This document shows, in pieces, positions 1 through 44,078 of a stretch of DNA of 44,078 bases; position 1 is the first letter of the stretch, and each line of letters opens with the position of its first letter. The notes beneath the pieces were generated by a model. That model saw only the letters and a list, made by a program, of their open reading frames with translations. It searched no databases and was not told the origin of the DNA. The DNA is from Anaerolinea sp. (GTDB lineage Bacteria > Chloroflexota > Anaerolineae > Anaerolineales > Villigracilaceae), in NCBI GenBank assembly GCA_020723805.1, contig DYID01000030.1:1-44078 (forward strand). Reading direction: 5' to 3'. The translations under genes were made by a program, and so were the position numbers.

Positions 1-383
1 CGTACAAGTACTACTTCCCGACCTACAACAACACCTGGACGCCGCTCAACTCGCAAATCCGCGTCAGCAACCTGGAGACCACCCCCACCACCGTGCGCAT
101 CACCATCGGCAGCAGCGTGGTCTGGGAGCAGCAGATGCAGGGACGCGAAGAACAGCGCCTGTACTTCCCGGTCAGCGGCGGACCGGTCATCGTCGAGAGC
201 CTGGATACCAGCAAGAAGATTGTGGCGGCGATCCGTTTGCAATCGTATGCCAACAACACGCTGTACAGTTTCTCGGAGACGATGGGCATTCCGCTGGAGC
301 AGATGTCGAGCGTGTTCTACTTCCCGACCTACAACAACACCTGGACGCCGCTCAATTCCCAGTTGAGGTTCGGCGTGCCGTAG
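1..383 (+). CDS. C-terminal fragment of secreted repeat protein (5' end outside window)
   Basis: The open frame enters the window at base 3 and ends with TAG at 381-383, giving about 126 residues. It holds the end of one unit and all of the last unit of a 102-residue repeat: the motif FPTYNNTW recurs with a DNA spacing of exactly 306 bp. The ending ([10 protein letters not shown]) is the same as in the genes ending at 1481 and 43234. Each unit looks beta-rich, with conserved segments [23 protein letters not shown] and [11 protein letters not shown]. The function is unknown; in the 1508-aa relative the repeats form the C-terminal tail of an exported protein, so a surface or extracellular role is inferred. 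The start and N-terminal domains cannot be seen. Confidence 0.85.
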   Translation, partial: YKYYFPTYNNTWTPLNSQIRVSNLETTPTTVRITIGSSVVWEQQMQGREEQRLYFPVSGGPVIVESLDTSKKIVAAIRLQSYANNTLYSFSETMGIPLEQMSSVFYFPTYNNTWTPLNSQLRFGVP

Positions 384-404
384 ACTTCAGTTTACTAATG
401 AATC

Positions 405-450
405 CAAAAACCTGACTCATCTTGAAGATCAAAGGTGGGTCAGGTTTTTT
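405..450 (+). terminator. Rho-independent terminator
   Basis: An 11-bp stem, aaaaacctgac (406-416) with gtcaggttttt (439-449), is followed by a T run. It lies 22 bases after the stop codon of the repeat-protein fragment and fits as its terminator. Confidence 0.85.
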
Positions 451-490
451 GGTTATCAACGGCTGTGGTTTATGAAAATCTACTGGTCTG

Positions 491-1047
491 TCAAACCTGA
501 ATTTTTGGATACAAGTGCTTTAGCTGGATCCGGGCATCGGCGGTTGTAAAACACCAATCAACCTTAACAACCATATTATTGCATTCCAATATGCCAAGCT
601 TGCACTTCCGTATCAAGTGTTTCTTGATCTGGAATACGCCGGTTGAGGCACTGACGGCGTCAGGGCGCTCAACTCGATCTCCGCCATGTTCAACCAACTG
701 CCGTGTTTGGGTGTGTAGTGAATTTCGAACCGTCTACTCAGGCGATGTGCTTCTTGTGGTTCAAAGGCTTCATAAAAGGAAGCCAACTTATGCGTGTTGA
801 GATCGTCCATGACCAATACGATCAGCTCTGCTTCGGGATACAGTTTGTCCGATAGGAATTTCATAACGTGCGCATAATCCACCGTTGTTCGATGGGCACT
901 TCGGTCTTTGTCAGACCTTCATCCACTTTGAGTAGAATTCGGGCGCGGGCTGGTTTGCGAGCAGATGCTACACCGCTTGAGATCAGCTTTTGGAGTTCGG
1001 TTCGTTCTTCACTATTCAGTTGAACTTGATACCTTTTTATTCTGTGC
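491..1047 (-). pseudogene. IS630-family transposase remnant, internally deleted and frameshifted
   Basis: Three pieces of an IS630-type DDE transposase are visible on the minus strand. The piece near 1045-925 encodes the N-terminal helix-turn-helix start (YQVQLNSEERTELQ, ARKPARARILLK). The piece at 882-660 encodes the late catalytic part (MDDLNTHK, HYTPKHGSWLNMAEIE). The piece at about 660-491 is in another frame and encodes the end (DWCFTTADARIQLKHLYP). About 200 residues of the centre are missing and there is at least one frameshift, so it cannot be active. It sits between two tail-to-tail repeat-protein genes. No terminal inverted repeats were recognised. Confidence 0.75.
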
Positions 1048-1093
1048 CTCCGATGAAACTACTTTTCATCACCAATTGGCACGTTTCACAATA

Positions 1094-1340
1094 TTATCCT
1101 TGACACACCAGTAGTTGCCTCAAGATTTTTTTCAGATGCCTGATGGCTTTCTCCTGCTTGGCGAATTTCAGTTCCAGTACAGTCCCGGCGATCATGTACA
1201 GCATTTTCACCAAGATAAACCTCTTGCGCGATTCGCCAATCAAATCCGCCGTCCATGGATTTTCTTGGAAGAAATCCCGCTTGAAGCAGGTGACGTATTT
1301 GATGTTCGTAACTTGCAAGGTTCAGCACAAAGATGAATGG
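1094..1340 (-). pseudogene. possible second transposase C-terminal remnant
   Basis: A minus-strand frame of about 74 residues contains NPWTADLIGESRKRFILVK and ends KILRQLLVCQG. This has the flavour of the C-terminus of a DDE transposase, but I cannot name the family. It has no credible start or ribosome site and lies next to the IS630 remnant, so decayed mobile DNA is the best guess. The rest of 1340-1480 shows nothing recognisable. Confidence 0.3.
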
Positions 1341-1480
1341 CGCTATCGCTTCAGAATGTTGTACTCTCATGGGGAGCATTGGTTTCTGCTGGTTGCGGAT
1401 TTGTTGCAAACATATCTTGCCAGATTACCAGTATTCATCCTCTTATTTGAGCAAAACTACAGTTCGCTAGAGATGGAAGT

Positions 1481-2660
1481 CTACGGCACGCCGAACCTCA
1501 ACTGGGAATTGAGCGGCGCCCAGGTGTTGTTGTAGGTCGGGAAGTAGAACACGCTCGACATCTGCTCCAGCGGAATGCCCATCGTCTCCGAGAAACTGTA
1601 CAGCGTGTTGTTGGCATAGGATTGCAGGCGGATCGCCGCCACAATCTTCTTGCTGGTGTCCAGGCTCTCGACGATGACCGGTCCGCCGCTGACCGGGAAG
1701 TACAGGCGCTGTTCTTCGCGTCCCTGCATCTGCCGTTCCCAGACTACGTCGTTGCCAATCGTGATGCGCACGGTGGTGGGGGTGGTCTCCAGGTTGCTGA
1801 CGCGGATTTGCGAGTTGAGCGGCGCCCAGGTGTTGTTGTAGGTCGGGAAGTAGTACTTGTGCGAGAGCAGTCCTTCCGGCACGCCCATGGTCTCGACGAA
1901 GGAGTACAGGAGGTTGTTGGCATACGATTGCAGGCGGATCGCCGCCACAATCTTCTTGCTGGTATCCAGGCTCTCGACGATGACCGGTCCGCCGCTGACC
2001 GGGAAGTACAGGCGCTGTTCTTCACGTCCCTGCATCTGCTGTTCCCAGACTACGTCGTTGCCGATGGTGATGCGCACGGTGGTGGGAGTGGTCTCCAGGT
2101 TGCTGACGCGGATTTGCGAGTTGAGCGGCGCCCAGGTGTTGTTGTAGGTCGGGAAGTAGTAGCGGTACGAAAGCATCTGGTCTGGGATGCCCATGGTCTC
2201 GGAGAAGCTGTAGAGGGTGTTGTTGGCATACGATTGCAGGCGGATCGCCGCCACAATCTTCTTGCTGGTGTCCAGGCTCTCGACGATGACCGGTCCGCCG
2301 CTGGCGTTGAAGTACAGGCGCTGTTCTTCCAGTCCCTGCATCTGCTGTTCCCAGACTACGTCGTTGCCGATGGTGATGCGCACGGTGGTGGGAGTGGTCT
2401 CCAGGTTGCTGACGCGGATTTGCGAGTTGAGCGGCGCCCAGGTGTTGTTGTAGGTGGGGAAGACGTATTTATACGAGAGCAGTCCCTGCGGCACGCCCAT
2501 GGTCTCGACGAAGGAGTAGAGAGTGTTGTTGGCGTAGGATTGCAGGCGGATGGCGGAGACGATGTTCACGCCATTGGTGCTTTCCACTTTGACCGGTCCG
2601 CCGCTGACGGGGTAGTAGAGACGTTCTTCCTTTCCCGGCGGAATGCCGTAATTCCCCATC
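1481..2660 (-). repeat. Tandem 306-bp coding repeat, about four units
   Basis: The landmark gagcggcgcc starts at 1511, 1817, 2123 and 2429, giving an exact 306-bp (102-codon) period. The last three units are nearly identical at DNA level; the most N-terminal unit (about 2440-2650) is more diverged. The same unit occurs at 1-383 and 43234-44078. Confidence 0.95.
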
Positions 2661-5600
2661 GCAGCGCCGCCGATGTTGACGTTGACATTCGCGCAGCCGG
2701 ATGATGAGTTGAATGTAGCGGTGTAGTTTTGTCCCGTCTGATTGGCGGTGACGTTGGTGTAGGTGCGGCTGGCGGGGGTGAAGGTGTAGCAGGGGTGTGA
2801 GGGCGTGACCGTCCCGCTCCAGTTGTAGGAGACTGTGAGGGAGTAACTGCCGTCTGCCGCCGAGGTGGCGGTCTTGGCGGCGCCGTCGGTGTAACTCAAG
2901 GTCACGCCCGATGCGCCCGCGTTGCCGGAGAGGGTGAAAGATGGTTCGTTATAGCGGATTTCGTAGATTCTGCCGGTGGCGAGGTCTGCCAGGTAGAGTT
3001 TGCCGCTTTCATCCTCGCCAAAGGTCGAGATATTGTAGGAAGTGTCGGCGAGTTGAAGCGGGGCGCTCCAGCCGGACGATGATTTTTTGATTGCCCAAAT
3101 TCTGCCCGAGCAAAAATCGCCGTACAGGTAATATCCCTGCAAAGAGGGAAATTCCGTACCGCGATAGACATATCCGCCCGTGACAGCACAGCCGAGGCTG
3201 TGGTCGTATTCTGCCACCGGCAGGACCTTCCCGGTCTGGTCACAGCCGCTGGAAGGGTTGTAACACAGACTCCCTTCCATGATGCGCCAGCCGTAATTTT
3301 CACCGCCGGTGCTGGCAGCGGGCTGGAAGTCAATTTCCTCGCGGGCGCCTTGCCCCACGTCGCCGATGTACAGGTCGTGGGTGAGGCGGTCAAAAGACAT
3401 CCGCCAGGGGTTGCGCAGACCGTATGCCCAGACCAGTTTCTTGTTCGGGTTGGGATCGCTGGAGAAGGGGTTGGACGCAGGTACTGCGTAAGGAGAAGCG
3501 GAATCCACATCCAGCCGCAGGATTTTTCCGAGCAATGAGGTCAGGGTTTGAGCGTTGTTGAAGGGGTCGCCTCCGCTGCCGCCGTCGCCCGTTGACCAGT
3601 ACAGGTAGCCGTCGGCTCCGAAGGCAAGCGTGCCGCCGTTGTGATTGCTGTAGGTCGGGTGGTCAATCGTCAGGAGGGTGACGCCGCTGGAAGGGTTGGC
3701 AGTGTCGGCGTTGCCTGTCGAAACGGAATACTGCCTCAAGGTCAGGATGGAACCGGTGGAGTCGCCGGGGCGGGGGGCGGTATAAAGAACGTAGAATTTC
3801 CCGTTGGTCTCATAGGAGGGATGGAAGGCAAGTCCCAGCAAGCCCTGTTCGCCGCCGCTGGATTTGACAATGGACTGGATGTCGAGGAAGGGCGTGGAGA
3901 GCAGCGAACCGTTCTTGACAACCCGAATCCTGCCGGCTTGCTCGACGACGAACAGCCGCCCCGAAGCATCCCCGGCGTGCGTGATGAATACGGGACTGCT
4001 CAACCCGGCGGCGACTTCTGTGAAAGAGATCCGCGCCGGTTCCAACAGAGCCGGCACTGCCACCACGCCATCGAGGACGTTGCTGTCAATCGGGAGAGTG
4101 AGACTGCCCCAGGTTTCATCGTGTTCGCCTTCATATTGGCGAATGCGCTGATGATTTGCCCAGACCGTGTTGGGGAGACAGGTGCCGAGGTCCCAAACAG
4201 TGGCGGTGGAGTCGTAGAAGCCCTGCCCCAAGTTGTGATACCAGCGGGCGGGCCAGATGACATCCGGCACGTTTGCAATCGTCCGAAAATCGCTCAAGCC
4301 GGTGTTGCACAGCGTGGAGCCATACACGCCTGCCAGGTTGCCGCGCGCGCGGATTTGCGAGACCCAGCCGTTCATGAAAGCGTTGACCGCATCGCGGCAG
4401 GCGGTGTTCGTGCCGTAGTACTCGATGTCGTAATAGACGACGGAGCCGGTTTTATCGGGATAGGTGAAACCAAGTTCTGACAGTTTTTCCACCGCAAGGT
4501 TTGCCTCGTTGACGCCTTCGTTGTAGGCGGCGGTCGGGTCGCTGCTCATGCGCGAAAGGTAGCCGGTGCAGGGAGCCTGCGGTCCCACCCAGGTGGGGAT
4601 GAACTTCCAGCCCTGTTGGTTCAACTGCTGAACATAGGAGGCGGTCAGCGCGCTGTTGGCGCAGGCGCGGCTGGAGCCGCCGATGTAAAGGTTGACCACC
4701 TTGTAGGGACTGCTGTTCCACCAGGTTTGCAGTTGGGCGAGGGTGGGGATTTCGCATTTATCGAATCCCTGCCCGATGAAGATTTCGGTGCTGCCGAAAT
4801 TGGGATAGGTGAAGACATCGGTCTCTGCGAGGAAAGCATTTTCCGCGCCTCTTACCGGACCGACGACTGATTCTGCGATAGGAAGCGGCACCTCGCTCCA
4901 GGTCGAGCCGCCGTCAGTGGTTTGAAGCAGACGGGTGGTGGAGGTGCAAGAGACAGAACCCGTTCCCCCGTCTGGCGATGAAGCGGTGGTGCAATCCGAT
5001 TGGACCGATTTTGCCCAGCCGTCATCCAGTGAGATCATGTCCAGGTCCACGATGGAGGCGGAGAGACCATCAGTGTTTTGGAGCGAGCGCAGGACGCCGT
5101 TTTCCATGCGGAGGAGGGAAGCCGTGCCTGGAATGACCGCGAGGAAATTTTGCGCATCGAGAATAGACAAGCCAATGACGCCGGCGTCCACGCTCAAGTC
5201 CGCCTGTTGAACAGGAAGCCAGCCGTCATTGGCATCGTCATAGGCAAACACGTTCAGGGTGTTGGTCTCGCCGAGGCTGGTCGTGACAAGAAGTCCCTGT
5301 CCGTTGAAGAAGTAGGGGGCGTAGGCGGTCACAGCGGCGTTTGTCGAATGCGCCGGCGCGGCGTCACGCCAAGTGACGCCGCCATCCCGCGTTTGGAAGA
5401 TTTGGTCGCCGGCGGGTCCGCCGAATGCCCAGCCGATTTGCGGGTTGCTGAAAGTCACCTGGTCTGCCACCGGCAGGCTGTGGCGCGTCCAGGTTGCGCC
5501 GCCGTCGGAGGTGGTGAAGAGGACGCCGACGCTGAAGTTGGAACTGGTCGCCTGTTTGACGGCGATCCAGCCACTCTGCGCGTCGAACCACCCCATGCCT

Positions 5601-6007
5601 GCTCTTTCAACATAAGCCGCCGCTTCCCCCGATTCAAAGAACGCCAGCGGTTGCACATCCCAAGTGTTGCCGTGATTGAATGTGCGGGCGATGGTGAAGA
5701 GGGAACTGCCGTCGCTCTGAGGGGTTGACCAGAGCACCCAGCCTGTGTCGGAATCCCGAAATTCCACATCCTGCACGCTGGCAGTTACGGGAATGGCTGG
5801 ACCGATTTCCTCCCAGGTTTGCCCGGCGTCAGATGTCCAAAACAGGCTTTGTCCGCTCAACACCCAGCCGGAGGATACGGTCAGGCGGTCGAATTGGTCG
5901 AGGCGGGTTTGCGCTGAACTTTGGGCTTGGACGGGAGAGAGATGGTGAAGTCCGCTTAATGAAAGGGTGAGTACAACCAGGAAAAAAAGTCGGTTCCAAG
6001 TGTGCAT
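1481..6007 (-). CDS. Secreted mosaic protein: Ycf48-like propeller, DUF1906, sugar-dehydrogenase propeller, C-terminal repeats
   Basis: This 1508-aa protein starts at ATG 6007 behind GGAG. Residues 1-28 form a signal peptide (hydrophobic core, then PVQAQ). Residues about 40-400 carry BNR/Ycf48-like blades ([24 protein letters not shown]). Residues 405-650 resemble DUF1906, the Rv2525c-like glycoside-hydrolase-like fold ([28 protein letters not shown]). Residues 660-1020 resemble the PQQ glucose/sorbosone dehydrogenase propeller ([24 protein letters not shown]). Residues 1023-1100 look like a carboxypeptidase-regulatory beta domain. Residues 1110-1508 are four 102-aa repeats. The combination suggests an extracellular protein acting on or binding carbohydrate or cell wall, but no activity is demonstrated. 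No membrane anchor or sorting signal is visible at the C-terminus. Confidence 0.9.
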
Positions 6008-6276
6008 GTTTTCTCCAAACTTGTAAAGACTTGCATGACGAAACTTTGTTGATGAAGGTATTCTACCTTCCCCAGGGATGGTCTGGCTTTTTTATCAGGC
6101 TCCCCTAATGGTACTTGATGATGCCAAATCACAACTTTACGAAATTCAAGTTTGAGGATTGGTCACGGCAAGGGTAAAGGTTTTGATTTTGCGGGCAACC
6201 ATCATTTTGTTATGACGGGAGGTTATGCCGAACATCAATTTCACAAAAACGAACCCAAATTTACTCTTTCTATTGA

Positions 6277-6397
6277 CAGTACTTACGCAGTACCTGATTT
6301 TATTCCGCCAATCTTCGCTAATCTGCGCTAATCTGTTCAAAATTCGCGAAGATTGGCGCAGATTAGTGGATAAGAAAGCCTGATTGCGTAAGTCCTG
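6277..6397. mobile_element. MITE-like element with terminal inverted repeats and target duplication
   Basis: A 121-bp segment starts cagtacttacgca and ends tgcgtaagtcctg, a 13-bp terminal inverted repeat with one mismatch. It is flanked by the direct repeat ctattga (6270-6276 and 6398-6404). The interior contains a long imperfect palindrome built on ctaatctgcgc. It encodes no protein, so it would need a transposase supplied elsewhere. The rest of 6008-6570 holds small hairpins (cctttca/tgaaagg near 6463-6484) and no gene. Confidence 0.75.
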
Positions 6398-6570
6398 CTA
6401 TTGAGAAGTATTTTGTATTGCAAAATCAGAACGCACAGCGTATTTGTATATACATTTCTTCTGTAACCTTTCAATAATGAAAGGGTCTAGTATTTACCTT
6501 ACAATGTTGAAAGGTTTCGTGTTGCGCCGTGAATGTGCCAAAAATAATTTATGAAGAGGCAAGAAACAAA

Positions 6571-8679
6571 ATGAAAAAAATATTCTCAGCTTTATGTGCT
6601 TTTGTTTTGTTCTCAATGCTTATATTACCTAAATACGTAAGTGCTGCTACACTACAAACGAATGTGGAATTCAATGCAACAGCGACAGTTCGTTACAGCG
6701 ACTGGTTGGATGGGTCCAACAGCACGCTGGATATCCATGTCAGTGATTTGCCGGAAAATGTAGAGTTTTCGAACGGTGTGTATTCCGGCTGGTGCATCCA
6801 ACCAAGAATGACAGGGTTGTTGCATGGCGAATCTGCGGTCATTTATTCCAGCCTAAGCAGTGCATTGCCTTCCGATCTGGCATCATTGCCATGGAACAAG
6901 ATTAATTACGTGCTGAACCACAAGGTGCGCGGCGAGGGGAAGAGCGACCTTGAATTTTTCAAAGATGTTCAAACAGCCATCTGGTTGTTGTTAGGCGACG
7001 ACGACCCGGAATTTGGCATCAGCCCGGAAGCGCAGAAAATGGTGGATGATGCCAATGCAAATGCCGGATACATACCGGGAGATGGAGACATTGTTGCTTT
7101 TATTGTTTATTCCGATGGCATAAGCCTAACAAAAGACGATTTTGTGCAGGAAGTAATCATCGAGGTTGTTCTGCATCTGCCTCCTACTGAAACTCCCACC
7201 CCAACTGCGACATTAACCATCACGCCTACATCCACAACTTCCACCCCAACCGAAACTGTCACAACAACTCCGTCTCCTACGGAAACTGTCACCATGACAC
7301 CATCCCCGACAGAGACCGTGCCTCCAACTTCCACATCACCGACACCTACTGAAACTTTAACCATTACATCCACATCCACATTTACGCCGACGGTTACGCC
7401 AACATCCACATTCACACCCACCCCCACGTTAACCGGCACCCCTGTGTGTGTACCTACGGTTGTGAGGGCGGATTTCAGCCGCGTGGCGGCAGGGCAATCC
7501 GTGGAGGGCTGGGATGTGGTAGCGCCGGGGCTGAACATTGATGCGAAAGGGACAGCGGTCAGTCTGCGGGCTGGGTTGGATCCAAGAGCCTATGGTGCAC
7601 CCAATGATGCTCCTACTGGGAATGCGGGATTGTCTGCCGGCGGAGGTTTCAGTGACATTCCCACACAGTCTGCACTGCAAGCGCATTTATACACCTTCAC
7701 CTTTGCGCCGGGCACATCAGTGAGCAACTTTACACTCCATATGTTGGACTATGGGGACTGGAACGTGGTCAGCAGTACTTCGCACTATGTCAGCCTGACT
7801 GCCTACAATGCGAATGGGGTAGTGGTGGCAAAACAAGAATTGAGTTTTACGACACCGGCAGTCGGTCTGCCTCGTTCTTCGGATAAATATGGAGACTTAT
7901 GGTTTACGGGGGATGCGGTCACGGCTTTGCCGGGGCAGCCGGGCAACTGGACATGGAATGTGTCGGGCAGCGGGATTGTGAGGGTAGTGTTGGAATTCGG
8001 CGCAGGACACGACCCCAATGTCGCTTTCGATACCCTGACGTTTACTACGGAGTGCCCGCAGGCTTGTGTGTCCACAACGGCGAGGGCAGATTTCAGCCGC
8101 GTGGCAGCAGGGCAATCCGTGGAGGGCTGGGATGTGGTAGCGCCGGGGCTGAACATTGATGCGAAAGGGACAGCGGTCAGTCTGCGGGCTGGGTTGGATC
8201 CAAGAGCCTATGGTGCACCCAATGATGCTCCTACTGGGAATGCGGGATTGTCTGCCGGCGGAGGTTTCAGTGACATTCCCACACAGTCTGCACTGCAAGC
8301 GCATTTATACACCTTCACCTTTGCGCCGGGCACATCAGTGAGCAACTTTACACTCCATATGTTGGACTATGGGGACTGGAACGTGGTCAGCAGTACTTCG
8401 CACTATGTCAGCCTGACTGCCTACAATGCGAATGGGGTAGTGGTGGCAAAACAAGAATTGAGTTTTACGACACCGGCAGTCGGTCTGCCTCGTTCTTCGG
8501 ATAAATATGGAGACTTATGGTTTACGGGGGATGCGGTCACGGCTTTGCCGGGGCAGCCGGGCAACTGGACATGGAATGTGTCGGGCAGCGGGATTGTGAG
8601 GGTAGTGTTGGAATTCGGCGCAGGACACGACCCCAATGTCGCTTTCGATACCCTGACGTTTACTACGGAGTGCCCGTAA
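6571..8679 (+). CDS. Secreted protein with probable Cys-Gln thioester domain and two near-identical C-terminal domains
   Basis: The preferred start is ATG 6571, which gives a clean signal peptide (MKKIFSALCAF to VSAA) and has a GAGG upstream; an in-frame ATG at 6529 is possible. The product is about 702 aa. Residues 30-200 contain GWCIQP (Cys75) and DVQTAIWLLL (Gln134). The latter fits the hydrophobic-QxA-hydrophobic-W motif of thioester domains, known from Gram-positive surface adhesins that bind hosts covalently. Residues 205-290 are a Thr/Pro-rich linker. Residues 291-496 and 497-702 are two copies of a 206-aa beta-rich domain, each beginning near a Cys and ending TECP. No cell-wall sorting motif is seen. 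An adhesin-like role is inferred. A 618-bp DNA duplication underlies the two copies. Confidence 0.85.
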   Translation: MKKIFSALCAFVLFSMLILPKYVSAATLQTNVEFNATATVRYSDWLDGSNSTLDIHVSDLPENVEFSNGVYSGWCIQPRMTGLLHGESAVIYSSLSSALPSDLASLPWNKINYVLNHKVRGEGKSDLEFFKDVQTAIWLLLGDDDPEFGISPEAQKMVDDANANAGYIPGDGDIVAFIVYSDGISLTKDDFVQEVIIEVVLHLPPTETPTPTATLTITPTSTTSTPTETVTTTPSPTETVTMTPSPTETVPPTSTSPTPTETLTITSTSTFTPTVTPTSTFTPTPTLTGTPVCVPTVVRADFSRVAAGQSVEGWDVVAPGLNIDAKGTAVSLRAGLDPRAYGAPNDAPTGNAGLSAGGGFSDIPTQSALQAHLYTFTFAPGTSVSNFTLHMLDYGDWNVVSSTSHYVSLTAYNANGVVVAKQELSFTTPAVGLPRSSDKYGDLWFTGDAVTALPGQPGNWTWNVSGSGIVRVVLEFGAGHDPNVAFDTLTFTTECPQACVSTTARADFSRVAAGQSVEGWDVVAPGLNIDAKGTAVSLRAGLDPRAYGAPNDAPTGNAGLSAGGGFSDIPTQSALQAHLYTFTFAPGTSVSNFTLHMLDYGDWNVVSSTSHYVSLTAYNANGVVVAKQELSFTTPAVGLPRSSDKYGDLWFTGDAVTALPGQPGNWTWNVSGSGIVRVVLEFGAGHDPNVAFDTLTFTTECP
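7466..8676 (+). repeat. Direct tandem duplication, 618-bp offset
   Basis: Bases 7466-8058 recur at 8084-8676. Only about two substitutions are visible, both near the start of the unit; the rest reads identical by eye. The duplication is in frame (206 codons), so it is either very recent or kept uniform by recombination. Confidence 0.95.
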
Positions 8680-8709
8680 CTTTTTTGACAACAGAAGTTT
8701 GCTGATTTC

Positions 8710-8753
8710 AAAACCAAGACCCATCCCGAATTGTCGGGATGGGTCTTGGTTTA
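8710..8753. terminator. Bidirectional terminator hairpin
   Basis: Arms of about 19 bp (8711-8729 with 8733-8752; aaaccaagacccatcccga and its complement) surround a short loop. The hairpin lies between the convergent genes ending at 8679 and 8760, with A and T runs on the two sides. Confidence 0.85.
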
Positions 8754-8759
8754 GCGAGA

Positions 8760-9122
8760 TTACTCCGGGTCGTTTTCGTCGGTGTCGTCCTCCCCCGTGT
8801 CGAATTCGTATTCCACCTTTTCGCCATCCAGATACACCCACAGCAGGAGGACATGCCCTTCCGGGGTTTCGACGTTGCGTGCCGCCAATATGGGAGCGGA
8901 TTGTTCCATACCCATGTCGTTGCGGTAATGCAGGTGGATGGGAGACTTTGCCTTCCAGGCGCGGTAGCAGCGTTCCACAAGCGCGGGTCCGTTGAAAGTC
9001 CGCAGGCGCGTCAGCGCCGGGACCGATAAGGCGGCGCTTTCGTTCAACCCCAGCGCCCAGCCATCGTTGACCGCTTCGAACACGGGGGGAGGTCCTTCGA
9101 TAATAGTGATTCTATCGTCCAT
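8760..9122 (-). CDS. Conserved-looking small protein of unknown function
   Basis: This is a 120-aa acidic protein (start MDDRITIIEGPPPVFEAVN, end GEDDTDENDPE) with no signal peptide or membrane segment. I do not recognise a family. The middle contains ALTRLRTFNGPALVERCYRAW and the C-terminal half alternates hydrophobic residues as in beta strands (HVLLLWVYLDGE). The ATG at 9122 lies 10 bases after a possible -10 box (TATATT, minus strand 9138-9133), suggesting a leaderless transcript. It is divergent from the kinase gene starting at 9259 and shares its terminator with the thioester-protein gene. Sharp gene ends and an ordinary composition support it as real. Confidence 0.7.
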   Translation of the reverse strand: MDDRITIIEGPPPVFEAVNDGWALGLNESAALSVPALTRLRTFNGPALVERCYRAWKAKSPIHLHYRNDMGMEQSAPILAARNVETPEGHVLLLWVYLDGEKVEYEFDTGEDDTDENDPE

Positions 9123-9221
9123 AGTGACCGAGAATATACCACAAAAGATGCCGAGGAGTCATTGCGAGTCCGTTAGTCTTAAAGTACCCCGCCCCGGCAA
9201 TCAACCTGTCATTGTAATTTC

Positions 9222-9250
9222 TTGCATTCCATCTTTTCGATGGGTATACT
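9222..9250 (+). promoter_or_regulatory. Promoter for the kinase gene, leaderless
   Basis: TTGCAT (9222-9227) and TATACT (9245-9250) are separated by 17 bp. The ATG of the kinase gene is at 9259, only 8 bases after the -10 box, so transcription should begin at or next to the start codon. Confidence 0.7.
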
Positions 9251-9258
9251 TGCGCATT

Positions 9259-11388
9259 ATGACACCGGAAAAGATTGGGCGCTACGAAATCAGGGCGGAA
9301 TTGGGACGCGGCGGCATGGCAACCGTCTATCACGGCTACGACCCGCGCTTCGAACGTGAAGTGGCGGTCAAAGTTCTGCCCCCCGAGCTCCTGCATTCGG
9401 ACCCGCAATTCAAACTGCGCTTCGAACGCGAGGCGAAGATCATCGCCCAGTTAGAGCATCCCTCCATCGTGCCAGTCTATGATGTGGGGGACGAAAACGG
9501 TCAGCCTTACTTCGTCATGCGGTATATGAACGGCGGCTCGCTGGCGGAACGCATCAAGCAGCGAGTGATGTCGGTGGAGGAAGCCGCTAAAATCCTCGGG
9601 CAGATCGCCCCCGGACTGGACGAGGCGCACAGCAAAGGCATCGTCCACCGCGACTTGAAGCCCAGCAACATCCTCTTCGACTCCAAAGGGACGCCCTACA
9701 TCTCCGATTTTGGCATCGCCAAGTTGTCGCAGGCACAGGCGAGCAGTGTCACCGGCAGCGCCATCATCGGCACGCCCGCCTACATGGCGCCCGAACAAGC
9801 CGCCGGCGAAGCCGTGGACGGACGTTCGGACATCTATGCCCTGGGCATCATCCTTTTCGAGATGTTGACCGGGCGCCAGCCCTACGAAGCCGACACGCCC
9901 ATGGGGGTGGCAATCAAACACATTACCGAGCCGGTGCCGCACATCCTGGAAGCCAACCCCAACCTGCCGCCCGAGGTGGACGCCATCATCCAAAAGGCAA
10001 TGGCGAAGCGCAAGGAAGACCGCTTTGCCACCGCCATGGAACTGGTGGATGCCTTGCGCATGGTCGGGTCCACCGCTGCGACGCAGTTGCGCACCGTCAA
10101 AGTTGCGCCCAAGACGGTGGCTACCGCCGAGAAAGCCGCCGAAAAAGTTGCCGCGCCAGCCGCTCGAAGACCGTTGGGCATCTGGCTGATTCTCGTCCCC
10201 GTTCTTTTGCTGGGAATGCTTGGGGGAGGCTATGCCTTGTTGAGTCGTATCAACCGTCCCGTAGAGACAGAGGCGCCGGTCGTCATCCCCACGTGGACTA
10301 CTGTTCCACCATCCTCCACATCCCCTATTCCCACCCTCGAACCGACCAAGGAAGCGCCGGTTCTTATTGTCCCCACCGATACCCCGCCTCTTTCCACGCC
10401 AACGCCGGCACCGCCCAAGATTCCTGTCATCGGCGGCGCGGATAAGATCGCCTTCGTCGCCAACAACGAAATCTGGCTGATGAATGTGGACGGCTCGGGC
10501 TTGGAGCAGATCACCTTCGACGGCGCCGTCAAAACCGACCTGCAATGGGTGGGTCCCGATTACCGTTACCTGCTTTTCATCAGCGGAAAAATCGTCAAAT
10601 ACTACGACAGCCAGAGCGGCGCTGTGGATACGCTGGTCAACTTCCCCTCGGAAGTTTCGGTGGACGCATTTCAGGTTTCGCACGATGGCAAGCAGGTGAT
10701 GATTGCCATGAGCAACAACATTTTTGTAGTGCCATTCGACATTGCGGCGCTCAAACCGGTGACCAACCGGCGGCAACTTGCCCAACTGAAGGACAGTTGT
10801 CTCGTTCAACAGGTGCCGAAGACGTACACCATTGCCCGCGTGCGCGAAGCGCGCTGGTCGTGGGACGATAAACTGGTGGCATGGCTCTTTACCGGCAACG
10901 ATGCCGTCAACCCCAACCTGCAAGCCGAACAGGTGAGCGTGCTCGATATTTCAGCCTGCAAGCCGGAACTGATTGACCAGAAAGACAACTTCCCCGGTAC
11001 GCGCTTTGTCCCCTCGGGGTATCAATCGCGCGAAATCCCCGATTTCGACTGGGACGGATACGAACTGTTTGCCTTCAACACTTCGCGGCGCAACAATGGT
11101 TGGGGCGAGCTTCACATCTACAACTGGAAACTTTACAAGGGCGTTCATTACTCCCCGCTTGGTCCCTGCTGTTACCGCGATGCACGCTGGAGTCCGGACG
11201 GCACCTACCTTCTGTTTGCCTTCCAAGACCTTGCCCTGGGTCCCGATGCCAAAACCATGCTCTATTACGTGCCGGTCGGCGAATTAGGGGCAGGCGCAAA
11301 ATTCACCCCTCTGCCTTTGCCGCCCGATTTCTTCAAGAACCCGCGCGAAGCCCCGCAGCCTGCCTTGCGCCCTGCGATAACCCCCTGA
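9259..11388 (+). CDS. Transmembrane Ser/Thr protein kinase (PknB-like) with extracytoplasmic TolB-like propeller
   Basis: This is a 709-aa Hanks-type kinase. The ATG at 9259 was chosen because the kinase fold begins at once (KIGRYEIRAELGRGGM) and the promoter sits just upstream; a longer in-frame reading exists but has no support. Visible motifs are the glycine loop GRGGMATV, Lys38 in AVKVL, HRDLKPSN (Asp132), DFG (Asp150) and APEQ. Residues 270-305 are a basic juxtamembrane linker, 306-328 a membrane helix, and 335-400 a Pro/Thr-rich stalk. The outer part has WD40/TolB-like blades (ADKIAFVANNEIWLMNVDGSG, DARWSPDGTYLLF). The outer propeller may sense an extracellular ligand. Its 3' end overlaps the convergent pyrD gene by 56 bp. 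Likely partners are the PP2C and FHA proteins at 27.7-30.7 kb. Confidence 0.92.
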   Translation: MTPEKIGRYEIRAELGRGGMATVYHGYDPRFEREVAVKVLPPELLHSDPQFKLRFEREAKIIAQLEHPSIVPVYDVGDENGQPYFVMRYMNGGSLAERIKQRVMSVEEAAKILGQIAPGLDEAHSKGIVHRDLKPSNILFDSKGTPYISDFGIAKLSQAQASSVTGSAIIGTPAYMAPEQAAGEAVDGRSDIYALGIILFEMLTGRQPYEADTPMGVAIKHITEPVPHILEANPNLPPEVDAIIQKAMAKRKEDRFATAMELVDALRMVGSTAATQLRTVKVAPKTVATAEKAAEKVAAPAARRPLGIWLILVPVLLLGMLGGGYALLSRINRPVETEAPVVIPTWTTVPPSSTSPIPTLEPTKEAPVLIVPTDTPPLSTPTPAPPKIPVIGGADKIAFVANNEIWLMNVDGSGLEQITFDGAVKTDLQWVGPDYRYLLFISGKIVKYYDSQSGAVDTLVNFPSEVSVDAFQVSHDGKQVMIAMSNNIFVVPFDIAALKPVTNRRQLAQLKDSCLVQQVPKTYTIARVREARWSWDDKLVAWLFTGNDAVNPNLQAEQVSVLDISACKPELIDQKDNFPGTRFVPSGYQSREIPDFDWDGYELFAFNTSRRNNGWGELHIYNWKLYKGVHYSPLGPCCYRDARWSPDGTYLLFAFQDLALGPDAKTMLYYVPVGELGAGAKFTPLPLPPDFFKNPREAPQPALRPAITP

Positions 11389-12382
11389 CAATTTCCCGCA
11401 CCAGCGCCGGTCCCCGATAAATCAACCCCGTATAAACCTGCACCAGACTCGCCCCCAAGGCGAGTCTCTTTTTTGCGTCTTCGGGACTCATAATCCCGCC
11501 GGCGCTGATCACCGGGACTCTCCCCTCGACCAACTTCACCACCCGCCTCAACACCGCTTCACTGCGGACCTTCAGCGGGCTCCCGCTTAATCCACCTTCT
11601 TCTCCCCGATGCTTTGACCGCAGTCCCTTGCGCGCCAGCGTGGTGTTTGTGGCGATGATGCCGTCCATGCCTTTTTCCACGATTACGCCAACGGCGTCCT
11701 CCAATTCTTCTTCGCTTAGGTCGGGCGAAATTTTTACGAGGATGGGGCGTTTCACGTTCCAAGTTCCACGTTCCAGGTTGATTTGGTCGAGCAGGTTTTC
11801 TAACATCTCACGCCCTTGCAATCTGCGCAACCCAACCGTGTTCGGTGATGAAATGTTGATCGTCAAATAATCCGCGAGCGGGGCGAAGAAACGCATCAAC
11901 TGAACATAGTCGGCGGCGGCTTCTTCGAGAGAGGTGTCCTTGTTTTTGCCGAGATTGACCCCAATCACCGCTGATGACCAATTGCGAATCGCTGATAACT
12001 GCTTGCTGACAAATTCCGCTCCCCTGCTGGGAAATCCCATGCGGTTGATGACAGCTTCCTCCTGCGGGAGGCGAAACACGCGCGGTTTGGGGTTGCCAGG
12101 CTGAGGCTTGAGAGTGACCGTCCCCACTTCGATGTGACCGAAGCCAAGCGCGGCGAGTCCGCGAACGGCGAGGGCGTCCTTGTCGTATCCCGCCGCCAGC
12201 CCGACGGGATTTTTGAAGGTCAAGCCGAATGCCCGAACGGGTTTGGATGGCGTCTGATAAAGTTGTGAGAGGAACCAGTTGGAAAGTGGAAAGTTGCCTG
12301 CGGCGCGTAACAGTTGAAGCGTGATGTGATGCGCGGCTTCAGGATCGAGCGAAAAAAGCAAAGGGCGCAGCAAGGAGTACAT
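11333..12382 (-). CDS. pyrD: Dihydroorotate dehydrogenase, quinone-dependent (class 2)
   Basis: This enzyme oxidises dihydroorotate to orotate and passes electrons to quinone at the membrane. The start ATG 12382 has AAAGGAAAAC upstream and gives 349 aa. The N-terminal helices (MYSLLRPLLFSLDPEAAHH) mark the class 2 membrane-associated type. Family motifs present are GFGHIEVGTVT, GVNLGKNKDT, NISSPNT with the catalytic Ser, IATNTT, EGGLSG and GASLVQVYTG. The usual GFNxxG segment reads GFPSRG, replacing an Asn normally near orotate. Two stretches (about 11751-11777 and 11960-12003) look like dispersed heptamer repeats read as protein (GTWNVKR; SAIRNW). It is the last gene of the minus-strand pyr cluster and overlaps the kinase gene tail to tail. 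Confidence 0.95.
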   Translation of the reverse strand: MYSLLRPLLFSLDPEAAHHITLQLLRAAGNFPLSNWFLSQLYQTPSKPVRAFGLTFKNPVGLAAGYDKDALAVRGLAALGFGHIEVGTVTLKPQPGNPKPRVFRLPQEEAVINRMGFPSRGAEFVSKQLSAIRNWSSAVIGVNLGKNKDTSLEEAAADYVQLMRFFAPLADYLTINISSPNTVGLRRLQGREMLENLLDQINLERGTWNVKRPILVKISPDLSEEELEDAVGVIVEKGMDGIIATNTTLARKGLRSKHRGEEGGLSGSPLKVRSEAVLRRVVKLVEGRVPVISAGGIMSPEDAKKRLALGASLVQVYTGLIYRGPALVREIVRGLSQGARQAAGLRAGS

Positions 12383-12439
12383 GTTTTCCTTTTGTGTTCC
12401 TTCGTGCCGTTTCGGCAATCTCAATGCAAGCCACCGCGG

Positions 12440-12949
12440 TTAAAAACGCTTCTGTCCGCTTTTATCCAAAAAATACTGGATGATTTCCTCCTCGGGGTGC
12501 GGCACATTCATGAGGGCGAACATCGCCGCCAGTTCGCCGCGGTGATGCGTGTTGTGATTCGGCGGTTGGACCACCATTTGCCACAACGGCAGGGTGAAGG
12601 TCTCGCCTTTGGGGTTGGTATAGGTCACGGCGCGCTGGAGCGTCTCTTCGGTTTGTTCGGCGAGGAAGGCGCGCATGGTCTTTTCCACATCCGCCCAATA
12701 GGCGCGGATGGATGCGACGGTGGGAAAATCCTTCGGGTCGAGAAACTCGCCCTTTTCGCCGCGCCAGCGCTGCTGCCACATGCGCTCGGAACTCATCATG
12801 TGTACCAGCGTCGCCTGAACGCTGTCCCAGGAATGTCCCTGCTTGCGGAAGAGTTGCTCGTCAGTCAGCGTCTCGGCAACGGCGAGGTAACGCTTGTTCG
12901 CCCAGTAGTTGTAATCGTAAAGTTCGGTAAGGTATTCAACAAGATTCAT
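12440..12949 (-). CDS. DinB-family (DUF664-like) metal-binding protein
   Basis: This 169-aa protein has the DinB four-helix-bundle pattern. It begins MNLVEYLTELYDYNYWANKR, has a first His in TLVHMMSSERMW and a late NHNTHHRGE, giving the usual three-His metal site. Family members include thiol-dependent transferases and proteins of unknown role, so the substrate cannot be given. It sits between pyrE and pyrD on the same strand (44 and 57 bases away) and is probably cotranscribed. Its link to pyrimidine synthesis is unclear. Confidence 0.85.
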   Translation of the reverse strand: MNLVEYLTELYDYNYWANKRYLAVAETLTDEQLFRKQGHSWDSVQATLVHMMSSERMWQQRWRGEKGEFLDPKDFPTVASIRAYWADVEKTMRAFLAEQTEETLQRAVTYTNPKGETFTLPLWQMVVQPPNHNTHHRGELAAMFALMNVPHPEEEIIQYFLDKSGQKRF

Positions 12950-12993
12950 AATTCGGTCCGTTTACGGGTTGGAATGTTTTCATGTTTGAGCGT

Positions 12994-13620
12994 TTACACA
13001 TTGGCGCGTTCCAAAAACTTCCTTGTTTCCTCGATCTTTCCACTTTCTATTTTCCCCGCCTCCTCCCAGTAATCCAACATCTGCGTAATGGTCAACACCG
13101 CGTGCAGAGAGTACCCCGCCTGCGCCAGCGACTCCTTCGCGCCCGACTGGCGGTCAATCAGCACGACGACATCTTTCACGACCAAGCCCGCCCCCGTCAG
13201 TTTTTCGATGGCTTCGAATTTGCTCCCGCCGGTGGTGGCGAGATCGTCAATGACCACGACCGTCTCGCCGGCGTGGTATTCGCCTTCGATTTCGGCTTTC
13301 GTGCCGTAGGTCTTGGCTTCTTTGCGCGGGTAGATCATCGGGTAGTTCCCCGCGAGGGAGATGGCGGTGGCGATGGGGATGGCAGCGTAGGGCAAACCGG
13401 CGATGCGTGAAAAGTGAAGAGCAGAAAGTAGAGGCAGGTAGGCTTGGGCAATCTGAGCGAGCAATTTGGGGTAGGTGATGATTTGCCGCAAGTCAATGTA
13501 AATCGGAGATTTGAGCCCCGACTTGAGGGTGAACTCGCCGAATTTGATACACCCTGCTTCGAGGAGACCATCCGCGAGGGAGGAGAGTGGGTAATTGGTA
13601 ATTGGTAATTGGTTGGACAT
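12994..13620 (-). CDS. pyrE: Orotate phosphoribosyltransferase
   Basis: This enzyme converts orotate plus PRPP to orotidine 5'-phosphate. The product is 208 aa. The PRPP motif VVVIDDLATTGGSK, the Lys-rich loop near YPRKEAKTYGTK, and KFGEFTLKSGLKSPIYIDLR are typical. ATG 13620 was chosen for its AAGGAT upstream and because homology begins soon after. The first residues (SNQLPITNYPLSS) are encoded by an aattggt heptamer repeat, so the N-terminal tail is repeat-derived. The C-terminal ESGKIEETRKF also looks repeat-derived. It lies 50 bases downstream of pyrF. Confidence 0.95.
   Translation of the reverse strand: MSNQLPITNYPLSSLADGLLEAGCIKFGEFTLKSGLKSPIYIDLRQIITYPKLLAQIAQAYLPLLSALHFSRIAGLPYAAIPIATAISLAGNYPMIYPRKEAKTYGTKAEIEGEYHAGETVVVIDDLATTGGSKFEAIEKLTGAGLVVKDVVVLIDRQSGAKESLAQAGYSLHAVLTITQMLDYWEEAGKIESGKIEETRKFLERANV
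13592..13614. repeat. Heptamer repeat aattggt inside the pyrE start region
   Basis: About three tandem aattggt heptamers occur here. The same repeat recurs at about 16798-16825 just upstream of pyrB. It encodes residues 3-9 of PyrE. Confidence 0.85.
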
Positions 13621-13670
13621 GGGCAAATCCTTTTTGAACACGGATTACGCGGATGGAAGTTTGTCCCCGT

Positions 13671-14522
13671 CTATCCGCGTTCTCCGCGTCCTATTGCTCT
13701 TTTGATATTCAAGATCTGATCCCGTATCTCCGCCGCGGCACGAGCGGGATTCTCCGCCCGCGAGATGGCGCGCGAGATGGGGATGAGCAGTCCCTTGCCG
13801 TCGCTTCGCAAGCCGGACCTGAGAGTCGTCTCCAGTTCCCCGCCCTGAGTCCCCACCCCCGGCGCGAGGAACCACAGGTCGGGCGCGGCGGCGCGAATCA
13901 TTTCCATGATTTGCGGGTGCGTTGCGCCGACCACGATGCCCACGTTGTTTTTCTCGTTCCATTGTTCCGCGAGTTTTGCCACATAAATGTAGAGCGGCAT
14001 GGGCATATCCGATCCCATCGGCATGACCAGCAGGTTTTGCAAATCCATCGAACCCGCATTGGACGTTTTGCACAGGAGAAAGACGCCCTTTTCTGGATTT
14101 TGGATGAACGGCTCGATGGAGTCTTTGCCGAGATACGGGCTCAGCGTGATGCAATCCACGCCAAGATTTTCAAAGGCAGATTTTGCATACGCTTCCGCCG
14201 TTGAAGCAATGTCGCCTCGCTTCGCGTCGAGGATGATGGGAATGCGCGAGTCGAGTCGGTGCGACTCTTCGCGGATGGCTTCGATGACCTGCTTGAGCGC
14301 CGTCCACCCCTCCGCGCCGAAGACCTCGAAGAACGCGGCGTTGGGTTTGAATGCCGCAGCGTAGGGAGCGGTCGCTCGGACGAGAGTCAGGCAAAAGTCG
14401 AGGGCGGAAGCGGGCGAAGGCTCTTTGAGGTCGGAGAGGTGCGGGTCGAGTCCAATGCACAAGAGGGAGGAAGAGTCTTCGACGCGTTTTTCCAGAAGAG
14501 AGAAGAAGGCTCCCATTTTCAT
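13671..14522 (-). CDS. pyrF: Orotidine 5'-phosphate decarboxylase, subfamily 2
   Basis: This enzyme decarboxylates OMP to UMP, the last step of de novo UMP synthesis. At 283 aa it has the longer subfamily 2 form. Visible motifs are LCIGLDPHL, AAFKPNAAFFE, IILDAKRGDIAST (catalytic Asp-Lys-Asp site), LSPYLGKDSIEPF and FLAPGVGTQGG. The start at 14522 overlaps the stop of the upstream 391-aa gene as ATGA, implying translational coupling. The tail and the 50-base gap to pyrE are made of a ccgcg/cggat type dispersed repeat (about 13633-13690). Confidence 0.95.
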   Translation of the reverse strand: MKMGAFFSLLEKRVEDSSSLLCIGLDPHLSDLKEPSPASALDFCLTLVRATAPYAAAFKPNAAFFEVFGAEGWTALKQVIEAIREESHRLDSRIPIILDAKRGDIASTAEAYAKSAFENLGVDCITLSPYLGKDSIEPFIQNPEKGVFLLCKTSNAGSMDLQNLLVMPMGSDMPMPLYIYVAKLAEQWNEKNNVGIVVGATHPQIMEMIRAAAPDLWFLAPGVGTQGGELETTLRSGLRSDGKGLLIPISRAISRAENPARAAAEIRDQILNIKRAIGRGERG

Positions 14523-15694
14523 CGAGCCTTTTCCTCTTCCCATGCGGCGAGTACATTGGCAATACAACGCCCATCGGCGCCATAATATTTTAGCGTCCGG
14601 GAAATGTTATTGGTAAGCGGGCGCAGATTGTGGAGGGCGCGGGCTGTCTCCTCCTCTGTGGCTAGCCCCAGACGCGTGAGAAAACGCAAATAGGCCGGCA
14701 ACAACTCGATCGTTGCCGCCAGATGGAAGGGCTTGGCACCCAAAAATTGAGCCAAGTCAACGAGAGATCGATCAAGCGTTCCGTAGGCAGGAATGAGGGA
14801 GATAGTCTGCACACTCTTCGTACTCCTCTGTTCTTTGGATTTGCCGCTGCGCCCCTTTTTTGTTTGACCAATCCCCGCCTGCTTGACTATGGCAATTGCA
14901 ATTTGCTCCCATGCCATATCTGCCCGCCCGTAGGGAATCCCTCTCCAATGTTGGTCTGCCACGAATTCGGCGAGCAGGTTGTGAATGTTTGTTTGCAGTT
15001 GTTCATTCCCCAATGAAGAGGAAAAATCAGCAGATTTCCACTCGGAAGGCGCCCGAGCGGTCAGACGCGGAATAAACCGTTCCAACCAGCCTTCCTTCCA
15101 TTGAGGAATATACGGCGCAGTGGCAGCCAAAAAGGCTGAGTCTTGGGGAGCAGGTGTTGGATTCGTATTAAGATAATCCCAGAGCATTAGCCGCCCAATC
15201 TCGCTGGCAAACTCATCAGCCGCCCACTCTACTAGATCGGGAGCGGTTTTGATTTTTGGCAGGGCATCCGCCATCACCGGCACGATGAGTTTTTCCAAAC
15301 CATGATACGCCATTTGATATACAATGTTGTAGTAGATATCCACGTCGGTTTCGTTTCTGAAAAAGTCCAATAAAGATGGGATTTCATCCCAGCGGTCATC
15401 TTCGATTGCAAACGAAATCAGGGAGCGAAGGAAATACTTGCCTTCCTTTTTGTATACCTCAGGCGCTTTTTCGCGAAGTCGCCAGACCAGTTCGGCATAA
15501 CGCGCATGCTGGTCGGCGCCTTCAGGCAGAATGTTTACGATTTCTTCCAGCATTTCAAAAGCCAGTTCCTCGTCCATCTTGCCTGAATCCAACACCGCGA
15601 GAAAGGTCTCGATTTTCTGCTCCAAGCCGGCTTCGCCGAAAATATCCCAAAAATCATCTGCGTCTGGGTCAAACTGCTTCTTTTTAGGTTGCAT
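14519..15694 (-). CDS. Unknown helical protein embedded in the pyrimidine operon
   Basis: I do not recognise this 391-aa protein. ATG 15694 was chosen for AAGGAG eight bases upstream. It begins MQPKKKQFDPDADDFWDIFGEAG and appears almost all alpha-helical, with many short amphipathic helices (KIETFLAVLDSGKMDEELAFEM) reminiscent of helical-repeat scaffolds. A basic low-complexity stretch (KKGRSGKSKEQRSTKS) lies near residue 285. There is no signal peptide or membrane segment. It lies between pyrB (115 bases upstream) and pyrF (ATGA overlap), so it is expressed with the pathway and may assist or regulate it; that is inference from position only. Confidence 0.75.
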   Translation of the reverse strand: MQPKKKQFDPDADDFWDIFGEAGLEQKIETFLAVLDSGKMDEELAFEMLEEIVNILPEGADQHARYAELVWRLREKAPEVYKKEGKYFLRSLISFAIEDDRWDEIPSLLDFFRNETDVDIYYNIVYQMAYHGLEKLIVPVMADALPKIKTAPDLVEWAADEFASEIGRLMLWDYLNTNPTPAPQDSAFLAATAPYIPQWKEGWLERFIPRLTARAPSEWKSADFSSSLGNEQLQTNIHNLLAEFVADQHWRGIPYGRADMAWEQIAIAIVKQAGIGQTKKGRSGKSKEQRSTKSVQTISLIPAYGTLDRSLVDLAQFLGAKPFHLAATIELLPAYLRFLTRLGLATEEETARALHNLRPLTNNISRTLKYYGADGRCIANVLAAWEEEKAR

Positions 15695-15746
15695 GGCTTT
15701 CTCCTTGTAGGCTTTTGACATCGTCAAGCGGCTCAACTTTTTTGCA

Positions 15747-15792
15747 CAGGTACGCAAGTATACAAGCAGACACGTTTTTGCTTGCGTACCTG
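15747..15792. repeat. 12-bp perfect inverted repeat between pyrB and the 391-aa gene
   Basis: caggtacgcaag (15747-15758) pairs with cttgcgtacctg (15781-15792) across a 22-base loop. There is no T run right after it on the minus strand, so a pausing, processing or repeat-derived structure is more likely than a terminator. Confidence 0.7.
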
Positions 15793-15809
15793 TCAACTTA
15801 TCTACGTAT

Positions 15810-16787
15810 CTACGCTTTTCCAAGCACCATCGCCAGCAATGCCATTCTAACGTAAAGACCGTATTCCATCTGGCGGAAGTAGGCGGCGCGGGGATCGTCG
15901 TCGAAGTCCATGCTGATTTCGGTGACGCGCGGGAGCGGGTGCATGACAATCATTTCCTGCTTGGCGGCTTTCATGATTTCGGGGTCAATCACATACGCGC
16001 CTTTGACTTTCTCGTACTCGGCGGGATCCTCGAAGCGTTCCTTCTGGACGCGCGTGACGTACAGCACGTCGGTTTCGGGCAGGACTTTTTCGAGCGTGCT
16101 GTATTCGGCTTGCGGGATGCCCTTCGCCGCGACCTCGTCCATCACTTCCTTCGGCATTCGCAAAATATCGGGCGAGACGTAATTCAACTTGACCTTGAAG
16201 AGCGAGAGCAGGCGCGCCAGCGAGTGAACCGTGCGCCCGTATTTCAGATCGCCGAGCATGGTCACGGTGAGATTGTCGAGCCGCCCCAACTCCTCCATGA
16301 TGGTGAAAGTATCGAGCAGCGCTTGGGTGGGGTGTTCGCCGATTCCGTCGCCTGCGTTGATGACGGGCTTCTTCGCCGCCTTCGCCGCAATCGCCGCCGA
16401 GCCCGTTTCGGGGTGGCGCAGCACGATGACATCGGCGTAACATTCGAGCGTGCGGACGGTGTCGGTCAGGCTTTCGCCCTTCGTCACGGAGGAATACTTC
16501 ACTTCGTTGATGGGGATGACCGAGCCGCCGAGCCGTTCCATCGCGGCGGTGAACGACGACGACGTGCGCGTGGACGGCTCATAAAACAGATTGGCGAGAA
16601 TTTTCCCTTTGAGCAGGTCGAACGTGCCAATGCGCTCGACCATGCCGCGCATTTCGTGCGCCACGCCGAAGATGTATTCCAGGTCGGCGCGGTTGAACTG
16701 TTTGACGGATAGGATGTCCTTGCCGTACCACGAGGCATTCTTGTTTTCGCCGAAGGGGAGGTAGGGGGATTGAGATTCAGTGGGCAT
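15810..16787 (-). CDS. pyrB: Aspartate carbamoyltransferase catalytic subunit
   Basis: This enzyme joins carbamoyl phosphate and aspartate. The product is 325 aa from ATG 16787, behind AAGGAG at seven bases. The carbamoyl-phosphate motif [40 protein letters not shown] and [10 protein letters not shown] are present. No regulatory subunit (pyrI) is found in the window. A longer in-frame reading upstream passes through an aattggt/aattcgt heptamer repeat and is rejected. It follows the NIF3-like gene by 92 bases. Confidence 0.95.
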
Positions 16788-16879
16788 GTTTACTCCTTGG
16801 TTGGTAATTGGTAATTCGTAATTGGAGACTCGCTTCTTTCTTCGGGTGAGGTTGATTCGGTTTCGATGGGCATTTTCCA

Positions 16880-17215
16880 TCACCCAAACAGATGATTTGC
16901 CAGCGGGATGACGTTGATGACCGGCTCTTCGTAGGGATGCACGCGCTTTATCGCTTGAAGCGCCTCTTTCACCAACTCACGCCTGCAATTGACTTCGAGT
17001 TTATATTCCGCCACTTCGTTGATTTTGCCCTGCTCGCCCTCGAACGGGTTCGAGCCGGGCAGCGGGCGGAAAAATCCGCGCACGGGAGTCAGCGCGACGC
17101 AGTGGTCGTAATTGCCAATCACGCCCACGCCGATCTCAGAGAGCGCGTCGGCGAGTTTCAGGGCGTGGTCTTGCGGGACAAAGATTTCGAGTTTGACGTG
17201 GGTAAAGGTTTGCAT
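16880..17215 (-). CDS. YqfO/NIF3-associated CutA-like small protein
   Basis: This 111-aa protein resembles the stand-alone PII/CutA-like domain found inserted in NIF3/YqfO (DUF34) proteins. Motifs are [45 protein letters not shown] and [18 protein letters not shown]. The biochemical role of the family is poorly defined. Its start codon abuts a MITE-like insertion, and a possible promoter (TTGTCA at 17253-17248, TATAAA at 17228-17223, minus strand) spans the insertion boundary. It is upstream of pyrB on the same strand. Confidence 0.85.
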
Positions 17216-17228
17216 GGATATTTTTATA

Positions 17229-17378
17229 TGGCTTTCTCATTATCGCTTGACAATCTCATCAGTGTGTGGCGCGCCTTCAACGCGGATTGCGCCGATTAGA
17301 CGGATGGCGCGGATTTTTTGAAAAACATCGGCAAAATCCGCTAAATTCGCGACATCCGTGTTGAAAATGAGAAAACCA
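17229..17378. mobile_element. MITE-like insertion with inverted ends and 13-15 bp direct repeats
   Basis: The segment begins tggctttctcatt and ends aatgagaaaacca (12 of 13 paired). It is bracketed by direct repeats catggatatttttat (17213-17227 and 17377-17391, the right copy sharing two bases with the inverted repeat). The interior has an acggatg...catccgt hairpin typical of dispersed palindromes in this genome. It is noncoding. Such a long target duplication is unusual, so a different origin is possible. Confidence 0.55.
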
Positions 17379-17399
17379 TGGATATTTTTATCGGGCGTG

Positions 17400-17428
17400 T
17401 TGCCAAAAGGCACACAAAATGCTAGAAT
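17400..17428 (+). promoter_or_regulatory. Promoter for toxin-antitoxin pair, leaderless
   Basis: TTGCCA (17400-17405) and TAGAAT (17423-17428) are separated by 17 bp. The toxin ATG at 17435 follows after only 6 bases, and no ribosome-binding site is present. Confidence 0.7.
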
Positions 17429-17434
17429 TAGTAC

Positions 17435-17716
17435 ATGAAATATTTCTCGTGGAGCGAAGAGAAAAACGAACTGCTGAGAGAAGAGAGACAGGTTTCATTC
17501 GATGATGTTGTTTTTTACATCGAGCAAGGTTTCCTGCTGGATGTGCTGGAGCATCCCAATCAGGCAAAGTATAAAGGACAAAAGATATTCGTTGTGCAGA
17601 TGGATGATTATGTTTACCTCGTACCTTTCATTGAAGACGAGCGTGAAATATTTTTGAAGACAATCATACCGAGCCGCAAAGCCACGAAGAAGTATTTGAA
17701 AGGAAGTGAAGAATGA
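17435..17716 (+). CDS. Probable type II toxin, BrnT-like
   Basis: This 93-aa protein begins KYFSWSEEKNELLREERQVSF and has alternating strands (KIFVVQMDDYVYLVPFIED) followed by IFLKTIIPSRKATKKYLKG. This arrangement fits the small RelE-fold BrnT/DUF4258-type ribonuclease toxins. The toxin-first order with a ribbon-helix-helix partner downstream is that of BrnTA pairs. Its last four bases overlap the antitoxin start (ATGA). The exact subfamily is uncertain. Confidence 0.75.
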   Translation: MKYFSWSEEKNELLREERQVSFDDVVFYIEQGFLLDVLEHPNQAKYKGQKIFVVQMDDYVYLVPFIEDEREIFLKTIIPSRKATKKYLKGSEE

Positions 17717-17988
17717 GCGACCTCAAACTCCAACAGGACGAACTTGAACTTCTTGCTTCCTATGAAGCGGAGGAGTGGAAGTCTGCGAAAAAACTTAGCG
17801 AGAAGAAGGAGCAGTATCGCGCCTACGCCCGCGCCACGCTTCGGAAGGATAAGCGTATCAATATCCGGATTTCGGAGAGAGACCTCCTTGCCTTGCAAAG
17901 ACGGGCGGTGCGTCAGGGTATTCCCTATCAGACGCTGATTTCCAGCGTCTTGCATAAATACGTCAGCGGCGCGTTGACCGAGAAATGA
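17713..17988 (+). CDS. Probable antitoxin, CopG-type ribbon-helix-helix
   Basis: This 91-aa protein has a helical, charged N-terminal half and a C-terminal ribbon-helix-helix segment (KRINIRISERDLLALQRRAV, RQGIPYQTLISSVLHKY). Such antitoxins bind the toxin and repress their own promoter. It is translationally coupled to the upstream toxin. The pair is on the opposite strand to the surrounding pyr genes, which points to acquisition. Confidence 0.8.
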   Translation: MSDLKLQQDELELLASYEAEEWKSAKKLSEKKEQYRAYARATLRKDKRINIRISERDLLALQRRAVRQGIPYQTLISSVLHKYVSGALTEK

Positions 17989-18009
17989 CCTGTATGAATG
18001 TGCATGGAC

Positions 18010-18050
18010 AACCTGCTCTCTGCCGCCTGCCGAGAGCAGGTTTGTTTTTT
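18010..18050 (+). terminator. Terminator after the toxin-antitoxin pair
   Basis: aacctgctctc (18010-18020) pairs with gagagcaggtt (18032-18042), followed by TTGTTTTTT. It lies 21 bases past the antitoxin stop and touches the end of the convergent pyrC gene. Confidence 0.85.
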
Positions 18051-19113
18051 ACCGAACATTCCTTCCATATCCCTGTTCCGCCAACACCTTCCCATCCTCA
18101 AACGCGACCTTGCCCCGCAGGACAACCTTTCTCACTTTGCCTTTGACCTTCCAGCCCTCGAAGGGAGTCCAGCCGCAGCGGGTGAATTGGTCAGCGGCTT
18201 TTATTTCGTATTCGGCGGTCTCGTCCACTTCGACCCAGGTTTCGGGTTGTTCGGGGAGGTGGAAGATGCGGCGCGGGTTGATGACACTCTTTTGAATCAA
18301 GTCGTCTAAGGTCAAACGTCCAGCGCCAACGGCGGTAAGGAGGAGAGGAAGCAGAGTTTCCAAGCCGGGAAAACCGGGCGGGGGATTCTCGGAGTCTTTT
18401 TCCGCGAGGGTGTGCGGGGCGTGGTCGGTGGCGAAGCAGTCAACGACATCGAGGTTGTCCCACAGCGCATCCACGTCCTTCTGAGTTGCCAAACGTGGAC
18501 GAACCTCCATCCTCCCTTCTTTCTTCTTTCCTCTTTCTTCCTCAGGTACTTGCGAAACCATAAACAAGTGATGCGGACAGACCTCACAAGTGACCTTTAT
18601 CCCTCGTTCCTTCGCCGCTTTGATGAGCAGGATTTCTTCCTTCAATGAGACATGCGCGATGTGGACGGGACGGTCGTAGAGAGCGGCGAAGAGGATGCCC
18701 GCTGCCATCGTGCGGGACTCGGAGTGCAGGACGATGGGGTAGTCCATCGGGAATTTTTGGAAGTGAGGCATCCACAGCGTCATGTCGTTCAGGCGGAGTT
18801 CGCCGAAGGTGGAGTCGAGGTACATTTTCAAGCCGGCGGCTCTGGGCGCGAGGGCAGCGACAGTCTCGGCGTTGTCGGGACCGGCGCCGAGGAATTGGGC
18901 GTAGTCGCAGCGGGCTTTTCGTTTGGCGGAATCCAGCGCGAGGTCCAGTGTGGAGGCGTCGAAGATGGGGGGCTTGGTGTTGGGCATGGCGAGGATCATC
19001 GTCACGCCGCCGGCGAGCGCGGCTTGGGTGACGGTGTCCCAATCCTCTTTGTGTGTTTGTCCGGGTTCGCGGACATGGACGTGCGGGTCAATCAGTCCGG
19101 GGAGTTTGAGCAT
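18049..19113 (-). CDS. pyrC: Dihydroorotase resembling the eukaryotic CAD domain
   Basis: This enzyme closes carbamoyl aspartate to dihydroorotate. The product is 354 aa from ATG 19113. Metal ligands are visible: [14 protein letters not shown], the Lys to be carboxylated in [31 protein letters not shown] and FATDHAPHT. From memory it is closest to the dihydroorotase domain of animal CAD ([74 protein letters not shown]). A Glu/Lys-rich loop ([11 protein letters not shown]) is encoded by a purine/pyrimidine heptamer repeat (18515-18543). It is preceded by a promoter, leader ORF and terminator, suggesting attenuation. Confidence 0.95.
18515..18543. repeat. ttctttc/ctctttc heptamer repeat inside pyrC
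   Basis: A polypyrimidine heptamer tract like those in intergenic DNA at 22382-22432, 27688-27731 and 38646-38700 lies in frame within pyrC. It encodes the Glu/Lys-rich loop before EVRPRL. Confidence 0.8.
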
Positions 19114-19170
19114 AGGTTCAGACCTCACCCCCCGTCCCCTCTCCTAACAACGAGAGGGGAGTCAAGGGGC

Positions 19171-19201
19171 AAAAAAAGAGAGCCGCTAGAAGCGACTCTC
19201 T
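19171..19201 (-). terminator. Intrinsic terminator in the pyrC leader (candidate attenuator)
   Basis: Read on the minus strand, the transcript forms a 10-bp stem AGAGAGUCGC/GCGGCUCUCU (19201-19192 with 19186-19177; one G-U pair) with loop UUCUA, then six U. The G-U pair would be a C-A mismatch on the other strand, so the hairpin is suited to minus-strand transcription. It lies about 58 bases before the pyrC start codon, and no minus-strand gene precedes it. A second hairpin (tcccctctc/gagagggga, 19135-19160) lies between it and pyrC. Confidence 0.8.
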
Positions 19202-19278
19202 GATTTTCGGAAGGGAGAAACAATCTTGCCAAAGAGATGTTGGGGGAACAATCGTTTGAGGCGGGGCAGTCTGTACAT
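19186..19278 (-). CDS. Candidate 30-aa leader peptide of pyrC
   Basis: The ORF starts at ATG 19278 (MYRLPRLKRLF) and ends RKSESRF with TAG at 19188-19186, in the apical loop of the terminator hairpin. A strong promoter (TTGACA-16-TAAAAT) ends 8 bases before the ATG, so the mRNA would be leaderless. The peptide is short and basic and resembles no protein I know. A ribosome at its last codons would cover the 5' arm of the terminator, the arrangement seen in the enterobacterial pyrL leader. A pyrimidine-rich RNA stretch (minus strand of 19209-19224) just before the hairpin could pause polymerase when UTP or CTP is low. Expression is not demonstrated. Confidence 0.6.
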   Translation of the reverse strand: MYRLPRLKRLFPQHLFGKIVSPFRKSESRF

Positions 19279-19286
19279 TGCGGCGT

Positions 19287-19314
19287 ATTTTACGCCGATT
19301 CGAGGATGTGTCAA
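19287..19314 (-). promoter_or_regulatory. Promoter of the pyrC leader
   Basis: On the minus strand TTGACA (19314-19309) and TAAAAT (19292-19287) are spaced by 16 bp. The predicted start site is at about 19280, next to the leader-peptide ATG at 19278. The rest of 19315-19452 carries only the icd promoter region (TATAAT at 19418-19423, no clear -35). Confidence 0.75.
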
Positions 19315-19452
19315 GAGAGGAGAAAAAATCATTCGAAACAGAATCAGCCGTCCCGTAGGAATGAGGCGGGAGGAAATCTCATGATATTTGTCACTAAAGC
19401 GCGTCAAATGCGGGTGATATAATCCCGCCATCATTTCGCAAGGAGAAGGAAA

Positions 19453-20853
19453 ATGGCATACGTAAATGTCAAAGTCCCCGCAGGCGGGGCGAAGATTTCA
19501 ATCCGGGACGGAAAATTACAGGTTCCCGATAATCCGATTATTCCGTTCGTGGAGGGCGACGGGACCGGGCGCGACATCTGGCGTGCGTCGGTGCGGGTGT
19601 TCGACGCGGCGGTGGAGAAGGCATACGGCGGCAAGCGCAAGATTCATTGGATGGAAGTGTACGCCGGCGAGAAGGCGTTCAAATTGTTCAACACCTGGCT
19701 GCCCGATGAGACGACCGAGGCGTTCAAGGAATTTCTGGTGGGCATCAAGGGTCCGCTAACCACGCCCATCGGCGGGGGCATCCGCTCGTTGAACGTGGCG
19801 CTGCGCAAACTGCTTGATCTGTATGTCTGCCAGCGCCCGGTGCGCTGGTACAAGGGTGTGCCGTCGCCGGTCAATCATCCCGAATACGTGGACATGGTGA
19901 TTTTCCGCGAGAATACCGAGGATATTTACACGGGCATCGAATTCCAATACGGCACGGAAGAGAACAGGAAGTTCAAGGAATTGCTGAAAGAGGCTTTTCC
20001 GAAGGAATACGCCAAGATTCGCTTCCCCGAGACGGCAGGAATTGGCGTCAAGCCCGTCTCCGTCGAAGGGACCGAGAGGCTGGTGCGCGCGGCGATTCAA
20101 TGGGCGCTGGCGAACAAGCGCAAGAGCGTGAACTTCGTCCACAAGGGCAACATTATGAAGTTCACGGAAGGCGCGTTCAAGGACTGGGGCTACGCGCTCG
20201 CCAAGCGCGAGTTCCGCAACGAAATCGTGACCGAGCGCGAGAGTTGGATTTTGGGCAACAAGGAAGCCAACCCGAACCTGAGCGTGGAAGAGAACGCCCG
20301 CATGATTGACCCCGGCTACGATATGATGGCGCCCGATAAGCAGGCGGAGATCCGCAAGGAAGTGGAAGACGCGCTGGCGCTGTGGGAGACGCACGGCGGC
20401 GGCAAGTGGAAAAGCAAACTGCTCATCAAGGATTCGATTGCCGATGTGACGCTGCAATTCGTCCTCATCCGTCCGCGCGATTACGATGTGATTGCCACGC
20501 TCAACCTGAACGGCGATTATCTCTCCGACGCGCTCGCCGCGCAGGTGGGCGGAATCGGCATCGCGCCCGGCGCAAACATCAACTATGAGACCGGTCACGC
20601 CATCTTCGAGGCGACTCACGGCACCGCGCCGAAATACGCCGACCTGGACAAGGTCAACCCCGGCTCGGTCATCCTCTCCGGTGAGATGATGCTGCGCTAC
20701 ATGGGTTGGAGCGAAGCCGCCGATCTGATTGTGAAGGGCATGGAAGGCGCGATCAACGCCAAGACGGTGACGTACGACTTTGCCCGTTTGATGGAAGGCG
20801 CGAAGGAAGTGAAATGCTCCGAGTTCGGGGATGCGGTTATCAGTCACATGTAA
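19453..20853 (+). CDS. icd: NADP-dependent isocitrate dehydrogenase
   Basis: This 466-aa enzyme oxidatively decarboxylates isocitrate to 2-oxoglutarate in the TCA cycle. Substrate-site motif [13 protein letters not shown] contains the Ser that is phosphorylated in E. coli. [36 protein letters not shown] and [17 protein letters not shown] are present. The Lys-Tyr after HGTAP indicates NADP rather than NAD preference. It is longer than the E. coli enzyme (416 aa), mainly through a middle extension. ATG 19453 follows AAGGAGAAG; TATAAT lies at 19418-19423. It is divergent from the pyrC leader. Confidence 0.96.
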
Positions 20854-20871
20854 ACAGGTAAACAAGTAGAC

Positions 20872-20905
20872 AAAAAGGTCGAGACTGAAAAGTCCCGACC
20901 TTTTT
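20872..20905 (+). terminator. Terminator after icd
   Basis: aaaaaggtcgagact (20872-20886) pairs with agtcccgaccttttt across a GAAA loop, with one internal mismatch. Its A and T flanks let it serve both icd and the convergent cytochrome gene ending at 20930. Confidence 0.88.
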
Positions 20906-20929
20906 GTTACATAAAATTGTAGTTCAAAC

Positions 20930-22351
20930 TTACGGCACAGGTGTCGCTTCCGGCGTGACGGAGAGCGCCGCTGCCTCTTCAGCCGTCTTGGGCATCCCGT
21001 TCATCACCCAACGGATGAAGGCATCCACCACGTTGGGCTTGAGTTTGGTCTTGGGCGGCATGACGCCGATGAGTTCCTTGGTCGGGTCGGCAGGATCCAT
21101 GATGGGGGTCCCTTGAATGACCTGCAAGAGATAACTATTCATGTCTCCCGCGATGAGGTTGTGCTCCGCATTGTCGCCTGTGGTGAGGATTTCCTCATAA
21201 GAGGTCATCAAGTAGTTGTTATTTTCCTTACCCGCGCGGTGACAGGAGACGCAATAGCGCTTGACAATCGGCGCAATGTGAACGTCATACGACGGCACCT
21301 CGCCCTCCGCCAGCGGCGGGAAGAGTTCGGGGATGACCGGCGCTTCGAAGCGGTCGTCCCACGTGTAGCGCATGAACAGGATGATGTAGTCAATTTCACT
21401 GCGCGAGAGCTCGCCGCCGTAGGTCTTGCCGAACGGCGGCATGCCCGCATTGGGGCGTCCATAGGCAATCACCTCGTACATGGCGCCATCGGTGATGGTG
21501 TACAGCACGTCGCGGCTGTTGATGGGCGTGATCTTCTCGCCCTCCAAGCCTTCCACGCCCTCGATGACCGCCACCGAGCCGTCGTCGCCGTGACATTCCA
21601 CGCAGTGGACGGAGTACAAATCCTGTCCGGCGACAATCTGGTCAACCAGCGTGGAGGGGACTTCCGCCTCTTCCGGCTTGGGATACGCCGCCGCCCGCAC
21701 ACTGACGACGACAGTCATCGCAACCATCGCAACCGCACCTGCCACTGCCACCCAAAGCGGCAGATTCCGCCTCGTCGACTCCCAATACAGGGGGCGCTTG
21801 AAAGCATAGATGATGACCAGGATGGTCAGCACCGCCGCCGGAATCCACAATCCGCCGATGGCTTGCAGGTTCGTGGATGCTTTCAATTCATCCGCATTGG
21901 GGGGGACGGGCAGACTCGCCATGACCGTCAACAGCACCATGTCCAAAACGACCGTCCCCATGACGGTGAGGGCAAAGAGACGGCGGGAATAATGCCGGTA
22001 GGGGGATTTGTCCAACAGCGGCAGGAATGTCAACAGCCCAATGCCCAGGGCGGGAACAAGAACGGTTGCCAGCCATTCGATTTTACCGATGACGGGAATT
22101 TGCCCGTAGAGCGCCAGGAATTTGAAAAGAAAGAGGAAGTACCATTCGGGGCGCGGCAGGTAACTGGTGTCGGCTGGGTCGGCTTTGGGTTCGTTAGCGA
22201 CGCCGACAAACGTGGCGAGCAGGATGAGAACGATAAAAATCCCCAGTGAAACGATGACATCCTTGAAGATGCTGTCGGGCCAGAAGCGTTCGCCCTTGTG
22301 GAGTTCCTGTTCGTAGCGTGTCTTGATTTTCTGTTTGGTTTCTTCGTTCAT
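20930..22351 (-). CDS. Cytochrome bc complex subunit: cytochrome b C-terminal part fused to diheme cytochrome c
   Basis: This 473-aa protein starts with a subunit IV-like part: PDSIFKD, a membrane helix, then PRPEWYFLFLFKFLALYG, the quinol-site region of cytochrome b. Further helices lie at about 85-105, 115-140, 165-190 and 200-220. The C-terminal part has two heme c motifs, CVECH and CVSCH, with candidate Met ligands (AGMPPFG; GVMPPKTK). It resembles Bacillus QcrC, a subunit IV/cytochrome c fusion, but carries two hemes where Bacillus has one. It passes electrons from the bc core to a terminal acceptor. It is the third gene of the Rieske, cytochrome b, cytochrome bc order. Confidence 0.93.
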   Translation of the reverse strand: MNEETKQKIKTRYEQELHKGERFWPDSIFKDVIVSLGIFIVLILLATFVGVANEPKADPADTSYLPRPEWYFLFLFKFLALYGQIPVIGKIEWLATVLVPALGIGLLTFLPLLDKSPYRHYSRRLFALTVMGTVVLDMVLLTVMASLPVPPNADELKASTNLQAIGGLWIPAAVLTILVIIYAFKRPLYWESTRRNLPLWVAVAGAVAMVAMTVVVSVRAAAYPKPEEAEVPSTLVDQIVAGQDLYSVHCVECHGDDGSVAVIEGVEGLEGEKITPINSRDVLYTITDGAMYEVIAYGRPNAGMPPFGKTYGGELSRSEIDYIILFMRYTWDDRFEAPVIPELFPPLAEGEVPSYDVHIAPIVKRYCVSCHRAGKENNNYLMTSYEEILTTGDNAEHNLIAGDMNSYLLQVIQGTPIMDPADPTKELIGVMPPKTKLKPNVVDAFIRWVMNGMPKTAEEAAALSVTPEATPVP

Positions 22352-22427
22352 GGTGGACTGCCTCGTATCGAAGGGAGCATGTTCTTTCTTCTTTCATGGG
22401 CGGGAAAAGAAGAAAGAGGAAAGACGG

Positions 22428-23087
22428 TCAGTCTTCTTTCGTTGGGAAATGAGATTCGCCGTGGCGAATGATGAGATACAAATGTACGCCGATGAGCGCT
22501 GCGAGGATGGCGGGGATGATCCAGATGTGGGCAGAGAAGAAGCGCTGCAGGGTGAGCGCGCTCAGGTCGGGTCCGCCGCGCAAGGCTTTGAGGATGAACT
22601 CACCGATAAAGGGGACGGTCCCTGCGATTTGCGTGCCAACGGTGGTCGCCCAGTAAGCCCGCTGATTCCAAGGAAGCAGATAACCCGTAAAGCCCATGCC
22701 GATGGTGGCAAGCAGAAGCCCGATGCCGATGAACCACGTCAGTTCGCGCGGATATTTATACGAGGCGGTGACAAACACGCGCAGCATGTGAATGAAAACC
22801 ACCAGCACCATCAGCGAGGCGCCCCAGTGATGGATGCCGCGAATCAGCCAGCCAAAAGCGACGCCTTCCATGATGTATTGGATGGAGTCATAGGCATGGT
22901 CGGGAGAGGGGGTGTAGTAGATGGTGAGGAAGATGCCGGTCAGTCCCTGTAAAACAAAAAGGAACAGGCTGGCAGAGCCGAGCGTGTTCCACCAATTGCC
23001 GCGGGGTTCGGGGCGGTCGAGCAGGTTGTTGTAGAGGTCATTCAGTCCGAGCCGTTCGTCCAGCCAGTCGAAAATTTTTTTCCACAT
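22428..23087 (-). CDS. Cytochrome b (b6-type) N-terminal subunit of the bc complex
   Basis: This 219-aa membrane protein starts at ATG 23087 behind GGAGTG. Four membrane helices carry the heme-b His pairs (GIHHWGAS, VFIHMLRVF; FSAHIWIIP, IGVHLYLIIRHG). GYLLPWNQRAYWATTVGTQI marks the quinol site. It has no Cys at all, so the covalently bound extra heme of cytochrome b6 and Bacillus QcrB is not expected. The 76-base gap to the next gene contains a pyrimidine heptamer tract and its complement (22382-22432). Confidence 0.95.
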   Translation of the reverse strand: MWKKIFDWLDERLGLNDLYNNLLDRPEPRGNWWNTLGSASLFLFVLQGLTGIFLTIYYTPSPDHAYDSIQYIMEGVAFGWLIRGIHHWGASLMVLVVFIHMLRVFVTASYKYPRELTWFIGIGLLLATIGMGFTGYLLPWNQRAYWATTVGTQIAGTVPFIGEFILKALRGGPDLSALTLQRFFSAHIWIIPAILAALIGVHLYLIIRHGESHFPTKED

Positions 23088-23095
23088 GAATTCAC

Positions 23096-23160
23096 TCCAA
23101 AAAGTACGGCGACATTTATGTCGCCCTGCTGTGATAAGCGACATGAAAGTCGCAGTACGT
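23096..23160. repeat. REP-like palindromic repeat
   Basis: Two related palindromes (gcgacatttatgtcgc and gcgacatgaaagtcgc) are nested between gtac motifs. They fill the gap between the Rieske and cytochrome b genes. No protein is encoded. Confidence 0.7.
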
Positions 23161-23161
23161 C

Positions 23162-23653
23162 CTAACCTTCCTTGTAGAAGATTTCGAGCACACCTTCATC
23201 CGTGACGCGGAATTCGTCATAGTGGTCGAGCGGACGGGGCGGGGGACCATCCAGCACTTCACCCTGCTGATTGAATTTGGCGTCGTGGCAGGGGCAGAGA
23301 TACACCCGGCTGTCTTCTTTCCAGTTCACGGTACAGGCAAGGTGCGTGCAGCGGCTGTTGAGGATGAGCAGGTCGTTCGGGTCATCCGACTTGCGGATGA
23401 CGAATCCGCCGTGACTGGTGGAAGTCCGCTCCCAACCGTTGACCTGAACGCGGGTGAAGGAGAAAGGCACCGGCTTGCCGATGGGCATGTCCGCCAGTTT
23501 TCCGACGGGAATCCATGCTTCTTTGGCGCTTTCGCGCAGTGCGGGATCAATGAGGTAGGCGATGGTGGGGATACCGATAACAGTTGTAATCAAACCGCCC
23601 ACCACGGCAGTGACCCCCTTGATGAAATTCCGCCTGCTGACAGGTTCAGACAT
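23162..23653 (-). CDS. Rieske iron-sulfur subunit of the bc complex
   Basis: This 163-aa protein has an N-terminal SRRNFIKG Tat-like motif and one membrane helix (VVGGLITTVIGIPTIAYLI). The Rieske cluster motifs are CTHLAC and CPCHDA, binding a [2Fe-2S] cluster through two Cys and two His. It takes electrons from quinol and passes them to the c-type hemes. ATG 23653 is five bases from GGAGG. It is the first gene of the bc operon and divergent from sdhC; the 257-base gap (23654-23910) shows an ggcag/ctgcc hairpin and no gene. Confidence 0.95.
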   Translation of the reverse strand: MSEPVSRRNFIKGVTAVVGGLITTVIGIPTIAYLIDPALRESAKEAWIPVGKLADMPIGKPVPFSFTRVQVNGWERTSTSHGGFVIRKSDDPNDLLILNSRCTHLACTVNWKEDSRVYLCPCHDAKFNQQGEVLDGPPPRPLDHYDEFRVTDEGVLEIFYKEG

Positions 23654-23910
23654 AAACACCTCCGGGTTGAATTTCGGTCGTTGGCTTTGCTTGAAAGAAA
23701 TAAGCGGGCAGGGCTGTTTTATCTGCCCAAAAAAGTGGTGTAGAATATGACCACTTTGTCGGATTTATATTGTGGATTATAAAGGTCAAGCCCCTCTTTT
23801 TTGGAGGAAGTCTGAAACCAATAACCTATGAGTATTGTCACTTTTAGCACATTAATCGGGAATGAGATAATGCATCAACTTCCCAATATCATCAATTCAT
23901 GGAGGCATGG

Positions 23911-24285
23911 ATGAGCCTGAAAAGGAATGTAAGTCTGGCGACAGGCTTGCGGTATAAGGGACAGGGTCCCTACCTGACCTTTATCCTGCACCGCATCGGC
24001 GGGCTGGGGATGGGGATTTTCGTCGCCGTGCATATTTTGGCATCGTTTGTGGGAGGGAGCGTCGGCGGTTTTCTGAATGCAATCTACACCAATTGGGCGT
24101 TCCAAATCTTTATTTTTTTCTGTGCGCTGTTCCACGCCATCAACGGGCTGCGCATCACCATCAGCGACTTATTCCCGAAACTGATCGAGTATCAGCGGGA
24201 AGCCATCTGGGTGGAGTGGGCGGTTTTTCTCCCTATCTTCGGCATCGCTGTGTTTGTCATCGTTCGTTCGGCGCTGGGAGGTTGA
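23911..24285 (+). CDS. sdhC: Succinate dehydrogenase cytochrome b556 subunit
   Basis: This 124-aa protein has three membrane helices. It begins MSLKRNVSLATGLRYKGQGP, followed by FILHRIGGLGMGIFVAVHIL, and FHAINGLRI holds a likely heme ligand. It anchors the complex and helps form the quinone site. ATG 23911 is placed five bases after GGAGG, better than the in-frame ATG at 23899. It is the first gene of sdhCDAB. Confidence 0.92.
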   Translation: MSLKRNVSLATGLRYKGQGPYLTFILHRIGGLGMGIFVAVHILASFVGGSVGGFLNAIYTNWAFQIFIFFCALFHAINGLRITISDLFPKLIEYQREAIWVEWAVFLPIFGIAVFVIVRSALGG

Positions 24286-24286
24286 A

Positions 24287-24718
24287 ATGGCGACAAAACC
24301 CAGAGTTCTTCCCCTTTCGAAACGCGGCTTGAACTTCGAGATGCTGATGTGGATCTTCACGCGTCTTTCCGCCCTGGCAATGTATGCGCTGATCCTGACC
24401 GCCATCATCGGCGCCCTCATTATGGGCGCGCGCACGCAAATGAACATGGCAGACGTTTTGCGCTGGGGTTTCATGCCAAACTCCACCCATGTCCAAAGCA
24501 CGAACGTCCCCGACCTGGCACCGTGGGCGAGCCCATTTTGGAAGGTGACGGCAAGCCTGCTCCTGCTGATTGCCGTGGCGCATGGCGTGCATGGACTGGT
24601 GGTCATCTCCGATGATTATATTGTTTCTGCCCGCGGCAGGAATATCGCCCGCATTATCAGCATCATCATGGTCATTTCGTTCAGCCTCATGGGGCTTTAC
24701 ATTATCTGGACTTCGTAG
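24287..24718 (+). CDS. sdhD: Succinate dehydrogenase membrane anchor subunit
   Basis: This 143-aa protein has three membrane helices (WIFTRLSALAMYALILTAII; VTASLLLLIAVAHGVHGLVV; IARIISIIMVISFSLMGLYI). The SALAMY segment and the AHGVHGL His residues fit the SdhD quinone/heme region. The start is one base after the sdhC stop, behind GGGAGG. It lies 12 bases ahead of sdhA. Confidence 0.9.
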   Translation: MATKPRVLPLSKRGLNFEMLMWIFTRLSALAMYALILTAIIGALIMGARTQMNMADVLRWGFMPNSTHVQSTNVPDLAPWASPFWKVTASLLLLIAVAHGVHGLVVISDDYIVSARGRNIARIISIIMVISFSLMGLYIIWTS

Positions 24719-24730
24719 GAGCATTGGTTC

Positions 24731-26524
24731 ATGGCAAACATCCATCAATTTGACGTGGTCGTCGTCGGCGCGGGCGGGGCGGGACTCATGGCGGGTCTCT
24801 ACGCTTCGCGCACGGCAAAGACCGCCGTCATCAGCAAACTGTATCCCACCCGCTCGCACACCGGCGCGGCGCAGGGCGGCATCGGCGCGGCGCTCGGCAA
24901 CCTGGAAGAAGATCATCCCGAATGGCACACTTACGATACCGTCAAAGGCTCGGATTATCTTGGCGATCAGGACGCCATCGAGTTCATGTGCAGCGAGGCG
25001 CCGCAAGCCGTCATCGAACTCGAACACATGGGTCTGCCTTTTGACCGCACACCGGAGGGGCGCATCTCCCAGCGTCCGTTCGGCGGTCACACCAACAACG
25101 TGACCGGCAAACCCGTGCGGCGCGCCTGTCACGCCGCCGACCGTACCGGGCATATGATTCTGCAAACGCTCTACCAGCAATGCCTGAAGAACAACGTGAC
25201 TTTCTTCGATGAATATCAAGTGCTCGATTTCATCATGGTCAACGGGAGAGCCGCCGGCGTGGTGGCGGTGGAACTGGCGACGGGCGAATTGCACACCTTC
25301 CATGCCAAGGCGGTCATCTTCGCCACCGGCGGACACGGACGCATCTTTGAAGTGACCTCCAATGCCTACGCCTATACGGGCGATGGCGCCGCAATCCTCC
25401 TCCGCCGCGGCTTGCCTCTCGAAGACATGGAGTTTTTCCAATTCCATCCCACAGGCATTTACAAACTTGGCATTCTCATCACCGAAGGCGTGCGCGGCGA
25501 GGGCGGCGTGCTGATCAACGGGCTGGGCGAGCGCTTCATGCCCAAATATGCGCCGACCGTCAAGGATTTGGCTTCGCGCGATGTCATCAGCCGCGCCATC
25601 TACACCGAAATCCGCGAGGGACGCGGCGTGAACGGCAAGAACTATGTCTGGCTCGATGTGCGTCCCGAATCGGTCATCAAATACGCCGCAATGGACGGGC
25701 GCACCAACCCCGACGGCTCGCCCTACACCATCACTGCCGAGCAGGTCCTGCAAAAACTGCCGGATATCATTGATTTCTGCCGCGTGTATCTGGGGGTTGA
25801 CCCCGTGACCCAGATGATGCCCATCCAGCCGACAGCGCATTACACCATGGGCGGCATCCCGACGAACAAATTCGGCGAAGTGGTCATTGACAGCAAAAAC
25901 ACGGTCTTCCCCGGTTTGTATGCGGCAGGCGAGTGCGCCTGTGTCTCGGTGCATGGAGCGAACCGCCTCGGCACGAATTCCCTGCTCGACCTCGTCGTCT
26001 TTGGCAAGCACGCGGGGCTCAAAGCCGCCGAGTACGCCAAACATGCCGATTTCGAGCCTCTGCCTCAGGACCCCGAAGCAGAGGCAAGGGCGCAGTTCGA
26101 AGCGCTGCGGAACGGTTCCGGTAAAGAAAACGCCTTCGACATCTCCACGGAGATGAAGAAAGTCATGTTCGAGGAAGTCGGCATCTACCGCAACGAAAAG
26201 GGGATGAAACTTGCTCTCGAGAAAATTGCCGAATGGAAGGAACGCTACAAACACATCAAGGTGCGCGATACGGGACGCATCTTCAACACCGAACTGCTCA
26301 ACGCCTGGGAACTCGGCAATATGCTCGATGTGGCGGAAGTGGTGGCGGCAAGCGCATTGAACCGTCAGGAAAGCCGCGGCGGACACTCGCGCGAGGATTT
26401 CCCGAAACGCGATGACGCAAACTGGCTCAAGCACACGCTGGTCTGGAAGCAGGACGGTAAAATCAAGATTGATTACAAGCCGGTAACCATCACGAAATAT
26501 CAACCCAAGGAACGCGTTTACTAG
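24731..26524 (+). CDS. sdhA: Succinate dehydrogenase flavoprotein subunit
   Basis: This 597-aa enzyme oxidises succinate to fumarate. It has the FAD-binding [17 protein letters not shown], the covalent FAD His in [37 protein letters not shown] at the dicarboxylate site, [11 protein letters not shown] and [17 protein letters not shown]. The length is standard. It is followed after 10 bases by sdhB. Confidence 0.97.
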
Positions 26525-26534
26525 TGAGGCGAAC

Positions 26535-27239
26535 ATGCAGGTGACGCTCAAAATCTTCCGTTACAACCCCGAGACGGACAAGTCTTTCCACTACGAGACC
26601 TATACGCTCGAAGCCGAAGAGACCGACCGCATCCTCGACCTGCTCGAAAAAGTAAAAGGCTACAACGACGGCACGCTGTCGTTCCGCCGTTCGTGCGCGC
26701 ACGGCGTGTGCGGTTCGGATGCCATGCGCATCAACGGGCGCAACATGCTCGCCTGCAAGGCGCTGGTGCGCGATGTGGGCGACAAAATCACCGTCGAGCC
26801 GCTGCTCGGCTTGAAGGTGGTCAAAGACCTGATTGTGGACATGGAGCCGTTCTTCGACAATTACAAGAAGATTCTCCCCTACTTTATCAACGACTCCCCG
26901 CTTCCCGCCGACGGGAAGGAGCGCCTGCAATCGCCCGAAGAACGTGCCCGCTTCGACGAGACGACCAAGTGCATCCTGTGCGCGGCTTGCACAACCTCCT
27001 GTCCCTCATTCTGGGCAAGCGACCAGTATTACGGTCCTGCCGCGCTGGTGACTGCCCACCGCTTCATCTTCGACAGCCGCGATGAAGCCGCCGCCGAGCG
27101 TTTGCACATCATCGCCGAGACGGACGGTCTGGCGCGTTGTCACACCGCCTATAACTGCACGCTCGCCTGCCCGCGCGAGATTCACATCACGAAGGCAATC
27201 GGCGAGTTGAAACTGGCGACCATCACAGGGAAGATATAG
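26535..27239 (+). CDS. sdhB: Succinate dehydrogenase iron-sulfur subunit
   Basis: This 234-aa protein carries three clusters: [2Fe-2S] in SCAHGVCGSDAMRINGRNMLAC (Asp at the third ligand position, as in E. coli), [4Fe-4S] in CILCAACTTSCP, and [3Fe-4S] in CHTAYNCTLACP. It links the flavin to the membrane quinone site. A terminator hairpin follows. Confidence 0.96.
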   Translation: MQVTLKIFRYNPETDKSFHYETYTLEAEETDRILDLLEKVKGYNDGTLSFRRSCAHGVCGSDAMRINGRNMLACKALVRDVGDKITVEPLLGLKVVKDLIVDMEPFFDNYKKILPYFINDSPLPADGKERLQSPEERARFDETTKCILCAACTTSCPSFWASDQYYGPAALVTAHRFIFDSRDEAAAERLHIIAETDGLARCHTAYNCTLACPREIHITKAIGELKLATITGKI

Positions 27240-27268
27240 AATTCGGCAAGCGGTAAATGGTAATTGAC

Positions 27269-27303
27269 AAGCCGTATCTGCGAGGATGCGGCTTATTTTT
27301 TTC
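27269..27303 (+). terminator. Terminator after sdhCDAB
   Basis: aagccgtatc (27269-27278) pairs with gatgcggctt (27285-27294) with one mismatch, followed by ATTTTTTTCT. It sits between sdhB and the convergent cupin gene. Confidence 0.85.
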
Positions 27304-27665
27304 TAGCACCCCTCTCCCACAATCGTAATCTTGTCTTCCTTGTTGGGGATGATGCACAGGAACTCGAACGGCTCCTCGCCGGTGTTTTCGTATGAATGCA
27401 CTGCACCTTCGGGGATGAAGACGACATCTCCCGCGCGGACGTGGTAGGTCTCCTCGCCAATGGTGATGACCGCCTCGCCGCGCAGGACGTATTGCTCGTG
27501 CTCTACCGTGTTGGTATGGCGCGGCATCCCGCCGCCCGGCTGCATGGAGAACTTTCGCAGGGCGAAATTCGGTCCCTCCTGAGAAGAGATGAGCACCTGA
27601 ATGGTCGTATCTTTGCCGGCAAGGACGGGCTTGGCTTCCACTTCGTGAGAATGTTTGACGGGCAT
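27303..27665 (-). CDS. Single-domain cupin protein
   Basis: This 120-aa small beta-barrel protein has the cupin metal motif 1 (MPRHTNTVEHEQYVLRGEA, two His and a Glu) and motif 2 (AGDVVFIPEGAVHSYEN). The substrate is unknown; such proteins range from dioxygenases and isomerases to ligand sensors. Start ATG 27665 follows GGAGGTCACC. The 73-base gap upstream to the PP2C gene contains a pyrimidine/purine heptamer inverted repeat (27688-27731). Confidence 0.88.
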   Translation of the reverse strand: MPVKHSHEVEAKPVLAGKDTTIQVLISSQEGPNFALRKFSMQPGGGMPRHTNTVEHEQYVLRGEAVITIGEETYHVRAGDVVFIPEGAVHSYENTGEEPFEFLCIIPNKEDKITIVGEGC

Positions 27666-27687
27666 GGTGACCTCCGGGATAGGCTTT

Positions 27688-27731
27688 TTCTTTCCTCTTT
27701 CGTTACTCAGGAAAGAAGAAAGAGGAAAGAA
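27688..27731. repeat. Heptamer-type inverted repeat tttctttcctctttc / gaaagaagaaagagg
   Basis: A polypyrimidine tract is followed by its near complement after about 10 bases. Similar tracts occur at 22382-22432 and 38646-38700, and one lies inside pyrC at 18515-18543. This marks a dispersed repeat family. Confidence 0.8.
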
Positions 27732-27738
27732 GCGATGC

Positions 27739-28836
27739 TCATGGCTTGGGCGTATTCGTGGGCCAGGGCGTGAGCGTGGGGGTGGGCGAAGGGAGGATGA
27801 CCTCCGGCGCGGCGGTGAAGGTAAAGGTCGGCGGGGGCGGCACGGTCTCGGTTGCGGCGGCGGGGGAAACGGTAGGGGTGGCGGTCACTGCCGCGGCGCG
27901 GCGGAGCAGGTTGAAGGTCAGGAGCGAAGCGACAACCAAAAAGAACAACAGGCTGGCGAAAATTCCCACCGCCCACGGAATCCACTTCCAGTTTCGCCGG
28001 CGGGGGGCGTTGTGCGGTTTGAAATCGGGCGGGACGCCAATCAGGATGACGGTGATGTTGTCGAAGCCGCCGCGTTCGTTGGCAAGGTTGACCAGCGCAC
28101 GGCTGGCTTCCTTCAGGCTGGGGCGCGTGCGCACGATTTCGAGAATTTCGTCGTCCCACACCATGTCGGTCAGACCGTCGGTGCAGAGCAGGAGGACATC
28201 GTTGGGCTGGATTTCGACGCCCTGATTGTTTTCGGCGTGATGTGCGCCCTCGCCGTCGAACAGGTTGAGGCGGAAGTCGGGTTCGGGCGGGACGGGCGAT
28301 CCCAGGTAACGGCGGATGACGTGCACGTTGGGATGGTCGCGCGCCAGTTCGGGTTTGAGGATGCCCTTTTCGATGGCTTCCTGCACCCAGGAATGATCCA
28401 CCGTCAACTGTTGGATGCGTCCGCTGCGCAGCAGGTAAATGCGCGAGTCGCCCACGTAGGCGGTGTAGAGTTTGTTGTCAATGATCCAGGCAATGGCGCA
28501 GGTGGCGCCCATGCCTTGCAGGTTTTCGTTTGCGGCGGAATGAGAGGCGATGGCGCTGCTGGCTTCGTTGATTGCCTGTTCGATGATGTGCCGCGAGAAT
28601 TTGCCGTCGCCCCGCGCCACGCTTTGCATGATGTGGTTGACCGCCAGTTCCGCCGCCACCTCCCCGCCTTTATGCCCGCCGATGCCGTCTGCTAGCACGG
28701 CAAACAGCACCGGTGTGTGATCCTTTTCGCTCACACGGAACGAAGCCACCGCATAACGGTCCTCGTTGTTCTTGCCCGTCATGCCCGGATGGCTGTATGC
28801 TTCGACGTTCAGGTGTGCGCGTGATGTGCGAATCAT
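27739..28836 (-). CDS. PP2C-family protein phosphatase with membrane helix and outer Thr/Pro tail
   Basis: This 365-aa protein begins with the phosphatase domain (residues about 8-255): GKNNEDRYA, LADGIGGHKGGEVAAE, YVGDSRIYLLR, CTDGLTDMV and ERGGFDNITVILI, the acidic residues that hold the two metals. A basic patch RRRNWKW precedes a membrane helix (about 280-303), and the last 60 residues are Thr/Pro-rich and probably extracytoplasmic. It should remove phosphate from Ser/Thr of proteins phosphorylated by kinases such as the one at 9259. It follows the VWA/FHA gene after 9 bases. Confidence 0.93.
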   Translation of the reverse strand: MIRTSRAHLNVEAYSHPGMTGKNNEDRYAVASFRVSEKDHTPVLFAVLADGIGGHKGGEVAAELAVNHIMQSVARGDGKFSRHIIEQAINEASSAIASHSAANENLQGMGATCAIAWIIDNKLYTAYVGDSRIYLLRSGRIQQLTVDHSWVQEAIEKGILKPELARDHPNVHVIRRYLGSPVPPEPDFRLNLFDGEGAHHAENNQGVEIQPNDVLLLCTDGLTDMVWDDEILEIVRTRPSLKEASRALVNLANERGGFDNITVILIGVPPDFKPHNAPRRRNWKWIPWAVGIFASLLFFLVVASLLTFNLLRRAAAVTATPTVSPAAATETVPPPPTFTFTAAPEVILPSPTPTLTPWPTNTPKP

Positions 28837-28845
28837 AAAAGCGGA

Positions 28846-30741
28846 TTATTTATGCGGAACGACCCTCGGTTCGGACTCCGCCGCAGGCTGGCTCAGGTCG
28901 AAGCGGTAGTACATCATCCCGAAGTGAATCCTGTCTCCGTGCTTCAGGCGGACGCCCTCGCGCGTGACCGGTTCGTAATTCAGCCATGTGCCTGCCACCG
29001 AGCCGTGATCCATGAGCAGGAAATTTCCATCTCCCATGCGGCGGATGCGGGCGTGCAAAGGAGAAATGGACGGGTCATCCAGCACGTGCATGGATTGTAC
29101 CGGATCGGCGCCAAACGTGGTCTCCTTTTCGAGCAGGGGAATGGGCGAGGCGCTGGCGGGTTCCCCGCCGTCCTTCAAGCGGACGAGGTAGGCGGGCGCG
29201 GCAGGCACGCGGGTTTGCCGCAGGTTCATCCACCCGAAGCGGGAGGAGGCTTTTGCCTTTTTGGGCGGAAGGGGTGACTCTGTCAGCGCAGGCACAGGCT
29301 GGGTCAGCGGGTCTTCTTTGGCGCGGCGGGCTTTTTTGCGGCGGCTTTCCGGCAGGTTCTTCGCGCGGCTGCGTATCAAAACCGCCAGCAGGGCAAACCC
29401 TGCCAGGAGGGTCGCGCCGAAAATCAGATGGGAGCGATACCGAATCAGGAACACTTCCAAGCCGCCGGGCGGGTGAATGACCGTGAAGGTGACGGGGATG
29501 GCAATGCTCGACTTTGTCAGACCGAGCGCATCCTCCGCCTCGACGACGATTTGGTGCTGTCCGCTTTCGGTGAAGGCGCTCAAATCCCACACAAACTGGT
29601 CGAAGGGTTCTTTGGTGTTTTCGGCGGCAACCTGACCGTCCACATAGAGCGTCGTGCGGACGAGGTCGCGCGGATGTCCGTCGGGAAATTCGACGATGAT
29701 TTCGATGACCTCCTGGGAAGGCTCGAGGATGTCTGGGTTGTAGGGGTCGTCGGCGGGAGGCTGGCGGGTGATTTGCAGCGGCGGCGTGACGAAGATGGGG
29801 TTGGGCGGCTGAACGTCCACGCTGAAGGTCGAGTCTGCCGCACTGATGACCGTCTCGCCGGCTTTGAAGTCGAAGCGGAGCGTGTGTTCGCCGGGAGTGT
29901 TGAGCGCCGAGGTGTACTTGATTTCATAGATGGAGCGCAGTGGGGCGAAGTACTCGTCCAGGCTGGGGAAGGGTTCATTGCGGGAAAAGGCGAAGAACTG
30001 CCCGCCGCTCTGCTGGGCAAGCAGTTTGAAGGCGTTGGCGCTGGGCGAGAGGAATTGAGTCTCCGCCTCCACGAACCAGACGAAAACGCGGATTTTTGAT
30101 TCCACAGCGCGCTGGATGAGCGGCGCAATGCTGTTATCTATGTTGGGGTCGTTCAGCGCGGGGGTGATGAACAGCACGGCGCGTTTCATGCCGGGCTCCG
30201 GCGTCGGCGCGCTGACCGTATCCAGCGCGATGGCGAGGGTTTGCAGGTTGGGCGTGGAGTTGCGGAAGTCGGGCTTGAAGGCGTTCAGGCTCACGAGCCA
30301 GTCGTTCACGCCGGCGTGGTTGATGAGTGACCCGGAGAGCGAGACTAGACTAAAATCGTCGCGGGAATCCTGCGGCTGCGCCTCCGCCCACCGGCGCAGC
30401 GCCTCCACCACGCGCTCGAAGCGGGAAATGCCGGTTCCGTCGCGGATGCCCAGCGGCGGTCCGGGGTTGACGGCGGTCACCACCTGCACCGGCACATCCA
30501 CCTCGCGGAGCGAGACGGCGGGGCGTTCCTGCCCATCCTCATAGATAATTACATCCGCCGCTTTGAGACCGGACACGAAACTGCCGTCTGCGCCGTACAC
30601 ATCCACCAGCGCCGAGATTTGCGGAAAGTTCGACGCGTCAATGCGTGCGGTTTCCGCGGAGGCGGCGCTTTGAGCGTGGACGAAGGTGCGGGTCCCAGCC
30701 AGCAGGCTGAGGGTAAGGAGGAAGCGGATCAGTTTACGCAT
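28846..30741 (-). CDS. Membrane VWA-like / FHA phosphopeptide-binding protein
   Basis: This 631-aa protein has a signal peptide (MRKLIRFLLTLSLLAGT to VHAQS), an outer VWA-related domain (residues about 40-290; ADVIIYEDGQERPAVSLREVD, FSLVSLSG, RAVLFITPALND), beta domains to about 430, a membrane helix (about 440-458, HLIFGATLLAGFALLAVLI) and a cytoplasmic FHA domain (about 545-615; DDPSISPLHARI, GSVAGTWLN, LKHGDRIHFG). The expected metal motif of VWA domains is replaced by TAVNPGPPLG, so the MIDAS is probably lost. FHA binds phosphothreonine, which would connect outer sensing to Ser/Thr kinase signalling. Its start overlaps the upstream gene by 8 bp. Confidence 0.9.
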   Translation of the reverse strand: MRKLIRFLLTLSLLAGTRTFVHAQSAASAETARIDASNFPQISALVDVYGADGSFVSGLKAADVIIYEDGQERPAVSLREVDVPVQVVTAVNPGPPLGIRDGTGISRFERVVEALRRWAEAQPQDSRDDFSLVSLSGSLINHAGVNDWLVSLNAFKPDFRNSTPNLQTLAIALDTVSAPTPEPGMKRAVLFITPALNDPNIDNSIAPLIQRAVESKIRVFVWFVEAETQFLSPSANAFKLLAQQSGGQFFAFSRNEPFPSLDEYFAPLRSIYEIKYTSALNTPGEHTLRFDFKAGETVISAADSTFSVDVQPPNPIFVTPPLQITRQPPADDPYNPDILEPSQEVIEIIVEFPDGHPRDLVRTTLYVDGQVAAENTKEPFDQFVWDLSAFTESGQHQIVVEAEDALGLTKSSIAIPVTFTVIHPPGGLEVFLIRYRSHLIFGATLLAGFALLAVLIRSRAKNLPESRRKKARRAKEDPLTQPVPALTESPLPPKKAKASSRFGWMNLRQTRVPAAPAYLVRLKDGGEPASASPIPLLEKETTFGADPVQSMHVLDDPSISPLHARIRRMGDGNFLLMDHGSVAGTWLNYEPVTREGVRLKHGDRIHFGMMYYRFDLSQPAAESEPRVVPHK

Positions 30742-31642
30742 TCGCCTCGCTGACGAGGGGGGCGTCCGCCTGCTTGGAGCGGGTCAGACGCAGGTAGGTG
30801 AGGGCGTATGCCGCCTTGAGGAAAGTCACGCCGACGCCCTGTACCAACACCATGACCGGGAACATAAACAGAGTGATGCCGCCAATGAAGAGCATGACGA
30901 CGCGCATGTCGGGCGCGGAACCGTCCGTGAGGATCGGCAGATAGAAGAAGGGAAACATGAACGGCACGGTGAAGAGCCCGCCGAGCAGGCTGATGGCAAA
31001 GTACACGATGAACGAAATCAACAGGATGCGCCAGAAATTGGTTTTGACCAGTTCCCAGCCGCGCTGCAGGGCGGCAACCACATTGAGGTCGTCTGCGACC
31101 ACTGCCGCCAGCGCCTCCTCGATGAAACCATAGACCACCAGCGAAAGCGGGTAGAGGAGGATGATGAACGGCTGAATGCAGAGGAACCCCAGCCCCATGG
31201 TGATCACACCAAACAGGGTCATGCACCCTAAGAAGACCAGAACGGCAAGCGAGAAAATGACGCTGGTCAGGAACGTGACCCCCAACACTTTCAGCCAGTA
31301 TTTCTGCCCGCCGTCGAATAAGGCGCGCACGCCCAGTTTTTCCTCGCCGCCTTCCGCACGCAAAACGCCCCACGTGACGGACGCAGAGGAGATGCCATAC
31401 AGGACGAAACTCAGCAGGCTGATGACAATCGTCCCAACGAAGAAAAAGACGAAAAAGAGCGGCTCCTCCAGAAAGCGGGGCGGACCATACGCATCGAAGT
31501 CCACAAAGAGGAACGGCAACAAGAACAGCGGGATGAAAAACATGCCCGCCAGCGCCGGCAGGGCGCTGAACAGCCACAGCATTTTATGCTTCCATGTGAT
31601 CTGACCCGCGCGGGTCAACACTTCGCCGAAATCGAAATTCAT
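30734..31642 (-). CDS. Multi-pass membrane protein of unknown function
   Basis: This 302-aa protein starts with a short amphipathic segment (FGEVLTRAGQITWKHKMLWL), common in DUF7544/GDPD-membrane-domain-like proteins, followed by about six hydrophobic helices. A cytoplasmic RGWELVKTNFWRIL segment recurs in that broad group. There are no catalytic motifs. ATG 31642 follows GAGGTGAAAG. It is the first gene of the operon with the VWA/FHA and PP2C genes, so it may localise or support that signalling complex. Confidence 0.8.
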   Translation of the reverse strand: MNFDFGEVLTRAGQITWKHKMLWLFSALPALAGMFFIPLFLLPFLFVDFDAYGPPRFLEEPLFFVFFFVGTIVISLLSFVLYGISSASVTWGVLRAEGGEEKLGVRALFDGGQKYWLKVLGVTFLTSVIFSLAVLVFLGCMTLFGVITMGLGFLCIQPFIILLYPLSLVVYGFIEEALAAVVADDLNVVAALQRGWELVKTNFWRILLISFIVYFAISLLGGLFTVPFMFPFFYLPILTDGSAPDMRVVMLFIGGITLFMFPVMVLVQGVGVTFLKAAYALTYLRLTRSKQADAPLVSEANA

Positions 31643-31654
31643 GCTTTCACCTCG

Positions 31655-31760
31655 TCAATCATCAATCATCAATCATCAATCGCCAATCGCAAATCGCCAA
31701 TCCAAAATCTAAAACCCAAAATCTAAAATCTAAAATCCCAAATCCAAAATCCCAAATCCC
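31655..31760. repeat. Heptamer tandem tract between guaA and the membrane-protein operon
   Basis: Successive blocks of atcatca/tcaatca, then atcgcca/aatcgca and then aaatcta/aaatccc run through the whole gap with a 7-base rhythm. They encode nothing and resemble cyanobacterial short tandem heptamer repeats. Confidence 0.9.
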
Positions 31761-31761
31761 C

Positions 31762-33321
31762 TCACTCCCATTCGATGGTGGCGGGCGGTTTGCTCGTAAT
31801 ATCATACACCACGCGGTTAATCCCGTCCACTTCGTTCACGATGCGGTTCGCCACCCGCGCCAGCAAATCGTGCGGCAGGCGCGCCCAGTCGGCGGTCATA
31901 AAATCCTCGGTCGTCACCGCGCGGATGACCGCCGCCTCCTGATACGTGCGCTGGTCGCCCATCACGCCCACCGAACGCACGGGCAGCAGCACGACGAACG
32001 CCTGCGATGTCTCTGCGCTCTTCCCCAAAAAGCCCGCTTTGGACAACTCCTCGAGCAGGATGGCATCCGCCGCCCGCAGACGTTCCACACGCTCGCGCGT
32101 CACCTCCCCGAGACAGCGCACGGTCAGCCCCGGACCCGGAAACGGCTGCCGCCAAACCAGCCTTTCCGGCAGCCCCAGCGCTTCTCCCACTGCCCGCACC
32201 TCGTCCTTGAACAGATAGCGCAGCGGCTCGACCAGTTCGAACTGCATATCCTCCGGCAGTCCGCCCACGTTGTGATGCGTTTTGATTTTCTCGGCTTTGT
32301 TTCGGTCCGGCGCAGACGATTCGACCACGTCTGGGTAAATCGTTCCCTGCACGAGGAAGCGCGGCTGTCCAAGCTGCCGCGCCTGCGCCTCGAAGATGCG
32401 GATGAACTTCTCGCCGACGATTTTACGTTTTTGCTCCGGGTCGGTCACCCCTGCCAGCGCGGAGAAAAATTCATCGGAGGCATCCACGCTGATGAGTTCG
32501 GCGTGCAAATGGTCTCGAAATGCCGCGGCGACCTGCGCCCCTTCGTCTTTCCGCATCAGTCCCGTATCCACGAAGACCGCCACGAGTTGATCGCCGACCG
32601 CCTTGTGTACCAGCGCCGCCGCCACCGAAGAATCCACGCCGCCCGAAACCGCCGCCAGCACGCGCGGTCCCTGAGCCTTGTCGAAGGGATCCCTGCCCAC
32701 CTGCCTGCGGATGCGCTCCACCGCTTCTTCGATGATGGATTGAGGCGTCCAGTTGGGCTTTGCCCCGCAGACCTCGGTCACGAACCGCCGGAGCAGTTTG
32801 TCTCCGTTGGGGGTGTGATGCACTTCCGGGTGAAACTGCACGCCGAAGTATTTGCGTTTCATGTCGCCCATCGCTGCCAGCGGACTGTTGCCCGAGCGCG
32901 CCAGCGCGATGAACCCCTCGGGCAGTTTGGTGATGCGATCGCCGTGCGACATCCACACTTTGCAAATGCCCTCCAGCAGGGTGCCGGGCAGGTTAAGTTC
33001 GATTTCGGCGGGACCGTATTCCCGTTTGGCAGAGGCATCCACCTGACCGCCCAGGGCGTGAGTCAGCGCCTGCATCCCGTAGCAGATGCCGAGGATGGGC
33101 AGTCCTGTTTTGAAGATGAAATCCTGAATGTACGGGGCGTCTTGTTCGTACACCGATTTGGGTCCACCGGAGAGGATGAAGCCCTTGGGGTTGATGGCGA
33201 GTATTTTTTCCATGGGCGCATCCCACGGGAACAACTCGCAATAGACATGCGCCTCGCGCACGCGCCGCGCGATGAGTTGCGCGTATTGGGAACCGAAATC
33301 CAAAATTGCAATTGAGTCCAT
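31762..33321 (-). CDS. guaA: GMP synthase (glutamine-hydrolysing)
   Basis: This 519-aa enzyme makes GMP from XMP. The N-terminal glutaminase has GICYGMQ with the catalytic Cys and FHPEVHHT. The ATP pyrophosphatase domain has the P-loop [12 protein letters not shown], and the C-terminal dimerisation domain ends [12 protein letters not shown] 33321 was chosen because [19 protein letters not shown] is the normal start; the upstream in-frame codons read through a gaaagtcgaaag repeat. An 8-residue insertion (DPFDKAQGP) just before the P-loop strand is encoded by a palindromic dispersed repeat at 32669-32688. Confidence 0.96.
32669..32688. repeat. Palindromic dispersed repeat inside guaA
   Basis: The 20-mer ccctgagccttgtcgaaggg is a near-palindrome of a type I know from intergenic DNA of many environmental bacteria. 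Here it is in frame in guaA and adds FDKAQG to the protein. Confidence 0.75.
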
Positions 33322-33375
33322 GGAGAAACCCTTGTCGAAAGTTGAAAGTCGAAAGCAACCTTCGACTTTCAACGA

Positions 33376-34275
33376 TTACGATGTTATTGCCTGTCTCGCC
33401 AGCGCAATCGCGCCCAGCAGTCCGGCGCGGCTTCCCAAGCCGGGATGGACGATGAACTCGTCAATGTGGCGGGTTATGGCGGGCGATTGGACGTAGCCGT
33501 TCAAAATCTCCTGCACCTCGCGGCGGATGAGGGGAAGCAAGTCTTCGCGCCCGCCCACGCCGCCGCCGATGATGATGCGCTGAGGGGAAAAGGTGACGAT
33601 GTAGTTGACCAGCGCCAGAGCGATGTAGTGCGCCTCCAGCGCCCAGGCGGGATGATCGGGCGGGAGCGTTTCGGCGCGCTGACCCCAACGCTTCTCCAGC
33701 GCAGGACCCGATGCCAGCCCCTCGAAGCAGTCCTTGTGAAAGGGACAGGCGCCCTCGAACGGGTCGCGGACGCGGTCGTGCGGAATCAGGATATGACCCA
33801 TCTCAGGGTGGAGCAGCCCATGCAGGAGTTTGCCGTTTGCCATCATGCCGCCGCCGATGCCGGTGCCCACCGTCAGGTAGAGGAACGTGTCGAGTCCCTG
33901 CGCCGCGCCCCAGGTCCACTCGCCGAGCGCCGCGCCATTGACGTCGGTATCGAACGCGATGGGAAGGTCGAAGGCGGAACGAAGCGTCCCGACGATGTCG
34001 GCGTCCGTCCAGCCGGGCTTGGGGGTGGAGAGGATGCGTCCGTAGGTGGGTGAATCAGGATTCGCGTCGAGCGGACCGAACGAGGCAACGCCCAGAGCAG
34101 AGAGTCTGCCGAAGTCCCGTTCCGCTTCCTGGAAGAAGAGAAGGGCTCGTGTCAGCGTTTCTGCGGGGGTAGTGGTGGGGAAACGCTCTTCACGGCGAAT
34201 GTCGTCCGGCGCTGTTCCCACCGCGCAGAGGAATTTTGTCCCGCCGCCTTCGATACCGCCGAAGAGAGGTGTCAT
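33376..34275 (-). CDS. ROK-family sugar kinase, fructokinase-like
   Basis: This 299-aa protein has the ROK ATP-binding start [34 protein letters not shown] with the catalytic Asp, [13 protein letters not shown] and a zinc-binding [18 protein letters not shown]. These match Gram-positive ROK fructokinases, so phosphorylation of fructose or a similar hexose is likely. ATG 34275 was chosen because it overlaps the stop of the upstream lipoprotein gene as ATGA. guaA lies 54 bases upstream on the other side. Confidence 0.9.
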
Positions 34276-35504
34276 GGACCCCATTTTAATCGCTGAGCGT
34301 AGGGAATGAGAACCACATTGGGGCGCGAGTCGGTGTACACGATTTCCACCTGCCCGCCAACATAGACATCGCTAATCGGAGCGAAGGCAACGAGGACGAA
34401 ACTGGCGTCGGGCGCCCAGAGCGCTTCGTTCATGAGCTCGAACGTGTCGGGGCGCAGGACGGTTCGCCCGGTTACGCCGTCGGGAGCGGAGCGCACCAGC
34501 TGCATCGGCGCACGCTCGACGAATTCCTGCTCCGGGCGGAAGTTGACAAAGAAGTAATACAACTGACCGTCGGGGGCGAGGTAGGCATCGGAGGGGATGT
34601 TGTACGTGCCGTCGCCGGCTTCGCCCGGCAGGAGCGTGGTCACGTTGCCGGTGGATGCGTCCACACGCCACATGCCAGCCGTGAACATGCCCATGTAGGG
34701 AAACGCCGAATACAGGGCAGCGCTGTCGGCGGTCCAGTTGGGGTCGCCGCAGCAGATGACCGCGCCGTCTGCGCCGTTCAACCGCACCAGCGCGCCGCCG
34801 CTGGGGTAGTAAATGGCGGATGAACTGCCCTCGTAGTAGCCGAGCGAGATGAGCAATTTCTGCCCGTCGGGCGAGTATTTTTCGGGCCAGTACAGTTCGC
34901 GCGGGATGAGCAGTCCGCCGCCCGCGTCATCCCACAGGTCTTCGATGACAAGGTTGGAGACGCCCGTCTCCAGCGAATAGAAGTTCAAACCGCCCCTGCC
35001 GTAGGCAATGCTCCGCCCATCGGGAGAGAAGACCGGTGAGTTGATTCTTGTGAGGAAGGGATTGTTTTCGTCCACCTCGCCGCCGTCCAAGAGCATGCGC
35101 CTGCCCGAACCGTCTGCCTGAATCAGAATCATCTGATTGTTTGCCACATAGACGACACTGCCGTCCAGCGGCGAAACATCGTAAGAGCCGACCGAATCGG
35201 ACTCGAAGGTGATCTGGCGCGTCGTCACTCCGTCCCGTTCCATGCGAAAGACCTGGGAGAGGTTGGCGCTGTCGTTGCCGAGGTAGTACAGGCTGTGAGG
35301 GAGCAGGGAGGCGGGTTCGTCCGGCGCAGGGGTGATGCCCGCCGTCGGCGCATCCGGCGCCACTGCCGTGAGGGTGGAAGCGACGATGGTTGCCACCTGG
35401 TCGGGCGGGGAGGTCGCTTCGCCGCCCCCCAGCGGTGAATTGCACGCCAGCGCGGCGAGAGTCAGCGAAAGAAAGACACTGAAAAAACGCAATTTTTGAT
35501 TCAT
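34272..35504 (-). CDS. Lipoprotein with TolB/PD40-like beta-propeller
   Basis: This 410-aa protein has a lipoprotein signal with lipobox LTLAALAC (Cys21), then a Thr/Ala/Pro-rich spacer. The rest shows repeated propeller blades ([53 protein letters not shown]). It should be attached to the outer face of the cytoplasmic membrane. The ligand is unknown. It is translationally coupled to the downstream ROK kinase, so a role in sugar sensing or uptake is possible. Confidence 0.88.
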
Positions 35505-35514
35505 TTCAACCTCG

Positions 35515-35557
35515 AATTTATAAAATACGGAGACACTGAAACATTCGTGTCTCCGTA
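35515..35557 (-). terminator. Terminator after the antiporter/PII-like operon
   Basis: An 11-bp perfect stem, tacggagacac (35526-35536) with gtgtctccgta (35547-35557), is followed on the minus strand by TTTTAT. It is 34 bases after the last PII-like gene and just upstream of the lipoprotein gene. Confidence 0.7.
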
Positions 35558-35590
35558 AGTCAGACTATACGGCGGATGCCTTTGTTCCCG

Positions 35591-35854
35591 TTACACCTGC
35601 TCGAATCGTTCCACCGGCACGACGAACAGCGTGGCGCGCCGCTCGCCCGAAGGCAGGGGCGGCAGTTTGGCGCGAATCAACTCCAGGCAGGATTCCACGC
35701 GCTCATCCAGCACGCCCAGCAGAAGGGTCACGATGCCGCTCCGCAAAAAACCACCGGTGGACGCCACGCGCGTCACGCGGTACTTTTCGGCGGTCAGCGC
35801 CTGGGTCACTGCGTCGGCATCGTGGTCTTTGACAATCAGGATAATCATTTTCAT
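35591..35854 (-). CDS. Short PstA/DarA-like (DUF970) PII-superfamily protein
   Basis: This 87-aa protein has the PstA hallmark VTRVASTGGFLRSG and begins MKMIILIVKDHDADAVTQAL. PstA/DarA are trimeric cyclic-di-AMP receptors. Here the long B-loop is mostly missing (87 aa against about 109), and the Asn after the GGFL motif is replaced by Ile (SGIVT), so ligand binding may be altered or lost. It ends TLFVVPVERFEQV, as the family does. It is the last gene of the antiporter operon, 15 bases after its paralogue. Confidence 0.85.
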   Translation of the reverse strand: MKMIILIVKDHDADAVTQALTAEKYRVTRVASTGGFLRSGIVTLLLGVLDERVESCLELIRAKLPPLPSGERRATLFVVPVERFEQV

Positions 35855-35869
35855 GGTTCACGCTCCTCG

Positions 35870-36205
35870 CTACATCTCTTCGAAGTGTTCCACCGGCAAA
35901 GCAAAAATGGTGGCGCCCCCCACCGTGACCGGAACAGGCGTCGGCATGGGAAGCGGCGAACCCTCCAGCGGCAGGGTCAGATATTCGATGTGCTGTTTGC
36001 AGGTCTCTTGTAGTATCTTGATTGCCTGTTCTTCCATGCCTTTACGCAAACCGATTAACAGCGTCGCGTTGCGGCGTCCCAGAAAACCGCCCGCGCTGAA
36101 AAGATACACCACCGGCATCTTCAATCTTTCGAGGGCGCGGGTCGCCTCGTCGCGGTCCTGTTCCTGAACCACCGCCAGCATCAATAAACGAATTTGTTCA
36201 TTCAT
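35870..36205 (-). CDS. PstA/DarA-like cyclic-di-AMP receptor family protein
   Basis: This 111-aa protein is close in length to PstA. It has SAGGFLGRRNATLLIGL with the Asn conserved, and the family ending GGATIFALPVEHFEEM after a Pro-rich B-loop. Family knowledge points to cyclic-di-AMP binding; this is not tested for the lineage. The start overlaps the stop of the upstream PII-like gene as ATGA. Together with its neighbours it probably controls the antiporter. Confidence 0.88.
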   Translation of the reverse strand: MNEQIRLLMLAVVQEQDRDEATRALERLKMPVVYLFSAGGFLGRRNATLLIGLRKGMEEQAIKILQETCKQHIEYLTLPLEGSPLPMPTPVPVTVGGATIFALPVEHFEEM

Positions 36206-36561
36206 CGGTTCTCTCTCTTCTCCAGTCCGTATGCTTTTACCACCGGTAACACCAAAAGCACGCCGGTTTCATGGTCGCGCAGGTCGCCGACCACTCGTTG
36301 TGTGGCTTCGAGGATGTTGTCTATCATAGACTCATCTTCGGCAGTTGTAAAGACTGTACGGCTGAACGTTTGCGACAACTCGTAGAAATCCTCCAGAGAA
36401 GGCATCAAGGGAATATCGTCGCGCAATCCGCCTTTCAGCCGCAGGCGGCGCATGCCCGTGCTGAGCATCACCGTTGCGCGCTGGACTCCAGCCGCCTCCC
36501 AGGCTTCCAGCAAGGGATCGAGCAACTCGGGATTGTGCATGACAAACAGAATGAAGAACAT
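36202..36561 (-). CDS. PII-like protein next to antiporter
   Basis: This 119-aa protein has a ferredoxin-like pattern expected of PII-superfamily subunits: strand MFFILFVMHNPE, helix LLDPLLEAWEAAG, strand RATVMLSTGM, then a later helix and GVLLVLPVVKAYG. No classic PII uridylylation Tyr is obvious. The start codon shares one base with the antiporter stop (TGATG), so the two are made in step. A regulatory role for the antiporter is inferred. Confidence 0.7.
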   Translation of the reverse strand: MFFILFVMHNPELLDPLLEAWEAAGVQRATVMLSTGMRRLRLKGGLRDDIPLMPSLEDFYELSQTFSRTVFTTAEDESMIDNILEATQRVVGDLRDHETGVLLVLPVVKAYGLEKRENR

Positions 36562-37829
36562 CAGGCTTCCTCCTCTGACTCTGAACGATTTGACGCTTCA
36601 GGCTGGACCTCAGCCTGCTCAGCCTCCAACGGCTTTTTCTCCATCCCGTGCCTTTTTTGCGCAAACAGATACCGCAGGATGGGCGGCGTAATCAAGGTGG
36701 TGGCAAGTACCATCACAACCACCGCCGAAAATTCCTCATGAGGCAAAAGCCCCTGGCGAATCCCCACATCTGCCACAATCAACCCCACCTCGCCGCGCGA
36801 GATCATCCCTGCACCCAGGCGGAAGGCTTCCCGTTTGTCGAGCCCGCCCAGCCGCGCGCCCCAGCCGGCGCCCAGCCATTTGCCGATGACCGCCGCCAGG
36901 ATGATGACGATTGTCAGCAAAAGGGAATCCAGCCGAAATTCCCGCAAATTGATGGATAAGCCGATGTTCACAAAAAATACCGGCACGAATAAACCGTATG
37001 CCAGCGCATGTGCGCCGTTCTCGATTTGTTCCTTTTCCGGGCAGCGCCCCAGCATGAGCCCCGCCAAAAATGCGCCGGTAATCGCCGCCATGCCGCCTAG
37101 AAACTCCGCCGCGATGCCATAGATAAACATGACAATGAGCGAAACCGTCAACAGCCCCTGGCTGATGGGCAGTTTGGCGGTCTGCCGGATGATCCAGGGC
37201 AAACCCCACAGCCCAAGCAGGACCGAAAGGGCAAGGAACAATGCCATCCTCAGCAAAATCGCCAGAACATCCGCCGCCGTCTCACCGCCTCCTTGAATGC
37301 CCAGAAAGACGGAAAGAAACAGGATGATCAAAATATCGTCGAACACCGCGGCGCCCAGCAGGCTCAAACCGATGCGGCTGCGCAGAGCCTTCAATTCAAT
37401 CAGCGTTTGCGCAGAGATGCTGACGCTGGTCGCGCCAAGTGTCAGACCGAGGAAAAGAGCCGAGTTTGAATCCAGCCCAAACAGTGCGCCGGCACCCCAT
37501 CCCATCAACACCGGAAAGACCACTCCCCAAAAACCCGCCAGCGAAGCCACGTGCAGATTTTGCCGCATCTCGCTGAAGTGAAGTTCCAGCCCGGCGAGAA
37601 ACATGAGCAGAAGCACGCCAAACTCGGCAAACTCCGTGATCGTTTCCGCCATGCTGTGCTGGATGAACGGCAGAGCGAGCAGGTTGAGCAGCGAGGGACC
37701 CAGCACAATGCCCACGAGCAATTCGCCCAGCACGGAGGGTTGTCCGAGCCGCACGCTGATATAACCAGCCGTTTTTGCACAGAAGAGAATGACGGATACC
37801 AAAAAGGCAAGTTGAAGAAAGGCAGCCAT
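36561..37829 (-). CDS. CPA2-family cation/proton antiporter
   Basis: This 422-aa protein has about 12-13 membrane helices. The transport-site motif AAVFDDILIIL places two Asp at 164-165 (DD, usual for electrogenic exchangers). LGQPSVLGELLVGIVLGP and ISRGEVGLIVADVG are typical of the KefB/NapA-like group. It lacks a C-terminal RCK/TrkA domain and ends in an acidic tail. ATG 37829 was chosen over an upstream TTG. It is first in a four-gene operon with three PII-superfamily genes that could supply the missing regulatory function. Confidence 0.93.
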   Translation of the reverse strand: MAAFLQLAFLVSVILFCAKTAGYISVRLGQPSVLGELLVGIVLGPSLLNLLALPFIQHSMAETITEFAEFGVLLLMFLAGLELHFSEMRQNLHVASLAGFWGVVFPVLMGWGAGALFGLDSNSALFLGLTLGATSVSISAQTLIELKALRSRIGLSLLGAAVFDDILIILFLSVFLGIQGGGETAADVLAILLRMALFLALSVLLGLWGLPWIIRQTAKLPISQGLLTVSLIVMFIYGIAAEFLGGMAAITGAFLAGLMLGRCPEKEQIENGAHALAYGLFVPVFFVNIGLSINLREFRLDSLLLTIVIILAAVIGKWLGAGWGARLGGLDKREAFRLGAGMISRGEVGLIVADVGIRQGLLPHEEFSAVVVMVLATTLITPPILRYLFAQKRHGMEKKPLEAEQAEVQPEASNRSESEEEA

Positions 37830-37904
37830 GAGGTTTTCAAGAGTATACAACAGGTTTGAATGAAGAATCCCTTTTTCGCCGCCCGCTCGACCCGACGCCG
37901 CTCT

Positions 37905-38615
37905 TTACAGCGGCTGTTTGGACGGAATGCCCGGCTTGCGCGGATATTTGGGAGGCGTTGCCGCTACTTTTTCCACCACCACCAGGTAGCGGTCATCTGC
38001 CACGCCCGGCAGATGCACCGGAATCAACTGCTCCAATTTGCCGCCCAGCACTTTCATGGCGTTCTCAGCCGCCTGCGCTTCGGCGGGTCCGCTTTCGCCT
38101 TTTTGGGCAAGCATCCGTCCGCCGATTTTGAGCAGCGGAATGAGATACTCGCTCAGCACATTGAGATTCGCCACCGCGCGCGCCACCGCCCAGTCATACG
38201 CTTCGCGGTACTTGGGATTTTGTCCCAAGTCTTCCGCGCGTTTTTGAATGACCTCCACACCTTCCAGCCCCAGCACGCTGACAATGTGCTGACAGAACAT
38301 GGCTTTCTTGCCCACCGATTCCACCAGCGTCAGTTTCATGCTGGGGTAGAGAATTTTGAGGGGAATGCCCGGGAAACCGGCGCCCGTTCCCACGTCTATG
38401 AGACGATGCGGCGGGTTTGCCTTCCATGCCAGCACACACGAGAACGAATCCAGAAAGTGCTTGGTGCGGATCGAGTCCATGTCGCGGATGGCGGTCAGGT
38501 TGAACTTCTGGTTCCATTCCATCAGTTCCTTTTCGTAGGTGATGAGCGCCATCACCTGCCGCCCGGTCATGTGGATGTGAAATAGTTCCTGCGCTTCGCG
38601 GACGAGTTTTTCCAT
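37905..38615 (-). CDS. rsmG: 16S rRNA (guanine527-N7)-methyltransferase
   Basis: This 236-aa protein methylates G527 of 16S rRNA with S-adenosylmethionine. Motifs are HFLDSFSC, LIDVGTGAGFPGIPLKIL and RAVANLNVLSEYLIPLL. ATG 38615 lies 10 bases after a minus-strand TATAAT (38631-38626), implying a leaderless mRNA. The antiporter gene follows after 75 bases. Confidence 0.95.
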   Translation of the reverse strand: MEKLVREAQELFHIHMTGRQVMALITYEKELMEWNQKFNLTAIRDMDSIRTKHFLDSFSCVLAWKANPPHRLIDVGTGAGFPGIPLKILYPSMKLTLVESVGKKAMFCQHIVSVLGLEGVEVIQKRAEDLGQNPKYREAYDWAVARAVANLNVLSEYLIPLLKIGGRMLAQKGESGPAEAQAAENAMKVLGGKLEQLIPVHLPGVADDRYLVVVEKVAATPPKYPRKPGIPSKQPL

Positions 38616-38625
38616 GATGGAAAAA

Positions 38626-38631
38626 TTATAA
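38626..38631 (-). promoter_or_regulatory. -10 box for rsmG, leaderless
   Basis: TATAAT on the minus strand is 10 bases before the rsmG ATG at 38615. No convincing -35 is seen. The neighbouring 38646-38700 is a heptamer repeat tract. Confidence 0.5.
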
Positions 38632-38700
38632 CGCCCAAACGGCTCGTTTCCTCTTTCATCTTTCCTCTTTCTTTCCTCACTCCATCAACGAAAAAAGAAA

Positions 38701-38731
38701 GAAAAAAGACCGCCATTGCTGACGGTCTTTT
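38701..38731 (-). terminator. Terminator after the DUF4349 gene
   Basis: aaaagaccg (38704-38712) pairs with cggtctttt (38723-38731), with a T run on the minus strand. It lies 16 bases beyond the stop at 38747. Confidence 0.85.
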
Positions 38732-38746
38732 CATGCAGATGGATGT

Positions 38747-39730
38747 TTACTTTTTCACATCCTCTTCTTTCGTGACAGCCTTTGTCCGTTTGAAGCGGCG
38801 GTAGAGCGCGCGCCCGCCCAGGAAGGTTCCGTATGCCGGGATGGCAATCAGGATCAGCGAGGGCAGATACGTCAGGAAGAGGCGGATCAGGAAGCGGGTG
38901 AAGCCCTGCGTGAAGCCGATCAAATCCTGGATGGCGTCGTTGGCAGTGCCTTGCAGTTTCCAGCCGCCGATTTCGATGGGCTTGACCTTCTCCTCGGCAA
39001 TCAATTGAATGCTGATGGCAGAGAGCGCGGCAGACTCCTCGTAGTATTGAATCTGCCCCTTCAGCGATTCAATCTCCGCTTGAAGGTTCTGGACCTGCAT
39101 GTAGATGGCGAGGATATCCTCCGCCTTTTCCGCCTTGTCCATGATGCGGAGCAGATCTTCGACTGCCTTTTCCTTCGCCGCCAGGCGGGACTTTAAATCC
39201 ACATACTGGCTGGTCACATCCTGCCCGGAGCGGTTCTCATAATTGACCTTGACCACGTCCGTCTTGATCTTTTCCAGCGCCTCGTCCAGGCGTTCAGCCG
39301 GCACGCGAATGGTGATGCTGGCTTCAGGCACTTCGATTTGATTGGGTCCGTAGGTGGACTGGTACAGGTTGGAGGACACCACAAAGCCGCCCATGTCCAC
39401 TGCCATTTGAGCGATCTCATCCATGCGCGTCTTGGGGTCGGCGACGACGATGCTCATGTCCACGTTTTGGATGACGAGGCGTTCGCTCGCGGCGACGGCG
39501 GCTGTCTGCTCATACGATTTATCGTAGCCGCTCGAACCATCCATAAATTCGATGGCTGGCTGGGGCGCCAGCATGACCTCCGGCGCGCCTCCGCCGCCAT
39601 AACCGCTATCGAGGCTGCGGTTGATGTTGCTGAAAGCGCCGCCTCCCATCGAAAACAGTCCGCTGACAACGCCCACCAGCGTCAACACCACCACGGTGGT
39701 AATCGCCACGGTAATCAAAGTCCTTTTCAT
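38747..39730 (-). CDS. DUF4349 membrane protein
   Basis: This 327-aa protein begins with a membrane or signal helix (LITVAITTVVVLTLVGVVSG), then a Gly-rich stretch. The DUF4349 core follows (LVIQNVDMSIVVADPKTRMDEI, GGFVVSSN, ASITIRVPAERLDEALEKI) with a coiled coil (about residues 195-245; SRLAAKEKAVEDLL, NLQAEIESLKGQIQYYEE). A second membrane helix lies near 285-310, then a basic tail. The function of the family is unknown. ATG 39730 follows GGAG at eight bases. Confidence 0.9.
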   Translation of the reverse strand: MKRTLITVAITTVVVLTLVGVVSGLFSMGGGAFSNINRSLDSGYGGGGAPEVMLAPQPAIEFMDGSSGYDKSYEQTAAVAASERLVIQNVDMSIVVADPKTRMDEIAQMAVDMGGFVVSSNLYQSTYGPNQIEVPEASITIRVPAERLDEALEKIKTDVVKVNYENRSGQDVTSQYVDLKSRLAAKEKAVEDLLRIMDKAEKAEDILAIYMQVQNLQAEIESLKGQIQYYEESAALSAISIQLIAEEKVKPIEIGGWKLQGTANDAIQDLIGFTQGFTRFLIRLFLTYLPSLILIAIPAYGTFLGGRALYRRFKRTKAVTKEEDVKK

Positions 39731-39914
39731 GGGTTCTTCTCCTTCGTGATCGTAAGGTGATTTCACCCTAGAGACGAATCGCGTGCCGCAAAGTTCCTGC
39801 CCCCCACCCATCCTCCTCCAAATTCCGCTTAAATTGCCCAAAATTCAAAAACACACCTGCAGAATTTTGGGGAGGTGACCGTCGCAGATACTCGAAGAGT
39901 GCAGGGCGGAAAGG

Positions 39915-40646
39915 TCACCACCCCTCGGCAAGGCGGATGGCGTGTTTTTCGGGCAATTTTGCCTCGCGGATGCGCTGCTGGACTTCGGCGATGTCATATT
40001 CCACTCGCCGCGGCTCCCACACGTGACCGTCCGTCTCGTAGATGGCATACGCCGCGCGCGGATCGCGGTCACGCGGCTGACCGACCGAACCGGGATTGAT
40101 AATTGCCCGCGGGCGCAGCGGATAATGTTCCCCTGCGCGAATCGGCGCCAGGCTCACACGGTCATTGTCCACATTCAACTGGAACATGCACTGCAAATGC
40201 GAATGCCCCACAAAACACCATGGGGTGGTGAAATGGTCGAAGTTCAGGCGCGCCGAAAGCGTGTTCAAAATATATTCCCACACCGAGTCGCGCGGGCTGC
40301 CATGCACAATGCTCACTTCCCCACGCACCTTCAGGTTCGAGGGCAGGGAGCGCAGAAAATCCATGTTATCCGCCGTCAGCACCCGTTCGTGATATTCCAG
40401 CGTGCGGCGCGCATCCGTATTGAACACATCCAGCGGTATCTTGCCGATGACCGCCATATCGTGATTGCCCAAGATGCAGGTCAAATTGGGGATTTCACGG
40501 ATTTCTTCAATCACTGCGTTGGGGTCGGGTCCGTAACCCACCATATCCCCCAGGCACCAGGTTTCATCCACAGGACCCGCGTCTTTCAACACCGCTTCCA
40601 AGGCGGTGTAATTGGCATGAATATCCGATATGACTAAAACGCGCAT
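39915..40646 (-). CDS. Calcineurin-like metallophosphatase, YfcE/MJ0936-type
   Basis: This 243-aa enzyme has all motifs of the two-metal phosphoesterases: VISDIHAN, CLGDMVGYGPDP, ILGNHDM, VHGSPRD and VGHSH. Substrates in the family are small phosphodiesters or phosphoproteins; here unknown. ATG 40646 lies one base after the coaBC stop, so it is probably translated from the same mRNA. A ggtgacc/ggtcacc inverted repeat (about 39873-39919) overlaps its end. Confidence 0.92.
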   Translation of the reverse strand: MRVLVISDIHANYTALEAVLKDAGPVDETWCLGDMVGYGPDPNAVIEEIREIPNLTCILGNHDMAVIGKIPLDVFNTDARRTLEYHERVLTADNMDFLRSLPSNLKVRGEVSIVHGSPRDSVWEYILNTLSARLNFDHFTTPWCFVGHSHLQCMFQLNVDNDRVSLAPIRAGEHYPLRPRAIINPGSVGQPRDRDPRAAYAIYETDGHVWEPRRVEYDIAEVQQRIREAKLPEKHAIRLAEGW

Positions 40647-40647
40647 T

Positions 40648-41859
40648 CTACTCCAACAGCGCCGCAACACGTTCGACGATGATTTCAGCCGCCTCGCTTT
40701 TACTCATCAATGACAACGATTCCCTGCGCCCGTCGGCAAATAACAGCGTGATGCGATTGGTCTCGACGGAAAACCCCGCATCGGAAGCGGAAATATCGTT
40801 TGCGGCAATCAAATCCAGTTTCTTGGATTGTAACTTATTTGCCGCATTTTCAAGAAGACTTTGCGACTCTGCCGCAAACCCCGCCACCACCTGTTTTCGC
40901 TTCGCTTCGGACCTCAAACCTGACACTGCTTTCAAAATATCTTCCGTCGCTTCGAGTTCGATTTGCGGAATCCCGCCCTCTTTCTTGATTTTGTTTTCCG
41001 CCACCGTCTTCGGGCGGAAGTCTGCCACTGCCGCTGCCATGAGCAGCGCGTCGCAGGCGGGGAACTCTTTTAGTACTGCATCCAGCATCTGCGCGGCTGT
41101 TTCCACGCGAATCACCTTTGCCCCCACCGGCGGAGTCAATGCGGTGGGCGTGGTAATCAACGTCACCTGTGCGCCGGCGTCGAGCGCGGCTTGCGCGAGG
41201 GCATATCCCTGTTTGCCGGAGGAACGGTTGGTGAGGACGCGCACCGGGTCGAGCGGTTCCTGAGTCCCGCCGGCGGTGACCAAAACCCGTTTTCCGGCGA
41301 GCAAGCCTCCCCGTCCGAGAACGAGGCGAATGTGTCCGATGAGTTCGGGCGTTTCGGGCAGGCGTCCCTTTCCCGTCAGTCCCGAGGCGAGGTGTCCCTC
41401 CGCCGGTTCGATGATGTACGCGCCTCGTTTGCGGAGCGTGTCGATGTTCTTCTGCGTGGCAGGGTGGTCGTACATGCCGCCGTCCATCGCGGGCGCAACG
41501 ATGAGCGGACAGGCTGCGGCAAGCGCCGTGACCGTGAGCAGGGTGTCCGCCTGCCCGTGTGCGAGTTTGGCGAGGGTGTTGGCGGTGCAGGGCGCAATGA
41601 CCAGCAGGTGAGCGGCGTGACCCAGTCCCACGTGCAGGACATGCGCCTCACTGCCCCACAGGTCGGCATCGGTGTAGGCGCGGCGTCCGGTCACCGATTG
41701 GAAGGTGAGCGGTGTGACGAATTTTTCGGCGGAGGCAGTGAGAATGACATCCACCTGCGCGCCCGCCTGTGTCAGTTTGGAGGCGAGGTCGGCGGCTTTA
41801 TAGGCGGCGATGGAGCCGCTTACCCCCAGTACGATCCGCTTGTTTGAAAGGATGGACAT
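40648..41859 (-). CDS. coaBC: Phosphopantothenoylcysteine synthetase/decarboxylase
   Basis: This 403-aa bifunctional coenzyme A enzyme joins cysteine to phosphopantothenate and decarboxylates the product. The CoaC half has VLGVSGSIAAYKAADLAS, the catalytic His in GHAAHLLVIAP and PAMDGGMYDHPAT. The CoaB half has VTAGGTQEPLDPVRVLTNRSSG and AAAVADFRPK. In the CoaC half, the usual PxMN is PAMD and the usual LACG Cys is Ser (LASGLTGKGR), a variant I also recall from Bacteroidetes. ATG 41859 was chosen because homology starts there and TATAAT lies just upstream. Confidence 0.95.
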   Translation of the reverse strand: MSILSNKRIVLGVSGSIAAYKAADLASKLTQAGAQVDVILTASAEKFVTPLTFQSVTGRRAYTDADLWGSEAHVLHVGLGHAAHLLVIAPCTANTLAKLAHGQADTLLTVTALAAACPLIVAPAMDGGMYDHPATQKNIDTLRKRGAYIIEPAEGHLASGLTGKGRLPETPELIGHIRLVLGRGGLLAGKRVLVTAGGTQEPLDPVRVLTNRSSGKQGYALAQAALDAGAQVTLITTPTALTPPVGAKVIRVETAAQMLDAVLKEFPACDALLMAAAVADFRPKTVAENKIKKEGGIPQIELEATEDILKAVSGLRSEAKRKQVVAGFAAESQSLLENAANKLQSKKLDLIAANDISASDAGFSVETNRITLLFADGRRESLSLMSKSEAAEIIVERVAALLE

Positions 41860-41865
41860 GCGAAT

Positions 41866-41871
41866 ATTATA
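41866..41871 (-). promoter_or_regulatory. -10 box for coaBC, leaderless
   Basis: TATAAT on the minus strand is six bases before the coaBC ATG. The rest of the 324-base gap to the next gene carries a cacagag/cacggag dispersed repeat (about 41939-41962) and a ggaacgccagcctgc motif, and no gene. Confidence 0.5.
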
Positions 41872-42116
41872 CATCTCTGCCCGCCTCGAAATAGCAAAAG
41901 GGGAGAGGTTACATGGATGGGTGGAGAAATGCTTACCACAGAGCCCGTGGGGACACGGAGAAAAACAAGAAGGGATCTCTGGTGATTGCCCACCTCTTTG
42001 GCGCAACGGGATTCGGCGGGAAATAAATCTGACTTGGAACGCCAGCCTGCAGGGCTTCCATGAATTGAGCAGGCGGCTTTAGCCCCGCGAACCCTCACCA
42101 GAGGATTTCCGTGTAC

Positions 42117-42145
42117 TTGTCTCACCCCTTCACACCGTCTATAAT
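42117..42145 (+). promoter_or_regulatory. Promoter for pentapeptide-repeat gene
   Basis: TTGTCT (42117-42122) and TATAAT (42140-42145) are spaced by 17 bp. The gene starts 38 bases later behind GGAGG, so this one has a normal leader. Confidence 0.75.
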
Positions 42146-42183
42146 ACCTTTGCAAGGCAAACCATCGGCATTGGAGGCGAGCA

Positions 42184-43020
42184 ATGAAACTTTCCCCGTA
42201 TGAACTGTATGACCTGCTCAATCGTCCCGGTCCGCTTTGGCTGGCAGACGCCGACTTGAGCGATGCCCGCCTGCGCAGCGCCAACCTGCGGCGCTTCATT
42301 CTCATTGGGGCGAACCTGAGTAAAGCCATCCTCAGCAATGCCGATTTGAGCGAGACCGACCTGACCGAAGCCAACCTGAGCGAGAGCGTGCTCACCGAAG
42401 CCAACCTGAACAAGAGCATTCTGGTCAAAGCCGACCTGAGCGGGGCAAACCTGGGCGGGGCGAATCTCAGCGAAGCCAACCTGGGGAGCGCCCGCCTCAG
42501 TCATGCGGTCATCAGTGAAGCCAATTTGCGCGAAGCGAACCTGCGCGGCGCGAAACTGGTGCGAGTCAACCTCAACAAGTCGAACCTGCTTGGCGCAAAC
42601 CTGGGCGGCGCGGACCTGAGCGAAGCCCGCATGGTCGAGGTCAACATGCGGGACGCGAAATGCGTCAAGACCAGCCTCAACGGCGCGAACATCGCCGACA
42701 GCATTCTCGTCGAGGTGGATTTCAGCCGCGCGATTCTGCTGGGGGCGAATCTCAGCCGCAGCAATCTGACCCGAGCCGACCTGAGCGAAGCCAATCTTTC
42801 CGCCGCCATTTTGAACGACGCCGACCTGCATCACGTCAATCTGAGCGGCGCAGACCTGCATGGCGCGTCCTTCCTGAACGCCAATTTATGCGGCGCCAAT
42901 CTGAGCGGCGTCAACCTCCAGAACGCGAGTTTCGTCAAGGCGCGCTACAACGCCGCCACGCTGTGGTCCCAAGGTTTCGACCCGCAAGCCGCCGAAGCGG
43001 TGCTGGTTCAGGAAGGGTAG
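42184..43020 (+). CDS. Pentapeptide-repeat protein
   Basis: This 278-aa protein is made of more than 40 A(D/N)Lxx pentapeptides (ANLSKAILSNADLSE and so on), predicted to form a right-handed quadrilateral beta-helix. The N-terminal MKLSPYELYDLLNRPGPLWLAD is a short cap, and the end (FDPQAAEAVLVQEG) leaves the repeat. Functions of the family range from gyrase protection to unknown; none is assignable. It is monocistronic, with its own promoter and terminator. Confidence 0.93.
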   Translation: MKLSPYELYDLLNRPGPLWLADADLSDARLRSANLRRFILIGANLSKAILSNADLSETDLTEANLSESVLTEANLNKSILVKADLSGANLGGANLSEANLGSARLSHAVISEANLREANLRGAKLVRVNLNKSNLLGANLGGADLSEARMVEVNMRDAKCVKTSLNGANIADSILVEVDFSRAILLGANLSRSNLTRADLSEANLSAAILNDADLHHVNLSGADLHGASFLNANLCGANLSGVNLQNASFVKARYNAATLWSQGFDPQAAEAVLVQEG

Positions 43021-43181
43021 AACAGCGCAATGTAGCCATTCATTACTTCACTTATGCTCGAACTTCATCGAAAAGGACTTCCCCGCGGCAGGAAGGCATG
43101 GTTGCTTGCCCACATCATAAAACTACGCATAATAAAAAAAACATCCATATCATGGCACAGAAATATCCTGCCCACAAACGC

Positions 43182-43207
43182 CACAGCCCTGCATAAGCAG
43201 GGCTGTG
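43182..43207. terminator. Hairpin between convergent genes
   Basis: cacagccctgc (43182-43192) pairs perfectly with gcagggctgtg (43197-43207) across ATAA. The T run is weak, but position between two convergent gene ends supports a terminator. Confidence 0.65.
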
Positions 43208-43233
43208 CAAATATAAAACAGGTGATAATCTAC

Positions 43234-44078
43234 CTACGGCACGCCGAACCTCAACTGGGAATTGAGCGGCGCCCAGGTGTTGTTGTAGGTCGGGAAGTAG
43301 AACACGCTCGACATCTGCTCCAGCGGAATGCCCATCGTCTCCGAGAAACTGTACAGCGTGTTGTTGGCATAGGATTGCAGGCGGATCGCCGCCACAATCT
43401 TCTTGCTGGTGTCCAGGCTCTCGACGATGACCGGTCCGCCGCTGACATTGAAGTACAGGCGCTGTTCTTCGCGTCCCTGCATCTGCTGTTCCCAGACCGC
43501 TGTCCCGCCGATGGTGATGCGCACGGTGGTGGGGGTGGTCTCCAGGTTGCTGACGCGGATTTGCGAGTTGAGCGGCGTCCAGGTGTTGTTGTAGGTCGGG
43601 AAGTAGTACTTGTGCGAGAGCAGTCCTTCCGGCACGCCCATCGTCTCGACGAAGGAGTACAGGATGTTGTTGGCATACGATTGCAGGCGGATCGCCGCCA
43701 CAATCTTCTTGCTGGTGTCCAGGCTCTCGACGATGACCGGTCCGCCGCTGACCGGGAAGTACAGGCGCTGTTCTTCGCGTCCCTGCATCTCCCGTTCCCA
43801 GACCACGCTGCTGCCGATGGTGATGCGCACGGTGGTGGGGGTGGTCTCCAGGTTGCTGACGCGGATTTGCGAGTTGAGCGGCGCCCAGGTGTTGTTGTAG
43901 GTCGGGAAGTAGTAGCGGTACGAAAGCATCTGGTCTGGGATGCCCATGGTCTCGGAGAAGCTGTAGAGGGTGTTGTTGGCATACGATTGCAGGCGGATCG
44001 CCGCCACAATCTTCTTGCTGGTGTCCAGGCTCTCGACGATGACCGGTCCGCCGCTGGCGTTGAAGTACAGGCGCTGTT
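43234..44078 (-). CDS. C-terminal part of another 306-bp-repeat secreted protein (start outside window)
   Basis: The frame is open from the window edge to TAG at 43236-43234, about 281 residues. It contains nearly three 102-aa repeats (landmark gagcgg at 43264, 43570 and 43876, period 306 bp). Its final unit matches the end of the gene at 1481 almost base for base. Its N-terminal domains cannot be seen. Like the other copies it is probably the tail of an exported protein. Confidence 0.9.
   Translation of the reverse strand, partial: QRLYFNASGGPVIVESLDTSKKIVAAIRLQSYANNTLYSFSETMGIPDQMLSYRYYFPTYNNTWAPLNSQIRVSNLETTPTTVRITIGSSVVWEREMQGREEQRLYFPVSGGPVIVESLDTSKKIVAAIRLQSYANNILYSFVETMGVPEGLLSHKYYFPTYNNTWTPLNSQIRVSNLETTPTTVRITIGGTAVWEQQMQGREEQRLYFNVSGGPVIVESLDTSKKIVAAIRLQSYANNTLYSFSETMGIPLEQMSSVFYFPTYNNTWAPLNSQLRFGVP

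Follow-up and report, generated by a model that had tools for sequence, protein, structure and literature searches.

The closest described relatives of the proteins considered here are the PstA/DarA receptors (CdAMP_rec, PF06153) of S. aureus, Listeria, and B. subtilis. Each of these is a homotrimer encoded by one gene; its sites are complete, and no partner is known for it. In the parts of PMC4316997 available to us, the c-di-AMP site of S. aureus PstA is described as lying between monomers, where R26, T28, G47, and Q108 of one subunit meet F36, L37, N41, and F99 of its neighbor. The same parts report that the N41A, T28A, and GGFL-AAAA variants bind c-di-AMP poorly, with a Kd of 9.6 μM for N41A, and that the B′-loop (residues 68–92) is the likely effector contact (PMC4316997). 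As late as December 2025, the binding partners of PstA were still termed unknown in the available part of PMC12802241.

Antiporters and PII-fold proteins have each been linked to ligand-dependent control elsewhere. CpaA is a CPA antiporter with a cytoplasmic c-di-AMP-binding RCK_C domain, according to the available part of PMC10243994. The present systems resemble it in that a CPA-type antiporter is tied to a (here putative) c-di-AMP-binding domain; CpaA, however, is a K+/H+ antiporter with an RCK_C domain of unrelated fold, whereas here a PstA-family module accompanies antiporters of NapA-like or CPA1 Na+/H+ type. KhtT-KhtU and CpeA/CpeB of Streptomyces are antiporters with a separate RCK_C subunit and thus offer a likeness in arrangement, a small ligand-binding protein acting in trans on an antiporter encoded alongside, but with another receptor fold and no split site. 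In GlnK-AmtB, SbtB-SbtA, and PII-NrtBCD, a PII-fold trimer controls a membrane transporter, the ligands of such proteins being mainly adenine nucleotides and 2-oxoglutarate; these trimers differ from the proteins described below in being homotrimers with complete sites. Mixed PII trimers do exist in E. coli GlnB-GlnK, but each subunit there can make complete sites, and mixing is not needed for ligand binding.

The two PF06153 proteins of the present locus, which we call F (full length) and S (short), share with PstA/DarA the sequence family, the GGFL T′-loop, and the residues of the interface site, and S is alike in modeled fold too. Unlike PstA/DarA, they make up two subunits with complementary half-sites and are encoded beside, or in relatives fused to, antiporters.

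The four-gene locus

The window, by which we mean the whole stretch of 44,078 nucleotides that was analyzed, comes from a 3.69-Mb assembly whose nearest named relatives are Chloroflexi/Anaerolineales MAGs, and a genome search found no PF06153 genes in that assembly other than the two of the window. The genes that concern us are the following.

37905..38615, minus strand: rsmG, 16S rRNA methyltransferase (PF02527, 164.3 bits)
36561..37829, minus strand: CPA2 antiporter, NapA-like, with an AAVFDDI (Asp-Asp) motif and without an RCK domain, probably Na+/H+ (PF00999, 219.8 bits)
36202..36561, minus strand: ORF2, PII-like protein whose T-loop region is long, of an antiporter-associated family (from its model fold and the neighborhoods of its homologues)
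35870..36205, minus strand: ORF3, the F subunit, full-length PstA/DarA-type protein with a B′-loop (PF06153, 69.1 bits)
35591..35854, minus strand: ORF4, the S subunit, 87 aa, shortened PstA/DarA-type protein without a B′-loop (PF06153, 77.4 bits)

An earlier note on this DNA had proposed an RCK-less CPA2 antiporter followed by a PII-like gene and two PstA/DarA-like genes, and all four genes were confirmed on the minus strand. The coupling by overlapping stop and start codons that it described holds for the antiporter-ORF2 junction (TGATG) and the ORF2-ORF3 junction (ATGA) but not for the last one, where ORF4 starts 15 nt past the ORF3 stop and is preceded by an AGGAG-like site. The same four-gene order recurs at 18 further distinct loci, in one of which the antiporter is divided between two frames, so the arrangement in the window is not due to chance, and the lack of a conserved neighborhood that the note had named as fatal to its reading was not observed. 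The rsmG gene lies upstream of the antiporter and runs in the same direction, 75 nt apart; we do not claim it as a member of the system. No Rfam family reached its gathering score in the entire window, and no riboswitch was thus found ahead of the operon. Promoter predictions (2 versus 1.6 in shuffled sequences) and terminator predictions (9 versus 5.2, sd 2.5) were excluded as evidence.

PF00999 is the sole Pfam family matched by the antiporter at E ≤ 1, and in the absence at that threshold of any RCK, TrkA, or RCK_C (TrkA_C) domain we rejected RCK control of this protein. Its closest solved structure is NapA (4bwz, E 6.7e-42), with KefC far behind (1.2e-18), and it carries both the Na_H_Exchanger domain and the Asp-Asp motif of NapA-type CPA2 proteins. 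Because this motif marks Na+/H+ exchangers, the window antiporter is, judged by its sequence, probably one as well. The earlier note had pointed to CPA-type transporters under RCK_C control; the nearest structure here is that of a Na+/H+ antiporter and not of a K+ exporter of the RCK_C-controlled kind. The Asp-Asp pair is present in 22 of the 24 CPA2 ORFs of the locus set, in one case (L168) outside the stretch scanned for the AAVFDDI-type pattern; the remaining two ORFs are frame-split halves of a single gene (L161:5288-6629), which occupies two overlapping frames, is either broken or misassembled, and is followed by intact, open ORF2-, F-, and S-type frames. One other PF00999 protein was found in the window's genome (G000:C16:4178-5569), and the 504-aa open frame in which it lies also holds a TrkA_C match. 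Given this apparent sharing of a frame with an RCK_C domain, two antiporters of a single genome may each be served by a different receptor fold.

Both PstA/DarA-like proteins exceed the PF06153 gathering score of 27, and both miss the 140-bit cut-off of the NCBIfam DarA equivalog, at 74.3 and 76.5 bits, for which reason we do not file them as DarA orthologues. As had been noted, one is full length with a GGFL...N region: the match to F covers positions 3–108 of 109, and its T′-loop reads GGFLGRRN. The other is indeed shortened with its Asn lost, the match to S covering positions 1–62 only and the loop reading GGFLRSGI, with Ile in place of Asn. The model of S (pLDDT 91.4) has a PII fold, with c-di-AMP-bound PstA (4rww) as best fold match; F matches 4rww by sequence at E 2.6e-14.

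ORF2 is a different kind of protein. It has no Pfam or NCBIfam match at E ≤ 1 and fails the gathering score of classical PII proteins (PF00543), which one of seven homologues tested passes (27.5 versus 25 bits). Its AlphaFold model, built from 11 sequences (pLDDT 78.3, with low confidence in the T-loop region), has a PII fold: PII proteins head both the Foldseek and the VIA-align 2 lists, with Z up to 12.8 and an rmsd of 2.6 over 83 residues. Chains of PII-transporter complexes appear among the fold matches of both S and ORF2. In a sample of 301 genomes from the phylum, 33 ORF2 relatives occur in 28 genomes. Twenty of the 33 surrounding stretches were fetched (L209–L228), each of at most 8.4 kb, their sources extending from the window's own family to other classes. 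Fourteen adjoin a CPA2 antiporter, two a CitMHS-type transporter, and three a likely Na+/Ca2+ exchanger (an assignment Pfam-tested in L221 alone); one, on a short contig, has no such transporter. ORF2 homologues stand beside antiporters within the taxonomic order of the window and also beyond it, in further orders and classes. None of these 20 stretches showed a PF06153-type gene. ORF2 thus seems to represent a PII-like family of its own that is associated with antiporters, and we rejected it as a third c-di-AMP receptor, since it lacks a PF06153 match and no such gene was detected in the stretches around its homologues. Of the three PII-superfamily proteins of the earlier note, S and ORF2 have the PII fold in their models and F resembles PstA in sequence, but ORF2 belongs to a family separate from the receptors. 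The family lies mostly under the Pfam cut-off and spans several Chloroflexota classes, with CPA2, CitMHS-type, and Na+/Ca2+-exchanger-type genes as neighbors. In one member (L225:3443-4438), beside a CitMHS-type transporter, the PII domain runs on into two CBS repeats, suggesting a second nucleotide input.

Several other genes near F-S pairs, or elsewhere in the window, deserve mention as observations. Of 55 mapped loci, 25 encode an MGH1-like glycoside hydrolase near the pair and 23 a PD40-type protein there, the family having been tested on one member in each case; examples of such recurrent clusters are window positions 34272-35504 and L044:2482-4848. Three loci (L036, L043, and L048) have genes resembling, by eye, a DNA cytosine methyltransferase and a Vsr-type endonuclease between the glycoside hydrolase-like gene and the pair. 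Farther off in the window, a 716-aa open frame (6529-8679) without a Pfam match at E ≤ 1e-5 adjoins a protein-kinase-type gene (8992-11388).

Half-sites of F and S

PF06153 was found in 51 of the 61 genomes of the relatives set (60 relatives plus the window's own genome); in nearly every case F and S lie next to each other as a pair. Loci were drawn from 54 fetched stretches and the best 80 of 134 confirmed named stretches, two overlapping sets from which identical F sequences were removed to leave 116 distinct F loci. As controls we used 40 canonical DarA loci, picked among the best-scoring matches in the phylum's other orders and classes. In all, 275 distinct PF06153 domains were aligned to S. 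aureus PstA, after one F truncated at a contig end (L066) had been dropped. We call R26, T28, G47, and Q108 half A (scored strictly as R26, T28, and G47) and F36, L37, N41, and F99 half B. Counts are given below for canonical proteins, unfused F, F fused to an antiporter, and S, in that order.

R26: 32/40, 1/100, 1/16, 110/114
T28: 40/40, 55/100, 10/16, 114/114
N41: 40/40, 93/100, 14/16, 23/114
Strict half A: 28/40, 0/100, 1/16, 110/114
Strict half B: 33/40, 91/100, 14/16, 13/114
Both strict halves in one protein: 23/40, 0/100, 0/16, 12/114
Relaxed site in one protein: 36/40, 48/100, 7/16, 23/114

The window pair follows the same division. F has half B intact and has lost the side chains of half A (P26, V28, and E108), whereas S has half A intact, including Q108, and Ile at position 41; neither protein holds a complete site. 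More widely, position 26 is Pro or Ser in 80 of 100 unfused F proteins, and position 108 is Gln in 107 of 114 S proteins, Glu (58/100) or Gln (39/100) in unfused F, Glu in 14 of 16 fused F, and mostly Arg (68%) in canonical Chloroflexota proteins. GGA is retained in all 100 unfused and 14 of 16 fused F proteins. The B′-loop is lost in S, with a median of 10 residues between positions 63 and 96 compared with 29 in F and 32 in canonical proteins, and its stem residues R67 and GG94-95 are gone as well. From these residue tallies and loop lengths, half B and the output loop reside in F, and half A resides in S, which has no output loop. Decay of S into a fragment was rejected, as T28, G47, and T43 are kept in 113–114 of 114 proteins.

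Where a complete site could form was scored in 113 distinct F-S pairs. A strict site arises at S-to-F only in 92 pairs, at S-to-F and S-to-S in 6, at S-to-S only in 6, and nowhere in 9; it arises in none of the 113 at F-to-F or F-to-S. All eight scored PstA contact residues are in place at the S-to-F interface of 98 pairs. In a tree of 121 chosen rows, a single branch (SH-aLRT 90) separates the 40 S rows from the rest, and F and fused F group together bar one divergent row, the latter grouping being without support. Taken with the interface counts, this grouping makes the half-site split look old and maintained. Most pairs probably inherit it from a single event, which makes the 113 pairs dependent by descent, and the counts show conservation rather than repeated origin. 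An apparent exchange of N41 between partners was dropped as proof: seven of the eight pairs whose F lacks N41 have an S that keeps it (Fisher p 3e-5), but these reduce to three losses on the tree, where the association is not significant.

The earlier idea of a mixed trimer gains from the complementary half-sites, but it is weakened by a lax rule (T28, G or A at 47, and N41) under which 55 of 116 F proteins look self-sufficient. The strict criterion is harsh, since only the 23 of 40 canonical proteins tabulated above satisfy it. It is unlikely, in our judgment, that an S homotrimer alone is the c-di-AMP receptor and F a paralogue that has lost ligand sensing and diverged into a scaffold or effector binder. 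S does retain R26, T28, G47, and mostly GGFL, a dozen S proteins have both strict halves, and six pairs have their sole complete site at S-to-S. However, F keeps exactly the T′-loop half, N41 and GGA included, which a nonsensing paralogue need not do, and N41 is absent in 91 of 114 S proteins, whereas its replacement in PstA weakened binding to the Kd quoted above (the available part of PMC4316997).

A still less likely alternative is that the pair has switched to another nucleotide or to no ligand and is a PstA-derived antiporter regulator rather than a c-di-AMP receptor. PII-fold proteins bind many ligands, the window proteins fall far under the DarA equivalog cut-off, and the frequent Glu108 and Pro or Ser at position 26 of F would fit such a change; against it stand the 98 complete S-to-F contact sets and a diadenylate cyclase in 59 of the 61 genomes searched. 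The two genomes in which no cyclase was detected both carry PF06153. The window's own genome has one cyclase, with an N-terminal region that shows a weak likeness to CdaA_N but scores under the family cut-off; the earlier note had taken the lack of such an enzyme as evidence against its reading.

Transporter linkage and fusions

With partners counted by ORF ends, 57 of the 116 F loci have F fused to (16) or directly behind (41) an antiporter or CitMHS-type gene. The antiporter is CPA2 with an ORF2-like gene in 19 loci, CPA2 alone in 3, CPA1 with F fused to its C terminus in 16, and CPA1 unfused in 5; a CitMHS-type transporter is the partner in 14, the one protein tested from that class matching Pfam CitMHS and, more weakly, ArsB and MamN. 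Two further loci (L060 and L103) are second pairs behind a fused pair, 55 have no transporter of these kinds, and 2 end at a contig end. By a hand count, at least one F is transporter-linked in 28 of the 51 genomes that bear PF06153. S directly follows F in 111 of 116 loci, among them 14 of the 16 with a fusion; in the other two fused cases, S lies farther along the same cluster (L039) or alone on another contig (G060).

The fusions look real and not like read-through artifacts. The two CPA1-F proteins tested carry both PF00999 and PF06153 and pass the Na+/H+ antiporter model TIGR00831 (321.3 and 336.8 versus 279.6 bits), and the linker between antiporter profile and F measures 112–114 residues in 15 of 16 fusions. 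The exception, L052, has a 142-residue linker with an internal Met, and its F is nested within an unfused F clade, which suggests a separate, later fusion.

Among the 40 canonical controls, no CPA1, CPA2, CitMHS-type, or ORF2-type gene was found at E ≤ 1e-4 within stretches of at most 5 kb per side, some shortened by contig ends. Five control loci (L189, L192, L195, L204, and L208) have a full and short PF06153 pair with no nearby antiporter; the full member keeps R26 and T28, the short member keeps N41, and the site is not split. These pairs may represent an earlier stage of the same path.

The earlier proposal that the receptors act in trans on the antiporter is favored by the fusions and by the three partner types (CPA1, CPA2, and CitMHS-type), but 55 of the 116 F loci have no such neighbor. 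It is highly improbable that F and S merely belong to a conserved neighborhood of glycoside-hydrolase-like and PD40-type genes that took up antiporters by insertion and has no functional link to them, as the transporterless loci, many of which keep the same flanking genes in the first mapped set, might suggest, given the covalent fusions with their near-constant linker, the variety of transporters, the overlapping genes of the window type, and the unlinked controls.

A proposed split-site receptor

On balance, we favor the reading that F and S together make a c-di-AMP receptor of PstA/DarA descent that is heteromeric and serves Na+/H+ antiporters specifically. Comparative support from sequence for the functional link and for the mixed oligomer is strong, because it comes from the fusions, the three partner types, the complementary half-sites, and the cyclases of these genomes alike. 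F and S would form a trimeric ring, as known PstA does, in which S would give the adenine-reading half of the site and F the T′-loop half together with the long B′-loop thought to touch effectors. With the half-sites on separate subunits, ligand would bind only where S meets F in the right order, and the mixed trimer would itself be the sensor. Binding of c-di-AMP, the putative ligand, at S-to-F could order the T′- and B′-loops of F and so alter a predicted contact between F and the antiporter, to which F would deliver the output.

We infer that the antiporters are under control at all, presumably with Na+ as their substrate. In the window, F and S would act in trans on the CPA2 antiporter, and ORF2 may be a second, independent PII-like regulator or input of the same protein. 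In relatives with a fusion, F sits covalently on the CPA1 C terminus and only S is free. CPA antiporters are dimers, and we speculate that the two tethered F domains of a dimer and one free S complete the trimer, which would explain why every genome or cluster seen to have a fused antiporter also had the short paralogue.

A more demanding version, which we put forward tentatively and think possible but doubtful, is an obligate split-site receptor with one c-di-AMP site per trimer, at S-to-F, and a ring closed by S. In that version, Na+/H+ antiporters would be the first effectors known for PstA/DarA proteins, and c-di-AMP would control Na+ and pH homeostasis in Anaerolineae.

The PstA/DarA family itself is known; a split form of the receptor, coupled to Na+/H+ antiporters, seems to be new. 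Among the papers listed by literature searches that covered few subscription papers and preprints, we recognized none that ties proteins of PstA/DarA type to antiporters through a fusion or through gene order. To our knowledge there has been little work on c-di-AMP in the phylum Chloroflexota, of which the bacteria considered here are a poorly studied group. The natural fusions to Na+/H+ antiporters provide a concrete candidate effector for a widespread receptor, and antiporter neighborhood and fusion together suggest what these receptors control. If this is true, the complementary half-sites would represent a PII-fold sensor turned obligate heteromer, and control by c-di-AMP, so far a matter of K+ and osmolyte transport, would come to include sodium/proton exchange.
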